Source: an uncultured Pseudodesulfovibrio sp. (GTDB lineage: Bacteria; Desulfobacterota; Desulfovibrionia; Desulfovibrionales; Desulfovibrionaceae). Taken from it: 64,000 bases of DNA. The number at the start of each line of letters is the position of its first letter. Position 1 is the stretch's first letter. Below the pieces are notes generated by a model, which did not search any database, was not told where the DNA came from, and was given only the letters and a program-made list of their open reading frames with translations. Location: positions 3,428,001-3,492,000 of the forward strand of contig NZ_OY761823.1 in assembly GCF_963664965.1 (NCBI RefSeq), given 5' to 3'. The translations under genes and the position numbers were made by a program. This document shows, piece by piece, positions 1 through 64,000 of the stretch.

Positions 1-811
1 CCACCCAGATGATGAGCGAACTGAGCAGCAGGAGCAGGAAGCCGAAGGCCGAGCCCTGATTCCAGTTGAAGCTCGCAATGAACTGATTGTAAATCTGCTC
101 GGTGAACCAGAGGGAGTTCTTGCCGCCCATGAGGTTCGGGGTGAGATAGTTGCCCAACGCGAGCATGAACACCACGATGGCCCCGGACGTAATACCGGGC
201 TTGCAGTGCGGAATAATGATGGTTCGCCAGATGGTCAACTGCCCCGCGCCGAGATCGTGCGCCGCTTCGATGAGCGAATCGTCGAGGCTTTCCATGACCG
301 AAACGAGCGGCACGATCATGAACAGCATGGACGTGTACACCAGTCCCATTATCATGGTGGCGTCGTTGTAGAGCATCTCGATGGGCGTATCGATGATGCC
401 GAGCTTGAGCATAAAGAAGTTGAGTACGCCGGATTCACGCAGCAGGATCATCCACCCGTAGATACGCACCAGCTCACTGACCCAGAATGGAAGCAGGAGC
501 AGGATCATCAGCGCGCCCTGCGAACGGGTCCGCGCCAGCTTGGCGATATAAAAGGAAACAGGCAGGGCAAGCAGCAGCGTGATGCCCGTGGTGATGATCG
601 CATAGAACGCCGTACGCACGAAGGTGAGCCAGTAAATCGGCTCGGTAAAGAAATTCATATAGTTCTGGAAGGTCCAGACCATGTCGCCATAATCATTCTC
701 GCCGCGCAGGCTCATGGTCAGCAGATCAAGGTGCGGCAGCACGATGAGCAGCAGGAGCCACATGAGCACTGGTGCGAGAAACACCCAGAGTGCAAGACGG
801 GACTGTTTCAT
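1..811 (-). CDS. potB: Spermidine/putrescine ABC transporter permease PotB (3' end outside window)
   Basis: Inner-membrane permease of a PotABCD-type polyamine importer. About 270 residues are visible from the start MKQSRLALWV; the C-terminus runs off the left edge. An N-terminal membrane segment is followed by further hydrophobic segments. The EAA loop that contacts the ATPase is visible as EAAHDLGAGQLTIWRTIIIP, encoded near 205-265, as in binding-protein-dependent permeases. The start lies three bases after the potA stop, so translation is probably coupled. PotC would be expected just beyond the edge. Identification rests on sequence resemblance and on the neighbouring potA and potD. Confidence 0.9.
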   Translation of the reverse strand, partial: MKQSRLALWVFLAPVLMWLLLLIVLPHLDLLTMSLRGENDYGDMVWTFQNYMNFFTEPIYWLTFVRTAFYAIITTGITLLLALPVSFYIAKLARTRSQGALMILLLLPFWVSELVRIYGWMILLRESGVLNFFMLKLGIIDTPIEMLYNDATMIMGLVYTSMLFMIVPLVSVMESLDDSLIEAAHDLGAGQLTIWRTIIIPHCKPGITSGAIVVFMLALGNYLTPNLMGGKNSLWFTEQIYNQFIASFNWNQGSAFGFLLLLLSSLIIWV

Positions 812-814
812 GGC

Positions 815-1897
815 CTACGCCTCCGCCTTGAAGCAGATGCCGGAATCGGGATGCCAGCCCACGGAGATTTCATCACCGGCCTGAATATGGTCGAACTTGT
901 GGTTCTGGGGCAGCATGACGAGCAGTTCGTGTCCCTGCTCGGTCACGGTAAGCAGCCGGGAATTCGCCCCGTCGAACAGGATGGCGCGTACCCGGACCTT
1001 GAACACGTTCTGCCCTTCGGTGTTGCGCGGTTCGATACGCATGGCCTCGGGCCGCAGGAACAGGTTCACCTGCGAACCGTCCGCATAGGTGGAGTGGGCA
1101 CGGGTCCGGAAGACATAGCCCTCCTCCGTGGTTACGGAGACCATATCGCCGTTCGTCTGCGTGATTTCACCGTTCCAGACGTTGTTGTCACCTACGAAAC
1201 GGGCCACAAACTGCGTGTCGGGCTGGCCGTACAGTTCCTGCGGCGACCCCACCTGCTCGAAACGCCCTTCATTCATGACGGCCACACGGTCGGACATGAC
1301 AAGGGCTTCGGACTGGTCATGGGTAATGTAGATGAACGTGGTGCCGACGTCGGTCTGGAGCTTCTTGAGTTCCACCTTCATCTGCTCACGCAGCTTGAGA
1401 TCGAGCGCGCCAAGCGGTTCGTCAAGCAACAGAACGGACGGTTCAAGCACCAGACAGCGGGCAATGGCCACGCGCTGTTTCTGTCCGCCGGAAAGCTGGG
1501 CAATCTTCTTGGACCCGAATCCGGGCAGCCCCACGCTTTCGAGAATTCTCTCGGTTCGCTTCCTGATTTCACCGGAGCTCACACCCCGGCGCTTGAGGCC
1601 GAAGGCGATGTTTCCGGAAACATTCATCATGGGAAACAGGGCGAGGTGCTGAAAAACGAGATTCACAGGCCGCAGGTTCGGTGCGACGTCCAGCATGTTC
1701 TTTCCGCGAATATCAAGCTGTCCCGAAGTGGGCGGCTCGAATCCCGCGATCATGCGTAAAAGGGTTGTCTTTCCACAGCCGGAAGGACCGAGGATGGAGA
1801 AGAATGACCCTTTGGGGACATCGAAGGAGACATTATCGACGGCAGTAAAGTCGCCGAACTGCTTGACCAGATTGCGGACTGAAAGATCGTTTTCCAT
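815..1897 (-). CDS. potA: Spermidine/putrescine ABC transporter ATP-binding protein PotA
   Basis: ATPase that drives polyamine uptake, 360 residues. The Walker A (GPSGCGKTT), ABC signature (LSGGQKQRVA) and Walker B (LLLDEPLGALD) motifs are followed by the H-loop in YITHDQSEA and a C-terminal TOBE-type domain of about 110 residues. I chose the start MENDLSVRN at 1897. The longer in-frame start at 1945 lies inside a perfect hairpin between potD and potA and would add 16 residues with no family resemblance. It is the second gene of potD-potA-potB. Related Fe3+ or sulfate importers share this ATPase family, but the binding protein next to it is PotD-like. Confidence 0.93.
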   Translation of the reverse strand: MENDLSVRNLVKQFGDFTAVDNVSFDVPKGSFFSILGPSGCGKTTLLRMIAGFEPPTSGQLDIRGKNMLDVAPNLRPVNLVFQHLALFPMMNVSGNIAFGLKRRGVSSGEIRKRTERILESVGLPGFGSKKIAQLSGGQKQRVAIARCLVLEPSVLLLDEPLGALDLKLREQMKVELKKLQTDVGTTFIYITHDQSEALVMSDRVAVMNEGRFEQVGSPQELYGQPDTQFVARFVGDNNVWNGEITQTNGDMVSVTTEEGYVFRTRAHSTYADGSQVNLFLRPEAMRIEPRNTEGQNVFKVRVRAILFDGANSRLLTVTEQGHELLVMLPQNHKFDHIQAGDEISVGWHPDSGICFKAEA

Positions 1898-1919
1898 AAT
1901 TTCGCCGGGTTGAAGTGCA

Positions 1920-1946
1920 AATGGGGAGCCTATGCGGCTCCCCATT
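1920..1946 (-). other. Perfect intercistronic hairpin between potD and potA
   Basis: An 11-bp perfect stem (AATGGGGAGCC at 1920-1930 pairs with GGCTCCCCATT at 1936-1946) closes a 5-base loop. It lies 23 bases after the potD stop on the minus strand. No U-tract follows it in that direction, so it looks more like a stabilising or differential-expression hairpin than a full terminator. Such elements often raise binding-protein yield relative to transporter subunits; that role is inferred here. Confidence 0.7.
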
Positions 1947-1969
1947 GATTTGATGTGTGCTGTCTTGGG

Positions 1970-3028
1970 CTAGTTGGCGGCCTTGATCTTGTCAAGAACC
2001 TTGCCTTCGATGGACTCCAGCTTGGCCGGGACCGGCGGATACCACTTGATGTTGTCGATGACATCCTGAGGGAAGGAGCGCTCGAAGTTGGCGCGCACGG
2101 CGGCGTCGGTGAACTTCAGGGCGTCGGCGGAAGCGGTGGCGTACTTTTCCTGAGAGGAGAAGTAGCCGGCGTTTTCAGGCTTCATGATGAAGTTGATCCA
2201 CTTGTAGGCGGCGGAAACGTTCTTGGCCTTGGCCGGGATGGCAAAGGTGTCGATCCAGCCGAGAGCGCCCTCTTTGGGTGCCTTGAAGTCAATGGCCTTG
2301 TTTTCGCCGTGGAGCTTCCATCCACCGGCATCCCATGCCATTGCCACGAACACTTCCTGAGAACGCATGGATTCGAGCAGGGAATCGCCGTTGGCCCAGT
2401 AGTTCTTCACGATGGGCTTTGCTGCGATCAGGGTCTCGGCGATCTTGTCGAGCATGGCCTTGTAGGCTTTGGTGTCACTATACAGGGCGAACGGATCATA
2501 GCCGAGAGCGAAGCCCATGGCGATGAGGGTCGGCCTCTTGAGGCGGTAGCTGACACGGCCCTTGAATTTAGGATCGATCAGAGCTTTCCACGAATCAACG
2601 CCTGCGGCCTTGTCGCTGTTGATGATCAGGCCGGAAGTCCCCCAGCAGAAAGGAACCGCGTGGGATGCGCCGTTAACCAGTGTGTTCTTTTTCACGGCTT
2701 CGAGCATGGACGGGATGAACAGGGAAGCGTCGATCTTGGAGTAATCGAGCGGCTGGTAGATTTTGTACTTGGCCTGAACCGAGGAAATGCGGTCCTGGCT
2801 GGGCTGGGCCAGATCGAATCCGGCACCGCGGGTGGCGCGCAGCTTGGCGATCATCTCTTCGTTGTTGGAGAAGGTGACTTCGACATCAATGCCGGTCTCT
2901 TTCTCAAAAGCATCGATCACTTTCTGGGGGGCATACCCTTTCCATGTCAACAGTTTCAGGGTCTCGGCCTGAGCCGCCCCTGCCATGAGGAACAGCGCAA
3001 ACAGGCTGAATACAAAAATCTTCTTCAT
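1970..3028 (-). CDS. potD: Periplasmic spermidine/putrescine-binding protein PotD
   Basis: Extracytoplasmic solute-binding protein, 352 residues, that delivers polyamines to PotB/PotC. A Sec signal peptide is clear (MKKIFVFSLFALFLMAGAAQA, cleavage before ETLKLL). The mature protein begins with the typical strand LKLLTWKGYAPQKVIDAFE, and MAWDAGGW and GTSGLIIN follow family-1 binding-protein patterns. A CGGAG ribosome site lies 9 bases before the ATG. It is the first gene of the transcript, with a 232-base upstream region that probably holds the promoter. Some ABC binding proteins for other small cations are similar, so substrate identity is by homology. Confidence 0.9.
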   Translation of the reverse strand: MKKIFVFSLFALFLMAGAAQAETLKLLTWKGYAPQKVIDAFEKETGIDVEVTFSNNEEMIAKLRATRGAGFDLAQPSQDRISSVQAKYKIYQPLDYSKIDASLFIPSMLEAVKKNTLVNGASHAVPFCWGTSGLIINSDKAAGVDSWKALIDPKFKGRVSYRLKRPTLIAMGFALGYDPFALYSDTKAYKAMLDKIAETLIAAKPIVKNYWANGDSLLESMRSQEVFVAMAWDAGGWKLHGENKAIDFKAPKEGALGWIDTFAIPAKAKNVSAAYKWINFIMKPENAGYFSSQEKYATASADALKFTDAAVRANFERSFPQDVIDNIKWYPPVPAKLESIEGKVLDKIKAAN

Positions 3029-3260
3029 GATGAAAACTCCGGTGTAAAATTTATATGCATAAAAAACACGCGATATTCTTACATTATCGAGACATCCTGT
3101 GCAACCGGGGATTGTGACATTTTCATAACATCACCATGTCCGTTCCCCGCACCGTATGAGTTTTTTCTTCCCTGAAGATAAAAAGAAGTCCGCTCGATTC
3201 AACCATCCATTTTAACAAGACAAAAGCAGGAATACCTGCGACAAGCCGCCCCCCTCTGAT

Positions 3261-3974
3261 TCAACCAACGAATGCGGCCCACAGCCATGAAAACGGCATG
3301 ACAAGGAGCAGCGCCGGAATCATCCCAGCAACAGGAAACTGCTTTATCCCGCAAATACGAAAACCGGTCGCCAGCATGATGAGTCCGCCACAAGCGGAAA
3401 AGTCCGCCAGCATATCCGGGGTCGCAAGGGGCAAAATCAGTGTCGCCCCGAGATAGAGCGTACATTGAACCACGAACTGGGGTATCACCAGCAGCCCCAC
3501 GGCAGCCCCCATGGTCGACGCAAAAATGGGAGCCGTAAACAAATCCAGAATGGACTTGACGATAAGCAGGGTCGGATCTCCGGTCATGCCTTCACTCATG
3601 GAACCGTAGATACCGGTTCCGCTCAGTGAAAAAAGCACCAGAAGCGCAACGAATTTATCCAGAAATTCCTCTTGGCTGATAGTGTCGGCAGGCGGCACGA
3701 ATCGTTCAACCCATGTCCGGGCCGAACCGGCTACCTTCTGAATCAGCTTTTCCAGTTGGATGATTTCACCGAAAAGAGACCCCATAACCAAAGCAAGGAC
3801 CACGGGAGCAAGAAACTTGACCTTGACGATCATGACCACGCCAAGCCCCATGGAGGAACAGCCGAACACCATGGGCATTTTCAACCGGATATTACTGTTG
3901 AGCTTTGCGCCGATAAAGGTACCGGCGACACTTCCGAGGAGCAGGGCCGCCCCGTTGACATAAGGGCCTATCAT
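3261..3974 (-). CDS. DUF554 family integral membrane protein
   Basis: Membrane protein of 237 residues with at least six hydrophobic segments, starting MIGPYVNGAALLLGSVAGTF. Glycine-rich helices such as GTFIGAKLNS, FSLSGTGIYGSMSEGMTGD and FASTMGAAVGLLV are typical of the DUF554 (YdfK) family, whose transported substrate is not established. The start at 3974 has AAGGA seven bases upstream; the longer reading to 4154 has no comparable signal and poor hydrophobic continuity. It follows the DUF190 gene on the same strand by about 127 bases, so a shared transcript is possible. Confidence 0.85.
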   Translation of the reverse strand: MIGPYVNGAALLLGSVAGTFIGAKLNSNIRLKMPMVFGCSSMGLGVVMIVKVKFLAPVVLALVMGSLFGEIIQLEKLIQKVAGSARTWVERFVPPADTISQEEFLDKFVALLVLFSLSGTGIYGSMSEGMTGDPTLLIVKSILDLFTAPIFASTMGAAVGLLVIPQFVVQCTLYLGATLILPLATPDMLADFSACGGLIMLATGFRICGIKQFPVAGMIPALLLVMPFSWLWAAFVG

Positions 3975-4101
3975 ATTGATTCCTTTGATGAGTATACTTT
4001 TGATGCGTCCAGTCCAAAACAAAAAACAGGAAGTATTCAGAACAGATGAACAACAGGACCGGACAGAGATACCGGAGAAAAGGCCCCGGCGGGGGAAGAG
4101 A

Positions 4102-4419
4102 TCAGTGTTCCGAGGTAAAGCCGAACTCGATTTCCGACTTTGTATAAAAAACACAGATATGGCTCTCTTCGAGACGGACCATCAGATTTTCATATTCCTT
4201 GAAAGTAAGGGCCATGGACACCTGCAAGGGCTGGTCCTCAAGGTCGAAATAACTGTCGGAATGGAATCGGCCATCGTGCCCGAACCCTTCCTGACCGGTC
4301 ATGAGGGTCGCGCCGCCGACTCCCAGCTTTCTCGCTTCTTCGACAATCCATTTGGCAAGAGAGATTCCCTCGAAAGTACGGCTTTGCTGGGTGAAAAAAG
4401 TGACAAGATTTCCTTTCAT
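4102..4419 (-). CDS. DUF190 (PII-like) family protein
   Basis: Small protein of 105 residues resembling the DUF190 family, which adopts a PII-like ferredoxin fold and is often encoded beside ion channels or transporters. Typical elements are IVEEARKLGVGGATLMTGQEG in the middle and a preceding TFEGISLAKW. I chose the ATG at 4419 because GGGAG lies six bases upstream; the adjacent ATG at 4422 would leave a spacing of only three. The extended reading to 4563 adds an unrelated, proline-rich stretch. Neighbours are DUF554 (downstream) and Crp (upstream), which suggests a sensor role for the membrane protein; that is inference. Confidence 0.82.
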   Translation of the reverse strand: MKGNLVTFFTQQSRTFEGISLAKWIVEEARKLGVGGATLMTGQEGFGHDGRFHSDSYFDLEDQPLQVSMALTFKEYENLMVRLEESHICVFYTKSEIEFGFTSEH

Positions 4420-4422
4420 CAT

Positions 4423-4638
4423 GAACTCCCGCGAAGGATGGTTGACGTGCATGGTTACTGCTGTCCCAAAGACGCAACGCCCCCGGCTCCTGTTTTCATT
4501 CCATTCGGAAAAACAGGCCGGACCCGAGTTGGAGGGAAGCCCTACTGCAAAAGGGCCGCCCAAGCAGTTTTCATATGGGGTGTCTATGCGGGGAAAAAAG
4601 TGAAAACAATGATCCCGGTCACTGAACGGATCATTATC
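4423..4638 (-). other. Untranslated region upstream of the DUF190 gene with strong hairpins
   Basis: This 216-base stretch between the Crp gene and the DUF190 gene has no credible ORF. It holds two RNA hairpins. One spans about 4472-4512: an imperfect stem in which CCTGTTTT pairs with AAAACAGG, extended by CCGG/CCGG. The other is a shorter GCCCT/AGGGC stem near 4539-4559. I looked for the fluoride-riboswitch signature because DUF190 genes occur near ion transporters and did not find it. It could be a structured leader or just a Crp-gene 3' region. Confidence 0.3.
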
Positions 4639-5340
4639 TCAAACAATGAAGAAGGGACTAGTGGCGCATTCATCAAGACGCGGCTTGTCAAGAATCTGTA
4701 TGGCACCGCGGGATTTGGAAATAAGTCCATGCCCCTGCAAGCGGGAAATGACCCGGGCCGCGGTTTCACGGGAAGTACCCACAAGCTCTGCGACATCCGT
4801 ATTTGTCAGCGGCAGGGTCAGCCCTATCTGGGACGAAACCATGCTCAGGGCATTCAGGATGCGGTTCTCCACACTCTCGTCAATAATGTCGAGGATTCGC
4901 GTATAGGCACCATCAAGCAGATCTCCCATCGTGTTGATAATACCCGCCGCAACATCAGGATGCTTCAGCACCCACCCCTTGAACACGGGACAGGGGATTG
5001 CGATGATCTCGGACTTTTCGGCAACACGCGCCGAAAAAAGACGAACCCGTTTTCGAAAACAGGTAACGGCATTGAGCGGCGTGCCCTGCTGGGCGATACG
5101 GAAGGTAAACGGTTTGCCGGAAAGGGATTCCCGGGACAACACGACGCGCCCGCTCGCCACAAGATAATAACAGCTTGCGTCATCGCCGACTTTGAATATG
5201 TATTCTCCCTTGTCAAAATGAAGTCGGCTTGCCCTCTCTGCCAATTCGGCGAGGGAAGAAATGGTCGCACGATTCAAGTTGATATCTTTTTGCAAGATTT
5301 CAATTATCTGCCGAGATGCTGTGGCTGCGGTCTCCTTCAT
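4639..5340 (-). CDS. Crp/Fnr family transcriptional regulator
   Basis: Cytoplasmic DNA-binding regulator of 233 residues. The N-terminal cyclic-nucleotide-binding-type beta roll is visible at FDKGEYIFKVGDDASCYYLV and following. A long dimer helix (AGIINTMGDLLDGAYTRILDII) leads to a winged helix with recognition segment LTNTDVAELVGTSRETAARV near residues 180-200. The cysteines present (near CYYLV, TCF and IPCP) are not arranged like the N-terminal Fe-S cluster of Fnr. The arrangement suggests control of the downstream DUF190/DUF554 genes or of distant targets. The effector is not evident; Desulfovibrio genomes encode many such paralogues. Confidence 0.88.
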   Translation of the reverse strand: MKETAATASRQIIEILQKDINLNRATISSLAELAERASRLHFDKGEYIFKVGDDASCYYLVASGRVVLSRESLSGKPFTFRIAQQGTPLNAVTCFRKRVRLFSARVAEKSEIIAIPCPVFKGWVLKHPDVAAGIINTMGDLLDGAYTRILDIIDESVENRILNALSMVSSQIGLTLPLTNTDVAELVGTSRETAARVISRLQGHGLISKSRGAIQILDKPRLDECATSPFFIV

Positions 5341-5421
5341 GAAGAACCGTATACCGCATCCATGGCCGCAAAGCCACCTTGCCTGACGGGTACAACCGGC
5401 TATGGAGCATTGAAAAGTCAG

Positions 5422-5456
5422 GCGGCACCCGCCTCAACGGATGCCGCTCTTTTTTA
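5422..5456 (-). terminator. Bidirectional-type intrinsic terminator after the Hdr operon
   Basis: Stem GCGGCACCC (5422-5430) pairs with GGATGCCGC (5439-5447), nine pairs including one G-U, around an 8-base loop. On the plus strand it is followed by TCTTTTTT; on the minus strand a shorter CTGACTTTTC follows. It lies just after the stop of the universal stress gene, so it most likely ends the long minus-strand operon. Confidence 0.65.
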
Positions 5457-5503
5457 CTGATTGAAACAAACCATTCACAAACAGTCTGCATTTTGACTAC
5501 GCG

Positions 5504-6406
5504 CTATGCCGTGGCCTCCGCCTTTGTCACGCCGCCGGACTGGTCGTACATCAAGCCGCAACGCAGATCGAAGTGACGGTTGACACTCATGGTCGGGCAC
5601 GGCGCATTCAGCGCCACCTGCGTTACCGTGGAACCGAGGAACGCCTTTTCAGGGTCACGTTCCTTGGAATGGTGCGCCATGACGATGAGGTCGGCACCAG
5701 ACTGCTGGCCCATACGCAGGATTTCCATGGACGCCTTGCCCCGGCAGGCCTCGAAACCGCAGCCGCTCACGCCTTCGAGCCGCGGACCGTACAGGTCTTC
5801 AAGCCGTCCGATGATTTCACTCCGGCTGCTGCCGTTTTCCACGACATTCATGACCGTCAGGTCGGCCTTGTACTGCCGCGCCATCTGACCGCCGTAACTT
5901 ACGGCACACTCGGCCTGATCGGAGAAGTCGGTGGCCACGAGAATCTTGCTGAACAACGGTTCCTTGCAGACCACGTCCTTGTGAACGACCATGACCGGGC
6001 AACGGGCCTTCTGGCTGACACGCTCAAGCGTGCTGCCCGCCATGCCCCACATCTTGGAGCGCTTTTCCTCATACTCCTTGGTATGCGGCCCCATGACCAC
6101 GAGGTCGGTGTTCTTCTTGCGCGCCAGACGCAGAATCTCGTTGTGCGGAATACCGGGCACGACGATGATCTGCTTTTCGGCGATGCCTTCAAGCACTTCG
6201 GCATAATTCTCCGTGATCTTGGCCTTGATCTTCGCGGTTTCGCCGGACGGTTCCAGCGTTTCCATGGAACCCCAGCCCTGCTCCATTCCGGCGACATGCA
6301 CCAGATACAGCTTGGATTCGAACTTCCGGGCGAATTCGGCCGCCGCCCTGACCGCACAATCGTCAATACCGGTCGGAGTCACACCGACAATGATGTCCTT
6401 AAACAT
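5504..6406 (-). CDS. Tandem-domain universal stress protein, last gene of the Hdr operon
   Basis: Protein of 300 residues made of two UspA-like domains. The first starts MFKDIIVGVTPTGIDDCAVRA and the second FSKILVATDFSDQAECAVSY. Each ends with a nucleotide-binding G-x2-G-x9-G(S/T)-type loop: MGPHTKEYEEKRSKMWGMAGSTLERV for the first, MAHHSKERDPEKAFLGSTV for the second (each quoted piecewise from its domain end). The start at 6406 has AAGGGGG seven bases upstream and overlaps the hdrB-like stop by eight bases, so it is coupled to the redox genes. A role in redox or energy stress sensing for the Hdr complex is inferred. Confidence 0.88.
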   Translation of the reverse strand: MFKDIIVGVTPTGIDDCAVRAAAEFARKFESKLYLVHVAGMEQGWGSMETLEPSGETAKIKAKITENYAEVLEGIAEKQIIVVPGIPHNEILRLARKKNTDLVVMGPHTKEYEEKRSKMWGMAGSTLERVSQKARCPVMVVHKDVVCKEPLFSKILVATDFSDQAECAVSYGGQMARQYKADLTVMNVVENGSSRSEIIGRLEDLYGPRLEGVSGCGFEACRGKASMEILRMGQQSGADLIVMAHHSKERDPEKAFLGSTVTQVALNAPCPTMSVNRHFDLRCGLMYDQSGGVTKAEATA

Positions 6407-7352
6407 GACTTGCCCCCTTGCTGAGGTTTTCCGTCTTTTCCTCCGCCACACCTTCGCCGTCTGCGGTCCGGCTCGACTGATTCCAGACCTTGTTGGCGAT
6501 ATCCCTCCTGACCTCAGCCGACACGGTCAGGTTTTTCTCCAGCAACATAGCCCCGTCCCCCAGCCCGAACGCCATGCCCATGAGCTGCGTCAGGTAAAGG
6601 ATGGGGATTGGTTTGGCCCCAAGCTTTTCCGCCTGGGACTGATACGCCTCCAGATTCATCTGGCAGAGCGGACAGACCGTCACGATCGCGTCCGCGCCTT
6701 CGGCGTCCGACAGGATGGCCGCCACCGACTTGAGCGCCACGTCACGGTGTCCCATCATCAGGGACGCGCCGCAGCACTTGTTGCCGTGGTCCCATTCATG
6801 AATCTCCGATCCGAGACCTTCAAGGATGCCGGTCATGGAAGACGGTTCACGCGGGTTGTCGAACACCGGGTACGGCCTGAGAATCTGGCACCCGTAATAC
6901 GGCGCGATCTTCATGCCTTCGAGATTGTCCGTCACCTTCTGCCCGATGATCTTCGCGCCGATATCATTGATGAACACGTCCAGAATATGCCGGACAGCGA
7001 CACTGCCACCGTAGGTAATGCCGGACGCGGCCAGCACCTCGTTGACCCGGCCATGCAGGGCACGGTTCCCGACAATCTCCTTGTTCACCTTGAGCAGGTT
7101 CAGGTAGCAGGCCGAGCACGGCGCGATCACGTCGATACCGTCCAGTTCCTTCTCGGTAATGGCGAGGTTCCTCGCCGGAAGGACATAATTCATGAGCTTG
7201 CTCACCGGCTCGGCAGCGCTTGCGCCGCAGCAGGTCCAGTCCGGGATTTCCACCAGCTCCACGCCGAGGAATTCCATGACCGCACGGGTTGAGACATCGA
7301 ACTCGACCGCGCTTTCCGTCAGCGAGCATCCGGGGTAGTAGGCATATCTCAT
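6399..7352 (-). CDS. hdrB: Heterodisulfide reductase subunit B-like (HdrB, two CCG domains)
   Basis: Subunit of 317 residues with both cysteine-rich CCG motifs that bind non-cubane [4Fe-4S] clusters in HdrB. The N-terminal set has Cys in YYPGCSL, the pair in DWTCCGAS and CSACY. The C-terminal set has YYGCQ, NKCCGAS and CPLCQMN. In methanogens HdrB reduces CoM-S-S-CoB. Sulfate reducers lack that substrate, so the disulfide or other acceptor here is unknown. The start overlaps the hdrC-like stop by four bases (ATGA). The C-terminus carries about 40 extra polar residues beyond the last CCG motif. Confidence 0.93.
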   Translation of the reverse strand: MRYAYYPGCSLTESAVEFDVSTRAVMEFLGVELVEIPDWTCCGASAAEPVSKLMNYVLPARNLAITEKELDGIDVIAPCSACYLNLLKVNKEIVGNRALHGRVNEVLAASGITYGGSVAVRHILDVFINDIGAKIIGQKVTDNLEGMKIAPYYGCQILRPYPVFDNPREPSSMTGILEGLGSEIHEWDHGNKCCGASLMMGHRDVALKSVAAILSDAEGADAIVTVCPLCQMNLEAYQSQAEKLGAKPIPILYLTQLMGMAFGLGDGAMLLEKNLTVSAEVRRDIANKVWNQSSRTADGEGVAEEKTENLSKGASHV

Positions 7353-7921
7353 GACATCCCCTCCATTTCACGGGCCTTGTCGAACAGCGGCTTGAGGACG
7401 CCGCCCTGACCGCCACCCGGCATGTGGACCTTGCCCTTCTTCATCATCTTCATGCCCAGCGGCATGAATGAGAACGGCAGGGTCGGATTGTCCATGCGCT
7501 TGAAGAAGTAATTGCTCATCATGCCCATTTCCTGCACGCGGCCATGGGCCTCGACATTCTCCATGAACGCACTGTAGAACGCCCCGTTCTTCCGGGCCTC
7601 GCCGCCGCCCCGGATCATGGCGAGCCGCTTCAGGGACGCCATGACCGACGTGAGCTTCAGGCCGCGCGGGCAGCGCAGCGTGCAGGTGTAGCAGGACGAG
7701 CACATCCAGAACGTATGGCTTGCAAAGACCTCATCGAGCATGCCGAACTGGATCATCCGCCACATGGCCCGCGGGGTCACATCCATGGCAAACCCGTTCG
7801 GGCATGATGCCGTGCATGTGCCGCACTGCATGCAGGCGCTGGTCTCGTCCTTCAACTGCGCGAGCACCGACGCATATTCATCCCCTGCCGGGGTCCATGT
7901 TTCTCTGACAGCTTCACTCAT
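7349..7921 (-). CDS. hdrC: Heterodisulfide reductase subunit C-like (HdrC) ferredoxin protein
   Basis: Iron-sulfur subunit of 190 residues that passes electrons from HdrA to HdrB. Two [4Fe-4S] motifs are present, CMQCGTCTASCP near residue 35 and CSSCYTCTLRCP near residue 75, as in HdrC and SdhB-like proteins. The ribosome site GGAGG precedes the ATG, and the stop overlaps the hdrB start. It sits between the double HdrA and HdrB, the usual HdrA-C-B order. Physiological donors and acceptors in this bacterium are not known from sequence. Confidence 0.93.
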   Translation of the reverse strand: MSEAVRETWTPAGDEYASVLAQLKDETSACMQCGTCTASCPNGFAMDVTPRAMWRMIQFGMLDEVFASHTFWMCSSCYTCTLRCPRGLKLTSVMASLKRLAMIRGGGEARKNGAFYSAFMENVEAHGRVQEMGMMSNYFFKRMDNPTLPFSFMPLGMKMMKKGKVHMPGGGQGGVLKPLFDKAREMEGMS

Positions 7922-7950
7922 GACGCACCATCCTCCATATTATCCCGGTC

Positions 7951-10900
7951 TCAGGCCGGTTCTTCGAGTGCCGCATCAATGACGGACATCATGGGACCGT
8001 CGTGGAATCCCTTGAGCACCGTCGCACTGTTCGGGCAGACCGCCGCGCAGGAGCCGCAGCCCTGACACAGGATCTCGTCCACCTTGATCTGTCCGAGCTC
8101 CATATCCACCACCCGCGCTCCGTACGGACATGCCGCGACGCATGCCTGACACAGAGAACACAGGGAATGCCGGACAGAAGCCACCACGGTTTCGCGTGCG
8201 ATCTTCTCGGCATTGAGAATCCGCAACGACCGCTGGGCAGCCGCCTTTGCCGAAGCCACGGTCTCACCCATTCTTCGGGGAGCGAGGCCGGTGCCGCATG
8301 CGTAGACTCCCTGCTTGAGGAAATCCACGGGCCGCCACTTGAAGTCCGCTTCCTGATAGAAACCGTCCTCGTTGAGTTCCACACCGAAGACTTCAAGGAG
8401 ATCATCCACGTCATTGGGCTCCATTCCGCTGGAGAGCGAAAGGATGTCCGCCTCGATGCGAATGTCCTGCCCGAGTATGTAGTCATGGGCTGTGATGATC
8501 GGCCTGCCGTCCTCAAACACGACCTTGGGCGGGGCGTCCTGCTCGTAGCGAATGAAGATCGCCCCTGCCTTGCGTGCCTGCGTATAATAGGTTTCAAGGA
8601 ATCCCGGCATCATGATGTCGCGATAGAAGACATAGACCGGCAGGTCGGGATTGCGCTCCTTGAGTGCGAGCACGTTCTTGACCATTTCCGGGCAGCAGAC
8701 CCGGCTGCAATACGTCCGGTCCTCGCCCGGTGCGCGCCAACACTGGATCATGGCAACGGCGGAAAGCGCCCCGGCGTCAAGCTGACCCGTGGCAAGCTGT
8801 TCTTCCAGAGCGAGATGGGTCATGACCGACTTGTGCACGCACAGGCCGCTCTCATAGACCTTGGCCTCCTGCGCCCCGGTGGCGAGGATAGACACGCCGT
8901 GTTCCAGCGGGAACACGCCCTCGGGACTGGCGATGGCCGAACGGAACCGCCCCGCGCTGCCGCGGGAAAGCACCACGCGAGAATCCTTGAACACCTTGAT
9001 GTTGGGATGCTTTTCCACCTGCGCGATGAGTTCTTCCATGTACTTTCGAGGATCGGAACCGTCGAGCTGGGTGTGCAGACGCATTGCCATGCCGCCCAGT
9101 TCCTCTTCGGCCTCGACCATACAGACGCCGTATCCCTGATCCGCAATGGCCATGGATGCGGTCATGCCCGCCAGCCCGCCTCCCACCACAAGGGCGGAAC
9201 GCGCCACGTCGACCATGATCGGCGGCGGCACGGGGTCGACCCCCTGCAACCGCGCCACGGCAGTGGACAGGGATGCGTAGATTTCCTTTTCGACCGAGTC
9301 CTTGTCGTCCATGACAAACGTGGGGGTATAGATATCCACCACATCCATGAGCGCAGGATTCAGGCCGATGGTCTTGCCAAGTTCCTTGAGGCGCGGAATG
9401 TAGGCGTACGGCATGCATGCGCCGATGAGAATGCGGTTCGGCTTGAACTCGATTGCCGCCTTCTCGATGTCGCCCCACCCTTCCGAGGTGCAGGCACTGC
9501 CCACATTGACCACCCGGCAGACCGAATGAACCATGGCCATACGTGCGCCGAGCGCCTCGATGTCCACGGTCTGCGCCAGCGTCGGACAGGAGGAACACAC
9601 GGCAACCAACGTGCGAGGCGGTTCCCGCGATACGTCCGGGTATTCCACTTCCGGCTCGGTCGCGATGCCGGCAAGCACGTCATACGCCTTGATGATGCGG
9701 GACGCAGCCTGTGCTGCGGCCCCCGCCTGAATCACGGATTCCGAGATATCCTTGGGTTCTCCCAAAGCTCCGGCGGCAAACACGCCCACCTGGCTCGTCC
9801 TTTCGGGCGAATACGGCTGGGTGTCCACAAAACCCCACTGATTGAGGTCCACACCGATGGTCTGGGCAAACTTGTCCGTTCCCTTGGGCGGGCGCGCACC
9901 CGCGGCCAGCACCACCATGTCAAACGTCTCGGCAATCAGCGTGCCGTCATCCGTGAGGTACTCAAGCTTCAGCTTTCCTTCCTTTGTCGGCAGGACAGTG
10001 TGAGGACGGCTGCGCACGAAACGGACGCCCTCTTCCTTTTCCGCGTTGATACGGTAACGCTGATACCCCTTCCCGGACGTTCGCATGTCCATGTAGAAGA
10101 TCGACGTATCCACCGCACCATCCGTCACCCGCTTGGCAAGCAACGCTTCCTTGATGGAGAACATGCAGCAAATGCCGGTACAGAAATCCGCATTCTTCTG
10201 CACGTCGCGCGAGCCGACGCACTGAATCCACGCGATCTTTTCCGCAGGCTTGTCAGTCCCCGGCATCAACAGCTTCCCACCCGTAGGACCGGTTCCGCTG
10301 ATAAGACGTTCGAATTCGACCGCCGTGAGCACACCGGGGTGCTCGATATTCCAGATATCTGCCGCGCCCTGCGGGTCACTCTTCGGGTCATAGCATTCAA
10401 ATCCGCCCGCAAGCACCACGGCGCCGACTTCAAGCTCCTCGGTGGTATCCGACAGGATACGCACGTACCGCTTGTCGAGCCACGGCACGAAACGCTTGGC
10501 AGCGAGCGGCTTGGTCAGGTATTCCCGCGCTCCCTGCATGACGAGTTCTTCCGCGGCATCCGTCTGCTTTTCATCCGCAAGAATGACCACCGGCATATCG
10601 GGATGCAGTTCCCGGCAACGCGTCAGCACACGTTCGGTATCCATGTCGTTGATGTTCATGCCGAGCAGCACCAGCCGGAACCGGTCGCTTTCGGCAAGCA
10701 TGTCCACGGCCTCGCTCCCGCTTGCGGTGAAGTGCAGCGGGAAGTTCTGTTCCTCCAGACTGCCCCGCATCATCTCCTCGACCGCCTTGTCCCGATCCAC
10801 CACGAGGATATGAAAATCCTTACGCTCCTCGAACTTGAAGTCGATGGCTCCGGTAGGACATGCCTCATAGCACTTCCAACACCGCAGGCAGTTATCGAGA

Positions 10901-11379
10901 TCAAGCACGTAATGGTTGGGAATGGCATGCGGCACGGGCAGGTAGATAGCCGCCCGCTGCGTCAGTCCCGCATTGAACTCGCTGTCCACCCGCACCGGAC
11001 AGACCTCGGAGCACTTGCCGCAACTGACGCACTTGGTGGGGTCCACCAACGGCGACGTGCGATTCAGGGAAATCAGGAACTTTCCCGGTTCACCTTCGAT
11101 ATCCGCCACTTCGGTGGAAAGCATGATGTCTATATTGTCGTGGAAAAGTCCCTTACGCAGACAATACTGGCTGGACGAATCCCGCGACATGAGCGGCAGC
11201 ATCTTGCACATGCCGCAATGGTCCGTGGGGAATTGGTGGTCAAGCTGGCTCAGGATGCCGCCGTGACTGGGACGGCGGTCGATAAGCGCGACCTTGTGAC
11301 CGGTGACCGCGAGGTCCAGGGCTGCACGGATGCCGCCTATCCCCGCTCCGACCACCATTGCTCCATACTGTTTCCTCAT
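7951..11379 (-). CDS. Double HdrA-like flavoprotein with an embedded receiver domain (1142 aa)
   Basis: Two HdrA modules in one chain. Module 1 has an FAD site at residues 9-16 (VVGAGIGG), then two ferredoxin motifs (CVSCGKCSEVCP 117-128, CLRCWKCYEACP 164-175). A response-regulator receiver fold follows at about 188-305 (genome 10465-10818), after which HdrA sequence resumes (CVGSRD 387-392, FCTGICC). Module 2 begins near 590 with the Cys-rich HdrA N-terminal type domain, has its own FAD site (VVGGGLAG 731-738), and ends with ferredoxin motifs at about 1074-1085 and 1105-1116. In the receiver the acidic pair D195/D197 and Lys290 are kept, but the phospho-acceptor position is Gly240 (VLLGMN). 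It probably acts as an electron hub; the receiver is likely structural or a protein-docking site. The REC insertion is directly readable; its role is inference. Confidence 0.92.
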   Translation of the reverse strand: MRKQYGAMVVGAGIGGIRAALDLAVTGHKVALIDRRPSHGGILSQLDHQFPTDHCGMCKMLPLMSRDSSSQYCLRKGLFHDNIDIMLSTEVADIEGEPGKFLISLNRTSPLVDPTKCVSCGKCSEVCPVRVDSEFNAGLTQRAAIYLPVPHAIPNHYVLDLDNCLRCWKCYEACPTGAIDFKFEERKDFHILVVDRDKAVEEMMRGSLEEQNFPLHFTASGSEAVDMLAESDRFRLVLLGMNINDMDTERVLTRCRELHPDMPVVILADEKQTDAAEELVMQGAREYLTKPLAAKRFVPWLDKRYVRILSDTTEELEVGAVVLAGGFECYDPKSDPQGAADIWNIEHPGVLTAVEFERLISGTGPTGGKLLMPGTDKPAEKIAWIQCVGSRDVQKNADFCTGICCMFSIKEALLAKRVTDGAVDTSIFYMDMRTSGKGYQRYRINAEKEEGVRFVRSRPHTVLPTKEGKLKLEYLTDDGTLIAETFDMVVLAAGARPPKGTDKFAQTIGVDLNQWGFVDTQPYSPERTSQVGVFAAGALGEPKDISESVIQAGAAAQAASRIIKAYDVLAGIATEPEVEYPDVSREPPRTLVAVCSSCPTLAQTVDIEALGARMAMVHSVCRVVNVGSACTSEGWGDIEKAAIEFKPNRILIGACMPYAYIPRLKELGKTIGLNPALMDVVDIYTPTFVMDDKDSVEKEIYASLSTAVARLQGVDPVPPPIMVDVARSALVVGGGLAGMTASMAIADQGYGVCMVEAEEELGGMAMRLHTQLDGSDPRKYMEELIAQVEKHPNIKVFKDSRVVLSRGSAGRFRSAIASPEGVFPLEHGVSILATGAQEAKVYESGLCVHKSVMTHLALEEQLATGQLDAGALSAVAMIQCWRAPGEDRTYCSRVCCPEMVKNVLALKERNPDLPVYVFYRDIMMPGFLETYYTQARKAGAIFIRYEQDAPPKVVFEDGRPIITAHDYILGQDIRIEADILSLSSGMEPNDVDDLLEVFGVELNEDGFYQEADFKWRPVDFLKQGVYACGTGLAPRRMGETVASAKAAAQRSLRILNAEKIARETVVASVRHSLCSLCQACVAACPYGARVVDMELGQIKVDEILCQGCGSCAAVCPNSATVLKGFHDGPMMSVIDAALEEPA

Positions 11380-11408
11380 AACGTCCTCCCGAAATCAGGG
11401 ACCTGCAA

Positions 11409-12554
11409 TCAGGCCATGTGCGACACGGTGTCCTGAAACTCGTCTTCCTTGAACACCGAGAGCGGCGGCGACTCGTCGAGACTTCTTCCCGGCTCATAAT
11501 CGAAACTCGCCTGTGTCCGCGCCCCCACGGTGCGGAACAGTTCCATCACCGGGATGTCATTGGGACAGGCATTGGAACACTGTCCGCAGCCGACGCAGGC
11601 CATGGACATGTGCGCCATGCGGGTCAGGTGGAAAAAGATTGTGTCCGTGGGCATCTTGAGACTGCCCTTGCGCTTGGCCCAGCCCATGTACTGCCACGGC
11701 TTGTGCTCGAACACGTCGGTGTTGAAGACGCATTCCTTGCAGTAGCAGACCGGACAGGCCACCCGGCAGTTGTAGCAGTTGACGCAGCCCGACAGGTATT
11801 CTGACAGGTCAGTCAACGTGCCGGTCGCCGCACTGGTTTCCTCGAACATGGCGTCACGGGCTGCCGTGCGGGCCTCGATAAGCGCCTCCAGCACCTTGTC
11901 GCGCCCGTTGGCCTTCATGTCCGGCAGGCCGAGACCGTTGAGCAGCGCCTCGCCCCGCGCACTGTCCGCCATGACGGGAATCCCGTCGTGCAGGTCCGCA
12001 CCGGCCAGACCAATCACGATATCCGCGTTGGTCGGGGATGGATGCTCGCACGACTTGCAGGCGGGCGCGATGTCCACGCCGTCCACAGCGGTTTCCCCAG
12101 CCCCGCCCGTCTTCCCATGAAAGGCCAGTGTCGCTTCAAAGGAATCCCGGTCACCGAGAAACGTCTTGTAATCCGTGTTGCTGTAAGCCCCCATGCAGTC
12201 GATGCCCACGATAACGATGTCGTCAAGGCTGCCCTGATTGAGCTTGACCAGCTCCACGAACGCCCGGATTTCGCAGGGCCGCATCACTGCCGCCACCCGC
12301 TCGCCGGACTGGCCGCGCGTCAAACGCGACAGCAGCTTGGCATTATTCATGGGAAATGCCGGGGCCAGCGGGTCCGCACCGGAAAGCTGGTCCGGGTCGG
12401 TCACCAGCGTCGGCATGGGCATGCCCTTGTCGAACAGGTGAACCGGCACCATGACGCCGCCAATGGATTCGTCTTCAAGCAACCCGCGCAAAAAGCCCTG
12501 AATGGCCACGACGGGGTTGTTGTTTTCAACCTGAATTTTCGCTGTGGTCGCCAT
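11409..12554 (-). CDS. FrhB/FdhB-like iron-sulfur flavoprotein subunit of the Hdr operon
   Basis: Protein of 381 residues resembling the beta subunit family of F420 hydrogenase/formate dehydrogenase. These bind FAD and [4Fe-4S] clusters and link a soluble hydride donor to partner proteins. Conserved-looking parts are VAAVMRPCEIRAFVELVKLNQ split around residue 95, IVGIDCMG, and CKSCEHPSPTNADIVIG. Near residues 258-276 there is a dense cysteine cluster (CVNCYNCRVACPVCYCKEC), and CVGCGQCSNACP lies further on. An SD (GGAGG) precedes the ATG by seven bases. Between mvhD and the double HdrA it probably provides the entry point for electrons. The donor (F420, NAD(P)H, formate or a thiol) cannot be told from sequence. 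Confidence 0.8.
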   Translation of the reverse strand: MATTAKIQVENNNPVVAIQGFLRGLLEDESIGGVMVPVHLFDKGMPMPTLVTDPDQLSGADPLAPAFPMNNAKLLSRLTRGQSGERVAAVMRPCEIRAFVELVKLNQGSLDDIVIVGIDCMGAYSNTDYKTFLGDRDSFEATLAFHGKTGGAGETAVDGVDIAPACKSCEHPSPTNADIVIGLAGADLHDGIPVMADSARGEALLNGLGLPDMKANGRDKVLEALIEARTAARDAMFEETSAATGTLTDLSEYLSGCVNCYNCRVACPVCYCKECVFNTDVFEHKPWQYMGWAKRKGSLKMPTDTIFFHLTRMAHMSMACVGCGQCSNACPNDIPVMELFRTVGARTQASFDYEPGRSLDESPPLSVFKEDEFQDTVSHMA

Positions 12555-12573
12555 CTTGCCACCTCCCGGTGCT

Positions 12574-12999
12574 CTAGACCACGGCCATGGAACGCGCTTC
12601 CATGGGACCGAGTTCTCTGATTTCGTTGACGAAGTTATTCACCGTGGCCGCAAACTCGTTGCCTTCGCTCGCGCCGACCCACGTCAGCTTCACGCGCTCC
12701 CGCTCGATACCGAACTGGGGGAGAATCTCGTTGAGAAGCTTGACCCGGCGTCGGGCCTTGTAATTGCCGTTGATGTAGTGGCAGTCACCGGGATGGCACC
12801 CGCTGACCAACACGCCGTCCGCCCCGGAAAGGATGGATTTCACGATGTACTTTGGGTCAACCATGCCGGTACACATGACGCGCACCAGACGCAGGTTGGG
12901 CTGCTGCACCATCCGGGATGTCCCGGCCAGATCGGCTGCGGTGTAGGTGCACCAGTTGCAAACAAAGGCCAGTATGGTCGGTTCGAATTCACTGCTCAT
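12574..12999 (-). CDS. mvhD: MvhD/FlpD-like [2Fe-2S] electron-transfer subunit
   Basis: Small protein of 141 residues matching methyl-viologen-reducing hydrogenase delta subunit. It starts MSSEFEPTILAFVCNWCTY. Cluster-binding cysteines are visible in FVCNWCTY, VRVMCTGMVD and SGCHPGDCHYINGN. MvhD normally carries electrons from hydrogenase or formate dehydrogenase into HdrA. I chose the ATG at 12999, five bases after AGGAGG; the codon before it is GTG, which would also be in frame. It starts nine bases after the hdrA stop, so the two are cotranscribed and the proteins probably bind each other. Confidence 0.92.
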   Translation of the reverse strand: MSSEFEPTILAFVCNWCTYTAADLAGTSRMVQQPNLRLVRVMCTGMVDPKYIVKSILSGADGVLVSGCHPGDCHYINGNYKARRRVKLLNEILPQFGIERERVKLTWVGASEGNEFAATVNNFVNEIRELGPMEARSMAVV

Positions 13000-13008
13000 C
13001 ACTGCCTC

Positions 13009-15021
13009 CTAAGCCTCGCCGGACTTGTCTTCGATCTGAATTTCGACTCCCGCTGCGGGCGGCGGGTCGAACATCATACCGAGCATTCCGTCGATTTCGT
13101 TGAATATCTGGGTCTGGTTGAAGTGCTTGATCTGGGCGGCTCCGCTGGGACAGTACCCGGCACAGCTGCCGCAGCCCTTGCACATGGCCTCGTTGATGAC
13201 CGACACGTTCCGCCGCTCGTCGAACTCGATGGCCGAATACGGGCAGAGGTCGATGCACACCTTGCATCCGATGCAGATGTCGGGATCGATCCACGATGTG
13301 GTGGGGGAAATCTCGACCTTGCCGCGTGCGGCCAATGCAAGCGCCTGTGCCGCGCCGCCTGATGCGTGGGACACGGCGTCCGGGATGTCCTTGGGCCCCT
13401 GACAGGCTCCGGCAAGGAAAATGCCGTCTGTCGCCGTTGAGACCGGCCCGAGCTTGGGATGTTCCTCAAGCAGGAAGCCGTCCTGCCCCTGAGCCACACC
13501 GAATACACGGGCCACCTCGGTCATGTCCGAACGCGGCTCCATGGCGGTACACAAAACGACCATGTCCACCGGGACCCGCACGTTCATGCCGAGCAGGGTG
13601 TCCTCGCCCACCACGACGAGCTTGCCATTCTCCTCGACCACTTCCGCCGGACGGCCCCGGATGAAGGTCACGCCCTCCTCCTGTACGCGCTGGAAAAATT
13701 CTTCGTAGCCCTTACCGAAACAGCGCATATCGATGTAGAAATTGTAGACTTTGGTGTCGTGACCGACCTTGTCCTTGATGAGATGGTCGAACTTGAGCGC
13801 GTACATGCAGCAGGTGCGCGAACAGTACTCATGGTAGTTCTTGTCTCGGCTGCCCACGCAGTGGATGATCGCCACGGACTCAGGCTTTTCGCCGTTCTTC
13901 AGGAGAATCTGCCCCTCCGTGGGACCGACCGCATTGTTCAGACGCTCGAACTGAAGCGCGGTGTAGACGTTGTCGTACCGCCCGAACCCGTATTCACGCA
14001 TCGGCGTCGGGTCCATGGTATCGTAGCCGGTGGCGAGCACGATGCTGCCCACATGGAACACCTCGCGCCGTTCCTTCATGTCGTAGTCAATGGCCCCGGT
14101 GGGACATATCTTCTGGCACACACCGCACTTGTCTTTTGTGATCTTCTTGCAAATGGTGCCGTCGATGACCGGAGTGTTGGGCACGGCCTGCGGCGAATTG
14201 CGGTAAATCGCCTTACGCATGGACAGCCCTTCGTTGAACTCGCTGATCGCCTTGGTCGGGCACTTTTCCAGACACGCGCCGCAGCCGGTGCAGACATCCT
14301 CGTTGATATAGCGGGGCTTGCGCTTCACCGTGACCGTATAGTTGCCCACGAAGCCGGACACATCCTCGACCTCGCTCCAGGTCAGGAGGTTGATATTCGG
14401 TTCCTGCGACACCGCCACCATCTTCGGTGTGGAAATACAGGCCGCACAGTCGAGCGTGGGGAATGTCTTGTCGAACTGCGCCATATGCCCGCCGATGGAC
14501 GGACTCTTCTCGATGAGGTGCACCTTATGCCCGGACTTGGCGATATCAAGCGAAGCCTGAATTCCGGCAATTCCGGCCCCCACGACCATCACGTCGGGCA
14601 GGACATCGACTTCGCGGGAGAACAGCTCCTGATGATCGCCCACGCGGTCCACCGCAGCCTCGACGATATGCTTGGCCTTGGCGGTCGCCTCATCGGGATC
14701 GGTCGTGGTCCATGAGCAATGCTCACGGATGCAGGCGTGCTGCATGAGGTAGGGATTCAGTCCGGCACGGGCGCACGCCTTCTGAAAGGTCTTTTCGTGC
14801 AGTCTCGGCGAACAGGACGCCACCACCACACGGTTGAGGCCGAACTCGCGGATATCCCGAATGACCATCTCCTGCCCCGGATCGGAACACATGAACTGGT
14901 AATCACGCGAAACAACCACATCCTTGAGGCCTCCCGCATACCGGGCCACGTCTTCACAATCGACCTTTCCCGCGATGTTGGAACCGCAGTGGCAGATGTA
15001 TACACCGATTTTTCTGGCCAT
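13009..15021 (-). CDS. hdrA: Heterodisulfide reductase subunit A-like flavoprotein (HdrA, 670 aa)
   Basis: Canonical-length HdrA, 670 residues, the flavin-bifurcating centre of Hdr complexes. The N-terminal domain (CHCG at 10-13, ASCSPRLHEKTFQ near 68-80) is followed by an FAD-binding thioredoxin-reductase fold (VVGAGIAG at 146-153) and inserted ferredoxin motifs (CTGCGACLEKCP at 244-255, CGVCQKICP near 300). C-terminal ferredoxin motifs are CIGCKVCIDLCP and CKGCGSCAGYCP. The CVGSRD and CSRTCC segments are present as in methanogen HdrA. A GGAGG site precedes the start, and mvhD follows at once. It forms the conventional half of an operon that also encodes a double HdrA. Confidence 0.94.
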   Translation of the reverse strand: MARKIGVYICHCGSNIAGKVDCEDVARYAGGLKDVVVSRDYQFMCSDPGQEMVIRDIREFGLNRVVVASCSPRLHEKTFQKACARAGLNPYLMQHACIREHCSWTTTDPDEATAKAKHIVEAAVDRVGDHQELFSREVDVLPDVMVVGAGIAGIQASLDIAKSGHKVHLIEKSPSIGGHMAQFDKTFPTLDCAACISTPKMVAVSQEPNINLLTWSEVEDVSGFVGNYTVTVKRKPRYINEDVCTGCGACLEKCPTKAISEFNEGLSMRKAIYRNSPQAVPNTPVIDGTICKKITKDKCGVCQKICPTGAIDYDMKERREVFHVGSIVLATGYDTMDPTPMREYGFGRYDNVYTALQFERLNNAVGPTEGQILLKNGEKPESVAIIHCVGSRDKNYHEYCSRTCCMYALKFDHLIKDKVGHDTKVYNFYIDMRCFGKGYEEFFQRVQEEGVTFIRGRPAEVVEENGKLVVVGEDTLLGMNVRVPVDMVVLCTAMEPRSDMTEVARVFGVAQGQDGFLLEEHPKLGPVSTATDGIFLAGACQGPKDIPDAVSHASGGAAQALALAARGKVEISPTTSWIDPDICIGCKVCIDLCPYSAIEFDERRNVSVINEAMCKGCGSCAGYCPSGAAQIKHFNQTQIFNEIDGMLGMMFDPPPAAGVEIQIEDKSGEA

Positions 15022-15038
15022 GACGCCTTCCTCCCAAG

Positions 15039-15308
15039 TCAGAGAATGCTTTTGCCGTTATTGAGTTCCAGAGTCAGTTCCCCCACCAGTCGCTTGAGCT
15101 TCTCGTTTTCCGCCGCAAGGTCCGATTCCGAGGGAGCCATGGGCGGTCGCTCGAAGACCGTATGACAGTGTTCCAGGAAATGCCCCCGCCACTTGTAGTA
15201 CTGTCCGGGCCTGAGATCGTAAGTGCGGCACATCTCGTTGACGCACCCTCCCATGAGGCCTTCCAGCACGATTTTCGCCTTTGTCTTTGCATCCCATTTG
15301 CGCCTCAT
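15039..15308 (-). CDS. Orphan IS3/IS911 OrfA-like HTH protein heading the Hdr operon
   Basis: Protein of 89 residues, starting MRRKWDAKTKAKIVLEGLMG. The helix-turn-helix (VNEMCRTYDLRPGQYYKWRG) and the C-terminal leucine-heptad stretch (AENEKLKRLVGELTLEL) are those of IS3-family transposase OrfA. The start at 15308 is fixed by a full AAGGAGG seven bases upstream; longer in-frame starts lack one. No OrfB, DDE domain or flanking inverted repeats were seen, and the stop is only 17 bases before hdrA. It therefore looks retained or domesticated as a DNA-binding protein rather than a mobile element remnant. An autoregulatory role is inferred. Confidence 0.8.
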   Translation of the reverse strand: MRRKWDAKTKAKIVLEGLMGGCVNEMCRTYDLRPGQYYKWRGHFLEHCHTVFERPPMAPSESDLAAENEKLKRLVGELTLELNNGKSIL

Positions 15309-15604
15309 CCGCCGACCTCCTTGCCCTCTTCCCATGTCTTCAACTTTCCGGGTGGTTACTTGGAGAGTTTGAGAGTGTTGCGCCACCTGAACCGTTTCAG
15401 TGTTACTGCCTGCTTTCAGGCAACCTCGCTTTCACCAAGAAGAAAAACGTTCTTCCGATGTCTGCGCCAGACCCGGACGGCTCTCACCTGCTCTCTAAGA
15501 ACAAGATGTATACCGCTTGGTGATATGTGTAGATATTCCGATTTGATGAGGAGAGACTGCCGCAATTGAAACACTTGTTTTTATGAAAAAAACGCCGTCA
15601 AACT

Positions 15605-15621
15605 GTCTTGAAAAACAAGAC
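15605..15621. promoter_or_regulatory. Palindromic operator copy 1 (GTCTTG-N5-CAAGAC)
   Basis: Perfect 6-bp inverted repeat GTCTTG/CAAGAC around AAAAA. It lies about 297 bases from the first gene of the Hdr operon and 275 bases from the activator, a normal distance for an enhancer site of an NtrC-type protein. Confidence 0.7.
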
Positions 15622-15623
15622 TG

Positions 15624-15640
15624 GTCTTGCGGAATAAGAC
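15624..15640. promoter_or_regulatory. Palindromic operator copy 2 (one mismatch)
   Basis: GTCTTG-CGGAA-TAAGAC, one base off the perfect palindrome, centred 19 bases from copy 1. Two such sites side by side fit cooperative binding of dimers; the binder is inferred to be the divergent activator. Confidence 0.65.
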
Positions 15641-15745
15641 CCTCTCCCGACCTGAAGAGAGCGATGGTGCCACCATTGTTTGAAACAAAATGACTATTTT
15701 TACGTTGCCACTCACTACAGCCCTCGACATCACAAAAGAAAAAAC

Positions 15746-15762
15746 GTCTTGCAAAACAAGAC
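15746..15762. promoter_or_regulatory. Palindromic operator copy 3
   Basis: Perfect GTCTTG-CAAAA-CAAGAC, 65 bases upstream of the -35 hexamer proposed for the activator gene. Its position suggests control of the activator itself as well as the Hdr operon. Confidence 0.68.
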
Positions 15763-15826
15763 GCCCCCCATTTCAGGCCACAGTATATTCGTCACTTTAT
15801 TTAACAATTTCAAAAGAGAAGACTAT

Positions 15827-15857
15827 TTGACATTTGAGTACAATATCATGATATGAT
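15827..15857 (+). promoter_or_regulatory. Candidate sigma-70 promoter of the activator gene
   Basis: TTGACA at 15827-15832 and TATGAT at 15852-15857, separated by 19 bases, which is longer than the ideal 17. The hexamers are close to consensus and lie 38 bases before the chosen ATG. Confidence 0.4.
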
Positions 15858-15895
15858 GGCGAGGGGATCCTTTAAGGGAAGAAGAGGTGTTTGCC

Positions 15896-17308
15896 ATGGC
15901 CGAAATTCTCATCATAGATGGCGACCACGGCTTTTCTCAGGGGCTTGAGAAAGCGCTTGCTACGTATGATCTGCCGGCAGCCCACTGCGATTCCCTGTCT
16001 CGGGCCATGGGCCTCCTGCACACCGGCAACTACAAGGCGGTCCTGCTCGGTGACGACCTCACCGACGGCGATATTTTGGCTTACCTTTCCACCATCCGTG
16101 AAATTCCGTCGTTCCCCGAAGTGATCGTTGTCTCACGCAGCCGCGACCCGGACACGGCAGAAGCCGCCATTCAAAACGGTGCTTGGAATTACGTCACCAA
16201 ACCGCCGAACATGCAGCGGCTTCTGGTGCTCCTCAAACGGGTCATGGAATATCATGAAGAACGGCACTCCAACACCATCCGCTGTTCTCTTCGCAGGGAA
16301 GGCATCATCGGCAACAGCCGCCCCCTTCAGGCGTGTCTCGACACGCTGGCACAGGCCGCAGGGTCCGATGCCAACGTCCTCGTCATAGGGGAAACCGGAA
16401 CAGGCAAGGAACTCTTTGCCCGCGCCATCCACAAGAACAGCGCACGCGTCAGCCGTCCTTTCGTGGTGGTGGACTGCGCGGCCCTGCCGGATACGCTGGC
16501 CGAAAGCCTGCTTTTCGGTCACGAGCGGGGAGCCTATACCAGTGCGGATACCAAGTCCGTCGGACTCATCAAACAGGCCGACGGCGGCACGCTTTTCCTT
16601 GATGAAGTGGGCGAACTGCCCGTTTCCCTGCAAAAAGTCTTTCTACGCGTCCTTGAAGGCCGCAGCTTCCGTCCCGTAGGCGGAGTCAGGGAAATTCAAA
16701 GCGACTTCCGTCTGCTGGCAGCGACAAACAGGGATCTGGAAATAATGGTGGATAATGGAGAGTTCCGCCGTGACCTGTTTTATCGATTGCGCGGCATCCG
16801 TCTGCAACTGCCGCCCCTGAGGGCCATTTCCGAAGACATCAACGAACTGACCTGCAAATTCATCCAACGCCATTGCAAACGCTTCAGAATGACAAGCAAA
16901 GGATTCTCACCCGATTTTCTTGACGCGCTCATGCATTACGAATGGCCCGGAAACATCCGCGAACTCATGAACACGCTTGAACAGGCCCTGTCACGGGCAG
17001 GCAAGGAACACATCCTGTACCCCCGCCATCTGCCCAGAGTCATCCGGGCACAGATCGCCCGACGGGATTTGGAAAAGAGCCTCCCCGTAAAAACCGTTCC
17101 TCAGGGAAAAGGCTCCTTTGAGGCTTCAAAGTTCCCGACCCTCAAAGACTATCGCAAGCAGCAGACTGAAATCATGGAAAAAAGTTACCTTCGCAACATG
17201 CTCGACATTACCAACGGAGACATCCGGCAATCATGCAGAATTTCCGGTCTTTCCCGCGCTCGGCTGTACGCCCTGCTCAAGCAGCACGGCATCCATCGAA
17301 AAGAATGA
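15896..17308 (+). CDS. NtrC-family AAA+ activator with a degenerate receiver domain
   Basis: Regulator of 470 residues: receiver fold (1-118), sigma-54 AAA+ domain (about 135-365) and a Fis-type HTH at the end (NGDIRQSCRISGLSRARLYA). Walker A is GETGTGKE (165-172) and Walker B is GTLFLDE (231-237). The sigma-54 contact loop reads GAYTSA (212-217) instead of GAFTGA. The receiver phospho-acceptor position is Gly52 (VLLGDD), while Lys102 and Ser80 are kept. The start ATG at 15896 follows AAGAGG; an in-frame GTG at 15887 is less likely. It is divergent from the Hdr operon across shared palindromes, so it is probably its regulator. Phosphorylation-independent control is inferred. Confidence 0.88.
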   Translation: MAEILIIDGDHGFSQGLEKALATYDLPAAHCDSLSRAMGLLHTGNYKAVLLGDDLTDGDILAYLSTIREIPSFPEVIVVSRSRDPDTAEAAIQNGAWNYVTKPPNMQRLLVLLKRVMEYHEERHSNTIRCSLRREGIIGNSRPLQACLDTLAQAAGSDANVLVIGETGTGKELFARAIHKNSARVSRPFVVVDCAALPDTLAESLLFGHERGAYTSADTKSVGLIKQADGGTLFLDEVGELPVSLQKVFLRVLEGRSFRPVGGVREIQSDFRLLAATNRDLEIMVDNGEFRRDLFYRLRGIRLQLPPLRAISEDINELTCKFIQRHCKRFRMTSKGFSPDFLDALMHYEWPGNIRELMNTLEQALSRAGKEHILYPRHLPRVIRAQIARRDLEKSLPVKTVPQGKGSFEASKFPTLKDYRKQQTEIMEKSYLRNMLDITNGDIRQSCRISGLSRARLYALLKQHGIHRKE

Positions 17309-17476
17309 AGCAAGTCCCCGTATTTCAGGCACAATGCAGAATACGCATTTTCTCATATTTCAAGAAGCTAGAAAAAATCATGACTTATTCTTCTAGTCCG
17401 CCTTGCTTGCTTAATCAGCAAAAGACAGGTAGATACATTGTCATATTAAAGATTTTCATTTGAAGGCCGCAACGAC

Positions 17477-18805
17477 ATGATAAAAGCATTTTTCATATCC
17501 ATTCTAACAATCTTACTCAGCACGACACTCGCTCTGGCCGAAGTCGACGGAACCACCTCGATCAAGGAAAGCGTTGCCGGTGCGGTCAGACAACACCCGC
17601 AGATCAAATCGCTCCTGTACAACCGTGATGCCATGGCCCGCAACCTGTCAGCGGCACTCGGTCGTTTCTTCCCGTCTCTCGACCTGACTTCGAATTACGG
17701 TTTTCAGGAATACAGCAGTTCCACCACCCGAGGCGAAGGAACCGACGACAGGACCCGTACGGCTTCTGACACCACGCTGAAAGTCACGCAAAACGTCTTT
17801 GACGGCATGAGCCGCTACAATACGTACGAAGGTTCCAAGGCCCGTCTCTCGTCCGCCGAATACCGCCTCTTCAACAACGTCGAAACCATCGGACTCGACG
17901 CCATTCGGGCCCATATCGACGTCGTCCGCCAGCGCAGGCTCGTCAATTTGGCCGAAGAGAACATCGTGGCGCATCAGGAAGTTCTCGAATCCATCGCCGA
18001 ACGTGTCGCCGGAGGAGCCGGAAGCAAGGCCGACGAGATGCAGGCACGGGGTCGCGTTGCCCGCGCCGAGACCACTTTGGTCACTTACACCGGCGGTCTG
18101 CATACCGCGGAAGCATCCTATATCCGACTCGTCGGCAAGATGCCCGGCGCACTCTCCGATCCATTTTTCCACACGGAATACATCCCGGCTGACATGAACC
18201 AGATCATGGAAACCTCCCTTAAGGAGAATCCGAGAATCAAAGTTTATCAGGCCGAAGTCCTTTCCGCCGAAAAGAACAAGAACGTGACCAACGCGGCCAT
18301 GTTCCCCACGGTTGATCTCGAAGTCAGCTCCCGGCACACCGACAACCTCGACGGCGCCAAGACATATCTACGCGATGACCGCGCCATGCTTGCGATGTCA
18401 TGGAACCTGTTCAGCGGCGGCTCCGACTATTCCTCACTTCAGGCTTCCGATTCCCGTGTCAGGGAAGCGGAGTCCAACTTGCAGGACGCAACCGACGAAC
18501 TCAGCCGGGAAGTCGCCGTTGCCTGGACCGAGTACCAGACCGCTGTCGGCCAGATCGAAAAACATCAGGAAGCATTACAGTACAGCATGGAGTCCCGCGA
18601 CATGTACCTCATGCAGTTCAACGTGGGGCAGCGCTCCCTTCTTGACGTACTTGATTCCATCAACGAGGTGTTCAGCAACAGCGTGCTTCTGGAGACTGCC
18701 CAAAGTAATCTCTACTTCACGCAGTACAAATTCCTCGCCCTCAACGGCGAACTTATCAAGACCCTCGAAATCGAGAGCAAGACCTACGATTCCAAAATGA
18801 AATAA
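17477..18805 (+). CDS. TolC-family outer-membrane channel of type I secretion
   Basis: Outer-membrane efflux/secretion protein of 442 residues with a signal peptide (MIKAFFISILTILLSTTLALA). It has two repeated halves of long helices; for example QGHPQIK-like start SVAGAVRQHPQIKSLLYNRD and second-half LKENPRIKVYQAEVLSAEKN. The phrase FNVGQRSLLDVLDSINEVF near the end is typical of the LapE/AggA-type TolC proteins of adhesin secretion. It would be the outer-membrane part of the ABC/HlyD system encoded at 23.4-27.0 kb. A GAAGG site precedes the ATG. A strong terminator follows. Confidence 0.9.
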   Translation: MIKAFFISILTILLSTTLALAEVDGTTSIKESVAGAVRQHPQIKSLLYNRDAMARNLSAALGRFFPSLDLTSNYGFQEYSSSTTRGEGTDDRTRTASDTTLKVTQNVFDGMSRYNTYEGSKARLSSAEYRLFNNVETIGLDAIRAHIDVVRQRRLVNLAEENIVAHQEVLESIAERVAGGAGSKADEMQARGRVARAETTLVTYTGGLHTAEASYIRLVGKMPGALSDPFFHTEYIPADMNQIMETSLKENPRIKVYQAEVLSAEKNKNVTNAAMFPTVDLEVSSRHTDNLDGAKTYLRDDRAMLAMSWNLFSGGSDYSSLQASDSRVREAESNLQDATDELSREVAVAWTEYQTAVGQIEKHQEALQYSMESRDMYLMQFNVGQRSLLDVLDSINEVFSNSVLLETAQSNLYFTQYKFLALNGELIKTLEIESKTYDSKMK

Positions 18806-18828
18806 GCTCTCCATCAGGACAACAAAAA

Positions 18829-18864
18829 GGGGGCGCAGCAAATGCTGCGCCCCCTTTCTTTATT
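18829..18864 (+). terminator. Strong intrinsic terminator after tolC
   Basis: Perfect 11-bp stem GGGGGCGCAGC (18829-18839) with GCTGCGCCCCC (18844-18854), loop AAAT, then TTTCTTTATT. The minus strand also reads CCCCC-TTTTTG after the stem, so it may also stop transcripts from the convergent MATE gene. Confidence 0.85.
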
Positions 18865-18939
18865 GAATTCATCTCTATCGCCCGGTTCAGATGGAAAGCA
18901 CTGCGCGCTTCCCGTCATACCTCGACGATCATTATCATC

Positions 18940-20313
18940 CTATCGCTCGATGACCTGAATAGAACGCCACGGCCCCTTGCGGAACCGATGCATGAAGGCA
19001 ACACCCAATACGCTGGCGTATATCAGCAGGCATATCCACGGACCGTGAATGCCCATCATGCCAAAATAGTTGAGCACCAGAACCGGTACCACCATGCAGC
19101 AAATGGATGAGAGGCACATGGTCCGCATGATGAACCCGGTATCGCCAGCCCCCTTGAGCCCACCCATGTAAATGATGTCCAAAGCGTCAACAAAGGTGAA
19201 CGCCGCAACATAGCGCAGCAACACGGTGCCGAGCGCGACCACTTCGGCAAAATCCCCTGTATCGCCGCGGGTACGGAAGAGCTCCACCAACGGTCCGGGG
19301 AACAGGATGAAAATGGTCGCCATGCAGGTCATGTAGACCAGCGCGATATGCAGCACGCTCTTGGTGGCATACGATGCCTGATCCGGATCACCGCTCCCCA
19401 TGGCCTGTCCTGCCATGATGCTTGCAGCCACATGCATGCCGATCATGGGCAGGAAAGCCAGTGTATCGATAGACATGGCGATGTTGGAAGCGGCCAGTTC
19501 CACCGGACCGATACGCCCGACCATGAAAACGAAAAATGAAATGGCGAACATGTCGATGAAGAACTGCACCCCACCCGGCAGGCCGAATTTCATGAAACGG
19601 CGAAACAACTGCACATCAAGGGCATATGAAGACCGCACCTTGAACAGTCGTTCGTTCTCTGCCGAAAATACCATGATTGCGAAACAGACCGCCGGGACCG
19701 TGAACCCGATGAGCGTGGCAATACCCGCGCCCACGATTCCAAGTTCCGGGAAAGGTCCGATGCCGTTGATAAGGCAGTAGTCGAGCGGAATGTTCAGGAT
19801 CGCGGCAGCCCCGTTCACCAGCATGACAGGTTTGGTCATGCCCCGCCCCGAATAGAAACAGGACAGGCACACGCTCACGAGCTGCACGCCGCCACCGATC
19901 GTAAGAATACGGAAATAGACTATTTCCAGTTCACGCACAGCCTGCGGGTGTCCGCCGAGGGTAAACAACGGCTCGGCAATAAACCAGAGTAAAGCGAGAA
20001 ACAGACCGGACGGGACACAGAACCACAACCCCTGCCAGAGGGCGGTCCCGACACGCTCATGCTGTGCGGCCCCGGTATACTGGGACACGAAAACACCGAT
20101 ATACTCTGTCACGCCAAAAAAGAACGACAGGAACAGAAAGGCCGCGATGCTTGCCGGAAGCGAAGCACCCAGCGCTTCAATGGAATAATTGCCGAGAAAA
20201 ATGCGGTCGGTAAACGTCATGACCGTAGAGGAAAGCATGCTGACAACCAGCGGCAATCCGATGTTAAGGGCCTCTTTGTATCCTCCGGGAGCGTTCCACC
20301 GTGTACGTAGCAT
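18940..20313 (-). CDS. MATE family multidrug/metabolite exporter
   Basis: Integral membrane protein of 457 residues with about twelve hydrophobic segments in two similar halves, as in NorM-type MATE proteins. Family-typical stretches include LPLVVSMLSSTVMTFTDRIF near the start and GAGIATLIGFTVPAV in the middle. These transporters use H+ or Na+ gradients to export cationic compounds; the substrate is not evident. I chose MLRTRWNAPG at 20313 with GGA eight bases upstream; the ORF extends to 20355 with a less likely leader. It is a single gene, convergent with tolC. Confidence 0.9.
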   Translation of the reverse strand: MLRTRWNAPGGYKEALNIGLPLVVSMLSSTVMTFTDRIFLGNYSIEALGASLPASIAAFLFLSFFFGVTEYIGVFVSQYTGAAQHERVGTALWQGLWFCVPSGLFLALLWFIAEPLFTLGGHPQAVRELEIVYFRILTIGGGVQLVSVCLSCFYSGRGMTKPVMLVNGAAAILNIPLDYCLINGIGPFPELGIVGAGIATLIGFTVPAVCFAIMVFSAENERLFKVRSSYALDVQLFRRFMKFGLPGGVQFFIDMFAISFFVFMVGRIGPVELAASNIAMSIDTLAFLPMIGMHVAASIMAGQAMGSGDPDQASYATKSVLHIALVYMTCMATIFILFPGPLVELFRTRGDTGDFAEVVALGTVLLRYVAAFTFVDALDIIYMGGLKGAGDTGFIMRTMCLSSICCMVVPVLVLNYFGMMGIHGPWICLLIYASVLGVAFMHRFRKGPWRSIQVIER

Positions 20314-20474
20314 AATAAATATCCGAAATTGAAATGCATGATGAAATTCTGACATACATCAGAAAACCGCGTCGCCAGTCTGAACGGAATCGTCCGATTC
20401 AGCAATATATTTCCCGGACAGGCGGGTATACAGGAGTTTAAATTAACTGGCAACGGGGTGTTCGTATTATAAAT

Positions 20475-20503
20475 AAAAAGCCCCGACGCACATGCGCCGG
20501 GGC
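20475..20503 (-). terminator. Terminator of the Lap-like operon
   Basis: On the minus strand GCCCCGGCGCA pairs with TGCGTCGGGGC (20480-20503, one G-U pair), followed by TTTTTATTTATAAT. It lies 26 bases after the stop of the HD-GYP-like gene. Confidence 0.85.
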
Positions 20504-20528
20504 CTTGAAACCAGATGGGGTAGGCGTT

Positions 20529-22613
20529 TTATGCCTTCTCTTGAAGCAGCTTCTCACCGCTCGGGGTCTTGACGACAGAAGCAAGGGCATCGACCACGGC
20601 GGAATCGAATTTGGTGGATTCACTTGCGAGAATGTCGAGCGCCTGCTGCGGTTCCTTGGCCCCCCGGTAGGACCGGGGACGGATCATGGCGCAGAACACG
20701 TTGAGCGCGGACAGAATACGCGCCGCCAAAACAATCTCATCATATTTGAGATTCTTGGGGTAACCGGAACCGTCTATGCGCTCATTCATCTGATAGATGG
20801 CCTGAAGCACCCCTTCGGAGATGTCGATATCCTTGAGGATGCGGTAGGCATGTTCGACATGTTCCTCCATGGCCGCCATCTCCTCATCGGTCAGCCGACC
20901 CGGCTTGGTCAGAATCTCGTTGGGAACGAACATCTTGCCGATCTGCGACAGGTTCGCCGCAGTCTCGATTTCCGCAATATCCCCTTCGGACAGATGCATG
21001 ATCCGGGCGACTTCCACGGACAATCCGGCAAGCAGTTTGGTATGCCCGCCCAGATACGGGTCCGCAGCCTCAATGGTGGAGCCGAGGGCTTCCATGGCTC
21101 GCTGAATGAGCTTCTTGTTCTTTTCCTGAACAGCGATGAACTCGGTGACATCGCGATACACTTCGACAACGCCTTCGCAGGTCCCGTCGACGCCATGATA
21201 CGGCGACTTGGATATCTGGAACTGATGGCGCTGCGAAAGCAGGAAAACCGGTTCGCTGATGGTCACCTTGCGATTCTCCCGATGAACGGTTTCGTCTTCG
21301 GCGGACAGTCTTTTGGCCGTATCAAAACCGAAAACAGCCGCTGCATCCATGCCGATAAGTTCACTCTTGTCGCGCCCCACTGCCTCGGCAAAGGCATCGT
21401 TGACGTAGGTATACTTCCCTTCCATATCCTTGAGAGTGATGAACTCGTCGATATTGGCGTTAATAGAATCGATGAACCGTTTCTGGTCGTCAATCTGATT
21501 GGCCAGCAGCTTGAACTCCGCGGCAATCCGCTGGCTCTGCACTCCGGTCAGGACCCACCATGCGAGTCCGGCAATAAGCAGGGCCGTGAGGATGCCCAGT
21601 CCTGCCACGATGTACACGGTACGGGTGTAGGCTTCGATGGGTTTCATGGCTTTGTCGTAGTCGGATTCCTGCACCACCCACCAGTCGGAACCGGGAATAA
21701 CAACCCCCAAGGAATAGACCTCACGGTCATCCTCGGAAAGGCTCGTCCGGTCACCGAAAGGCAGGTTGCCTTCCTGACTGAGGGCTATCTGTGCCGTGAC
21801 TGCGGTAAACCCTTCGGAGGTCCACGGGGTCACTTCAAAGAATTTCCCGGCGGTACGCTGCATGAAACGGGTGCGTTCGCCCTTGGCCGACAGCGAGGAG
21901 TTGTCCATCAGGTCGGTAATTTTCCCGGCCACCTGACGGGTCATCATGAGTGCGCCGATGGCGTCCGCCATGTCTTCTCGCGCATCCGGTGAAAAAATGG
22001 GAACATACACGTCCAGAGCAAGTCCCTGCGGGGTCTTCCTGAACGGCGAATACACGGGCTTTTTCGTCTTCACGGACTCCTGCGCCAGATCAAGCTGATT
22101 ATCGGACATGGGCGGCAGGTGCCCGTCGGTGGCAATGTACGCCTCCCCCTCGCGATTGAGAATACGGGCGTTGGTGAAACCGGAGTAGGTGGAGAATTCC
22201 CTGAGCATATTCTGCATCATGGGCAGTTGGGCGGCCAGTTCAGCCCCGTCTTCCTCGATTTCCCCCTCTTCCATGGCCACCGCGCCGAAAATGGCTGCGA
22301 GGTCTCCCTCGATGCTGTCCACTTCGGACGCATACAGGCGGAACAGGTCGGACTTGATAAGCCGGTCCCCTTGATGGGAAAGGTTCCTGAGCCACTCCTT
22401 GACCATTTCGACACGCCCATGGGCGAGCAGCCCAAGCCGCTTTTCCTGATTGTTGAGCGCTTCGGACCGTCGATCACTGATCGACTTGTTCGCAAGGAAC
22501 AGGATGCCGACCGAAATGACAAGTACAAAGGCCATGACAACGCCGATCTTGACGCCCTGCTTGGCCCCGCCGAGGTTTTTCGGAACCTCTGGTGTGTTGT
22601 TCTTCCGTGCCAT
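20529..22613 (-). CDS. Membrane Cache-PAS-degenerate HD-GYP protein, candidate LapD-like c-di-GMP receptor
   Basis: Protein of 694 residues. A first membrane segment (VKIGVVMAFVLVISVGILFL) and a second (VYIVAGLGILTALLIAGLAW) enclose a large periplasmic Cache-like sensor domain. A PAS domain and an HD-GYP-type domain follow in the cytoplasm. In the HD domain the expected LHDIGK is LSQIGK (bases 20943-20948 give Ser-Gln), and the expected HHE before RxDGSGYP is QMNE, so key metal ligands are missing. It is therefore probably not a phosphodiesterase. It is the last gene of the ABC-HlyD-LapG-type operon, the position of LapD, which senses c-di-GMP and sequesters LapG. The start at 22613 has GGAG six bases upstream. 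Confidence 0.8.
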   Translation of the reverse strand: MARKNNTPEVPKNLGGAKQGVKIGVVMAFVLVISVGILFLANKSISDRRSEALNNQEKRLGLLAHGRVEMVKEWLRNLSHQGDRLIKSDLFRLYASEVDSIEGDLAAIFGAVAMEEGEIEEDGAELAAQLPMMQNMLREFSTYSGFTNARILNREGEAYIATDGHLPPMSDNQLDLAQESVKTKKPVYSPFRKTPQGLALDVYVPIFSPDAREDMADAIGALMMTRQVAGKITDLMDNSSLSAKGERTRFMQRTAGKFFEVTPWTSEGFTAVTAQIALSQEGNLPFGDRTSLSEDDREVYSLGVVIPGSDWWVVQESDYDKAMKPIEAYTRTVYIVAGLGILTALLIAGLAWWVLTGVQSQRIAAEFKLLANQIDDQKRFIDSINANIDEFITLKDMEGKYTYVNDAFAEAVGRDKSELIGMDAAAVFGFDTAKRLSAEDETVHRENRKVTISEPVFLLSQRHQFQISKSPYHGVDGTCEGVVEVYRDVTEFIAVQEKNKKLIQRAMEALGSTIEAADPYLGGHTKLLAGLSVEVARIMHLSEGDIAEIETAANLSQIGKMFVPNEILTKPGRLTDEEMAAMEEHVEHAYRILKDIDISEGVLQAIYQMNERIDGSGYPKNLKYDEIVLAARILSALNVFCAMIRPRSYRGAKEPQQALDILASESTKFDSAVVDALASVVKTPSGEKLLQEKA

Positions 22614-22656
22614 ATCTGACTCCATCTGGTTTTGCGGACCGCCACCGGGCCGTCCG

Positions 22657-23377
22657 TTATTTCTTCTTTTTGCTCTTCTTCTTGAACGTGGTTTTCCTGC
22701 CCTTGGGAACGTGCATCCAGCGATACTTCTCATTCACCGAATACTGGGGCAGATAGTGCTTGTACCGGGTATGCGGCAGCACCATGATCGTCTGGTTGTC
22801 AAGGATGTATATCGTGTCCGGCATGTACACCGCCAAAACGGCGTGACCGATGCCCCTGATCTTGTCCTTGAGCGCAACGATACGCATCTGATCGCCGGTA
22901 AAAGCCAAGCTCCTGCAAGGCATAGAACTTGGCAATGGAATAATCCTCACAATCGCCTGATTTCTTTAGAAATTCCACAGGGGTAGCCCAGTAGTCGCTC
23001 TTGCCGTAGTTGCCTGCGTCAAGCCGATACGGGAACTTGTTGAAGAACTTGTTTACGGCTTTGAGCCTGTCCATGGGAGACATGGACGCGGCGTCCGCCT
23101 TGAGCTTGTTCCACCCCGCCTTTGACGGCAGCTTCGCCATGGAAGGGCTCTTGAAATACCCCTTCCATGCCTTCATTTTTGCAAGAACGCCCTGCCACTT
23201 GGGCAATTTCTTGATCTTGCCCTTGAACTCCATGGTACCGAAAAGCTGCGGTCCCTTGGACGCCTTTGTCTTGGCCGCCCAGGCAGAGTCACCGCTCCAA
23301 ACACTCAGGCACAGAGCCAGAAGAAGCGTGCAGAACACGCTTCCGGCCACCTGACATGTTGGTTTGGCGAGACGCAT
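22657..23377 (-). pseudogene. lapG: LapG-type periplasmic cysteine protease, split by a one-base frameshift
   Basis: Bacterial transglutaminase-like cysteine proteinase (LapG family, DUF920) that cleaves the N-terminus of giant adhesins. Frame 1 runs from 23377 with a signal peptide and contains catalytic Cys143 (SGDCEDYSIAK). It should continue with TGDQMRIVALKDK, His178 (GIGHAVLAV) and Asp193 (IYILDNQT), but these are in the next frame, up to 22657. Removing one T from the T4 run (plus-strand A 22900-22903) restores a 239-residue protein. The uncorrected first reading ends at 22799 after 192 residues without His or Asp. Possibilities are a sequencing or assembly error, a real mutation that would lock adhesins on the surface, or slippage. 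Lys-rich C-terminus. Confidence 0.82.
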
Positions 23378-23389
23378 AGGCAGGCCCCG

Positions 23390-24724
23390 CTAACGCTCTC
23401 TCAATGCGTTCTGTTTTGCCTTGAGGATGGGTTTGAGAAGATAATCGAGCACCGACTTCTTGCCGGTCAGCACATCCACCTGAGCAGTCATGCCCGGAAT
23501 GATCGGCAACTTTTCACCGTGGTATTCCATGGCATTGGTCTTTGTCCGCACCTTGACCAGATAATAATTTTCACCCCGTTCATCTTCAATGGTGTCCGCA
23601 CTGATATTTTCCACCGTGCCTTGCAGACCGCCGTATATGGAAAAATCATAGGCAGTAATCTTGACCATGGCTTTCTGGTCCGGGTGCAGGAACGCGATAT
23701 CCGAAGGCTTGATCTGCGCCTCGACCAGCAGAGTGTCATCCAACGGGACGATCTCCATGATGGATTCACCGGGCTGCACAACGCCGCCAAGCGTGTTGAT
23801 CATGATGCTTTTCACGATACCCTTGACCGGAGAACGTACATCCGTACGGGTCACGCGGTCGCTTCCGGCCGACATGGTTTCCTTGATGGAAGAAAGCTCC
23901 TGTCTGCGCTCGTTGATCTCGTTAAGCGCCTCACTCTGATACTCGGCCTTGCGCTGTGCGATGCGCCCCAACGCCTCCTTGGCGGCCCGCTTCACACGCG
24001 GAATTCCGAGAGCAAGCGCCTCCACGTCACCGCGCAGTTCAAGCACCTTCTGCTCAAGGGCGAGGTAATCCAGTTCGGAATGAATCTGCTTTTCCACGAG
24101 CGGTTTGGCGATGTCACGCTGTTTCTGGGCAACCTTGAGGCTCTTAGCAAGCTGCCTTCTGCGGCTCTCCATCTCGTTCACTTCCTGCTGCTTCTGCTCA
24201 TACTGGTCGCGCAGCAGGCTGAGCTCGATATTGAGCTGGTTCTTCTGGGCTTCGAAAATTCGCTTCTGGTCCCCTACGAGCTGCGGGGCTTTCTCGACCA
24301 GTTCCTCATCGAAAACCGGGTCCATGCCCTCGACCACGGCAATGAGTCTGGCAATGGCAGCCCTATGCTCAAGCCCCTTGGAAAAGGCGTCCCGGTAGAA
24401 ACTTGCGGCCTGTTCGTTATGCAGACGGCACAGCACGGCTCCCTTTTCGACAACCTGCCCTTCGTTCACATAGATGTCGCTGAGGATACCGCCTTCGAGA
24501 TTCTGTATCTCCTGTATACGCTGCGATGGAATGACCTTGCCGAAACCGCGGGTCACCTCATCCAGCACCGCGAATTTCGCCCAGAGAATAAAACCGACAA
24601 TCATGAGGAGAATGCAGGTGGAAGACAAATAGGCAAGCCGCCTCCCCCTGCCGTACAGTGCCTGGTCCACCTCGGACATGAACAGCAGCGTCTCTCTTTC
24701 GTATTTCTTCTTGGCTCTGGTCAT
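23390..24724 (-). CDS. HlyD/LapC-family type I secretion membrane-fusion protein
   Basis: Periplasmic adaptor of 444 residues joining the ABC exporter to TolC. A short cytoplasmic N-terminus precedes one membrane segment (RLAYLSSTCILLMIVGFILW). Lipoyl/barrel-sandwich parts (EVTRGFGKVIPSQRIQEIQN and the matching DVRSPVKGIVKSI) flank long coiled-coil helices with many Gln, Glu and Lys. The family signature near the C-terminus is GMTAQVDVLTGKKSVLDYLL. It overlaps the stop of the ABC gene by four bases and is followed after 12 bases by the LapG-type gene. Confidence 0.92.
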   Translation of the reverse strand: MTRAKKKYERETLLFMSEVDQALYGRGRRLAYLSSTCILLMIVGFILWAKFAVLDEVTRGFGKVIPSQRIQEIQNLEGGILSDIYVNEGQVVEKGAVLCRLHNEQAASFYRDAFSKGLEHRAAIARLIAVVEGMDPVFDEELVEKAPQLVGDQKRIFEAQKNQLNIELSLLRDQYEQKQQEVNEMESRRRQLAKSLKVAQKQRDIAKPLVEKQIHSELDYLALEQKVLELRGDVEALALGIPRVKRAAKEALGRIAQRKAEYQSEALNEINERRQELSSIKETMSAGSDRVTRTDVRSPVKGIVKSIMINTLGGVVQPGESIMEIVPLDDTLLVEAQIKPSDIAFLHPDQKAMVKITAYDFSIYGGLQGTVENISADTIEDERGENYYLVKVRTKTNAMEYHGEKLPIIPGMTAQVDVLTGKKSVLDYLLKPILKAKQNALRER

Positions 24725-26958
24725 GACGGCTGCCCCCCCAACTTGATCTTGCCGGACCGCAGACCGTCGAGCACGGCCTGCTTCGGCCCATCCACGACCA
24801 CACGCCCCTTGTCCATGATGACAAGCCTGTTCACCAGATCAAGCATGGAGTGACGATGGGTGATGACGATGAGCGTCTTGTCCTTGACGTAGGGTTCCAT
24901 GGCTTTCTTGAGCCGATATTCGGACTGGTTGTCCATATTGCTGGAGGGTTCGTCCATAATGAGGATTTCCGGGTCAGGCAGAATGGCACGGGCGATGGAG
25001 ACCGCCTGCCGCTGACCGCCGGACAATGAGGAACCGCGCTCCCCGACCATCATGCCATACCCGGCGGGATGATCCTTGACGAGCTCACTCACTCCCGCGA
25101 TTTCGGCGGCATACTTGATGGATTGGTCATCAGCCTCGGGCAGCCCGAAGGCGATGTTGTCCCGGAGCGTGCCGTAAAACAGCAAGGAATCCTGAGAAAT
25201 ATACCCCACCTTGCGGCGAAGGTCGGCCACATCAAGCTGGCGCAGGTCGATATTGCCCACTTTCACGGCCCCGGCCACAGGTTGATACAACCCCACGCAC
25301 AGCTTGCCCAAAGTGGACTTGCCCGCGCCGGTTCGACCGATGATCCCCACCTTGTCACCCGGCCTAAGGTTGAGATTGACCTCATGCAGCACAGCCTTGT
25401 CGGTTCCGGGATAGCTGAAGGACACGCCCTCAAGGTTCATGGAAGGCTCCACGGAACCATAGTGGAATGTTTCCTTGTCGTCCGGCCGTTCACTGGGCAT
25501 TTCCATAAGCATGTCCAGCGCGTTGAGCGCCATGCGCGACTGCTGGAACCGGGAAAGCAGTCCGGCGACCGCGCTGAGCGGAGCCATGGCCCGCCCTGAA
25601 AGGATGTTGCAGGCGATGAGTCCGCCCACGGTCAATTCCCCCTTGGAAATGAGGTACACACCGATAATGATGATCGCGACACTGACCATCTGGGTGATGA
25701 ACACCGAGAAGGTTACGGAAACATTCGCCATGACCTTGGCTCGGCTGTTGGAGAGTGCGGACATGCCGACCACGTTTTCCCACCGGGCCTGCATACGGCC
25801 CTCGGCCATGCTGGTCTTGATGGTTTCAAGCCCCTGCACGATCTCGAAAAGAAGCGCGTTCTTCTGCGTGGATTCCTTATAATGATTCTCGATGATGTGC
25901 TGAAAGGGTATCTGCAAAAACAGCCCGACCAGAATGACGATGGGGATCGCTATGAGAATCGGCCACGCCAACGGGCCGCCGATGAAATGCACCACCACGA
26001 CAAACAGGATCAGGAACGGCATATCAATGAGCGCGACCAGAGAACTGGAACTGAAAAACTCGCGCAGGGATTCGAATTCCCGCACGTTGTTCGCCACCGC
26101 GCCCGCGGATTCCGGCATGTGATCGAGTCGGGCGGACATGAGGTGCTGCATGATGCGGCTGCCGATGAGCACGTCCGCGTTGCGCCCTGCCACGTCGACA
26201 AAATAGCTTCGCAGGTTCTTGAGCAGAAAATCGAAGAGATAGGCTATGGCAATACCGCCGGCAAGCGCCCAAAGCGTTTCCACCGCGTTGTTCGGAATGA
26301 CGCGGTCATACACGTTCATGACAAAGAGCGGGGAGGCCACGATAATCAGGTTGGTCATGATCGATGCGCCGATGACATGCTTGTAGATCGGCCAAAAGCG
26401 CAGGATGACTCCCCAGAACCACCGTTTCGTCTTGACCAGCTTGAGTTCACTGGCACGTTTGTCGAGTTTGGATTTGCGGTGGCAGAAAATCGCATAGCCC
26501 GTGTATTCTTCTTCCAGCTTGGCAAGGGGCATATCCACTTCATCCATGCCATGGCCGGGAACAACCACACGGGCTGTCAATTCGTCGGTGTCGAGCAGCA
26601 CGCAGGCATTGCCGCCGCGCAAAAGCAGAATGCACGGCATGACCAGCTTGGTGATGCCCCGCAATTGTTCCCTGTGCACGGTCTTCGCCTTGATGCCGAT
26701 ACGATCGGCGGCCCGGACAATGGAAGCCGCGGTAATGACGCCCTCCTGCTGCGGAATACCCGCCTTGAGAGTGGCAGACGACACGGGCTTGCCCATGAGT
26801 CGGCTGATGATGGACAGACAGATGACCAGCGGCGGCTGGAAATCGATATCCTTGGGTGACAGCCGCTCATCAGACTCGAGATCCTGCGAGGGGCAGACCA
26901 TGGTCGGTTCGGCTTCAGGCTTGGGCGCATTGTTCTGATCAGAAGACATAGGCTCCAT
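24721..26958 (-). CDS. LapB-type type I secretion ABC transporter with C39-like N-terminal domain
   Basis: Inner-membrane exporter of 745 residues. The N-terminal region resembles a C39 peptidase-like domain but starts near residue 40 without a catalytic Cys-containing motif (PLVICLSIISRLMGKPVSSA). This matches the degenerate C39 of RTX/adhesin exporters that dock substrates uncleaved. Six-segment membrane domain, then the ABC domain with Walker A GRTGAGKST, signature LSGGQRQAV and Walker B ILIMDEPSSNMD. First gene of a four-gene operon. The start could be 26958 or 26949; the latter has GGAG three bases upstream. No large repeat adhesin is in the window. Confidence 0.92.
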   Translation of the reverse strand: MEPMSSDQNNAPKPEAEPTMVCPSQDLESDERLSPKDIDFQPPLVICLSIISRLMGKPVSSATLKAGIPQQEGVITAASIVRAADRIGIKAKTVHREQLRGITKLVMPCILLLRGGNACVLLDTDELTARVVVPGHGMDEVDMPLAKLEEEYTGYAIFCHRKSKLDKRASELKLVKTKRWFWGVILRFWPIYKHVIGASIMTNLIIVASPLFVMNVYDRVIPNNAVETLWALAGGIAIAYLFDFLLKNLRSYFVDVAGRNADVLIGSRIMQHLMSARLDHMPESAGAVANNVREFESLREFFSSSSLVALIDMPFLILFVVVVHFIGGPLAWPILIAIPIVILVGLFLQIPFQHIIENHYKESTQKNALLFEIVQGLETIKTSMAEGRMQARWENVVGMSALSNSRAKVMANVSVTFSVFITQMVSVAIIIIGVYLISKGELTVGGLIACNILSGRAMAPLSAVAGLLSRFQQSRMALNALDMLMEMPSERPDDKETFHYGSVEPSMNLEGVSFSYPGTDKAVLHEVNLNLRPGDKVGIIGRTGAGKSTLGKLCVGLYQPVAGAVKVGNIDLRQLDVADLRRKVGYISQDSLLFYGTLRDNIAFGLPEADDQSIKYAAEIAGVSELVKDHPAGYGMMVGERGSSLSGGQRQAVSIARAILPDPEILIMDEPSSNMDNQSEYRLKKAMEPYVKDKTLIVITHRHSMLDLVNRLVIMDKGRVVVDGPKQAVLDGLRSGKIKLGGQPS

Positions 26959-27206
26959 CTGGGTATTGATTCAACCTCTATCATGGATGGTGCTCACAGT
27001 GCACCGCTTTATTCTACCATGACACAGGATATCCAAATATTTCCTCTGTACTCGATTTTGTCAATTATCAAATGAGATTTAACCAACTATCCCGACTGGT
27101 TTTGCCGTTTTCCACAGCTTTATCCTCATGAATTGCTCGGAATGTCGTAACATCAAGGCATGACGGGCGATTTCACTTTTTTTATCCTCCCGGAGGCAAC
27201 CGCCAA

Positions 27207-27222
27207 TTAAAACATTGTTTAA
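27207..27222. promoter_or_regulatory. TetR-type operator 1
   Basis: TTAAAACATTGTTTAA is a near-palindrome around the T at 27215. Its core AAACATTGTTT is the exact reverse complement of the core of operator 2. It lies just upstream of the -35 hexamer. Confidence 0.65.
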
Positions 27223-27230
27223 ATCATTGC

Positions 27231-27259
27231 TTGACTCCCGCCATTCTCTCCACTACGAA
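27231..27259 (+). promoter_or_regulatory. Candidate promoter of the TetR-RND operon
   Basis: TTGACT (27231-27236) and TACGAA (27254-27259) with 17-base spacing, bracketed by the two operators. Bound repressor would cover both the -35 edge and the transcription start. Confidence 0.5.
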
Positions 27260-27263
27260 GCAC

Positions 27264-27279
27264 TTAAACAATGTTTGAA
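27264..27279. promoter_or_regulatory. TetR-type operator 2
   Basis: TTAAACAATGTTTGAA is a near-palindrome around the A at 27271, 56 bases centre to centre from operator 1 and in opposite orientation. It covers the expected transcription start. Confidence 0.65.
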
Positions 27280-27314
27280 TCGTTCATTTTGGATAATTAT
27301 TCGGAGTTATAGGC

Positions 27315-27947
27315 ATGAGTGACGAAGGGACCAGAGAAAGAATTTTGAGAGCGGCAAGCAATGTCTTCTGTGAAAAAGGGTTTGAAAAAACCACAGTGCG
27401 CGACATCTGCACCGAGGCGAATGCCAATGTCGCCGCCGTCAACTACCATTTCGGCGACAAGAAGAAACTCTATCAGGCCGTGCTGACAAGATGGATGGAG
27501 GAATGCATTCAGGACGGGCAGCACACCTGCGGCGTCACGCCGGAAACATCTCCCGAAGAAAGGCTCCGCATATACATCCGGGCCGAACTCAACTATCTCG
27601 GCACCCACTACGACACCGACGACATCGTGCTCAAGCGGTCACGCCTTCTCCTGCGGGAAATCACGCGTGACGATCACGATCCCATGACATTCCAGAGCCA
27701 TCTGGAACACGAAGCCCGTATACTGCACCCCATCATCAGGGAGTTGGTGGGGGAACTGAAGGACGAAGACTCGTTCGCGCAGGCCTGCATCGCTTCCACC
27801 GGAATGCTGACCCACGATTTCATCATGTCCATTCACGATCCGACACAGCGTCTTCAGTCGGACGAACAGATAGAGGCCCGGGCCGACTTCCTCACCGCCT
27901 ATGCCCTTGGCGGCCTCAAAGCCATCAAAGAGAAATATCATGCTTAA
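27315..27947 (+). CDS. TetR/AcrR family repressor of the adjacent RND pump
   Basis: Regulator of 210 residues. The N-terminal TetR HTH is clear: TRERILRAASNVFCEKGFEK, then TTVRDICTEANANVAAVNYH and FGDKKKLYQAVL. The C-terminal ligand domain resembles the CerR/DUF1956 group (LLREITRDDHDPMTFQSHLE). GGAG precedes the ATG by eight bases. It overlaps the adaptor gene by eight bases, so repressor and pump are cotranscribed behind paired palindromes, a classic autoregulated efflux arrangement. The inducing compound is unknown. Confidence 0.92.
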   Translation: MSDEGTRERILRAASNVFCEKGFEKTTVRDICTEANANVAAVNYHFGDKKKLYQAVLTRWMEECIQDGQHTCGVTPETSPEERLRIYIRAELNYLGTHYDTDDIVLKRSRLLLREITRDDHDPMTFQSHLEHEARILHPIIRELVGELKDEDSFAQACIASTGMLTHDFIMSIHDPTQRLQSDEQIEARADFLTAYALGGLKAIKEKYHA

Positions 27948-28977
27948 AAGAATCATTCTTCCCCTTGTTGCCGTCATTGCACTTTCCGCCCTTGCCGGAT
28001 GCAGTGACGAAGAATCCCAGGCCAAAGCACCGGCTCAGGAAAAGGCCGTGGCCGTGGAAACGGAGACAATCGCTCCCATCACCCTTGAAGATGTCCTGAC
28101 CCTGCCCGGTGAGACCGAACCGGATGCCGATGTCTGCGTCTCATCCGAAAGCACGGGCACCGTCATCTGGCTCGGTGCGGAAGAAGGTGACCGGGTTGAA
28201 AAAGGCCAGCTCCTCGCCCGTCTCGACACCGCCTCCAGCGGCGCGCGCTTCGACAAGGCCAAGGCCGCACGCAAGCTTGCCGCCGAACAGGTCAAACGCC
28301 GTCGTCAGTTGCTCGAAAAGGGTGTGCTCGCACAGGAGGAGTTCGACCGCATGGAATCAGAGCTACTCCAGTCCGATGCAGCCATGAAGGAAATGCAGGT
28401 CAGCGTGGAATACGGCGTTGTCCGGGCACCCATTTCCGGCATCGTCAACAAAAGATACGTGGACCGGGGCGAACGCCTCACCGCAGGCGACAAGGTCATG
28501 GACATCGTGGACCCGTCCGTCATCCGCACCACCATCAACGTGCCGGAAATGGACATTCCCTATATCAAAAAAGACCAGACCGTGGCCGTGACCATCGACG
28601 CCATTCCCGGCAGGTCGTGGAAAGGCGTTGTCGAATTCGTCTCCTACAAGGCGGACAAGGCGTCCAGAACCTTCCATGTCCGCGTGCTTACGAATAACGA
28701 AGACGGCACCATCCGCGCCGGAATGATGGCCCGCGTGTCCCTGATGCGCCGCGCCCTGATCGACGCCGTGACCATCCCCCTCTACTCCATCATCAATCAG
28801 GGCGGTGAACGCCTTGCGTACGTAGAGGAAAACGGCGTGGCCCGCGCCCGGACCATCGAACTCGGTGTCATAGGGAAAAACCGTGCACAGGTCCTCAGCG
28901 GCCTCAAAATGGGTGAAAACCTCATCATCACCGGCCACACGCTGGTGGAAGACGGCATGAAGGTAGCCGCGCAATGA
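27940..28977 (+). CDS. RND efflux periplasmic adaptor lipoprotein (AcrA-like)
   Basis: Membrane-fusion protein of 345 residues. The start MLKRIILPLV at 27940 gives a lipoprotein signal with lipobox LAGC; the longer reading from 27901 lies inside the TetR gene. Lipoyl half-motifs (CVSSESTGTVIWLGAEEGDR and VVRAPISGIVNKRYVDRGER) flank a short helical hairpin, followed by beta-barrel sequence (VAVTIDAIPGRSWKG). It would link the RND pump to an outer-membrane channel, but none is encoded in this operon; the TolC at 17.5 kb or another is needed. The stop overlaps the pump start (ATGA). Confidence 0.93.
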   Translation: MLKRIILPLVAVIALSALAGCSDEESQAKAPAQEKAVAVETETIAPITLEDVLTLPGETEPDADVCVSSESTGTVIWLGAEEGDRVEKGQLLARLDTASSGARFDKAKAARKLAAEQVKRRRQLLEKGVLAQEEFDRMESELLQSDAAMKEMQVSVEYGVVRAPISGIVNKRYVDRGERLTAGDKVMDIVDPSVIRTTINVPEMDIPYIKKDQTVAVTIDAIPGRSWKGVVEFVSYKADKASRTFHVRVLTNNEDGTIRAGMMARVSLMRRALIDAVTIPLYSIINQGGERLAYVEENGVARARTIELGVIGKNRAQVLSGLKMGENLIITGHTLVEDGMKVAAQ

Positions 28978-31900
28978 TAATCAACACAGCCGCACTGAAA
29001 CGGCAGTCCACCGTCATGGTACTGCTCGTTTTCATCATCATAGCGGGAATCGTCAGCTACACCTCCCTGCCGAGGGAAAGCGACCCGGACATCACCATCC
29101 CGTACATTTTCGTGGTCACCAACTTCGAGGGCGTGGCCCCGGAGGATATGGAAACACTCGTCACCATGCCCATCGAGCGCAAACTCAAGGGGTTGTCCGA
29201 CACCAAGGAAATATCCTCCGTGTCAGATGACGGCGTGTCCATCATCAAGGTGGAATTCACGCCCAACGTGGACATTGACGACGCGCTGCAAAAGGTGCGC
29301 GACAAGGTGGATCAGGCCAAGCCCGACCTGCCCAACGACCTGCCGGACGAGCCGGTCATCAACGAGGTGAACCTCTCGGAAATGCCCATCCTCAACGTGG
29401 TGCTGTCCGGCCCGTTCTCCCTCAAGCGGCTGAAGGTATTCGCCGAAGACCTTGAGGACCGCATCGAATCCGTACAGGGAGTGCTCGACGCCAAGATCAT
29501 CGGCGGACTGGAACGCGAAATCCATGTGGAGTTCGACATGGACCGCGTGGCCTTTTACAACATCCCGCTCTCCAGCCTGCTGAACTCGGTCAAGAACGCC
29601 AACGTCAACACTCCGGGCGGTTCCGTGGAAATCGGACAGGCCAAGTACCTGGTGCGCGTCCCCGAAGACTTCAAGCACCCGGACGAGATCGACCGCATCG
29701 TGGTTCATGAGCAGGACGGACGCCCGGTGTACCTGCGCGACGTGGCCACCATCCGGGATCATTACAAGGACCCGACCTCCATCAGCCGCATCAACGGCGT
29801 GCAGTCCGTGACCATCGAAGTAAAGAAACGGGCGGGCGAAAACATCATCGAGATCATCGACACGGTCAAAAAGATTCTCAAGGAACAGAAAGAAGTTCTG
29901 CCTCCCACGCTCAAGATCAACCTGACCGCGGACCAGTCCGACGACATCCGAATGATGGTCGCCGATCTCCAGAACAACATCATATCCGGCCTGCTTCTGG
30001 TACTCATCGTGGTCTTCGCCTTCATCGGCGGACGCTCGGCCCTGTTCGTTTCACTGGCGATCCCGCTGTCCATGCTCATCACGTTCACGGTCCTCGACAT
30101 CTTCTCGTACACCCTGAACATGGTCGTGCTCTTCTCGCTCATCCTCAGTCTCGGCATGCTCGTGGACAACGGCATCGTAGTCGTGGAAAACATCTACCGC
30201 CACATGCAGATGGGCAAGACCCGGCTTGAAGCCGCACAGAATGCCACCGATGAAGTGGCATGGCCGGTCATCGCATCCACCCTGACCACGATCGGCGCGT
30301 TCTTCCCCATGATTTTCTGGCCCGGTATCATGGGCGAATTCATGAGTTACCTTCCGGTCACGGTCATCATCGCACTGGTGGCGTCACTGTTTATCGCACT
30401 CGTCATCAACCCGGTGCTGTCCGCCAAGTTTCAGGGCATCCCCGAAACAGGGGCCGATGTGAAACCGAGCGCAATTGACCGCATGATGGAACGTCTCAAG
30501 GCAGTCTATCGTCCGGCTCTTGAATGGTCGCTCGACAACCGGCTCAAGGTGCTGGCGTTCTCCTTCGGATTCCTCGTCTTTTCCATCGTCAGCTTCGGCA
30601 TGTTCGGCAAGGGAGTGGAATTCCTGCCCGAAACCGAACCCAAGCGCGCCGACGTCAAGATCAAGGCCCCCATCGGCACCAATCTTGATGCGTCCGACAG
30701 CTTCGTGCGCGTGGTGGAAGATGTCGCAAGCGAATACCCGGACATCGATTACACCATCGCCAACACCGGCGAGTCCGGAGCCAGCGACGAGATCGGCACG
30801 CACTACAGTCTGGTAAAGCTGGACTTCCTCGACATGAAGGACCGCTCCCGCCCGTCGTCCGAAATCATCAACGAAATCCGTTCCCGCCTCCGGGCCGCCA
30901 TCCGGGGAGCCGAAGTACAGGCCGAGCCGGAAGCCATGGGTCCGCCCACAGGCAAGGCCGTCAACCTCGAAATAACAGGCAACGACCTGCGGCAGCTCGG
31001 CGAAATCGCCATGAAATTCAAGCGGGCCATCAAGAATGTCCCCGGGCTCGTGGACCTCAAGGACAACTACGTGGCCGCCAAGCCTGAAATCCGCGTGAAC
31101 GTGGACAAGGAAAAAGCCGCCCTGCTCGGCCTCGACACCTTTACCGTGGCGCAGGCGGTCAAGACCGCCATCAACGGCTTCAAGGTCGGCGTCTACCGCG
31201 AAGGCAAGGACGAATACGACATCGTGGCGCGCCTCCCCAAGGACCAGCGTTCCTCGCTTCAGGACATAAAAAGAATCACGGTATCCGGTCCCAAGGGCGA
31301 ACCCGTGCCCATCACCTCCCTTGCCGAAGTCACGCTGGGCGGCGGCCTCGGCGGCATCAACCGGATCGACCAGAAGCGGGTCATCACCCTGTCCGCCGAC
31401 GTCTCGGGCCGTCTTGCCGAAGAAGTCATCGCGGACATCGAGACCATCCTGACCGGCATGTCCCTGCCGCGCGGCTGCTCCTACAAGTTCACGGGTGAGC
31501 AGGAAGAACAGAAAAAGGCGTCCGAATTTCTCATGAAGGCATTCGGCACCGCCCTGTTCCTCATATTCATCGTGCTTGTCACCCAGTTCAACTCGACCAC
31601 CACGCCGTTCATCATCCTCACCGCGGTCATCCTGTCGCTGGGAGGCGTCATGATCGGCCTGCTGCTGACAGGAACCGCCTTCGGCGTCATCATGACCGGC
31701 GTGGGCGTACTCAGTCTGGCGGGTGTCGTGGTCAACAACGCCATTGTCCTCATCGACTACTTCGAGCAATTAAAAAACGAAGGACTGGTCGTACGAGATG
31801 CGCTTATCGAAGCGGGCCTGACACGGTTCCGCCCGGTACTGCTCACCGCCATCACCACGGTGCTCGGCCTCATCCCCATGGCGACCGGCGTGAGCTTCGA

Positions 31901-32102
31901 CTTCCTGAACTTCCGCATCGATACGGGCAGCGAGACATCCCAGTGGTGGGGTCCCATGGCCGTCGCCGTCATCTTCGGCCTCGCCATCGCCACGGTGCTG
32001 ACCCTCGTTGTCGTACCGGTCCTCTGCTCGCTCAAGGAAAGCCATCTGGTCAAAAAGGAAGCACGCAAGGCAGCCAAGGCGGCTGTCAGGCAGGCGGGGT
32101 AA
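28974..32102 (+). CDS. RND efflux pump inner-membrane transporter (AcrB/HAE-like)
   Basis: Proton-driven exporter of 1042 residues with the full two-fold RND architecture: a first membrane helix, large periplasmic loops, six-helix blocks, then the repeat. The proton-relay helix contains SLGMLVDNGIVVVENIYRHM, with a single conserved Asp in VDN. The matching second half has GVGVLSLAGVVVNNAIVLID. Length and motifs are those of hydrophobe/amphiphile RND pumps rather than heavy-metal pumps. It is translated in overlap with the adaptor. Substrate not evident; regulated by the first gene of the operon. Confidence 0.94.
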   Translation: MIINTAALKRQSTVMVLLVFIIIAGIVSYTSLPRESDPDITIPYIFVVTNFEGVAPEDMETLVTMPIERKLKGLSDTKEISSVSDDGVSIIKVEFTPNVDIDDALQKVRDKVDQAKPDLPNDLPDEPVINEVNLSEMPILNVVLSGPFSLKRLKVFAEDLEDRIESVQGVLDAKIIGGLEREIHVEFDMDRVAFYNIPLSSLLNSVKNANVNTPGGSVEIGQAKYLVRVPEDFKHPDEIDRIVVHEQDGRPVYLRDVATIRDHYKDPTSISRINGVQSVTIEVKKRAGENIIEIIDTVKKILKEQKEVLPPTLKINLTADQSDDIRMMVADLQNNIISGLLLVLIVVFAFIGGRSALFVSLAIPLSMLITFTVLDIFSYTLNMVVLFSLILSLGMLVDNGIVVVENIYRHMQMGKTRLEAAQNATDEVAWPVIASTLTTIGAFFPMIFWPGIMGEFMSYLPVTVIIALVASLFIALVINPVLSAKFQGIPETGADVKPSAIDRMMERLKAVYRPALEWSLDNRLKVLAFSFGFLVFSIVSFGMFGKGVEFLPETEPKRADVKIKAPIGTNLDASDSFVRVVEDVASEYPDIDYTIANTGESGASDEIGTHYSLVKLDFLDMKDRSRPSSEIINEIRSRLRAAIRGAEVQAEPEAMGPPTGKAVNLEITGNDLRQLGEIAMKFKRAIKNVPGLVDLKDNYVAAKPEIRVNVDKEKAALLGLDTFTVAQAVKTAINGFKVGVYREGKDEYDIVARLPKDQRSSLQDIKRITVSGPKGEPVPITSLAEVTLGGGLGGINRIDQKRVITLSADVSGRLAEEVIADIETILTGMSLPRGCSYKFTGEQEEQKKASEFLMKAFGTALFLIFIVLVTQFNSTTTPFIILTAVILSLGGVMIGLLLTGTAFGVIMTGVGVLSLAGVVVNNAIVLIDYFEQLKNEGLVVRDALIEAGLTRFRPVLLTAITTVLGLIPMATGVSFDFLNFRIDTGSETSQWWGPMAVAVIFGLAIATVLTLVVVPVLCSLKESHLVKKEARKAAKAAVRQAG

Positions 32103-32105
32103 ACA

Positions 32106-33218
32106 ATGAAGAAAACACTCTGGGGGATACTCGCATCCGTGCCGATTCTCGCGGCGGCCACACTGCTGGCCGCCTGCGCGGGCATGGGGTCGGCCCCGGA
32201 CAGGGAGCGTCAGGATATGTACCGGCAATCAACACAATTCGAGAACACGGAATTCGTCAACACAACGCCCGTGAACATGGAACTGCGGGAAGGCATGTTC
32301 TCCACTGCCGTCAAGTTCTTCCTGTCCAACGGACGCAAGCCCGCAAAACCACTTCCCACGGTCCCGCTCTCGTCCGCCGACTTCAGCGCCCGACCGAAGC
32401 CCTTGCAGGTCACATGGCTGGGTCATTCCTCGACCATACTGGAAATCGACGGTGTCCGGCTGCTTATCGATCCGGTGTTCGGCAACGCCTCGCCAGTCCC
32501 CTGCACGGTCAACCGTTTCCAGCCGTCACCTATCAGCCGGGAAGAACTCCCGGAACTGGATGCCGTTGTCATTTCCCATGACCATTACGATCATCTGGAA
32601 ATGAAAACCATAAAAACCCTCATTCCCCGCGGCGTCCGCTTCATCGTGCCGCTGGGCGTGGGAGCGCATCTTGAGAAATGGGGGTGCCCCCCGGCACAGA
32701 TTGCGGAACTCGACTGGTGGCAAAGCTACTGGGTCGGCAACGTGGAAGTCGTTGCCACGCCGTCGCGCCACTTTTCGGGGCGCGGCCTGCGGGATCGGTT
32801 CAAGACGCTCTGGGCCTCCTTTGTCTTCAAGGGGCCGGATCACAGCGCCTTTTATTCAGGCGACGGCGGGTATGACGACCGTTTCGAAGAGATAGGGCAG
32901 GAGTTGGGACCGTTTGACCTGAGCTTGATGGAATGCGGCGCGTACGACAAGGGCTGGCCTGACGTCCACATGTTCCCGGAAGAAGCTGTCCTTGGGCACA
33001 TGAAACTTGGCGCGAAATACATGCTGCCCGTTCACTGGGGCGCACATGACCTCGCTTTCCACCAATGGGACGACCCCATCCGGCAGGTGGCCGAAATCGC
33101 GGCAGCCAACAAGGTACGTCTGATCACGCCGCTCATGGGGGAAGCATGCATTCCCGGCGAAACGGTTTCTCACGCATGGTGGGAACAGGTCGAAGACGTA
33201 AGACTCGCAGAAAAATGA
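32106..33218 (+). CDS. Metallo-beta-lactamase-fold lipoprotein (NAPE-PLD/UlaG-like)
   Basis: Protein of 370 residues with an N-terminal lipoprotein signal (lipobox LAAC near residue 23). A metal-binding hydrolase core follows: WLGHSS, SHDHYDH (HxHxDH), PSRHFSGRG, YSGDGGYD and PVHWGAHD provide the usual two-metal ligands. The spacing resembles the N-acyl phosphatidylethanolamine phospholipase D/UlaG branch. It starts three bases after the RND stop, so it belongs to the efflux operon. A role in modifying membrane lipids or a toxic compound handled by the pump is inferred. Confidence 0.88.
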   Translation: MKKTLWGILASVPILAAATLLAACAGMGSAPDRERQDMYRQSTQFENTEFVNTTPVNMELREGMFSTAVKFFLSNGRKPAKPLPTVPLSSADFSARPKPLQVTWLGHSSTILEIDGVRLLIDPVFGNASPVPCTVNRFQPSPISREELPELDAVVISHDHYDHLEMKTIKTLIPRGVRFIVPLGVGAHLEKWGCPPAQIAELDWWQSYWVGNVEVVATPSRHFSGRGLRDRFKTLWASFVFKGPDHSAFYSGDGGYDDRFEEIGQELGPFDLSLMECGAYDKGWPDVHMFPEEAVLGHMKLGAKYMLPVHWGAHDLAFHQWDDPIRQVAEIAAANKVRLITPLMGEACIPGETVSHAWWEQVEDVRLAEK

Positions 33219-33243
33219 CATTTGGCAACACGCTTGCTTCAAG

Positions 33244-33273
33244 GGCCCGGAGAGTCATCTCCGGGCCTTTTTT
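33244..33273 (+). terminator. Terminator of the TetR-RND-MBL operon
   Basis: Perfect 10-bp stem GGCCCGGAGA (33244-33253) with TCTCCGGGCC (33258-33267), loop GTCA, then TTTTTT. Confidence 0.92.
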
Positions 33274-33409
33274 CATGCCGTGATCGAACTCTTTCACACT
33301 GCTGCATTTCAACCGCCATTTTATGCAGTTCACCCGCCAAAAGCGCACTTTTCATGCAGACTGCGGATTTATTCCTTATTTATAAGTAACACAGCATCCA
33401 TTGTGTGAG

Positions 33410-33427
33410 GAGGCGTGTCCGCACGCT
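33410..33427. repeat. 18-bp direct repeat, left copy
   Basis: GAGGCGTGTCCGCACGCT, matching 17 of 18 bases with the copy at 33577-33594. Each copy has a GTG/CAC-type mini-hairpin. The pair brackets the 123-bp element. At 18 bases with one mismatch it is unlikely to be a simple target-site duplication. Confidence 0.6.
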
Positions 33428-33454
33428 CCAGAGTGTTGACGAAGTCCACTCTGA

Positions 33455-33577
33455 CAGGTTGTTGAAAAAGGTTCGAGTGGTAGGCGCAAAAAAAGAACAA
33501 GGCCGAAGCGTACTCCCGTACGCGAGGATTTGATCTTTTTGCAGCAACGACGCAATCGGGCCTTTGTTAACAACCTG
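33455..33577. repeat. 123-bp MITE-like palindromic element upstream of cstA
   Basis: The ends are 17-bp inverted repeats: CAGGTTGTTGAAAAAGG (33455-33471) against CCTTTGTTAACAACCTG (33561-33577), 15 of 17 matching. The arms can pair almost throughout, and the tip is a perfect hairpin GCGTAC-TCCC-GTACGC. There is no ORF. It fits a non-autonomous mobile element or a dispersed structured repeat. A second stem (CAGAGTG/CACTCTG, 33429-33453) sits just to its left. Confidence 0.65.
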
Positions 33578-33594
33578 AGGTGTGTCCGCACGCT
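33577..33594. repeat. 18-bp direct repeat, right copy
   Basis: GAGGTGTGTCCGCACGCT, one base different from the left copy at 33410-33427. It abuts the right end of the 123-bp element and lies 57 bases before cstA. Confidence 0.6.
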
Positions 33595-33651
33595 TGAATC
33601 CGGCCGGGGGCGGTCGGGAAACTGCTTCAAAGCTCTACAAGGAGAGGTTTT

Positions 33652-35382
33652 ATGGATGCCATGCTTATGATGCTGGCGGCCTTTGCGGGATACATCATAA
33701 TGTATCGCCTCTATGGCCGTTACATCGGGAGTAAGATTTTCGCCCTGGCCGCGAAAAACCCGGTTCCCGCCGTTGAAATGGAAGACGGCGTGGATTACGT
33801 GCCCACCAAAAAGGAAATCATTTTCGGTCACCACTTCACGTCCATCGCGGGCACCGGCCCCATCGTCGGTCCGGCCATCGCGGTCATCTGGGGCTGGGTT
33901 CCGGCAATGATCTGGATTTTCGTCGGCTCCATCATGATGGGTGCCGTGCATGACTTCGGCGCACTGATCCTGTCCATGCGTAATCAGGGCAAATCCGTCT
34001 CCGAAGTCACCGCCAAGTACATCAACCCCCGTACCAAGCTGTTCTTCTTCGTGGTCGTGTTCCTTGACCTGCTGATCATCACCGCCATCTTCGGTCTGGT
34101 CATCGCGGTCATCTTCAACATGTTCCCGGCGTCCGTGCTTCCGGTATGGCTCGAAGTACCCATCGCCATGGTCCTCGGCGTCATCATCTACAAGCGCGGC
34201 GGCAATGCACTGACATGGTCGCTCATCGCTCTGGCAGCCATGTACGCCACCGTTGTCCTCGGCGTGTACATGCCGATCAAGATGCCCGTCATCGCAGGCA
34301 TGCCGCCGACCGGAACATGGACCGTGCTGCTGCTGATCTACGCATACATCGCGTCCACCCTGCCGGTCACCGCGCTGCTCCAGCCGCGTGACTTCATCAA
34401 CTCCCACCAGCTTATCGTGGCCCTCGCCCTGATGGTCGTGGGTGTCTTTGCAGCGACCTTCTCCGGCGCACAGCTGCACATCGTGGCTCCGGCCGTGCAG
34501 GCAACCCCTGAAGGCGCTCCGCCGATGCTGCCCTTCCTGTTCATCACCATCGCCTGCGGTGCCATCTCCGGTTTCCACTCACTGGTATCCTCCGGCACCA
34601 CGGCAAAACAGGTCCAGAACGAAGAGGACGCCCTGTTCGTCGGTTACGGCTCCATGCTGACTGAAGCCGTCCTGTCCACCCTCGTCATCGTGGCTGTCGC
34701 CGCAGGCATCGGCCTCGGCTACAACACCGCCGACGGCGCAACCCTGACCGGCCTCGACGCATGGTCCACCCACTACTCCTCGTGGGCAGCAGCCAAGGGC
34801 CTCGGCTCCAAGGTCGCCGCATTCGTTTACGGCGCAGCCAACATGATCGAAGCCGCGGGCATCCCTCACGGTGTCGCTCTGGCCATCATGGGTGTTTTCG
34901 TGGCCTCCTTCGCAGGAACCACCATGGACACCGCCACCCGCATCGAGCGGTATGCCCTGACAGAACTGTTCAGCGGCACGCCGATCAAGATCTTCAACAA
35001 CAAGTACTTCTCAACCGCCGTGGCAGTGTTCCTCGCCGGTTGTCTGGCCTTCTCCTCCGGGGGCAACGGCAAGGGCGCGCTGTCCCTGTGGCCGCTGTTC
35101 GGCTGCATCAACCAGATTCTGGCCGCACTTGTACTGACCACCGTCACCGTGTACCTCAAAGGACGCGGCGGCATGAGCTGGATCATGACAGGCATCCCCG
35201 CGATATTCCTCGGAGCGATGACCGTCTGGGCCATTCTCATCAACCAGGGGCTCTATCTGAACAAGGGCAACATGCTCCTGTCCTCCCTGAACCTGCTGGT
35301 ACTCGGTGTCTCCATCTGGGTCGTGTTCGAAGGCTTGCTGAAGTTCTTCAAGACCGACACCCCCGTGACGGATACCCCGTAA
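33652..35382 (+). CDS. cstA: CstA family carbon-starvation/peptide or pyruvate transporter
   Basis: Integral membrane protein of 576 residues with many hydrophobic segments. CstA-family stretches include FGHHFTSIAGTGPIVGPAIA, GAVHDFGALILSMRNQGKSV, GFHSLVSSGTTAKQ and FAGTTMDTATRIERYAL. It is shorter than E. coli CstA (about 700), as in many anaerobes. Family members import pyruvate or peptides when carbon is scarce. An AAGGAG ribosome site precedes the ATG. It heads a cluster with two small unknown genes and an ArsA-type ATPase, which is not the usual E. coli partner set. Confidence 0.93.
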   Translation: MDAMLMMLAAFAGYIIMYRLYGRYIGSKIFALAAKNPVPAVEMEDGVDYVPTKKEIIFGHHFTSIAGTGPIVGPAIAVIWGWVPAMIWIFVGSIMMGAVHDFGALILSMRNQGKSVSEVTAKYINPRTKLFFFVVVFLDLLIITAIFGLVIAVIFNMFPASVLPVWLEVPIAMVLGVIIYKRGGNALTWSLIALAAMYATVVLGVYMPIKMPVIAGMPPTGTWTVLLLIYAYIASTLPVTALLQPRDFINSHQLIVALALMVVGVFAATFSGAQLHIVAPAVQATPEGAPPMLPFLFITIACGAISGFHSLVSSGTTAKQVQNEEDALFVGYGSMLTEAVLSTLVIVAVAAGIGLGYNTADGATLTGLDAWSTHYSSWAAAKGLGSKVAAFVYGAANMIEAAGIPHGVALAIMGVFVASFAGTTMDTATRIERYALTELFSGTPIKIFNNKYFSTAVAVFLAGCLAFSSGGNGKGALSLWPLFGCINQILAALVLTTVTVYLKGRGGMSWIMTGIPAIFLGAMTVWAILINQGLYLNKGNMLLSSLNLLVLGVSIWVVFEGLLKFFKTDTPVTDTP

Positions 35383-35402
35383 CCGCTTGAACGATTAACC
35401 CA

Positions 35403-35428
35403 CCCCGGCCGGACTGCTCCGGCCGGGG
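35403..35428 (+). other. Intercistronic hairpin after cstA
   Basis: Perfect 10-bp stem CCCCGGCCGG/CCGGCCGGGG with a 6-base loop. No U-tract follows (ATTCATTG), and the next gene starts 18 bases later. It may stabilise the cstA message or partly terminate. Confidence 0.6.
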
Positions 35429-35446
35429 ATTCATTGAGGTTCACCA

Positions 35447-35917
35447 ATGGCAGAGAAACTGAATCCGACCCCGTTTCGCAAGGCGCTTTTCCGCCGCTAC
35501 CTGCTCATGCTTGTCCCCGCAGCCGTGATTTTCGGAGGCTGGGCCGCATACAGACAAACCGGGATGGCACAGCCCGTCACCACCGCCACGGACATCATCG
35601 GCCCTGTCGTATTCATCGCGGGCATCATACTGGCCGCGGCACTGCCCCTGCTGTACCGGATCAACTTCGTCCGCAACATGGTTGGCAAAAAAAACGTGGA
35701 ATCCGGGCAGTTCCTTTCCTTCCAATTGAATCTCATGTCCATAGCCCTGCTCGCTCCATACACCGCCGCGGCAGCCTATATTGCGGGAGTTCCCAATTTC
35801 TATTTTTCCGGCGCGTTCCTCGCTTCGCTCTATGCCACCTACTATTATTTCCCGTCCGAAAAACGGGTGATTCAGGAGATGAAACTCTTCCGCGTCACGG
35901 ACGACAAGGCCGCATAG
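35447..35917 (+). CDS. Unknown four-helix membrane protein in the cstA-arsA cluster
   Basis: Protein of 156 residues that I do not recognise. It has about four hydrophobic segments (LLMLVPAAVIFGGWAAY, IIGPVVFIAGIILAAALPLL, LMSIALLAPYTAAAAYIAGV and FSGAFLASLYATYYYF). The N-terminus is basic, and the C-terminus ends in a charged tail (KRVIQEMKLFRVTDDKAA). It starts 64 bases after cstA with no competing promoter seen and is followed after three bases by the next gene. It may be an accessory of CstA or a membrane client of the ATPase. Confidence 0.78.
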   Translation: MAEKLNPTPFRKALFRRYLLMLVPAAVIFGGWAAYRQTGMAQPVTTATDIIGPVVFIAGIILAAALPLLYRINFVRNMVGKKNVESGQFLSFQLNLMSIALLAPYTAAAAYIAGVPNFYFSGAFLASLYATYYYFPSEKRVIQEMKLFRVTDDKAA

Positions 35918-35920
35918 CTT

Positions 35921-36211
35921 ATGAAGAAGCAATGCAAAAAGGCCATCGACGCCATCAAGGGCGCGTACAGGTTTGCTGACGAGGTGTATCGTCATCAGGC
36001 CACGGAACGGCTGGAGTGGGAAGCCCGCGAACTGGAAAACATTTTCAGTCTGCTCACACTGGGCGCGTTCGTGGGCATGCAGGCTCCGCCCATGCACATT
36101 TCCCTTGAGCTGCTTCCCGAGATGGAAGAGGAACTCGTCATCATGACCAACCGCGTATGCACGGCCCATGACCCTCTGGCCGACCTTTTTTCCATGTTCG
36201 ACGCCTTTTAG
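35921..36211 (+). CDS. Small unknown protein between the membrane protein and the ArsA-like ATPase
   Basis: Soluble, acidic, mostly helical-looking protein of 96 residues starting MKKQCKKAIDAIKGAYRFAD. It has no recognised domain. The helix HQATERLEWEARELENIF and a C-terminal Met/Glu-rich segment (LLPEMEEELVIM) suggest a protein-binding adaptor. The gene starts three bases after the upstream stop and ends 17 bases before the ATPase gene, so it is part of the same transcript. Confidence 0.75.
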   Translation: MKKQCKKAIDAIKGAYRFADEVYRHQATERLEWEARELENIFSLLTLGAFVGMQAPPMHISLELLPEMEEELVIMTNRVCTAHDPLADLFSMFDAF

Positions 36212-36228
36212 GTCCGGAGAATTCACGA

Positions 36229-37140
36229 ATGTCCGATCAGCATTACTATTTTCACGCAGGCAAGGGCGGCGTGGGCAAATCCACCACATCGTCCCTGTCC
36301 GCCATGCATCTGGCAGGCAAGGGACAGAACGTTCTGCTCGTCTCTCTCGACCCGGCGCATAATCAGGCCGACATCTTTGACACCGAATTCACAGGCAAGC
36401 CCACGCAGGTCGCTCCGAATCTCCGGGTGGCACAGGCCGACATAGACGAATGGATCAGGGAATACCTTGCTGGCGTGGAAAACCAGATCCGCGCCAACTA
36501 CACGTACCAGACGGCTTTCAATCTGGAAAAGCACCTCAGCGTGGTCAAGCATTCCCCCGGCATTGAAGAATATGCCCTGCTGCTGGCTTTCCAGCATTAC
36601 CGCAAGAAATTTCCGAACGCGGACGTGATCATTTTCGACATGCCGCCCACGGCCCTGACCATGAAATTCTTCAACCTGCCCGCCCTGTCACTCGTCTGGC
36701 TGGAACAGTTGATCTCCCTGCGCTGCGAGATTCTGGAAAAGAAAAAGATCATCACGAAAATCCATGTCGGCAAAAAGGAATTCGACTGCGACAAGGTCTC
36801 GGTCAAACTCGAACAGCAGCAGGCATTCTTCACGGAGCTGCGCGACATCTTCCAGAACCGCTCCCGCTGTTCGGTCAACCTGGTGGTCAACCCGGACCGT
36901 CTCTCCTTTGCCGAAGCGGAACGCATCGACACGAGCATGGAGGAAATGGGCATGAGACTGGCCCATGTCATCATGAACAAGGTCGCGGACAACAGCAGTT
37001 GGGACGGGGTCTCGCCGCTTGTCAAACGCCATGCCGTCTGCCCGCTGCCGCTTTCCCCCACACCGCTCATCGGCAGGGACGCACTCAACGCCTATCTGGG
37101 CCAATACCGCGACGATTTCGCTTTTCTGGAAAACACCTGA
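36229..37140 (+). CDS. ArsA/Get3-family P-loop ATPase
   Basis: Cytoplasmic ATPase of 303 residues with the deviant Walker A GKGGVGKST near residue 11. Switch sequences are SLDPAHNQAD (switch I) and FDMPPTALTMKFF (switch II). This is the ArsA/Get3 branch of the SIMIBI class. There is no arsB, arsC or arsD here and no obvious paired-cysteine metal site, so arsenite export is doubtful. An assembly or membrane-protein targeting role for CstA or the small membrane protein fits the context but is inference. GGAG lies nine bases before the ATG. Confidence 0.85.
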   Translation: MSDQHYYFHAGKGGVGKSTTSSLSAMHLAGKGQNVLLVSLDPAHNQADIFDTEFTGKPTQVAPNLRVAQADIDEWIREYLAGVENQIRANYTYQTAFNLEKHLSVVKHSPGIEEYALLLAFQHYRKKFPNADVIIFDMPPTALTMKFFNLPALSLVWLEQLISLRCEILEKKKIITKIHVGKKEFDCDKVSVKLEQQQAFFTELRDIFQNRSRCSVNLVVNPDRLSFAEAERIDTSMEEMGMRLAHVIMNKVADNSSWDGVSPLVKRHAVCPLPLSPTPLIGRDALNAYLGQYRDDFAFLENT

Positions 37141-37413
37141 TAAAGCGTTCATACGTATTTATAAAAAATGCAACAACTACAGCATGTTAAAAATAATACA
37201 AACTTCTACTTGACACTGACTCTCAACGTCATTACCTCTCAATTGTCCACAGCGACATGTCACGACCTTTGAGGGAAACTCGTGTCAGACAGTGAAGGCA
37301 AGACGCCCCGGCAGTGTTCTCGGTGTCTTTATTCAACACTTCAGGCATCATACCGTTTCTACCAGACGTCCCGCATGGCTTTCCCGGATGTCCCGCGAGA
37401 GCATTTCCCGGAC

Positions 37414-37445
37414 TCCGATTCCACATCGAATCGGATGCTTTTTTT
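37414..37445 (+). terminator. Intrinsic terminator upstream of feoA
   Basis: Perfect 8-bp stem TCCGATTC/GAATCGGA with loop CACATC, then TGC and seven T. It is 46 bases before the feoA start. Confidence 0.85.
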
Positions 37446-37454
37446 ACTCGTTTC

Positions 37455-37473
37455 ATTGAGAAGCGTTATCAAT
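37455..37473. promoter_or_regulatory. Fur-box-like palindrome before feoA
   Basis: ATTGAGAA-GCG-TTATCAAT, 7 of 8 matching bases per arm, similar to Fur sites and placed 18 bases before the feoA start. A fur gene is at 41.6 kb. Binding is inferred. Confidence 0.5.
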
Positions 37474-37490
37474 ACAAGAGGTATGGAATC

Positions 37491-37733
37491 ATGGGAAAAC
37501 CTTTTTGCCTGAGAAAGGCCAAAGTCAACCAGCATCTCAAAATCATGACAGTCTCTGCCGACGGAGAACTCGGCAGACGCATCCGCGACATGGGGCTTAT
37601 TCCGGGCACCGAATGCAAGGTCATCGGCAAAGCGCCGCTCAATGACCCGGTCGCCCTGCGACTCAAGGACTTCACCCTCACGCTTCGCAACAGCGAAGCC
37701 GACCACATTACGGTCACTTCAGCGGAGGCCTGA
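37491..37733 (+). CDS. feoA: FeoA ferrous iron uptake accessory protein
   Basis: SH3-like small protein of 80 residues starting MGKPFCLRKAKVNQHLKIMT. The typical segments LGRRIRDMGLIPGTECKVIG and DPVALRLKDFTLTLR match FeoA, which binds FeoB and stimulates Fe(II) import. The start at 37491 is chosen over a longer reading that runs through the upstream terminator. The gene ends three bases before feoB. Iron-dependent control is suggested by the Fur-like site. Confidence 0.93.
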   Translation: MGKPFCLRKAKVNQHLKIMTVSADGELGRRIRDMGLIPGTECKVIGKAPLNDPVALRLKDFTLTLRNSEADHITVTSAEA

Positions 37734-37735
37734 TC

Positions 37736-39871
37736 ATGACAGAATATACTCTGGGAATCGCAGGCAACCCGAACTGCGGCAAGACAACCATGTTCAACTC
37801 CCTGACCGGTTCCCGACAGCACGTCGGCAACTGGCCCGGTGTTACCGTTGAAAAGAAAATCGGCCATATCAAAACCGGCGAACACACCATCGAACTGGTG
37901 GACCTGCCCGGAACCTACTCTCTCACCGCCTACACACAGGAAGAGCTGGTCGCACGCAACTTCCTCGTTGATGAACGCCCCGAAGTCGTTATCGACGTCA
38001 TGAATGCCGACGCACTCGAACGCAATCTCTACCTCGCCGTGCAGATCATGGAACTCGGTGTTCCCACGGTTCTCGGCCTCAACATGATGGATGAGGTCCG
38101 CAAGAACGGCAAGGAAATCGACGGCGACAAACTTGCCCAGCTGTCCGGATGCAGTGTCGTGGAAACCGTTGCCCGTCATGGACAGGGCACGGACGAACTG
38201 CTGCGGGCCGCCATGCATCTCGCCGACGAAAAGAAAGGCGAATGGACCCCCCTGCATATCTCCTACGGCCCGGACCTCGACCCCGTACTCAAGGAAATGG
38301 AAGCACTCATCGAGGCGAACAGTTTCCTCACGGAAAAAGTGCCCTCCCGCTGGACCGGCATCAAATACCTCGAAGGTGATGAAGACGTCATCGTCAAGGG
38401 ACGCATGGCCAATACCAAGATATCGGACGAGCTTGCAGCCATGGCCGCCAAGGTCGCCGACCACACGCAGAAGACACTCAACGCCGCACCGGACGCGATC
38501 ATCGCCGACCACCGCTACGGATTCATCGCCGGACTCATCAAGGGCGTGGTTTCCTACCCGGTCCTGAGCGAAGACCGCATCAGCCGTTCCGATGCCATGG
38601 ACAGGGTGCTGACCCACAAGTTTTTCGGCCCGCTGATCATGCTCGGCATCATCTATCTCATTTATAAGGTGACCTTCACGGTCGGTGAAATACCCATGGG
38701 CTGGCTTGAAGCACTCTTCGGCCTCCTCGGTGACGCAGCAACTGCCGCCATCCCGGAAGGCTACCTCCAGTCGCTCGTGGTCTCCGGCATCATCGACGGC
38801 GTGGGCGGCGTGCTCGGATTCGTGCCGCTCATCATGTTCATGTTCCTCATGATCTCCGCACTGGAAGACTCCGGCTACATCGCCCGCATGGCCTACATGC
38901 TTGACCGCGTGTTCAAGATATTCGGCCTGCACGGAACATCGGTCCTGCCGTTCATCGTGTCCGGCGGCATCGCTGGCGGCTGCGCCGTTCCCGGTGTCAT
39001 GGCCGCCCGTACCCTGCGAAGCCCCAAGGAGAAACTGGCAACCCTGTTCGTGGCTCCGTACATGACCTGCGGCGCAAAAGTTCCGGTCTTCCTGATGCTC
39101 TCCGCAGCCTTCTTCCCGGAAAACGCCGCGACTGTCATGCTGACCATCACACTCGGTGCATGGGGCATGGCGCTCATTGTCGCCCGCATCCTGCGCTCCA
39201 CGGTCATCAAGGGAGCATCCACCCCGTTTGTCATGGAACTGCCGCCCTACCGCATGCCCACGCTGCGCGGCGTGCTCATCCACACCTGGGACCGCACATG
39301 GGAATACGCCAAGAAAGCCGGTACCGTCATTCTCGGCATCTCCATCCTGATCTGGGCCATGATGACCTTCCCGGAACTTCCGGCAGACCGCATCGCGCAC
39401 TATGAACAGCAGCGTGCAGCCACACAGGTGGAAGAGCAGATTGCCGCCATCGACAATGCTCAGGCAGAAGAAGCCGTCCGCCACACGTTTGCAGGCCGCA
39501 TCGGCACCGCACTGGAGCCGATCTCCGAACTGGCAGGCTTCAACTGGCGCGTGAACATCGCCCTGACCGGCGGTTTCGCAGCCAAGGAAGTCATCGTCTC
39601 CACCCTCGGTACCGCCTACTCGCTGGGTGAGATCGACGCAGAAGAAGCCGCGCCGCTGTCTGACCGGCTCGTGGCCGATCCCCTGTTCACCAAGGCATCC
39701 GCCATCGCACTGATCCTGTTCACCATGCTCTATGCCCCCTGCTTCGTGACCGTCGTCACCATGGCGCGGGAATCCAGCTGGTCATGGGCCATGTTCAGCG
39801 TGGTCGGATCAACATCCCTCGCCTTCGGTCTGGCCATAATCGGCTACAACGTCACCAAGGCATTCCTCTAA
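37736..39871 (+). CDS. feoB: FeoB ferrous iron transporter
   Basis: Inner-membrane Fe(II) transporter of 711 residues. N-terminal G domain: G1 GNPNCGKTT, G3 DLPGTYSLTAY, G4 NMMDE. The membrane domain has the duplicated Gate motifs, for example FIVSGGIAGGCAVPGVMAAR and a later PCFVTVVTMARE. A GGAGG site overlaps the feoA end. No FeoC is seen. The G5 region (around VVETVARHGQGTDEL) is normal. Supplies iron for the many Fe-S proteins of sulfate respiration. Confidence 0.95.
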   Translation: MTEYTLGIAGNPNCGKTTMFNSLTGSRQHVGNWPGVTVEKKIGHIKTGEHTIELVDLPGTYSLTAYTQEELVARNFLVDERPEVVIDVMNADALERNLYLAVQIMELGVPTVLGLNMMDEVRKNGKEIDGDKLAQLSGCSVVETVARHGQGTDELLRAAMHLADEKKGEWTPLHISYGPDLDPVLKEMEALIEANSFLTEKVPSRWTGIKYLEGDEDVIVKGRMANTKISDELAAMAAKVADHTQKTLNAAPDAIIADHRYGFIAGLIKGVVSYPVLSEDRISRSDAMDRVLTHKFFGPLIMLGIIYLIYKVTFTVGEIPMGWLEALFGLLGDAATAAIPEGYLQSLVVSGIIDGVGGVLGFVPLIMFMFLMISALEDSGYIARMAYMLDRVFKIFGLHGTSVLPFIVSGGIAGGCAVPGVMAARTLRSPKEKLATLFVAPYMTCGAKVPVFLMLSAAFFPENAATVMLTITLGAWGMALIVARILRSTVIKGASTPFVMELPPYRMPTLRGVLIHTWDRTWEYAKKAGTVILGISILIWAMMTFPELPADRIAHYEQQRAATQVEEQIAAIDNAQAEEAVRHTFAGRIGTALEPISELAGFNWRVNIALTGGFAAKEVIVSTLGTAYSLGEIDAEEAAPLSDRLVADPLFTKASAIALILFTMLYAPCFVTVVTMARESSWSWAMFSVVGSTSLAFGLAIIGYNVTKAFL

Positions 39872-39881
39872 GACAACCTAC

Positions 39882-39915
39882 CGGCAGGGGGCGTCAGTCT
39901 CCTGCCGTTTCATTT
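39882..39915 (+). terminator. Terminator after feoB
   Basis: Stem CGGCAGG (39882-39888) with CCTGCCG (39901-39907) and a 12-base loop, then TTTCATTT. Confidence 0.7.
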
Positions 39916-39937
39916 CAGGACAACGCGTGTCCACCTG

Positions 39938-39977
39938 CAAACAAACAGGCCGTTTCACCTCTTGGTGAAACGGCCTG
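39938..39977 (-). terminator. Terminator of the methyltransferase gene
   Basis: Perfect 14-bp stem CAGGCCGTTTCACC/GGTGAAACGGCCTG (39946-39959 with 39964-39977), loop of four. Reading on the minus strand it is followed by TTTGTTTG. It lies 21 bases after the methyltransferase stop. Confidence 0.9.
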
Positions 39978-39998
39978 CTGCATTCAGATAAAGTAAAA

Positions 39999-41018
39999 CT
40001 ACGCCAGCTTTCGGGCAGCGGTCATAAGCCCCAGCCCACCAGAAGACACGGACTGGAAACGGAGATCACCGAACCCGGCAGCCTCCAGCGCAACCGTCAA
40101 TGCTTCCTGCTCGATAAAATGGGAATGGTACCCGCATAGGCGCGTGAGAAGCTCCAGCGAAGCCTTTGTCATTTCCCTCCCTTTGCCGTTGCGTCCCGCA
40201 TAATGGTGGGACACGAACCAGCCACCGGGCTTCAATCCTTCGGCAATCCGCTGAATCGCGCCGTTCAGGTCGTCCTCGAAAGCGTAGAGCACATGTGAAG
40301 TCAGGGCGAGATCGTACGTTCCGGCAGGCAAACGCCCTTCCTTGAAATCCATTGCCTGCGTGGTCACGCGATCACTGAATCCCAGTTCTTCGCACCGGAG
40401 GCCGGTCTGCTTGACGACATGGGGAAGATCGTAAATCACACCGTTCATGCCGCTGTTCCGCTCAAGAACGCCAATGGTATACATGCCGTGGTTGCCGCCG
40501 ATATCGCACATGGATTTGAAACCATCGAATCCCGGAAGTTCGGTCACGAAATCGACGACGTGCGACAAGGCACCGCCTTTTGCATCCTGAGCCGTGCCTT
40601 CCATGATCTCGGCCATGCCCCAGCCTTCATCGGTTCCGGCACGGTCCCCTTCGCCTCCAGCCAACATGGTGGTTATCGAGTCTTCCACCGTGGCATTGAA
40701 ACGCATGGTGAGCGCCATGCTGTCACCCTGATATAGCGGCGCATTGCTCACCAGAAATTCCGAGGCAACAGGGGAATTGGCATATCCCCCGCCGTTCTTC
40801 ACAAGCAGATCGGCCGCAACGAGGATGTCCAGAACAGGCTCAAGCCGTTCGGTAATCAGCGCCATTTCATCCGCAAGTTCAGAGACCTCAACTTCACGCC
40901 CTTCAAGATAATCGAACATCTTCAACTCCACCGCGCTCATGACCGCCTTGGCAGAAAGCGATTCCATCAAAAGAGCGTGTACCGGTTCAAAGTCTGTACG
41001 GGGTTTGACGACGAGCAT
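39999..41018 (-). CDS. SAM-dependent O-methyltransferase-type protein
   Basis: Methyltransferase of 339 residues. A winged-helix dimerisation region at the N-terminus (MSAVELKMFDYLEGREVEVS) is followed by a Rossmann SAM site (MCDIGGNHGMYTIG) and motif LALTSHVLYAFEDD. It resembles family-2 O-methyltransferases (hydroxyneurosporene/caffeate type); the acceptor is not clear. The start is the ATG at 41018, six bases after GGAG; a TTG upstream is less likely. A perfect palindrome at 41034 lies just before the start. It directly follows the MarR gene whose own promoter carries the same motif, so it is probably its target. Confidence 0.87.
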   Translation of the reverse strand: MLVVKPRTDFEPVHALLMESLSAKAVMSAVELKMFDYLEGREVEVSELADEMALITERLEPVLDILVAADLLVKNGGGYANSPVASEFLVSNAPLYQGDSMALTMRFNATVEDSITTMLAGGEGDRAGTDEGWGMAEIMEGTAQDAKGGALSHVVDFVTELPGFDGFKSMCDIGGNHGMYTIGVLERNSGMNGVIYDLPHVVKQTGLRCEELGFSDRVTTQAMDFKEGRLPAGTYDLALTSHVLYAFEDDLNGAIQRIAEGLKPGGWFVSHHYAGRNGKGREMTKASLELLTRLCGYHSHFIEQEALTVALEAAGFGDLRFQSVSSGGLGLMTAARKLA

Positions 41019-41033
41019 AGTGTTCTCCAATGC

Positions 41034-41048
41034 GTTTAGCTGCTAAAC
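41034..41048. promoter_or_regulatory. MarR-type operator before the methyltransferase gene
   Basis: Perfect 15-base palindrome GTTTAGCTGCTAAAC, 15 bases upstream of the ATG and matching the TTTAG-N3-CTAAA core of the site at 41529. Confidence 0.75.
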
Positions 41049-41065
41049 TGTTTCAGTAAAAAAAA

Positions 41066-41524
41066 TTACTTCAGGTAATTGTCCATCCACTTTTCCATTT
41101 GTTCGCTCAACTGGCTGACAGTCGCATACGAAGCCGCGTCGAGCGTCGCCATATATTCCAGAAATATCTTGTCATGGTCCCTGTGAAAGGCCAGATGGTT
41201 CTCGCTGGCCGCATGCCCGATTTCCGTTGTCATGACTACGACACGGGAACCGTTTTCCGGGTCCGGTTCCTTGAGCAGAAGCCCTTTTTTCACCAGCTTT
41301 GTGACCAGTTGGGAGACAGCCCCCTTGGTTATGCCAAGCTCCTCGGCCAGTTCCGTCACTCCGGCACCGTCGCGCATGTCCACGGCCATCACCATGTGGA
41401 TCTCCGCAGGATACAGCTCCATGCCTATGCCGAAGTCAAACGCCTTGCGCTCGATTTGCGAATACTTTGCCATGGCCCGACTGAAATTCCTCAGGACGGG
41501 CACCATTTCATCGAATGATCTCAT
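41066..41524 (-). CDS. MarR family transcriptional repressor
   Basis: Regulator of 152 residues. Winged helix: VTELAEELGITKGAVSQLVTKLVKKGLLLKEPDPENGSRV, here listed in parts: VTELAEELGITKGAVS is the HTH and the following KKGLLLKEPDPENGSR is the wing. Short helical ends form the dimer interface. The ATG at 41524 has no Shine-Dalgarno sequence and stands only four bases from a 21-base palindrome, so the mRNA may be leaderless or the start may be the ATG at 41506. It is followed by the methyltransferase gene, with the palindrome core repeated there. Confidence 0.88.
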   Translation of the reverse strand: MRSFDEMVPVLRNFSRAMAKYSQIERKAFDFGIGMELYPAEIHMVMAVDMRDGAGVTELAEELGITKGAVSQLVTKLVKKGLLLKEPDPENGSRVVVMTTEIGHAASENHLAFHRDHDKIFLEYMATLDAASYATVSQLSEQMEKWMDNYLK

Positions 41525-41528
41525 GGGC

Positions 41529-41549
41529 AGTGTTTAGCAACTAAACACT
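41529..41549. promoter_or_regulatory. MarR autoregulatory operator over its own promoter
   Basis: Perfect palindrome AGTGTTTAG-CAA-CTAAACACT. On the minus strand a TTGACA lies just upstream and a TAAACA 17 bases later lies inside the palindrome, so a bound repressor would cover the -10 region. Confidence 0.75.
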
Positions 41550-41595
41550 GCGATGTCAAAAAGGGCCGCCAACACAAAATCAGCGGCACAAGAAT

Positions 41596-42054
41596 TTAAT
41601 GGCTTCCGTTTTGGCAATCGGCACAAAGGCCGAAAAGAAACATGCGGTGCCGCGTCAGTTTATACCCATGGTCTTCAGCGACTTTTTCCTGACGGCTTTC
41701 AATGGTTTCATCAAAAATCTCAATCGTGGCCCCGCAATTCACGCAAATCAAGTGGTCATGATGCTGGTGCCCGTAAGCATGCTCATAGAGCGCCACGCCA
41801 TCCCCCGGGTCCATGCTGTCGGCAAGCCCCGATTCAACAAGAATCCTGAGGGTCCTATAAATCGTCGCCTGCCCGATATCCGAGGCTTTCTCCTTGACCA
41901 GCCGGCACAAATGCTCTGCCGAAAAATGGCCTTCCGTTTCCAAAAAAGTCTCAACGATAATCTTGCGTTGCGGAGTCATGCTCAGATTATGGCTCGCCAT
42001 GTAATCCATGAATGCTGTCTCTGCGCCTTTAGACATACCGACAATGAAATTCAT
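41596..42054 (-). CDS. fur: Fur family metal-dependent regulator
   Basis: Regulator of 152 residues, starting MNFIVGMSKGAETAFMDY. DNA-binding region MTPQRKIIVETFLETEGHFS and IGQATIYRTLRILVESGLAD. The metal and structural zinc ligands are present: HQHHDHLICVNCG and the C-terminal CADC. The start at 42054 has AAGGAG six bases upstream; a Met codon two residues earlier abuts the SD. The sequence fits Fur better than Zur or PerR, though that is not certain from motifs alone. A Fur-like palindrome occurs before feoA in this window. Confidence 0.9.
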   Translation of the reverse strand: MNFIVGMSKGAETAFMDYMASHNLSMTPQRKIIVETFLETEGHFSAEHLCRLVKEKASDIGQATIYRTLRILVESGLADSMDPGDGVALYEHAYGHQHHDHLICVNCGATIEIFDETIESRQEKVAEDHGYKLTRHRMFLFGLCADCQNGSH

Positions 42055-42088
42055 TTTCATCTCCTTGTCAAGAAAGAAATCATTCGAA

Positions 42089-42550
42089 TCAAAATCCCAC
42101 CGCTGACAGAAAACGTGCCGACGCCACTCCTGCCGCAATGTGTTTCCGGGTATCCTCGGTCAATTCCAGATGCTCGACAATTTCCAGCGGAGCACTGTCA
42201 TGCGCCTTGGCAAGGACCAGCTCGAAATCTTTCCTGAGACGGAAGAATGCGGTTTTGACGTCATCAAAACCACCGCCGGGAGCACGCCACGGCAAGACCA
42301 GAGAACCTGACTCCGTTACGCTCTTGTGAGACGGCGTCATGAGCCGATACCAGTCCAGAGCCGCGCCCGCCCGTTCATCTTCATCAGGGTAGCAGAACGA
42401 ACGCCACGAAGACGGCGGTCTTGCCACGGCCTTTTCCAAAACGACCTGCGGCACGGCAAGGTCGACCTCGAACGACTCGAGCTCGATTTCGTACTTGAGT
42501 ACAGGCCTGTGGTTGCCGCGCTTTTTCAGAATTTCCCATTGTATTTTCAT
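42089..42550 (-). CDS. Unknown conserved-looking protein downstream of the VWA gene
   Basis: Protein of 153 residues that I do not recognise. Start MKIQWEILKKRGNHRPVLKY with GGAGG five bases upstream. Mixed alpha/beta appearance, no signal peptide, no membrane segment and no known motif. It carries a Trp/Arg-containing middle (PPSSWRSFCYPDEDERAGAA) and a helical C-terminus. It follows the VWA gene by 13 bases, so it is the last gene of the Sia-MoxR-VWA transcript and may act with that chaperone-like pair. Confidence 0.75.
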   Translation of the reverse strand: MKIQWEILKKRGNHRPVLKYEIELESFEVDLAVPQVVLEKAVARPPSSWRSFCYPDEDERAGAALDWYRLMTPSHKSVTESGSLVLPWRAPGGGFDDVKTAFFRLRKDFELVLAKAHDSAPLEIVEHLELTEDTRKHIAAGVASARFLSAVGF

Positions 42551-42563
42551 AGCTGCCTCCGAT

Positions 42564-43871
42564 TTATCGTATATCAATCATATCGCCGAACGGCGGTGTT
42601 TTTCCGCCGCCCCCGACGCGGGCCCAGAGCACCGGATATTCCGGTTCCCGCTCCGGGAAATGCATGCATTCCATATCAGTCAGATAGACCAAGCACGCCG
42701 GGTCCATGCCCTCTTTTTCCACCCAGTCGAACACAGGACGGTAATCGGTCCCGCCCCCGCCCTCGGGTGCGAGTTCCAGCGGCAGGTCATGACGTCCGAA
42801 CGACTGCGCCCCGGTGATGATGCTGTCGCAGTAAGTCACATGAACAGTCGTGTCGTAGTTTTCCAGTATACCGGAAATCTCGGCACCGAACTGATTGATT
42901 TCCGGTTCCGTCACACTGCCGGAAGTATCGATGGCCACGATCACTTCCGGCAGTTTGCGGTGTGACAGGGACGGGAGGATGATGTCCATGTGCAAAAAAC
43001 GTTTGTTGGGCGGCGTCCAGCTGTAGTCATCCCGTGCCCGTTCGCTGATGAACCGCTCAAGCAGTTCCTGCCAGTCGAGCTTCGGGTTCAGCATCTCCCG
43101 GACCAGCCGTTCAAGGGAACCGGGGAGGTCTCCCATGTCCCGCGCCTGCTGCGCGGCCTGTGCAAGGGCCAGCTCCCACTGTTCATCCGTGGCACCTTCG
43201 TCGGACGCACCGCCCTCGATGTCCTGCTCGCTGTCCCGCACTTCTCCGCTGCCGCCCGGATCGCCATGCTGCTCGCTGCCGGACTCTGCCGCGTCTTCAC
43301 CGGCGGCCCCTTCTTCCACCTGACCGTCACCACCGGCCTCACCTTCACCGGAATCCGAATCGTCACCGAGATCGTCGCCCTCGCCCATGTTGCCGGGAAG
43401 GCCATCCCAATCGGTGTCTCCATCGACCTCGCCGTCACCGTCAGTCAGGGCGGGACGGTTTTCCTCCCCGCCGTGCGACCGCAATTCCGTGTAGATTTCG
43501 TCGGCGGTCAACCCATGATAGGCGGGATTGTCCAGATACTTGGGAGGCAGGGTGATGCCCGCATCCACGAGAATCCAATTGATCGCGTGGTCGCAGGCCA
43601 TGTTCCAATAATGGGCGTCGCGGTTCTTCCGGCGCACATGGTGCTGGCAGGCCGGATGCATGACGGTATGCGCCAGAAGCCCCTGCACCTGCGCCTTGCT
43701 CAACCCCGCCACATAGACCGGATTATAGCCAAGCGTCCGTCCGTCGGTCCAAGCGGTGGCGCACTTGGTATCCTCGACAGGTGTCATGCGGAGACACAGC
43801 GATCCGAAAAACGGATGCTCCAGCAGCAGCCCAGTGCGGGCCTTCAGCAGTTTTTTACGTACAGCGTCCAT
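42564..43871 (-). CDS. DUF2201/VWA-type metallopeptidase-like protein partnering MoxR
   Basis: Protein of 435 residues. The N-terminal DUF2201 putative metallopeptidase region contains LLAHTVMHPACQHHVRRK (HxxxH-type, not HExxH). An acidic low-complexity linker (rich in Asp, Glu, Gly, Ser) comes next, and a C-terminal VWA-like domain with the MIDAS motif VAIDTSGSVTEPE follows. Such proteins are paired with MoxR-type AAA+ ATPases in metal-cofactor or complex-maturation modules. The ATPase gene ends six bases upstream. The client is unknown. Confidence 0.87.
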   Translation of the reverse strand: MDAVRKKLLKARTGLLLEHPFFGSLCLRMTPVEDTKCATAWTDGRTLGYNPVYVAGLSKAQVQGLLAHTVMHPACQHHVRRKNRDAHYWNMACDHAINWILVDAGITLPPKYLDNPAYHGLTADEIYTELRSHGGEENRPALTDGDGEVDGDTDWDGLPGNMGEGDDLGDDSDSGEGEAGGDGQVEEGAAGEDAAESGSEQHGDPGGSGEVRDSEQDIEGGASDEGATDEQWELALAQAAQQARDMGDLPGSLERLVREMLNPKLDWQELLERFISERARDDYSWTPPNKRFLHMDIILPSLSHRKLPEVIVAIDTSGSVTEPEINQFGAEISGILENYDTTVHVTYCDSIITGAQSFGRHDLPLELAPEGGGGTDYRPVFDWVEKEGMDPACLVYLTDMECMHFPEREPEYPVLWARVGGGGKTPPFGDMIDIR

Positions 43872-43877
43872 GATTAC

Positions 43878-44861
43878 TTAGAGCAGAACGTCAGAGTTGG
43901 CAGTCGCCCAACGCGAAAAGGCCGGAGACTCGACCACGCCCCGATGCGTTTTCACGGCATCACGGACCAACAGCACTCCGAATTCGGAGGGCAGTCTGGA
44001 AGCATACACAATGATGCTTTCCGCAGTCTCATCCCCGGCTCTTTTCGCCAGGGCCTCGCACAACGCGTACAAGGTCGCGGGTTCCTCGGGTACATTTGCG
44101 GTACTTGGATGGTTGATGACAGCATCCGGATCGGGCAATTGCCTGAACATCCGGGAGAACCCAGCGAACTCCGCCGCCGCACCGGGACCGACCGTACCCT
44201 TTAACAGACTCAGTTCTACGTCCGGGTCCGGGGTCGAGGCCATGATTCGGGCGGCGAATTCCCATGATCTTGGCGAAGGGAACGCCTTCTCGTTCTTTTT
44301 GGGGTCGAAATCGTGCAGCAGGTTCGGCCTGAAACGAATGAAAGCCCTGATCTCCTCAGGCAACCCTTTCTCGTCAGCCCACTCCAGCCACGCGTTCGCG
44401 TCCACGGAAAAATCAAGATGCACAAAACGGTTGGCAAGGGCCGAAGGCATACGGTGCGTGACGGCCCGGTCGCTTTCACGGTTGCCCGCAGCCACCACGG
44501 TCCAGCCGTCAGGAAGCGTGTATTCGCCCACCTTGCGATCCAGCACGAGCTGATAGCAGGCGGCCTGCACCAGAGGCGGTGCCGCGTTGAGTTCATCAAG
44601 GAACAGAATCCCCTCCCCTTCCGTGGGCAGGAACGAAGGCGGGCACCAATGGGCCGTACCGTCACCGCCCACTGAAGGCAGTCCGCGCAGGTCCACGGGA
44701 TCAAGCAACACGGCACGGATATCGACAAGTTCCCGGCCGAGTTCTTCAGCCACCTGCGCCACGACCTGACTCTTGCCCACACCGGGAGCGCCCCATAAAA
44801 AAACGGGTTGTTTGATTGGAATGAGCGTCCGCAGGGAGGCCTTGATCTGTTTCGGGGTCAT
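43878..44861 (-). CDS. MoxR-family AAA+ ATPase
   Basis: ATPase of 327 residues. Walker A is GAPGVGKSQ near residue 26, and Walker B is ILFLDELNAA. Sensor region AAGNRESDRAVTHRMPSALAN, with RFVHLDFSVD, is typical of the MoxR group (the sequence is split here for reading). SD AAGGA before the ATG. It lies between SiaC (upstream) and the VWA protein (downstream). MoxR ATPases act with VWA proteins as chaperones that insert cofactors or remodel complexes; the target here is unknown, and the link to Sia signalling is unusual. Confidence 0.92.
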   Translation of the reverse strand: MTPKQIKASLRTLIPIKQPVFLWGAPGVGKSQVVAQVAEELGRELVDIRAVLLDPVDLRGLPSVGGDGTAHWCPPSFLPTEGEGILFLDELNAAPPLVQAACYQLVLDRKVGEYTLPDGWTVVAAGNRESDRAVTHRMPSALANRFVHLDFSVDANAWLEWADEKGLPEEIRAFIRFRPNLLHDFDPKKNEKAFPSPRSWEFAARIMASTPDPDVELSLLKGTVGPGAAAEFAGFSRMFRQLPDPDAVINHPSTANVPEEPATLYALCEALAKRAGDETAESIIVYASRLPSEFGVLLVRDAVKTHRGVVESPAFSRWATANSDVLL

Positions 44862-44879
44862 ATATGATCCTTGTCTTTT

Positions 44880-45266
44880 TTAATCGGTAAATTCGATCAG
44901 GTTGAACGTGAGATTGGAAACGTCTTCCATGAATTCCTCTCCGCACTCCATGGCCGACTCGTTTTCTTCATGGTAGCGCCAGTTCACCACGATGTTCTTG
45001 CCCTTGTCCGCGTGCTCATCGAGCAGATCGAACAGGTCCATGAACGTCTTTGACGACGAGCTGTTGAAATAGAGAATCTCCATGTCAATCTCCAAACGGT
45101 CGCCGTTTGACTGCACGAAAAATTCTTCAAGCCAGTCGAACATGGGGCCGTAAAACGCCCAGCAGTTCTCCGGGTACGATTCACCCTTGATCTCAAACGA
45201 CATGCGCTTCGGATCAAAATCTATGCGCGGCGAGGACTTGGTCGCCTGTACACTGTATCTGGTCAT
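44880..45266 (-). CDS. siaC: SiaC-like regulatory phosphoprotein (DUF1987)
   Basis: Protein of 128 residues matching the SiaC family, a partner-switch protein phosphorylated by SiaB and dephosphorylated by SiaA. In its unphosphorylated form it activates the diguanylate cyclase SiaD. The region ILYFNSSSSKTFMDLFDLLD contains the likely phosphorylation site among its serines/threonine. I chose the ATG at 45266, six bases after GTAGGAG; an ATG two codons earlier abuts the SD. It lies nine bases after siaB, in the order D-A-B-C. Confidence 0.88.
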   Translation of the reverse strand: MTRYSVQATKSSPRIDFDPKRMSFEIKGESYPENCWAFYGPMFDWLEEFFVQSNGDRLEIDMEILYFNSSSSKTFMDLFDLLDEHADKGKNIVVNWRYHEENESAMECGEEFMEDVSNLTFNLIEFTD

Positions 45267-45275
45267 CTTCATCTC

Positions 45276-45830
45276 CTACTGGGCCACGACTTTCATGGAA
45301 AAAAACGAGGTGTCGCAATCAAGCGGACGAATCTCGTAATCCATGGGACGGGCTGACTTCCGCGCCATTTCAACAAACCCCAGCCCAGCGCCCTTGCTGT
45401 TCTCGGGAGCTCGGCTCCTCCGGCGTTCCCGATAATACGCCTTCAACTCTTCCGGATTCATCCGGCGAAGCCGCTCGATATGGTCGGTCAACTCGCCACA
45501 GTCCTCGGCGCTGACCCGGTTGCCGCAGGCCACGAAAATCCGGCCATCCATCTCGCGCCCGACAACGACCTGCCCATACGCCATGTCCCCTTGCAGGGCA
45601 TCGGAAGCAACCTCCCGCTCGGACGAGTAACGCACGATATTCTGCATCTGCTCCACAAGAATGGAAAAGACCCGTTGCACGGAACCCATGCCCGCTTCCT
45701 CTGCGCTCATCTTGTTACGCATCAGATCGGCAATGCTTTCCACCACTCCTTGGGAAACCGGGCCGTTAAAATACAGAATCACCCCTTCCCGCTGCATCTC
45801 TTCGTAATATCTGAACAGGCTGTCAGCCAT
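45276..45830 (-). CDS. siaB: SiaB-like protein kinase (DUF6272)
   Basis: Protein of 184 residues resembling SiaB, the HATPase-like kinase that phosphorylates SiaC. It starts MADSLFRYYEEMQREGVILY. Segments such as LVEQMQNIVRYSSER (N-box-like) and NSKGAGLGFVEMARKSARP (G-box-like) are consistent with an ATP-binding kinase fold. The start follows AAGGAGG by five bases and lies ten bases after siaA. Longer upstream extension is inside siaA and was not used. Confidence 0.85.
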   Translation of the reverse strand: MADSLFRYYEEMQREGVILYFNGPVSQGVVESIADLMRNKMSAEEAGMGSVQRVFSILVEQMQNIVRYSSEREVASDALQGDMAYGQVVVGREMDGRIFVACGNRVSAEDCGELTDHIERLRRMNPEELKAYYRERRRSRAPENSKGAGLGFVEMARKSARPMDYEIRPLDCDTSFFSMKVVAQ

Positions 45831-45840
45831 GTTACCTCCT

Positions 45841-47025
45841 TCAATCGAGTTCAAACCCGAGTACGGTCACGTCGTCACGACGGGTTTCGTCGCCCTGATA
45901 TTCTTCGAGAAGCCGCATCAATGCGTCGCACTGCGTGGTAATCGGCATCTCGAAATGTGTTTCCATGAATCGCATGAACCGCCGCTTTCCGAACGGAAGC
46001 CGCTTTTCCCCGCCGACCTGATCGACCAGACCGTCGGTAGCCAGATAAAAACGGGTCTTTCGCGTCAACGGCACCTCAACATCAGTAAACCGGAAATCTC
46101 TGGGAGAGCGCACATACCCGAGCCCGCAACGATCCCCCTTGATGAGACGCACGCCGTCTTCATCCATGAGATACAGCGGACTGTTGGCACCGGAAAAAAG
46201 CAGCCGGTCACGGTCAAGATCCACATAGCAGAGCGCGCAATCCATGCCGTCGTCGGACATGGCCCCTTTCCTGTTCTGGCGCAGGGCGTCCTTGATAAGA
46301 CGGTTCATGCTGCCGAGAACGGCTGCGGGACTGCCGTCACTTTCGTCGACGGCCTTGTCCAGCAGGGAGTGGACAATCAACGTCATGAAAGCGCCGGGAA
46401 CGCCATGCCCGGTGCAATCGATCACGCCGATGAAGAATCCGTTTCCCCACAGCCGGAACCAGTAGGAATCCCCGCCCACTTTGTCGCGCTGATTCCACAC
46501 GAGAAAATGTTCGGGCAGGATATCAACAAGCTGCCGGGTATCGGGTAGAAAGGACGTCTGGATGAGACTGGCATAATCAAGACTTTCACTGATTTTCCGC
46601 TGGGCCTCCGCAAGATCGCCCATGGCAGCCTGAAGCCGGTATTCACGCGTGGCGATGGCATATCCCATCCAGTGCATGTTGCGCTTGAGCCTGACGAAAT
46701 CATGGCCCTCGCCCTCAACCTCTCCCGCAGGCAGCGACACATGCGCGTAATCCCCCTGCTTAAGGGACGTGCACTGGTCGTTGAGTTCCCGGATATTGCG
46801 AAGGGCGATGACGTGGCTCATCCATTTGGACAGAGGAACAAGCAAAATGATTGCCCCGGTCAACAGACCCACAAGAAAATTCATGGTCACCCGTGGCCCG
46901 CTCGAATGCAGCACCACAAGCGACACAAGCGGTACAATCACAATGCCCAGAAAAAGCATGATGGTCATCTTGCGTTCGACGCTCCAGTCCAGAACCGATT
47001 GCAGCAACCCGATCATGAAACTCAT
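45841..47025 (-). CDS. siaA: SiaA-like membrane PP2C/SpoIIE phosphatase
   Basis: Membrane phosphatase of 394 residues. Two hydrophobic segments near the N-terminus (MTIMLFLGIVIVPLVSLVVL and MNFLVGLLTGAIILLVPLSK) are followed by a HAMP-like stretch. A SpoIIE-type domain with metal ligands comes next (VGGDSYWF, GVIDCTGHGVPGAFMT, DDGMDCALCYVD, RRDDVTV). It would dephosphorylate SiaC in response to an envelope signal. It starts in a four-base overlap with the siaD stop (ATGA). The large periplasmic sensor seen in Pseudomonas SiaA is absent here, so the input may differ. Confidence 0.87.
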   Translation of the reverse strand: MSFMIGLLQSVLDWSVERKMTIMLFLGIVIVPLVSLVVLHSSGPRVTMNFLVGLLTGAIILLVPLSKWMSHVIALRNIRELNDQCTSLKQGDYAHVSLPAGEVEGEGHDFVRLKRNMHWMGYAIATREYRLQAAMGDLAEAQRKISESLDYASLIQTSFLPDTRQLVDILPEHFLVWNQRDKVGGDSYWFRLWGNGFFIGVIDCTGHGVPGAFMTLIVHSLLDKAVDESDGSPAAVLGSMNRLIKDALRQNRKGAMSDDGMDCALCYVDLDRDRLLFSGANSPLYLMDEDGVRLIKGDRCGLGYVRSPRDFRFTDVEVPLTRKTRFYLATDGLVDQVGGEKRLPFGKRRFMRFMETHFEMPITTQCDALMRLLEEYQGDETRRDDVTVLGFELD

Positions 47026-48179
47026 TGCTTCTGCCCTCCCCCGGCTGTCGCAGCCTCCACGCAATCCGCCTGTCGGCACGAGCAGGCCGAGCGGCGATAC
47101 ACCTCAACCCGGTCACGCCCGTTCTTTTTGGCCGCATACAGGGCGATATCTGCATATTTGACAAGACTGTCGAGATCATCGCCTTCATCTTCGAACGAGG
47201 TCAGGCCGATACTCACGGTCATGGCGAACGAGCCGTCCGAGGCGTCGATCATGGCGGCCCGGACATGTTCGAGAATCCTGTCGGCCACGCGGCAGGCATC
47301 GGGACGATGGGCATCCGGCAGCAACACCACGAATTCCTCGCCCCCGAAACGCCCCACTACATCCACCTCACGGACCGAATTCATCAGAATGCGACTCAAC
47401 GTAATGAGCGCCTTGTCCCCGACATCATGCCCGTAGGTATCGTTGACCGCCTTGAAATAATCGACGTCCACTATCAGCAGCGACAACCCGCCGCCGTTTC
47501 GCTGCACACGGGCAAGCTCCCGCGCCGCAAGGTCCATGAAATACCCCCGGTTGAACAGTCCGGTCAGGCTGTCCGTGCGCGCCAGACGGCACATCTCCTC
47601 GACCATGTGCTTGCGCTCGGTCACATCGGCCATGACGCCGACAACGCCATCCGTGGCACCACCGTCCTGCCCGCTTATGGCGCTGGCGCTGATCTCAGAC
47701 CAGATCGTACCGCTCTCCGGACCACACGTCTTGACCTGATACCGCCAGACATCATCCGCCCTGAGCAGTGATTCATAGAGTTCGTAATCCTCGGGAGAAC
47801 AAAACAGGGACTTGAAATTCCGCACGGACGCAAGAAAGGATTCGGAATCACGGAACCCGAACATGGCGGCCATGGCCGGATTCACTTCGACCATGGTCCC
47901 GTCCGCCTCACATCGGTAAATGCCTTCGGTCACGTTCTCGAATATGCCGCGATACTTCTGCTCACCCACAGCCAGATCATGGTTGAGCGAATTGAGCGTC
48001 TGCTGCATCCTATCCCCCATGGTCACCAACCGCCGGCTCTGCCGAAGCAGCCGACCGTACTCGTCGACCAAAGACGAAAATACCGGAGCAACGGGCTTCC
48101 CTTTGTCCTGCGCCGTAGCAACCGCCGCCCGGGCTTCGCCGAGCACCTGCTCTTCCTTTCTGAAAACTTCCCGATTCAT
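47022..48179 (-). CDS. siaD: SiaD-like PAS-GGDEF diguanylate cyclase
   Basis: Soluble protein of 385 residues, first gene of the cluster. A coiled N-terminal segment precedes a PAS domain (YRGIFENVTEGIYRCEADGT) and a GGDEF domain with active site GRFGGEEFVV and metal-binding DVDYFKAVND. An upstream RxxD-type inhibitory site was not clearly seen. The C-terminus has extra Cys residues (SACSCRQADCVEAAT). In Pseudomonas SiaD makes c-di-GMP when bound by unphosphorylated SiaC. The start is uncertain: ATG 48179 follows GAAGG closely, and a GTG four codons earlier is possible. Confidence 0.88.
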   Translation of the reverse strand: MNREVFRKEEQVLGEARAAVATAQDKGKPVAPVFSSLVDEYGRLLRQSRRLVTMGDRMQQTLNSLNHDLAVGEQKYRGIFENVTEGIYRCEADGTMVEVNPAMAAMFGFRDSESFLASVRNFKSLFCSPEDYELYESLLRADDVWRYQVKTCGPESGTIWSEISASAISGQDGGATDGVVGVMADVTERKHMVEEMCRLARTDSLTGLFNRGYFMDLAARELARVQRNGGGLSLLIVDVDYFKAVNDTYGHDVGDKALITLSRILMNSVREVDVVGRFGGEEFVVLLPDAHRPDACRVADRILEHVRAAMIDASDGSFAMTVSIGLTSFEDEGDDLDSLVKYADIALYAAKKNGRDRVEVYRRSACSCRQADCVEAATAGGGQKQ

Positions 48180-48252
48180 ACCTTCGTTCACCCACCCACC
48201 GACACCTGTGTTCAATTCGAACCCGGTATCAAGACACCTTTTTATTTTGAAA

Positions 48253-48269
48253 TTGAAAATCGTTTTCAA
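48253..48269. promoter_or_regulatory. Perfect Fur-like palindrome upstream of siaD
   Basis: TTGAAAA-TCG-TTTTCAA, a perfect 17-base palindrome 74 bases before the siaD start, within an AT-rich probable promoter. It resembles Fur-type sites, which would tie c-di-GMP synthesis to iron; not proven. Confidence 0.5.
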
Positions 48270-48412
48270 CGCAATATTCTTCTACGGGGCGGGTGTCAAC
48301 TGGAAAATGGAGGATTATTCGGGGAGGGGAAACCAATCCTTCATCTTTTCTGACACCACTTCCCAATCGATGCAGGTCTATCTAATAAAGCAGACAGGAA
48401 AAACGCACTGCA

Positions 48413-48454
48413 CAAACAAAACCACGCCTGCCGGGTAATTCCCGACAGGCGTGG
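48413..48454 (-). terminator. Terminator after the amino-acid ABC operon
   Basis: 14-bp stem CCACGCCTGCCGGG (48422-48435) with CCCGACAGGCGTGG (48441-48454), one G-U on the transcript, followed on the minus strand by TTTTGTTTGT. It lies 29 bases after the ATPase stop. Confidence 0.9.
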
Positions 48455-48483
48455 CTTCTTTTAATCTTTATCCGATTCAGCCG

Positions 48484-49248
48484 CTAGAAGATGCGGTCGA
48501 TGAAGCTCTGGATGCGCGGGTCCTGACACTGCTGGTTGAAGAATTCGTCCGGCGTGCCCTTGGCGAGGAATGAGCCGTTTTCCATGAAGACCACCTGATC
48601 CGCCACTTCGCGGGCAAAGCCCATGTTGTGCGTAACGATGATCATGGTCATTCCTTCGTCGGCAAGCTGCTTGATGGTGCCGAACACCTCGCCCACCAGT
48701 TCCGGGTCAAGCGCGGAGGTCGGTTCGTCGAACAGCATCAGTTTCGGCTGCATGGACAGGGCGCGGGCTATGGCGACACGCTGTTTCTGACCGCCGGACA
48801 GGGAAGCCGGGAAACGGTCCGCGAAACTGCTCATGCCGACTTTTTCCAGCATGCTCATGGCGATGGCGCGGGCCTCTTCCTTTGCCATTCCCAGTACGGT
48901 CACCGGCCCTTCCATGGCGTTCTCCACCACGGTCATGTGCGGGAACAGGTTGAAGTGCTGAAAGACCATGCCGATCTGCGTGCGGAGCTTGCAGATGTTC
49001 TTGGGCTTGTCCAGCACGAGCTTGCCCTTGACCTGCCTGTAACCGACATCGCAGCCCTCAAACGCAATGGAACCGGAGTCGATGGTTTCGAGGAAGTTGA
49101 CGGCCCGGAGCAACGTGGACTTTCCCGAACCGGAAGGCCCGATGATAACGGTCTTCTCTCCGGGTTGCAGCGAAAGGCTGACATTGTCCACGGCCCGGTG
49201 GGGGCCAAAGGACTTGACGATATCCTTAAGTTCCAAAAGCTGTTGCAT
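48484..49248 (-). CDS. Polar amino-acid ABC transporter ATP-binding protein (GlnQ-like)
   Basis: ATPase of 254 residues. Walker A GPSGSGKST, signature LSGGQKQRVA, Walker B LMLFDEPTSALD and H-loop VTHNMGFA match the GlnQ/HisP group of amino-acid importers. The stop is 29 bases before a terminator, so it ends the operon binding protein-permease-ATPase. The start overlaps the permease stop. Substrate (Gln, Glu, His or related) is not determinable from this subunit. Confidence 0.94.
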   Translation of the reverse strand: MQQLLELKDIVKSFGPHRAVDNVSLSLQPGEKTVIIGPSGSGKSTLLRAVNFLETIDSGSIAFEGCDVGYRQVKGKLVLDKPKNICKLRTQIGMVFQHFNLFPHMTVVENAMEGPVTVLGMAKEEARAIAMSMLEKVGMSSFADRFPASLSGGQKQRVAIARALSMQPKLMLFDEPTSALDPELVGEVFGTIKQLADEGMTMIIVTHNMGFAREVADQVVFMENGSFLAKGTPDEFFNQQCQDPRIQSFIDRIF

Positions 49249-50279
49249 CAGCGTTTCTCGTATGCGCCCACGCGTGCTTCAAGACGCTCGAAGGTGAACG
49301 TGAACACGGTGGTGAAAAGAAGGTAAATGACTGCGGCAAGCCCCAGCACCGTAATATTGAACGATGCGTTGAAGAGCTGGTCCGCCGTACGCATCAGTTC
49401 GACCATGGCAATGGTTGAAACCAGAGCGGTGTCCTTGATAAGCGCGATAAATTCATTGCCAACGGGCGGCAGGATGACACGGTATGTCTGGGGGATGATG
49501 ACCCGGCGCATGGCCTGCCAATATGACATGCCCATGGCTTCCGCCGCTTCCATCTGGCCCTGATCGATGGACAGGATGCCGCTTCGGATGATCTCGGCAA
49601 GATAGGCCGAATAGTTCAGCCCGAGGCCGATGAGCGCCGCCGGGATGGGCTTCAGTATGATGCCGATGGCGGGCAGGCCGTAGTAGATGAAAAAGAGCTG
49701 AAGCAGAAGCGGAGTGCCTCGGAACAGCCAGATCACGAACCAGCAGAAACGGCTGATCGGCTTGAAATTGCCGATGCGTCCCAAGGCGATGAGCAAGCCG
49801 CCGATAGGCGAAATGATCATGGTGAAGACCACCAGCAGCAGAGTCATGAGACTGCCTTTCAGCAGATGCGGCACGAACTTGATCGTATCGCGCATCAAAC
49901 GTTTCCACTGCGGCATCATGGCCTCTTCCACGGAATCCCGGAACTGGAGGGCCTCGATATTCTCCGGGTAAACGGCAAGCAGTTCATCCACAGCAGCGAT
50001 GGCTGCGGGATAATCCTTCACGGCAAACTCAAGGCGGGCCGCCTGCATGCGGCTTGAGGCAAACTGACCTTCGTCACCTTCCGGTCCGGGCGCGGGGATT
50101 TGCAGGTAGACTTTGACCGCGGCCTCCAGATCGCCGGTAACCATGATGTCGTTGGCCTTACGCATCAACGCGTCGGCATCCACGACAGGTGACGCCTGAG
50201 CGCCGAGGGCGAACAGGGAAAGAACGAGGAGCGCCGCCAAGGCGACGCTCCTCAGGGTTGTATCGATTTTCGTTTTCAC
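49248..50279 (-). CDS. Amino-acid ABC permease with a secreted N-terminal helical domain
   Basis: Protein of 343 residues in two parts. Residues 1-30 form a signal-like segment (VALAALLVLSLFALGAQA), and about 31-125 form an Ala-rich helical region like TPR repeats (DLEAAVKVYLQIPAPGPEGD, DYPAAIAAVDELLAVYPENI). The second part is a normal polar-amino-acid permease (HisM/GlnP type) with membrane segments and EAA loop EAAEAMGMSYWQAMRRVIIP. The periplasmic extension is not usual for this permease family and may help capture the binding protein. It starts nine bases after the binding-protein stop. Confidence 0.9.
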   Translation of the reverse strand: MKTKIDTTLRSVALAALLVLSLFALGAQASPVVDADALMRKANDIMVTGDLEAAVKVYLQIPAPGPEGDEGQFASSRMQAARLEFAVKDYPAAIAAVDELLAVYPENIEALQFRDSVEEAMMPQWKRLMRDTIKFVPHLLKGSLMTLLLVVFTMIISPIGGLLIALGRIGNFKPISRFCWFVIWLFRGTPLLLQLFFIYYGLPAIGIILKPIPAALIGLGLNYSAYLAEIIRSGILSIDQGQMEAAEAMGMSYWQAMRRVIIPQTYRVILPPVGNEFIALIKDTALVSTIAMVELMRTADQLFNASFNITVLGLAAVIYLLFTTVFTFTFERLEARVGAYEKR

Positions 50280-50288
50280 GATGTCAGG

Positions 50289-51080
50289 CTACCATTTTGC
50301 AGGGTTGGTGACGTCTTCACCGAACCACTTGCGGGAAATCTTGCCCATGGCACCGTCAGCGATCATCTCGTCGATGGCCTTCTGGATCATGCCGCGCAGT
50401 GCAGCGTCTTCCATGCGGAAGGCAACGCCGAAAGCTTCCTTGGTGATGTAACCGGGCAGAGCACGGAACTGTCCGGGACGGGAAGCCATGTAGTAACGGC
50501 CGGTCACGTTATCAACGACAACGGAATCCAGACGGTCAGCTTCGAGGTCGAGGAATGCCTTGGGGTTGGTGTCGTATTCGCGGATTTCGCCAGCGGCCTT
50601 GGGCAGCTTCTTGGCAGCTTCCAAAGCCGGGGAACCGGCCTGCACACCGACCTTCTTGCCGCCGAGGCCGACAAAATTCTTGATGGCCTTCTCATCCATA
50701 CGCACGGTGGCGATCTGGCCGTCGATCAGGTACGGCTTGGAGAAAGCGACTTTCTTCTGGCGTTCCGGCGTGATGGTCATGCCGTTCCAGATACAGTCAA
50801 ATTTTTTGGCGTACAGGGAGTTGATGACGCCTTTCCATTCGGTGGGCTGCCAGACAATCTTGATGCCCAGGCGCTTGCCCACTTCTTCAGCGGTATCAAT
50901 GTCGAAACCGACGAGCTTGGCGTTATCATCACGGAAGCCCATGGGCGGAAATGCGTCATCCAGGCCGATAACCAGCTGACCGGCGTTCTTTACACGTTCC
51001 CAGGAACCGTCGGCAGCGAAGGCGGAAGCGGCGCAGACACACAGAGCCATAACCATAAGAGCAGTAAGTAGTCGTTTCAT
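50289..51080 (-). CDS. Periplasmic polar amino-acid-binding protein
   Basis: Family-3 extracellular solute-binding protein, 263 residues, starting MKRLLTALMVMALCVCAASA with cleavage before AFAADGSW or similar. Typical segments are LVIGLDDAFPPMGFRDDNAK, LVGFDIDTAEEVGKRLGIKI and WNGMTITPERQKKVAFSKPY. The predicted start at 51080 is preferred because the reading to 51146 has no ribosome site at its first Met and would mask the signal peptide. First gene of a three-gene importer operon. Confidence 0.92.
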   Translation of the reverse strand: MKRLLTALMVMALCVCAASAFAADGSWERVKNAGQLVIGLDDAFPPMGFRDDNAKLVGFDIDTAEEVGKRLGIKIVWQPTEWKGVINSLYAKKFDCIWNGMTITPERQKKVAFSKPYLIDGQIATVRMDEKAIKNFVGLGGKKVGVQAGSPALEAAKKLPKAAGEIREYDTNPKAFLDLEADRLDSVVVDNVTGRYYMASRPGQFRALPGYITKEAFGVAFRMEDAALRGMIQKAIDEMIADGAMGKISRKWFGEDVTNPAKW

Positions 51081-51349
51081 CTCCACAATCCTCATGTGTT
51101 CAAAATTGGAAAAAACAAGCACTTTCGGGTAACAGGATTTCCGCACTCATTGCAACAGAAAATACATATCTTTTAGTTGCTTATGCTTTTACCACAAATG
51201 TATAAACATTTCATCTTCAGCATATCAAATGAAGAAGGCTCCCTCTCCACACATCAGTAAACGTGGGCCGCGAGTCGACACGACGTTGCAGGCAACTCAA
51301 GACGAGTAATGGAAGAAAAATGAAATACCAGTGCAAGGAACCGTCAAAG

Positions 51350-52324
51350 CTACGTTCTGCCCACCCCGAAAATCCGGACCAGAATGAAATAGACGGACAA
51401 GGTGCAGAACGCGACCGAGCAGTTGAGCAGGACAAGAATGCAACGCAGCCCGACAGCCAGAGATGCCGCGGTCTGGGCAACAAGCCCGCTCTCCCGAAAA
51501 ATGCCGACCCACGTCCAGTCGAATGCTCCGAGGCCACCGGGCATCTGGCTCAGTACTCCCGCCATTTCGGCACTGGGCCCACCCCAGAAGACTTCACTGA
51601 GAATCTCGCCATGGCCAAAAGCCAGAACGATGACGGAGTACAGCACAGCCCCGACCAGAAACTTGCCGCACCCCAGTACGAAGAGCTTGCGCGCCAGTGC
51701 AGCATCCAGAATTCTGGCTTCCTTCAACGCACTGAATCGTTCCCGGATGCCTGCGGGCAGCAGGCGGATGCCCGCCAATATACCGGCAAGCCATGAAGCA
51801 AGGCGAATGAACAACGGCATGACCAGATAGACAAGAATCACGCTCCCCGCCCACAGCAGCGCGGCGGTGCTCCATGACATCTTCAGGAAGACATGCGTCA
51901 CGCCCGCCATCATCAGCAGCGTCAGGGCCAGAAAATCGAAACCCATGTCCCAGATGAACAACCCAGTGGATTTCATGACCGGCATGACATCCTTGCGCCG
52001 CATGGCAAAGGCCCGGACAGCGGCGTTTATCAGAGTCAGCGGCAGGATCTGTCCCAAAGCCGCCGAAAGGGCTATATATCTGTAATAGAAAAAGACCCCG
52101 AACCGCTCCGAAGCCTGTGCATGGGTCACTAGTCGCCATTTCAATGAAGAAAATAGATAGAAAAAGGCCACTAGCAAAAAGCTGGTGCCGATCCAGAAAG
52201 GATCGGCACCACGCAACGCCTGAAGCAATGCATCAGGCGTCAGATTGTTTGTGTAGAAAATGAAACCGAACAGCCCAAGGCCGACAAGAGACAGTCCGAG
52301 TGATACCAGAAGTCGTTTATTCAT
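51350..52324 (-). CDS. Lysylphosphatidylglycerol synthase-like/UPF0104 membrane protein
   Basis: Membrane protein of 324 residues with about eight hydrophobic segments, starting MNKRLLVSLGLSLVGLGLFG with AAGGGA just upstream. It resembles the flippase-like domain of MprF/aglD-type proteins (SSLKWRLVTHAQ, ALSAALGQILPLTLI, QMPGGLGAFDW). It lacks the soluble transferase domain of true MprF. In polysaccharide loci such proteins are thought to move glycolipid intermediates. It follows the aminotransferase gene by 19 bases. Confidence 0.82.
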   Translation of the reverse strand: MNKRLLVSLGLSLVGLGLFGFIFYTNNLTPDALLQALRGADPFWIGTSFLLVAFFYLFSSLKWRLVTHAQASERFGVFFYYRYIALSAALGQILPLTLINAAVRAFAMRRKDVMPVMKSTGLFIWDMGFDFLALTLLMMAGVTHVFLKMSWSTAALLWAGSVILVYLVMPLFIRLASWLAGILAGIRLLPAGIRERFSALKEARILDAALARKLFVLGCGKFLVGAVLYSVIVLAFGHGEILSEVFWGGPSAEMAGVLSQMPGGLGAFDWTWVGIFRESGLVAQTAASLAVGLRCILVLLNCSVAFCTLSVYFILVRIFGVGRT

Positions 52325-52343
52325 GCGTCCCTTGGGCAACAGG

Positions 52344-53486
52344 CTAACCGAGCGCCTTCTCCAGTTCGCGGACAACGAGCCGCACATCATCCTCGGTCAT
52401 GCCGGGGAAGAGCGGCAGCAGCACGCCGTGGTCCTGAATGTTTTCACATACGGGCAGTCCGTCGGCAGGAATCCGGCACGTTTCCGGTCCGGCATACGCC
52501 TTTTCCCGGTGAGCGCACATGATACCGCGCCGGGTGGCGATGCCGTTGTCCTGCATGGTCTGCATCAACTGCTTCTGATCCACGCCCGGGCACATGATCT
52601 GGTAGCTCTGCCAGTTGGACCGGCAGTAGTCCGGCTGATGCGGCGGCGTGACCGGCAGATCGGCCAGCAGTTCCGTGTACAGCGCGGCCAGACGACGGCG
52701 GTCGGCGACCAGCCCGTCGAGGCGCTTGAGCTGCTCCACGCCGATTCCGGCCTGAATGTCCGTCATGCGGTAGTTGAAGCCGAGGATCGGGTATTCCTCG
52801 AAAATGATCTCGCTGGAATTGTGACGCACCGTGTCGGGAACGCTCATGGCATGCTGGCGAAGCAGGCGGAACTGCGCATCGAGTTCCGGGTCGTTGGTGG
52901 TCACCATGCCGCCGTCACCAGTGGTGATGACCTTGCGCGGATGAAAGGAAAAACAGGCTGCGTCACCATGAGGGCGACCAATCTTTTCCCACTCCCCGTC
53001 CATGCGGATTTCCACACCGGCACAGCAGGCGGCGTCTTCCACCACCTTGAGGCCGTGTTTCTTCGCGATCGCCAAAATGGCGGGCATATCGCACGGCATG
53101 CCGATCTGATGAACGCAGAGGATGGCCTTGGTCGCGGGCGTTATGGCCTCTTCGATCCGGGCCGGGTCCATGTTGTAGGTCTCGGGATGGACGTCGACAA
53201 ACACGGGCAGCGCGCCGCAATAGCGGACGGCATTGGCCGTGGCAATGAACGACTGGCTGACCGTGATGACTTCATCGCCGGGACCGACGCCGACCCCGTG
53301 CAGAGCGAGATGCAGGGCCGTGGTGCAGCTTGAAACCGCGCAGGCGTGCTTCGCCCCGGTGTAGGCAGCGAAATTGTCTTCGAATTCCTTGACGCGAGGT
53401 CCCTGAGTGACCCAGCCGGACAGAATGGCTTCAGATGCCGCCTTGGCTTCTTCCTCGCCAAGGAACGGCTTTGCTATGGGCATCAT
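52344..53486 (-). CDS. DegT/DnrJ/EryC1/StrS sugar aminotransferase
   Basis: PLP enzyme of 380 residues that transfers an amino group to a keto-sugar nucleotide for surface polysaccharide. It starts MMPIAKPFLGEEEAKAASEA. Conserved residues: VSSCTTALHLAL (phosphate site), DAACCAGVE (Asp-Ala), and the PLP lysine in FSFHPRKVITTGDGG. C-terminal FNYRMTDIQAGIG is family-typical. The ATG overlaps the epimerase stop, so the two are coupled. The product could be a 4-amino- or 3-amino-sugar; the epimerase-type neighbour supports hexose processing. Confidence 0.9.
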   Translation of the reverse strand: MMPIAKPFLGEEEAKAASEAILSGWVTQGPRVKEFEDNFAAYTGAKHACAVSSCTTALHLALHGVGVGPGDEVITVSQSFIATANAVRYCGALPVFVDVHPETYNMDPARIEEAITPATKAILCVHQIGMPCDMPAILAIAKKHGLKVVEDAACCAGVEIRMDGEWEKIGRPHGDAACFSFHPRKVITTGDGGMVTTNDPELDAQFRLLRQHAMSVPDTVRHNSSEIIFEEYPILGFNYRMTDIQAGIGVEQLKRLDGLVADRRRLAALYTELLADLPVTPPHQPDYCRSNWQSYQIMCPGVDQKQLMQTMQDNGIATRRGIMCAHREKAYAGPETCRIPADGLPVCENIQDHGVLLPLFPGMTEDDVRLVVRELEKALG

Positions 53487-54463
53487 TTGAGTTTTTCCTC
53501 CAGACCGTCGAGCCATGCGACAAGACGGCGCAGACCGTCTTCCAGTTCCACTTCAGCCTTGAATCCGAGCAGCTTTTCAGCCTTTTCGGTGCTTGCCAGA
53601 CGGCGGCCGACTTCGACCTTCTGGCGTTCTTCCGGCAGGGGCACGAATTCCGGCTCCAGATCGGAGTCCATGGCCTTGAGGAGCGCATTGCACAGTTCCT
53701 TGAGGCTCACTTCCTCGCCACGAGCGACGTTGAAATCTTCACCGGAGACATCCTGTGTCAGGCCGAGGATGGTGGCACGGGCTATGTCGTCGATGTAGAC
53801 AAAATCCATGGTCTGGTCGCCTTCACCGAAAATCTTGGGACGCTTGCCTTCCTTGATGAGATAGTACCAGCGGATCAGGACTTCGGTGTATTTGCCTTCG
53901 GTATCCATGCGCGGGCCGAACACGTTGAAATAGCGGAACGTATTGTAATCCAGACCGTACATATCCTTGTAGGAGCGGTACATCAGTTCGTTGAACGTCT
54001 TGCATGCCCCGTAAAAAGTGCGGTTGTTGTAGGGGTGATGCTTCTCGGTGGTCGGGAAGTCCTCGGCCTGCCCATAGACAGAGGCGGAAGATGCGGCCAC
54101 GAGCTTCTTGACCTTGTGCTTGACGCACAGGTCGATCATGTTCAGCGGAGCGCGGGCCATGACCTCGAAGGCCTCAAGCGGATTCTCGGCGCAGCGGGTG
54201 ATACGCAGGGCGGCCATGTGAATGACGTAGTCGCACCCTTTGACGAGCGAATCCATCAGCTCGAAATCGCGGGTATCGCCTTCCACGAAACGAACCTTGC
54301 CTGTAGCAAGAGCGTTTTCCATATTACGGGGATGACCGCGCAGCTTGTTATCAAGGAGGATAATTTCCTCGGGGTTCTGCTCAAGAAGCTGATCGGCAAT
54401 GGTGGAACCGACAAGGCCCATGCCGCCGGTGATGAGAATACGGGAATTTTCTATTTTATTCAT
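53483..54463 (-). CDS. NAD-dependent sugar epimerase/dehydratase (SDR)
   Basis: Extended SDR enzyme of 326 residues acting on a nucleotide sugar. NAD site GGMGLVGSTIADQLL, catalytic YGACKTFNE (YxxxK) with ASSASVYGQ as the Ser region. It resembles UDP-glucose 4-epimerase/GalE-type or 4,6-dehydratase-related proteins; exact activity cannot be set. The start MNKIENSRIL at 54463 is chosen because the extended reading to 54775 is low-complexity and runs into the divergent gene's control region. The region 54464-54695 would hold both divergent promoters. Confidence 0.9.
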   Translation of the reverse strand: MNKIENSRILITGGMGLVGSTIADQLLEQNPEEIILLDNKLRGHPRNMENALATGKVRFVEGDTRDFELMDSLVKGCDYVIHMAALRITRCAENPLEAFEVMARAPLNMIDLCVKHKVKKLVAASSASVYGQAEDFPTTEKHHPYNNRTFYGACKTFNELMYRSYKDMYGLDYNTFRYFNVFGPRMDTEGKYTEVLIRWYYLIKEGKRPKIFGEGDQTMDFVYIDDIARATILGLTQDVSGEDFNVARGEEVSLKELCNALLKAMDSDLEPEFVPLPEERQKVEVGRRLASTEKAEKLLGFKAEVELEDGLRRLVAWLDGLEEKLK

Positions 54464-54695
54464 ATGATTGTCACTCGGTTGGTATTGAGGATCATAAATG
54501 GACTGACGTTTCGGCAAGGCAGACGGAAGAAGCTCTCCGCCACGACTTCGCCGACAACTCCGGTCTGTAAAACAGTCACGGCGGCAAGGCAAGTGAATCG
54601 TGGCCTTTCCCTTTTGCATCACAGAGCCGCGGCTTGACCGTTCCCCTGACGGGGGATAAGAAGCGGCAACAACTTCAGACAGGCAGGCCGACCCA

Positions 54696-55724
54696 ATGCA
54701 CCTAAGACTACTCGACGATTCAGACGATTCCCAGCTCATTGACTTTCTTGACCGGATTTCAGCGGAAACCGGCATCGGGCTGGCATACCACTCTCCCTTC
54801 TACCGGGACGCCCTTGTCCGGGTCGGAGTCGGCTCCCCCCTTTATACGGGAGCATTCAAGGGAGATACGCTGATCGGCGTCCTGCCCGGTTTCATCAAGA
54901 CCACCGACAACGGAACCGTGTACAACTCGCTGCCGTTCTTCGGTCCCAATGCGGGCGTTCAGTGTCTCCCGGAAAACAACGACTGCCACGCCCCCCTGTT
55001 TTCCTTTCTGATGGAACACCTCCGCTCTGAATACGACATGCTCAGTGCCGCCGTGTATTCCCCGTTCCTTGCCGATACGGATGAACACTACACCCAGTTG
55101 CAGGCCGACATCGTGGTGGATAAATTCACCCATTACATTGATATGGAAAACCACACCCTGCCGGGTGTCAGACGACGCGATATCAACACCGCACGCAAAA
55201 GAGACGTCACCATCATCGACAATCCGTCCCGCGACGAGCTGGCCGAAGTCTTTGAAATCTACAAGACGAACTGTACGGACTACGGCATCGAACTCAAGCC
55301 GTGGCCGCTTTTCGAATATTTCCTTGAAAACTACGATTCAGACAATCTGCTCGTTTCGGCCGCCGTACATGACGGCACCATCATCGCGGGATTGATCACA
55401 CTCTACAGCAAGGGCGTTGCAAGCTACTACATCCCCTGCCAGAAACACGAGACCCGTTCTCTGCAGCCCGTACCCTTCCTGATCGACCACCACATGGACA
55501 GGGTCAAGGAAGCCGGGGTCCGGTACTGGAATTGGGAATCCTCACCGAGTCTTGATTCAGGAGTCGCTTTCTTCAAGAAAAAATGGAACAGCATCGAAGG
55601 ACACTACAAGATCCATGTCATTCCGTTCCGTACCCAGTCAGACTTTTCCAAACTGGGCGTTGAAACCATTCAGCGCGATTACCCATGGTTTTTCGTCTAC
55701 CCGTTTGACAGGCTGTCGGACTGA
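54696..55724 (+). CDS. FemAB/GNAT-like acyltransferase of the polysaccharide cluster
   Basis: Protein of 342 residues with a double GNAT-like fold appearance. The middle carries GVRRRDINTARKRDVTII, the conserved basic stretch of FemAB-related proteins. The C-terminal part contains YWNWESSPSLDSGVAFFKKK. Enzymes of this kind attach aminoacyl or acyl groups to peptidoglycan or polysaccharide, and similar ones lie in exopolysaccharide loci. No signal peptide is seen, so it is cytoplasmic. It starts the plus-strand run that continues with the AlgI-like gene. Confidence 0.8.
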   Translation: MHLRLLDDSDDSQLIDFLDRISAETGIGLAYHSPFYRDALVRVGVGSPLYTGAFKGDTLIGVLPGFIKTTDNGTVYNSLPFFGPNAGVQCLPENNDCHAPLFSFLMEHLRSEYDMLSAAVYSPFLADTDEHYTQLQADIVVDKFTHYIDMENHTLPGVRRRDINTARKRDVTIIDNPSRDELAEVFEIYKTNCTDYGIELKPWPLFEYFLENYDSDNLLVSAAVHDGTIIAGLITLYSKGVASYYIPCQKHETRSLQPVPFLIDHHMDRVKEAGVRYWNWESSPSLDSGVAFFKKKWNSIEGHYKIHVIPFRTQSDFSKLGVETIQRDYPWFFVYPFDRLSD

Positions 55725-55802
55725 TTCCGGCCGGTCCTTGCCAAAGATCATGGACTGAAATAGAAATCACATACTAACCACCAACCAACCCCGACAGCAC
55801 TT

Positions 55803-57236
55803 ATGGTATTCAGTTCCGTCATATTCCTTTTCGGCTTTCTCCCGATCATTCTGGTGATCTACACCCTGACCCCGGAGAAGCACAAAAACCTCACCCTGCT
55901 GCTGTCGAGCCTCGCCTTCTATTTCTGGGGCGAGAACCTGCTCGTGCTCATGCTGCTCGCGTCCACGCTGGCGAACTATTTCTTCGCCCTGCTCATCGGG
56001 CGGCAGGACAAACTTTCGCCGATACAGGGCGGACCGACGAAAAAACTCATTCTCGGCCTCTCCGTCGCGGTCAACATCGGGCTGCTCTGCTGGTACAAGT
56101 ATTCCAACTTTTTCGTGCAGGACATCCTGCTCGACGCCGCCGGATTGCAAAACAGTCTGACTCAGGAATGGACCACCGTCATCCTGCCGTTGGGCATCAG
56201 CTTCTACACGTTCCAGTCCATGAGCTACGTCATCGACGTCTACCGCGGAACCGTCCCCGCAACACGGAACTACATCGACTTCGCCTGCTACGTGACCTCG
56301 TTTCCGCAACTGGTGGCCGGTCCCATCGTCCGTTACAAGGATATCGCCAAACAGCTGGTCAAACGCACGGTCACGCTCGACGACTTCCATGAAGGGGTCA
56401 ACCGGTTCATCGTCGGACTGGCAAAGAAAGTGCTCATCGCCAACACCGTGGCCCGGTCCGCAGACGCGATCTACGCCCTGCCCGTGCAGCAGCTCGACGC
56501 ACCACTCGCATGGCTTGGCGCGGCCTGCTACACATTGCAGATCTATTTCGATTTTTCCGGCTATTCCGACATGGCCATCGGGCTGGGCAAGATGTTCGGC
56601 TTCACGTTCCCCGAGAACTTCAACTACCCGTACATTTCCAAATCCATTCAGGAATTCTGGCGGCGCTGGCACATTTCCCTGTCCACGTGGTTCCGCGACT
56701 ACCTGTACATCCCGCTGGGCGGCAACCGCGTCGCACCATGGCGGACCTACGCCAACCTCTGGATCGTGTTCGTTCTATGCGGCCTGTGGCACGGGGCAAG
56801 CTGGAACTTCATCATATGGGGCATCTTCCACGGATTTTTCCTCGTCATGGAGCGTGGGCCGTGGGGCAGACTGCTCGCAGCTTTTCCCGCTGTGTTCAGA
56901 CATGCCTACACCCTGTTTGCGGTCATGATCGGCTGGACCATCTTCCGCGCCGACGACATGACGATCGCCCACGAGATGCTCGGGGCCATGTTCGGATTCG
57001 GCCAAGGCCAGCCTGCTACACTGACGTTTTCCTACTACGCCGGACCGGATGTGCTGACGGCTCTGGCCGTGGGGATGTTGTTCTCCATTCCTCTCTGGAA
57101 AAGAGCGCTTGAAAAAATCGGCGGCACCACGGTCGGCGTCCTGATCCATAACGTGACCCTTGTGACACTGTTCATTCTCAGCATCACGGCGGTCTCCTCA
57201 AGCACCTACAACCCGTTCCTCTACTTCCGCTTCTAG
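55803..57236 (+). CDS. MBOAT-family O-acyltransferase (AlgI-like)
   Basis: Membrane acyltransferase of 477 residues with many transmembrane segments. It contains the MBOAT core: LPLGISFYTFQSMSYVIDVY, ISKSIQEFWRRWHISLSTW and the catalytic His in FVLCGLWHGASWNFIIWG. AlgI-type proteins move acetyl groups across the membrane for polysaccharide acetylation. It lies directly before an AlgJ/AlgX-like periplasmic gene, the usual pair. The first 60 residues carry membrane segments starting MVFSSVIFLFGFLP. Confidence 0.93.
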   Translation: MVFSSVIFLFGFLPIILVIYTLTPEKHKNLTLLLSSLAFYFWGENLLVLMLLASTLANYFFALLIGRQDKLSPIQGGPTKKLILGLSVAVNIGLLCWYKYSNFFVQDILLDAAGLQNSLTQEWTTVILPLGISFYTFQSMSYVIDVYRGTVPATRNYIDFACYVTSFPQLVAGPIVRYKDIAKQLVKRTVTLDDFHEGVNRFIVGLAKKVLIANTVARSADAIYALPVQQLDAPLAWLGAACYTLQIYFDFSGYSDMAIGLGKMFGFTFPENFNYPYISKSIQEFWRRWHISLSTWFRDYLYIPLGGNRVAPWRTYANLWIVFVLCGLWHGASWNFIIWGIFHGFFLVMERGPWGRLLAAFPAVFRHAYTLFAVMIGWTIFRADDMTIAHEMLGAMFGFGQGQPATLTFSYYAGPDVLTALAVGMLFSIPLWKRALEKIGGTTVGVLIHNVTLVTLFILSITAVSSSTYNPFLYFRF

Positions 57237-57254
57237 CGCCGGGAAACAGTAGCC

Positions 57255-58829
57255 ATGAAAAGATTCACCGCCATACTCGCCCGGATCACGATCCCCGTTT
57301 TCCTGCTGCTCATTTTCATTCCGTTCATCTGGAGCATTCCGGGTGTTCACGGCATCAACCTGAGCCGATTCGAGGACATGGAAAAACGCTCCCCCAACGA
57401 ATATCCGGCGTTGCCCACCAACAGGCAGGAACTCGCCGCATTCCCCGAAGCCTTTGAAAAGGCGTTCAACGACCACTTCGGATTCCGCCGGGACCTGATA
57501 ACAATCTTCAAGCTGTTCAAATACAATGTCTTCAACCAGTCCACGGACCCGGGCAACGTGGTTGTCGGCCGGGACGGCTGGCTCTACCTCGGCAACGACT
57601 ATTTCCGTACTTTCGACCGGCATACCGGCTCGCGCCCCCCGCTAGAGGCCGAAGTCGACCGGCTCATCACTGCCGAGAAAAAGAAACGCCAATGGCTTGC
57701 ACGCCGCGGCATCAAGTACCTCTTCGCAGCGGCCCCGAACAAGTATTCCATCTATCCGGAATACCTGCCCGCCTACGTGCGAAGCGCGGACAACACCGTC
57801 CTGCTCGATCTGGTCGCCGAAAAAGCGCGAAAGCAAGGACTGCCGTTCATCGACCTTCGTCCGTTCCTGAAAGAGGCCAAGAAACTGCACGGCACTCTGG
57901 CCTACGCCAAAACAGACTCCCACTGGAGCAATCTGGGCGCGTTTTACGGATACAGGGCGCTGGTCGAAAAACTCGCGGAACAGACCGGCCCGCTCAAGAC
58001 GCTCTCCCTGACCGGCTTCGAGCAATCCATCGGCAAGGCGTACAATCTGGAAGGCTTGCTCGGAATGAGAAAGTTCCACAAGCTGAAGGACGTGAAAATC
58101 CGCCTCGATTTTGACCACTCATCCCCCGGAATGAAGGCCTGCGAATTCAGCGGAAAGAAAATCGGCTGGGATCAATACAATGAAGTTCACTACAACTCCA
58201 TGCTGTTCATCGACAATGAGCAGGCCCTGAACCGGCTGTCCATATTCATGCTCCGGGACTCGTTTACCAACCGCCTGTCACCGCTGCTGAACCAGACGTT
58301 CACCCGAATGGCCTACACGCATTACAACCGTCCGATACTTCCCGGAAACATCGTGGATTTCATGCTCACCTTCAAGCCGCAGGTCCTGCTGCACGAAATG
58401 GTCGAAGTGAATCTGGCAGGTGTCACCGGTGTTTATCCGCCGTGGGAAACCCCGGCGGTCGCCCCGCAGGAAGCCGTGCTTCTCTGGCCCGAACTTGGAC
58501 CTTCGCAGAACTGCCGTCTTGAACAAGGGCCGGACAACGGGACTTGGGACATCACCGTCCCTGCCGCCGACACCCGAAGCGTGCTTCTCAAGATCGACCT
58601 GACAGCCGAATCGGATGCAACTCTCACGGCTGGTTCGGCCTCTGTTGCCATCAGCAAGGGCACAGGCACCTACTACTTTGAAATGAAACCGGGCACGAAA
58701 AAACGCCTGACCTTCAAGGGAAAGTCAGGCGCTGTGAATATCCTTACTTTCGAAGCAAGGCCGATGTCCGAAGAAGCACTTAGGAAGCTGTACCGCCCAG
58801 AACCTGTTTCAGGCTCTCGCAAACAGTAA
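57255..58829 (+). CDS. AlgJ/AlgX-like periplasmic acetyltransferase
   Basis: Protein of 524 residues with one N-terminal membrane anchor (IPVFLLLIFIPFIWSIPGVH) and a periplasmic SGNH-like domain. The DxH motif is in KTDSHWSNLGAFYGYR, and the nucleophile Ser is likely in FMLRDSFTNRL. Family members transfer acetyl groups from the AlgI-type carrier to a polysaccharide. A C-terminal beta-rich extension of about 110 residues (after EVNLAGVTGVYPPW) may bind glycan. Its last 50 bases overlap the opposite-strand aminotransferase gene. Confidence 0.88.
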   Translation: MKRFTAILARITIPVFLLLIFIPFIWSIPGVHGINLSRFEDMEKRSPNEYPALPTNRQELAAFPEAFEKAFNDHFGFRRDLITIFKLFKYNVFNQSTDPGNVVVGRDGWLYLGNDYFRTFDRHTGSRPPLEAEVDRLITAEKKKRQWLARRGIKYLFAAAPNKYSIYPEYLPAYVRSADNTVLLDLVAEKARKQGLPFIDLRPFLKEAKKLHGTLAYAKTDSHWSNLGAFYGYRALVEKLAEQTGPLKTLSLTGFEQSIGKAYNLEGLLGMRKFHKLKDVKIRLDFDHSSPGMKACEFSGKKIGWDQYNEVHYNSMLFIDNEQALNRLSIFMLRDSFTNRLSPLLNQTFTRMAYTHYNRPILPGNIVDFMLTFKPQVLLHEMVEVNLAGVTGVYPPWETPAVAPQEAVLLWPELGPSQNCRLEQGPDNGTWDITVPAADTRSVLLKIDLTAESDATLTAGSASVAISKGTGTYYFEMKPGTKKRLTFKGKSGAVNILTFEARPMSEEALRKLYRPEPVSGSRKQ

Positions 58830-59895
58830 CCACCTGTTCTTCGCTCAATGTCGGGCACATGGGCAGGGACAGTTCGGTCGCGCCGAGTTGCTCGGCTACC
58901 GGGAAGTCGCCGAACGAATGGCCCAGGCTTTCGAAGGATTTGAGATGCGGCACGGCATGCGGGTAATGAATGCCGTTCTGTATGCCGAGTTCATTCAGTC
59001 CCTTCTGGACTTCCTCCCGGTTCTCCACCTGCACGGCAAGTACGTGATAGACGTGACGGCAGTCTCCGGGCACGGTCTGCATGGAAACTCCGGCTACATC
59101 GGCCAGTTGATCACGATACACCGCACCGAGTGAACGGCGGGCCTCGGTCCACTTATCCAGATGCTTCAACTTGATGCCGAGCATGGCACCCTGAAATCCG
59201 TCCATGCGGGCGTTGAAGCCTTGCCGGACATGATTGTAACGGCCTTCCTGCCCCCAGTCGCGGATCACCTGCACCTGATGCGCCAGCTCCGCATCATTGG
59301 TCACGACGCAACCGCCTTCACCGCAGGCACCGAGGTTCTTTCCGGGATAGAAACTGAAACAGGCGATGTCGCCCCACTGTCCGGCACGTTTGCCGTCGAT
59401 ATCCGCACCATGCGCCTGCGCCGCGTCCTCGATGACAGCGAGGCCGTGCTTTTCGGCAATGGCGCAGATGGCGGGCATGTCGGCCATGAGGCCGTAGAGA
59501 TGCACCGGCATGATCGCCTTGGTCCGGGGCGTGATGCACTTCTCGATCAACGCGGGATCAAGGGTGAAACGCCCTTCCTCCACATCGGCGAAAACGGGGG
59601 TCGCGCCGGTGTAGCGGACCGCCTCGGCAGTGGCCACAAAGGTCATGGCCGGAACAATGACCTCGTCGCCGGGACCGATATTCAGCGCCAACAGGGCCAT
59701 GTACAGAGCGGTCGTGCCGGAGTTGACGCCCATGGCGTGTTCCACGCCGCAGAATTCGGCAAAAGCCTTTTCAAAATTCTGGACCTTGGGTCCGAGGATA
59801 AACGAGGAATTGTCAAGAACCTCTTCGAGTTCCTTGAGCATCTCCTCTTTCAACGGCGCATGCAGCGCGGTCAGGTTGAGAAACGGTACGGTCAT
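58780..59895 (-). CDS. DegT/DnrJ aminotransferase (WlbC/WbpE-like)
   Basis: PLP aminotransferase of 371 residues. Conserved: GVNSGTTALYMAL, IEDAAQAHGADIDGK and the PLP lysine in CFSFYPGKNLGACGEGG. The SFYPGKN form is that of WlbC/WbpE/DesV-type enzymes that aminate 3-keto UDP-uronic sugars. The gene overlaps the upstream dehydrogenase stop by four bases. With the Gfo/Idh dehydrogenase and the hexapeptide acetyltransferase it makes a plausible UDP-GlcNAc(3NAc)A route. Its 3' end overlaps the convergent AlgX-like gene by 50 bases. Confidence 0.92.
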   Translation of the reverse strand: MTVPFLNLTALHAPLKEEMLKELEEVLDNSSFILGPKVQNFEKAFAEFCGVEHAMGVNSGTTALYMALLALNIGPGDEVIVPAMTFVATAEAVRYTGATPVFADVEEGRFTLDPALIEKCITPRTKAIMPVHLYGLMADMPAICAIAEKHGLAVIEDAAQAHGADIDGKRAGQWGDIACFSFYPGKNLGACGEGGCVVTNDAELAHQVQVIRDWGQEGRYNHVRQGFNARMDGFQGAMLGIKLKHLDKWTEARRSLGAVYRDQLADVAGVSMQTVPGDCRHVYHVLAVQVENREEVQKGLNELGIQNGIHYPHAVPHLKSFESLGHSFGDFPVAEQLGATELSLPMCPTLSEEQVVTVCESLKQVLGGTAS

Positions 59896-60899
59896 TTGAC
59901 CTCCAGGGGAGCACCCTGCTGTTTGATGGATTCGGACGCGAGGCAGAGCAGACGGACCATTTCAAGGCCCATGGCCCCGCTGGTGATCGGCTCCTCGCCC
60001 GTGTCGATGCAGTGAATGAAATGTTCGACCTCGTCCTTGAGCGCCTCGGTGGTGGGGATCTTGGGCGCGAGCATATCGCCGGTGCGATACCCGATCATGG
60101 TTTCGCGGATGTCTTCCTGATTGTCGAGAACCAAACCGGAATCATAAATTTTCAGTTTCTCGGCCTGCTCAAGGTCATTGAACACCGCCATTTTCTTGTC
60201 GCCGCCGATGAGAATCTGGCGAACCTTGACCGGCGACAGCCAGTTGGCGTTGATGTGAGCGATGAAATTGTCGTCGTACATGAGCGAGACAAAGGCCGTG
60301 TTCTCGGGCTTGCCCGCCACATGCGACTTGCCGATGGCGGAAATGCCGGTCGGCTTTTTGCCGAACAGGTAATGCAGAATGGAAAAATCGTGGACAGCAA
60401 GGTCCCAGAGGACGTCGACGTCCTGCTGGAACAGGCCGAGATTGATACGCACGGAGTCATAGTAGTAAATATTTCCGAACGCGCCTTCGTCCACAAGGCT
60501 CTTAATCTTCTTGACCGCGCCGGTGTAGATGAAGGTGTGGTCGACGATGATCTTCAGCCCGCGCTTCTCGGCTTCGTTGAGCAGCGTTTCCCCCTGCTCG
60601 ACCGTGCTGGTGAACGGTTTTTCGACCCAGACATGCTTCCCGGCCTGCAAGGCTTCGAGCGCCAACGGATAGTGCGTTCCCACCGGCGTGGCGATGACCA
60701 CGGCGTCGATGGCGGGGTCATTGAGAATCTCGCGGTAATCGCCGGTGGTCTGGATGCTCGGATAACGGGATTTGCACAGCGCCAGTCGGGCGGGGTCCAG
60801 ATCGCTGACCTTCAGGACCAGCGACTTCTCGCACTCCATGAAATTTCGGACCAGATTGGGGCCCCAGTAGCCATAGCCGATAACGCCTGCATTCAACAT
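59892..60899 (-). CDS. Gfo/Idh/MocA-type sugar oxidoreductase (WlbA/WbpB-like)
   Basis: NAD-dependent dehydrogenase of 335 residues. Rossmann start MLNAGVIGYGYWGPNLVRNF, and catalytic-region segments VEKPFTSTVEQGETLL (EKP) and VLWDLAVHDFSILHYLF (HD). It matches WlbA/WbpB, which oxidises UDP-GlcNAcA at C3 before transamination. It overlaps the aminotransferase start by four bases and follows the acetyltransferase gene by nine bases. Confidence 0.92.
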   Translation of the reverse strand: MLNAGVIGYGYWGPNLVRNFMECEKSLVLKVSDLDPARLALCKSRYPSIQTTGDYREILNDPAIDAVVIATPVGTHYPLALEALQAGKHVWVEKPFTSTVEQGETLLNEAEKRGLKIIVDHTFIYTGAVKKIKSLVDEGAFGNIYYYDSVRINLGLFQQDVDVLWDLAVHDFSILHYLFGKKPTGISAIGKSHVAGKPENTAFVSLMYDDNFIAHINANWLSPVKVRQILIGGDKKMAVFNDLEQAEKLKIYDSGLVLDNQEDIRETMIGYRTGDMLAPKIPTTEALKDEVEHFIHCIDTGEEPITSGAMGLEMVRLLCLASESIKQQGAPLEVK

Positions 60900-60908
60900 G
60901 TTCTGTCT

Positions 60909-61382
60909 CTATGATTCGATATATTTCACAACACGGGCGGGATTGCCCACGACAACAGCCTTTTCAGGCACATCTTCGACGACCACGGCACCGGCACCGA
61001 CAAGGGCACCTGCCCCGACCGTCACTCCCGGCAGAAGCACGGCCCCGGACCCGATGGACGCCCCCCGGCACACACGGGTGGGGATGACCGTCCAGTCGTC
61101 ATCGGTCAGCATGGTTCCGTCCTCGGCCGCAGCCTTGGGATATTTGTCGTTGGTAAACATGACCCCGTGTCCGATGAACACTTCATCTTCGATGGTCACG
61201 CCTTCACAAATGAAAGTATGCGAGGAAATCTTGCATCCCCGTCCGACTTCGGCATTCTTCTGAATTTCCACGAACGAGCCGATCTTGGCCCCATCCCCCA
61301 CGGAACATCCGTACAGGTTGATGAGGTCCGGCTGGGGCAGTTGCACCCCTTTCCCCAAAACAACGTCTTTGCTTACTGGCAT
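60909..61382 (-). CDS. Left-handed beta-helix N-acetyltransferase (WlbB/WbpD-like)
   Basis: Hexapeptide-repeat acetyltransferase of 157 residues, starting MPVSKDVVLGKGVQLPQPDL. Repeats such as CSVGDGAKIGSFVEIQKNAE and GASIGSGAVLLPGVTVGAGA form the beta-helix. The typical loop VMFTNDKYP is present. WlbB/WbpD proteins acetylate the 3-amino group of the uronic sugar. The ATG at 61382 has GGA eight bases upstream; a longer reading to 61475 lacks family similarity. Confidence 0.88.
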   Translation of the reverse strand: MPVSKDVVLGKGVQLPQPDLINLYGCSVGDGAKIGSFVEIQKNAEVGRGCKISSHTFICEGVTIEDEVFIGHGVMFTNDKYPKAAAEDGTMLTDDDWTVIPTRVCRGASIGSGAVLLPGVTVGAGALVGAGAVVVEDVPEKAVVVGNPARVVKYIES

Positions 61383-61768
61383 AACAATTTTCCGATAAAG
61401 TGTAGCCCCGGCTTCCTGTTCTTTAATGACAGCGAACACAGCTTTCAAGACAGCAACCTGCCAAACCATTCCCATAGAAGGTCCACAGTCAACCGGGACA
61501 GGATTGTTTTCAGCCAGACATGGCCTTGGGACGCTCCCCCGTGCCCGAAAAGACCGGATACCGGGGAAAGACAGTCAACCCTGAAACAACTGACATGGCC
61601 CGCCCCATGAGAGACGGCACGCCAGAGGGCGGTAAAATAGGCCGCGATCAGTGAATTGTCAATTGGGAGAACAGAAAGGGACTGCTCCTGAGCAGCGTTG
61701 AAAAACCAACCTGCACGACATCAAAAATCAAGCGTTGCAAAAACGTCCTCACACCGGAAGCACACCTT
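61383..61768. other. Intergenic region between the sugar genes and the GGDEF gene
   Basis: 386 bases without a gene that I can support. It should hold the promoter for the acetyltransferase-dehydrogenase-aminotransferase run. Near the right end an 8-bp hairpin (ACCGGAAG 61753-61760 with CTTCCGGT 61774-61781) overlaps the GGDEF stop codon, with only a weak U-tract, so its terminator role is doubtful. Confidence 0.6.
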
Positions 61769-64000
61769 CTACTCTTCCGGTTGGGCGAATGCGTAACTGC
61801 TTTTGCCGGACTTCTTGATCAAGTACATCGCTTCATCCGCCTTCTTTATGAGGATTTCCATATCAATTTCACCGCATTCGGCACCGCAGGTGGCAATCCC
61901 GACACTGGCTCCGATCTTCATCTGATGCTCCTCGAATTCATACGGCGCGGCAATTGCGGCAACCACCTTGCTTGCAACTTTTTCAGCATCCCTGTCTGAA
62001 GTCAGCTCAGACAAGACAATAAGGAATTCATCGCCTCCGACACGAGCGACCGTATCGACATGGCGCACACAGGACAAAAGGCGCTGCGCCGTTTCCTTGA
62101 GGACCGCATCACCGGCATCATGACCGAGCGTGTCGTTAACATTCTTGAAACCGTCCAGATCAACAAACATGACGGCAGCCACCATTTTCTTTCGTGTCGC
62201 CGTGGCAAGGGCCATGGCAATACGGTCCCTGGCAAGCCTGAGAGTCGGCAGGTCGGTCAACGTATCATGGGTTGCGAGATGACGGATTTTCTCCTCATTC
62301 CGCTTCTGCTCGGTGATATCCTTATGGGTTCCGGACATGAGCAAAGGTTTGCCGTCTTCGGTCCAAGTCGAAACCTTGCCGCGATCCAGTACCCATATCC
62401 AATCACCATTCCGGTGCTTCATACGGGCTTCGCATTCATAATATTCAAGTTCCCCGCTGAAATGCTTTTCCAGCAGCTCTCCGGACACTTTCAAATCATC
62501 TGGGTGGGCAAAATCCATCCATGTCTCGATAGTCGTCGGAGAAATCTCGGAAAGGGAATAGCCGACGATATTGGCCCACCGTTCATTGAATACGGTTTCC
62601 CCGGTCTGTACATTCCACTCCCACGTTCCGACATTGGTGCCGCGAATGATCGATGCAAGCCGCCTCCGCTGTGCAGCCAACTCCTCTGCCGCATGCTTGC
62701 GTTCGGTGATATCCCAGTTGACACCGGTCACCCGAAGCGGTTCGCCTTCCGCATTCCGCTCCACCTTTGCCGCAGCCTGAACGTGCTTATGCCCGCCATC
62801 TCCGGTAAGAATACGAAATTCAGTGTCAAAAGGCGCGGTCCCCTGCACAGCCTGCTCAAGAAGTGACTCAGCTGCTTCAGCATCATCCGGATGCAAAGCT
62901 TTTTTCCATGTCTCGTATTTGGGCACCACATCGGGCGGGAGATCGTAAATCTCGTACATCAATTCATCCCAACTCAATACGTCCGTCTGAATATCCCAAG
63001 TCCAGACTCCGACCTTTCCTGCCTTGGTAGCAAGAGACAGTCGGGATGATATCTGCCGCAGTTTGCCTTCTGCTTCCCGGCGTTCCTGAATCTCCTTTTC
63101 CAGCGAAGCCTGTGTCGAATAGGTTCTCCATGCTTCAGCATTCGCCTTCTGGAAAAAGTAAAGCACGAATGCAACCAGCAGAGACAGAAGCACCCCGATG
63201 GCTATGACCGCCAAAGCCAGCGGATTTCCCGTATTTTCAAAGAAAATATCCATCGGACGGCAACGAACTATCAATTGGTGCCCCATCAACTGGCGCTGCA
63301 CCACAGTGTCAAACGGTCCCGCCTTCAGGTCTTCCCAGCCACGCTGTTGATAAACCGGCACACCTGCCAGCTCGACGCGGAATTTCACGTCCGTCAAATG
63401 CTCATATTCTTCATTGACACGAAGCACCCCGTCCAGCCAGTCATGAGCACGAAAAACGGCAATGACGAATCCGTCAAAATCTCCCTGAACATAAATAGGA
63501 AAATACACCAAAAAGCCTTTTCCACCCTGTACAAGGTCAACAGGTTTCGACATGACAGGAATTCGTCCCACCTTGGCCTTCTCCAAAGCCCGACGTCGAT
63601 TTTCCTCAAATCCTAAATCGAGATTCACAGCCTGCTCATTACCGAACAGCGGGACAACCCACCGACTAAAATAATCTCTATCCACCCACTCGATGGCCTG
63701 AAAACCGGGAAGATCGTTTTGATAGGCCAGAGCATCCCGGACAAATTCCTCACGAGGGGTGCCTCCCCGGAATTCCCACCTCTCGACAATACGCTGCAAG
63801 GCAGGGATACGGGAATGCAGATCGATCTGAATATCCGCAGTATACAGCTTTGCACGCTCAAGAATGGTTTCACGCTGAAATGCCAATTGACTCTCATAAA
63901 GAAACCACCCCGCAATAAAGGACAGAATACAAAGCAGCCCACCGATCAAAGCTGGAAGCAAGATGATGTTTATTCGGGGGACAGAGGGTTTATTAGCCAT
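61769..64000 (-). CDS. CHASE-like/PAS-PAS-GGDEF membrane diguanylate cyclase
   Basis: Protein of 743 residues whose ATG is at the last bases of the window. An N-terminal membrane segment (IILLPALIGGLLCILSFIAG) precedes a CHASE-like periplasmic sensor (VYQQRGWEDL, PVDLVQGGKGFLVYFPIYVQ). A second membrane segment (LALAVIAIGVLLSLLVAFVL), two PAS/PAC repeats and a GGDEF domain follow. The GGDEF active site is ARVGGDEFLIV and the metal loop MFVDLDGFKNVND, so it is likely an active c-di-GMP synthase. A full ribosome site is outside the window. The substrate of the sensor is unknown. Confidence 0.9.
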   Translation of the reverse strand: MANKPSVPRINIILLPALIGGLLCILSFIAGWFLYESQLAFQRETILERAKLYTADIQIDLHSRIPALQRIVERWEFRGGTPREEFVRDALAYQNDLPGFQAIEWVDRDYFSRWVVPLFGNEQAVNLDLGFEENRRRALEKAKVGRIPVMSKPVDLVQGGKGFLVYFPIYVQGDFDGFVIAVFRAHDWLDGVLRVNEEYEHLTDVKFRVELAGVPVYQQRGWEDLKAGPFDTVVQRQLMGHQLIVRCRPMDIFFENTGNPLALAVIAIGVLLSLLVAFVLYFFQKANAEAWRTYSTQASLEKEIQERREAEGKLRQISSRLSLATKAGKVGVWTWDIQTDVLSWDELMYEIYDLPPDVVPKYETWKKALHPDDAEAAESLLEQAVQGTAPFDTEFRILTGDGGHKHVQAAAKVERNAEGEPLRVTGVNWDITERKHAAEELAAQRRRLASIIRGTNVGTWEWNVQTGETVFNERWANIVGYSLSEISPTTIETWMDFAHPDDLKVSGELLEKHFSGELEYYECEARMKHRNGDWIWVLDRGKVSTWTEDGKPLLMSGTHKDITEQKRNEEKIRHLATHDTLTDLPTLRLARDRIAMALATATRKKMVAAVMFVDLDGFKNVNDTLGHDAGDAVLKETAQRLLSCVRHVDTVARVGGDEFLIVLSELTSDRDAEKVASKVVAAIAAPYEFEEHQMKIGASVGIATCGAECGEIDMEILIKKADEAMYLIKKSGKSSYAFAQPEE

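Follow-up and report, generated by a model that had tools for sequence, protein, structure and literature searches.

Receiver domains are found joined to a related flavoprotein fold in the fused response regulator/thioredoxin-disulfide reductases, where the fusion is terminal and is not an insertion into HdrA. The closest described enzymes are the HdrA proteins of methane-metabolising archaea for which the name type II was introduced; these carry two thioredoxin-reductase-like modules per chain, each with the glutamate and the lysine of bifurcation, and the residues E356 and K409 have been linked to electron bifurcation in HdrA (PMC12054007). As described there, 14% of the archaeal type II genes adjoin HdrBC, MvhD and FdhB, and the archaeal cluster has a molybdopterin-family protein, unlike the locus reported here. 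The main text of that paper does not mention response regulators, receivers, CheY or two-component systems. Hdr locus VIII of Desulfobacterium autotrophicum HRM2 has hdrL and hdrA in tandem, together with a gene for formate dehydrogenase B and orthologues of HdrB and HdrC (PMC2702500), like the canonical loci discussed below, and the word receiver is absent from the main text of its description. In Desulfovibrio alaskensis G20, which belongs to the same order as our source genome, the Hdr complex is thought to bifurcate and mutants have phenotypes on formate, hydrogen, and ethanol, but it works with flox genes, unlike the present one (PMC4215793).

Bacterial pseudo-receivers share the PF00072 fold of the insert described here and likewise do without the second acid, the phospho-acceptor Asp, and the conserved Thr; they make up about 6% of a representative bacterial receiver set (PMC12632262). 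The examples given in that account are regulators and signalling proteins, whereas ours sits in a redox enzyme subunit and has relatives outside the order that are fully canonical. None of the titles and abstract openings listed in literature searches on receivers, kinases, and regulators with Hdr, or on pseudo-receivers, describes a receiver in HdrA.

In this study, a Pseudodesulfovibrio HdrA containing a receiver is compared with its relatives. The window is the stretch of 64,000 nucleotides that was analysed, and its features are collected in Table 1. The insert is real, conserved, and unusual; in the window it is a pseudo-receiver, which probably acts as a structural or allosteric brace.

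Table 1. Features of the window around the HdrA with an inserted receiver.
Feature	Coordinates	Strand	Remarks
Universal stress protein (Usp), two Usp stretches	5504..6451	-	PF00582
hdrB-like, CCG domain in two stretches	6399..7352	-	score under curated HdrB cut-offs
hdrC-like	7349..7921	-	score under curated HdrC cut-offs
hdrA type II with receiver insert, 1142 aa	7951..11379	-	two thioredoxin-reductase-like FAD modules
Inserted segment, residues 183-314	10438..10833	-	replaces residues 320-325 of solved HdrA 8rvu
Receiver PF00072, pseudo-receiver, residues 191-297	10489..10809	-	Pfam
Gly240 codon at phospho-Asp position	10660..10662	-	
FrhB/FdhB-C-like Fe-S protein	11409..12554	-	PF04432, 34.8 bits
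mvhD (FlpD family)	12574..13002	-	PF02662, 180.3 bits
Second hdrA, 670 aa, one FAD module	13009..15021	-	
Small HTH_Tnp_1 (IS3 OrfA-like) protein, 89 aa	15039..15308	-	upstream of second hdrA
Conserved block like a sigma-54 -24/-12 promoter	15495..15515	-	20 chosen loci; weak
Palindrome GTCTTG-N5-CAAGAC, perfect	15605..15621	+	proposed regulator site
Palindrome GTCTTG-N5-CAAGAC, one mismatch	15624..15640	+	
Palindrome GTCTTG-N5-CAAGAC, perfect	15746..15762	+	
NtrC-type sigma-54 activator, divergent, pseudo-receiver	15887..17308	+	ATG also at 15896

A receiver domain inside a type II HdrA

As the original prediction had read it, the protein is a double HdrA; both halves align with solved HdrA chains, and the presence of two thioredoxin-reductase-like FAD modules in one chain makes it type II. 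A hand alignment made from printed alignments identifies E357/K410 and E859/K901 as the equivalents of E356/K409, and all four residues are invariant in 19 HdrA orthologue rows, as expected of a bifurcating HdrA. The protein is therefore predicted, from its sequence, to be a subunit of an electron-bifurcating enzyme. The order divergent regulator, second hdrA, mvhD, FrhB-like gene, hdrA with receiver, hdrC, hdrB, and Usp is common to the window and 18/18 other loci of the first set, with only a partial regulator match in L045. The small IS3 OrfA-like HTH gene is present in 35/35 of the kinase-less and 3/25 of the kinase-bearing loci defined below, and its product is perhaps a domesticated part of a transposase. 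A 1144-residue open frame antisense to hdrA (8002-11436, plus strand) is most likely a shadow frame, and one MAG (G201) carries the operon twice, on two contigs (L056 and L061). No Rfam RNA was found at gathering scores between positions 5000 and 18000 of the window.

Residues 7-182 and 315-511 of the HdrA align with residues 154-319 and 326-518 of the 8rvu chain, and between them 132 inserted residues stand where 8rvu has six, directly behind the internal ferredoxin domain, where the chain has yet to re-enter the FAD domain. The insert is missing from ten other HdrA loci of relatives (L021-L030). A profile search bore out the claim that it is a receiver, with a PF00072 score of 54.3 bits for residues 191-297 against a curated cut-off of 30.2, and AlphaFold2 places residues 190-306 in the (beta-alpha)5 order b1a1b2a2b3a3b4a4b5a5, the last helix at low confidence and the blocks of residues 191-290 at a pLDDT of 72-87. 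The model of the whole HdrA, built from 19 sequences, has a mean pLDDT of 61.8 and a pTM of 0.35, so its domain arrangement is unreliable, though the receiver core is well formed. A genome-wide PF00072 scan recovers the same segment (10489-10809, minus strand, 59.3 bits) among 104 matches (E<=0.001); the receiver domain is thus common in this genome and its placement inside HdrA is uncommon.

A working phospho-receiver has the acid pair, the phospho-accepting D, T or S, and K all present (canonical pattern DDDTK). The window HdrA receiver reads D195, R196, G240, A268, K290 (D-R-G-A-K), so that three of the five phosphotransfer residues are lost, including the conserved T that A268 replaces, and D195 and K290 are kept; it is a recognised receiver that lacks key residues, which is to say a pseudo-receiver. 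The glycine at the phospho-Asp position and K290 are as originally predicted, but the acidic pair had been given as D195/D197. The pair consists of two adjacent residues (PMC12632262) and is D195/R196 here, so the metal-binding acid is missing. In an alignment of homologues and counting the window, 18 of the 20 rows of the first set that carry the insert have Gly at position 240, as do 31 of the 35 loci of the window's clade. As the phospho-acceptor has been lost across a clade, the domain can no longer be phosphorylated on Asp, and its role is likely to be structural or allosteric.

Three receiver states and the kinases beside them

Among 297 genomes of the order, 62 have the fusion, as do 15 of 395 genomes in a phylum sample, 11 of the 15 lying outside the order (E<=1e-40 in both searches), and it is therefore not a local mutation. 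In a scan of genome contigs that kept 80 of 127 relatives, L049-L084 match across the fusion, or nearly so, and the rest match in the ferredoxin part only; the relatives listed include Pseudodesulfovibrio, Desulfomicrobium, Solidesulfovibrio alcoholivorans, Desulfoferrobacter suflitae, and one MAG labelled Latescibacterota. The insert is spanned in 97 loci (79 unique), to which 11 further loci were added later. For the comparison of states, 60 unique Desulfovibrionales loci with the divergent regulator were used, 25 with and 35 without a PAS-HisKA-HATPase kinase between the regulator and the operon (Pfam checked in L060 and L063).

Three states can be distinguished. Outside Desulfovibrionales, the HdrA receiver is DDDTK in 26/26 rows (23 unique) and has every residue of a working phospho-receiver. 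In the kinase-bearing Desulfovibrionales, the regulator receiver is canonical in 25/25 loci and the HdrA receiver in 0/25. In the window's clade, which is kinase-less, the counts are 0/34 for the regulator receiver (the truncated regulator of L170 being left out) and 0/35 for the HdrA receiver; L164 and L165 keep the regulator Asp and have lost the second acid. The HdrA receiver is also non-canonical in four loci with no regulator in view (L050, L058, L080, and L199). An Asp in close relatives, which the original prediction would have taken as the sign of a local mutation, does occur, but it counts against the prediction in form only: every Asp-bearing Desulfovibrionales relative lacks other catalytic residues. 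One locus with the window's genus code (L047, genome G016) has a kinase-bearing operon placed elsewhere in the tree, by transfer or misplacement.

At the window locus, no kinase was found in the 865-bp gap between regulator and operon, and the regulator receiver is D-G-G-S-K; a kinase beside a phospho-competent regulator is thus absent on both counts. A move of the kinase to another place was rejected, as the best matches to the L060 kinase in the kinase-less genomes G000, G014, G024, and G036 score 243-301 bits and begin at residue 123 or later, compared with 394-469 bits from residues 16-35 at the locus in the kinase-bearing G016, G029, and G073. A diverged copy may be present elsewhere in the kinase-less genomes.

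In a tree of HdrA without the receiver, made by a quick method that gave long-branch warnings, the 35 kinase-less loci group in a single clade (SH-aLRT 100), with one change in kinase presence over the tree, three at the regulator site, and four at the HdrA site. Since the kinase was lost only once, the link between this loss and regulator decay lies beyond a statistical test (one independent pair in a sign test). Four kinase-less loci outside the 31-row clade with Gly (L173, L064, L189, and L194) have G or A in the regulator and D in HdrA, so decay seems to have started in the regulator, and Gly also arose separately in L075/L191. In a tree of 48 chosen receiver domains, the Desulfovibrionales HdrA receivers are one clade among the canonical ones (14 rows, 100/100, stem 1.14), a nesting that depends on unstarred forks and a midpoint root, and the regulator receivers form a separate clade (13 rows, 100/99). 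Gene conversion between the two receivers as the source of their shared VLLG was rejected on account of these well-supported clades of the 48-domain tree. The loci record a natural series of steps that begins with a kinase and a canonical receiver and ends with two pseudo-receivers and no kinase, and this bears on how pseudo-receivers work, which is called a mystery in PMC12632262.

Of the 18 unique canonical loci that could be assessed, 12 (L070, L072, L076, L078, L081, L084, L206, L208, and L210-L213) have a kinase that starts within 400 bp behind hdrB on the same strand; for L084 and L213, which yielded no hdrB, the distance is counted from hdrA. The kinase is second in line at 1.3 kb in L214, after a Usp-receiver-Usp gene, and appears only at 3.3 kb behind hdrB in L068; none was found in L066, L067, L073, and L077, with only 2.6 and 1.4 kb in view in L067 and L073. 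The cultured Desulfoferrobacter suflitae DRH4 also has a canonical HdrA, and no kinase was seen near it. These calls were made with a profile from Desulfovibrionales kinases, and Pfam confirms the three that were checked (L206, L212, and L214). That the distant relatives keep the Asp, often with an adjacent kinase, suggests direct switching of the enzyme by phosphorylation in the past. Of the 11 canonical loci with more than 3 kb upstream in view, four (L072, L073, L078, and L081) have a divergent kinase and an NtrC-like regulator with 33-37% identity to the window's regulator, so the kinases may serve transcription and not HdrA, and transcription control may predate Desulfovibrionales. Kinases behind hdrB together with such upstream regulators also mean that direct and transcriptional control may have coexisted.

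Plausibly, then, the distant relatives have a true phospho-switch on a bifurcating enzyme. A fuller scenario, which we put forward tentatively as a real possibility, is that in Desulfobacterota outside Desulfovibrionales and in the Latescibacterota-labelled MAG the bifurcating HdrA is a response regulator, whose receiver at the root of the ferredoxin arm would be phosphorylated by PAS kinases of its own operon and would gate bifurcation. The window would be the end state, in which the switch died, transcription control stayed, and the phosphate was then lost there too. If the canonical relatives use the receiver, they would have a two-component switch built directly into an electron-bifurcating enzyme, for which literature searches found no report.

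The Usp-receiver-Usp protein of L214 (13695-15017) directly follows hdrB and its receiver clusters with the HdrA receivers (99/99), so the domain seems to be shared between HdrA and a stress protein of the same operon. The first HdrA of L077 (4424-7801) has 1125 residues and a GltD-like NAD(P)H module (Pyr_redox_2, Fer4_20), like type III HdrA, and the first HdrA in several other canonical loci is similar in length.

Constraint on the receiver and competing explanations

The Kimura rate of the receiver relative to its flanks is 0.54 in canonical, 2.55 in kinase-bearing, and 2.71 in kinase-less loci. Median dN/dS, measured with dS near saturation (about 1), is 0.40 for the receiver and 0.17 for the flank in kinase-less loci (297 pairs), 0.47 and 0.22 in kinase-bearing loci (43 pairs), and 0.08 and 0.13 in canonical loci (5 pairs only). 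Nine residues on helix 3 and the exit helix (R250, R254, E257, W300, D302, K303, R307, S310, and D311) are each present in 35/35 loci of the window's clade and in 20-25 of the 25 kinase-bearing loci; of the nine, E257 alone is frequent in the canonical set (17/22), where the R250 site is mostly Glu (19/22). Conservation of helix 4 is 0.92 in canonical, 0.67 in kinase-less, and 0.51 in kinase-bearing loci, and that of helix 5 is 0.55, 0.81, and 0.66, respectively. K290 is present in 35/35 loci of the window's clade compared with 14/25 of the kinase-bearing ones. Constraint has moved away from the phospho-switch and closer to helix 3 and the exit helix; the receiver of the window's clade is not a working switch, nor does it seem to drift freely.

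The reading that we favour, and consider somewhat probable from these comparisons of sequences, is that HdrA was once controlled by phosphorylation and that its receiver is now a phosphorylation-dead structural or allosteric brace. The ancestor, like the loci outside Desulfovibrionales today, probably had an HdrA that doubled as a response regulator; electron flow would have been gated when a kinase from the same operon phosphorylated the Asp of the receiver, at the base of the internal ferredoxin domain. In Desulfovibrionales the catalytic residues of the HdrA receiver were lost and transcription control remains beside the operon, in part of the order as a divergent PAS kinase with a canonical NtrC-type activator that would drive the operon. 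In the window's clade the kinase is gone, the activator receiver has lost its active site, and the proposed DNA sites are kept. The HdrA receiver is kept whole, has newly invariant residues on the exit helix and helix 3, and most likely serves as a brace, either from the ferredoxin to the FAD modules or to partner subunits.

Relaxed constraint, where clean deletion of the domain is not possible, would also explain why the receiver is retained. A pure relic, which decays as a spacer and is kept only since precise deletion would disturb the HdrA fold, would fit the 2.55-2.71 times faster evolution of the receiver in Desulfovibrionales and the many different ways in which catalytic residues were lost. 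We consider it rather unlikely, given that the receiver dN/dS in the window's clade is still under 1, that eight residues that are not common in the canonical set turned invariant there, and that K290 is present in every locus of that clade. A pocket for a non-phosphate ion or small ligand would account for the joint retention of the first acid, Gly, and Lys in the two pseudo-receivers. Among HdrA receivers of the clade, the first acid is D in 32/35 and the Lys is present in 35/35, and 34/34 of its regulator receivers have both D and K; a D-K salt bridge replacing the Asp would leave the same trace, and such a pocket seems very improbable.

The original prediction proposed a docking or allosteric role, in which the divergent regulator could read the redox state of the complex through the HdrA receiver. 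The loss of the acceptor throughout the clade agrees with the allosteric part. Docking would mean that the HdrA pseudo-receiver binds the pseudo-receiver of the regulator and that the complex, through its state, controls transcription of the operon that encodes it with no phosphate involved; it has a precedent in the WhiI/BldM heterodimers (PMC12632262), the pairing with the divergent regulator is kept throughout the first set, and 28/60 loci have Gly at the phospho-site of both receivers. This G/G pairing is confined to one 31-row clade, however, and the other loci are 19 D/D, 4 S/D, 4 G/D, 3 D/A, and 1 D/G, with one truncated regulator. R254 (25/25) and R250 (20/25) are already present in kinase-bearing loci, whose regulators are canonical. 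With each protein's background removed, and L170, L045, L065, and rows without an operon protein left out, the distances of the two receivers have a partial r of -0.007 (p 0.54, 32 kinase-less loci) and 0.093 (p 0.20, 23 kinase-bearing loci), although the regulator receiver correlates with HdrA outside the insert in kinase-less loci (0.512, p 0.001). The nil partial correlation lowers the probability of the docking model, which we regard as improbable, and neither it nor the separate clades of the two receivers supports a regulator that reads the complex in this way.

In partial Mantel tests, the HdrA receiver is correlated with the FrhB-like protein (0.349) and HdrA1 (0.334; p 0.003) in kinase-less loci and with HdrB (0.415, p 0.003) and HdrC (0.215, p 0.027) in kinase-bearing loci; because the partners differ between the groups and many tests were run, these signals are a hint only.

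The divergent regulator and its proposed DNA sites

The regulator receiver has D11, G12, G55, S83, and K105, so both the phospho-Asp (G55) and the second acid (G12) are lost. Its sigma-54 activation domain (PF00158, 212.1 bits) keeps the Walker motifs and RRDLFYRL. The regulator is inferred to bind the GTCTTG-N5-CAAGAC palindromes. The perfect form occurs twice in the 3.87-Mb genome, both times at this locus, and with one mismatch there are 16 sites genome-wide compared with 10 for a reversed control. Within 1 kb upstream of the second hdrA, the palindrome is found in 34/35 kinase-less and 15/25 kinase-bearing loci, and the reversed control in 0/60. The proposed DNA target was thus kept while the regulator changed.

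The promoter-like block was missed by a weighted sigma-54 consensus scan over the last 450 bp, which makes the promoter assignment weak, and in the window's clade such scans gave nothing above shuffles for most loci. The sigma-54 contact loop of the regulator is GAYTSA and not GAFTGA; kinase-less loci usually have GAFTSA or GAYTSA, with GAFTNA in L172, and some kinase-bearing loci also have a variant loop.
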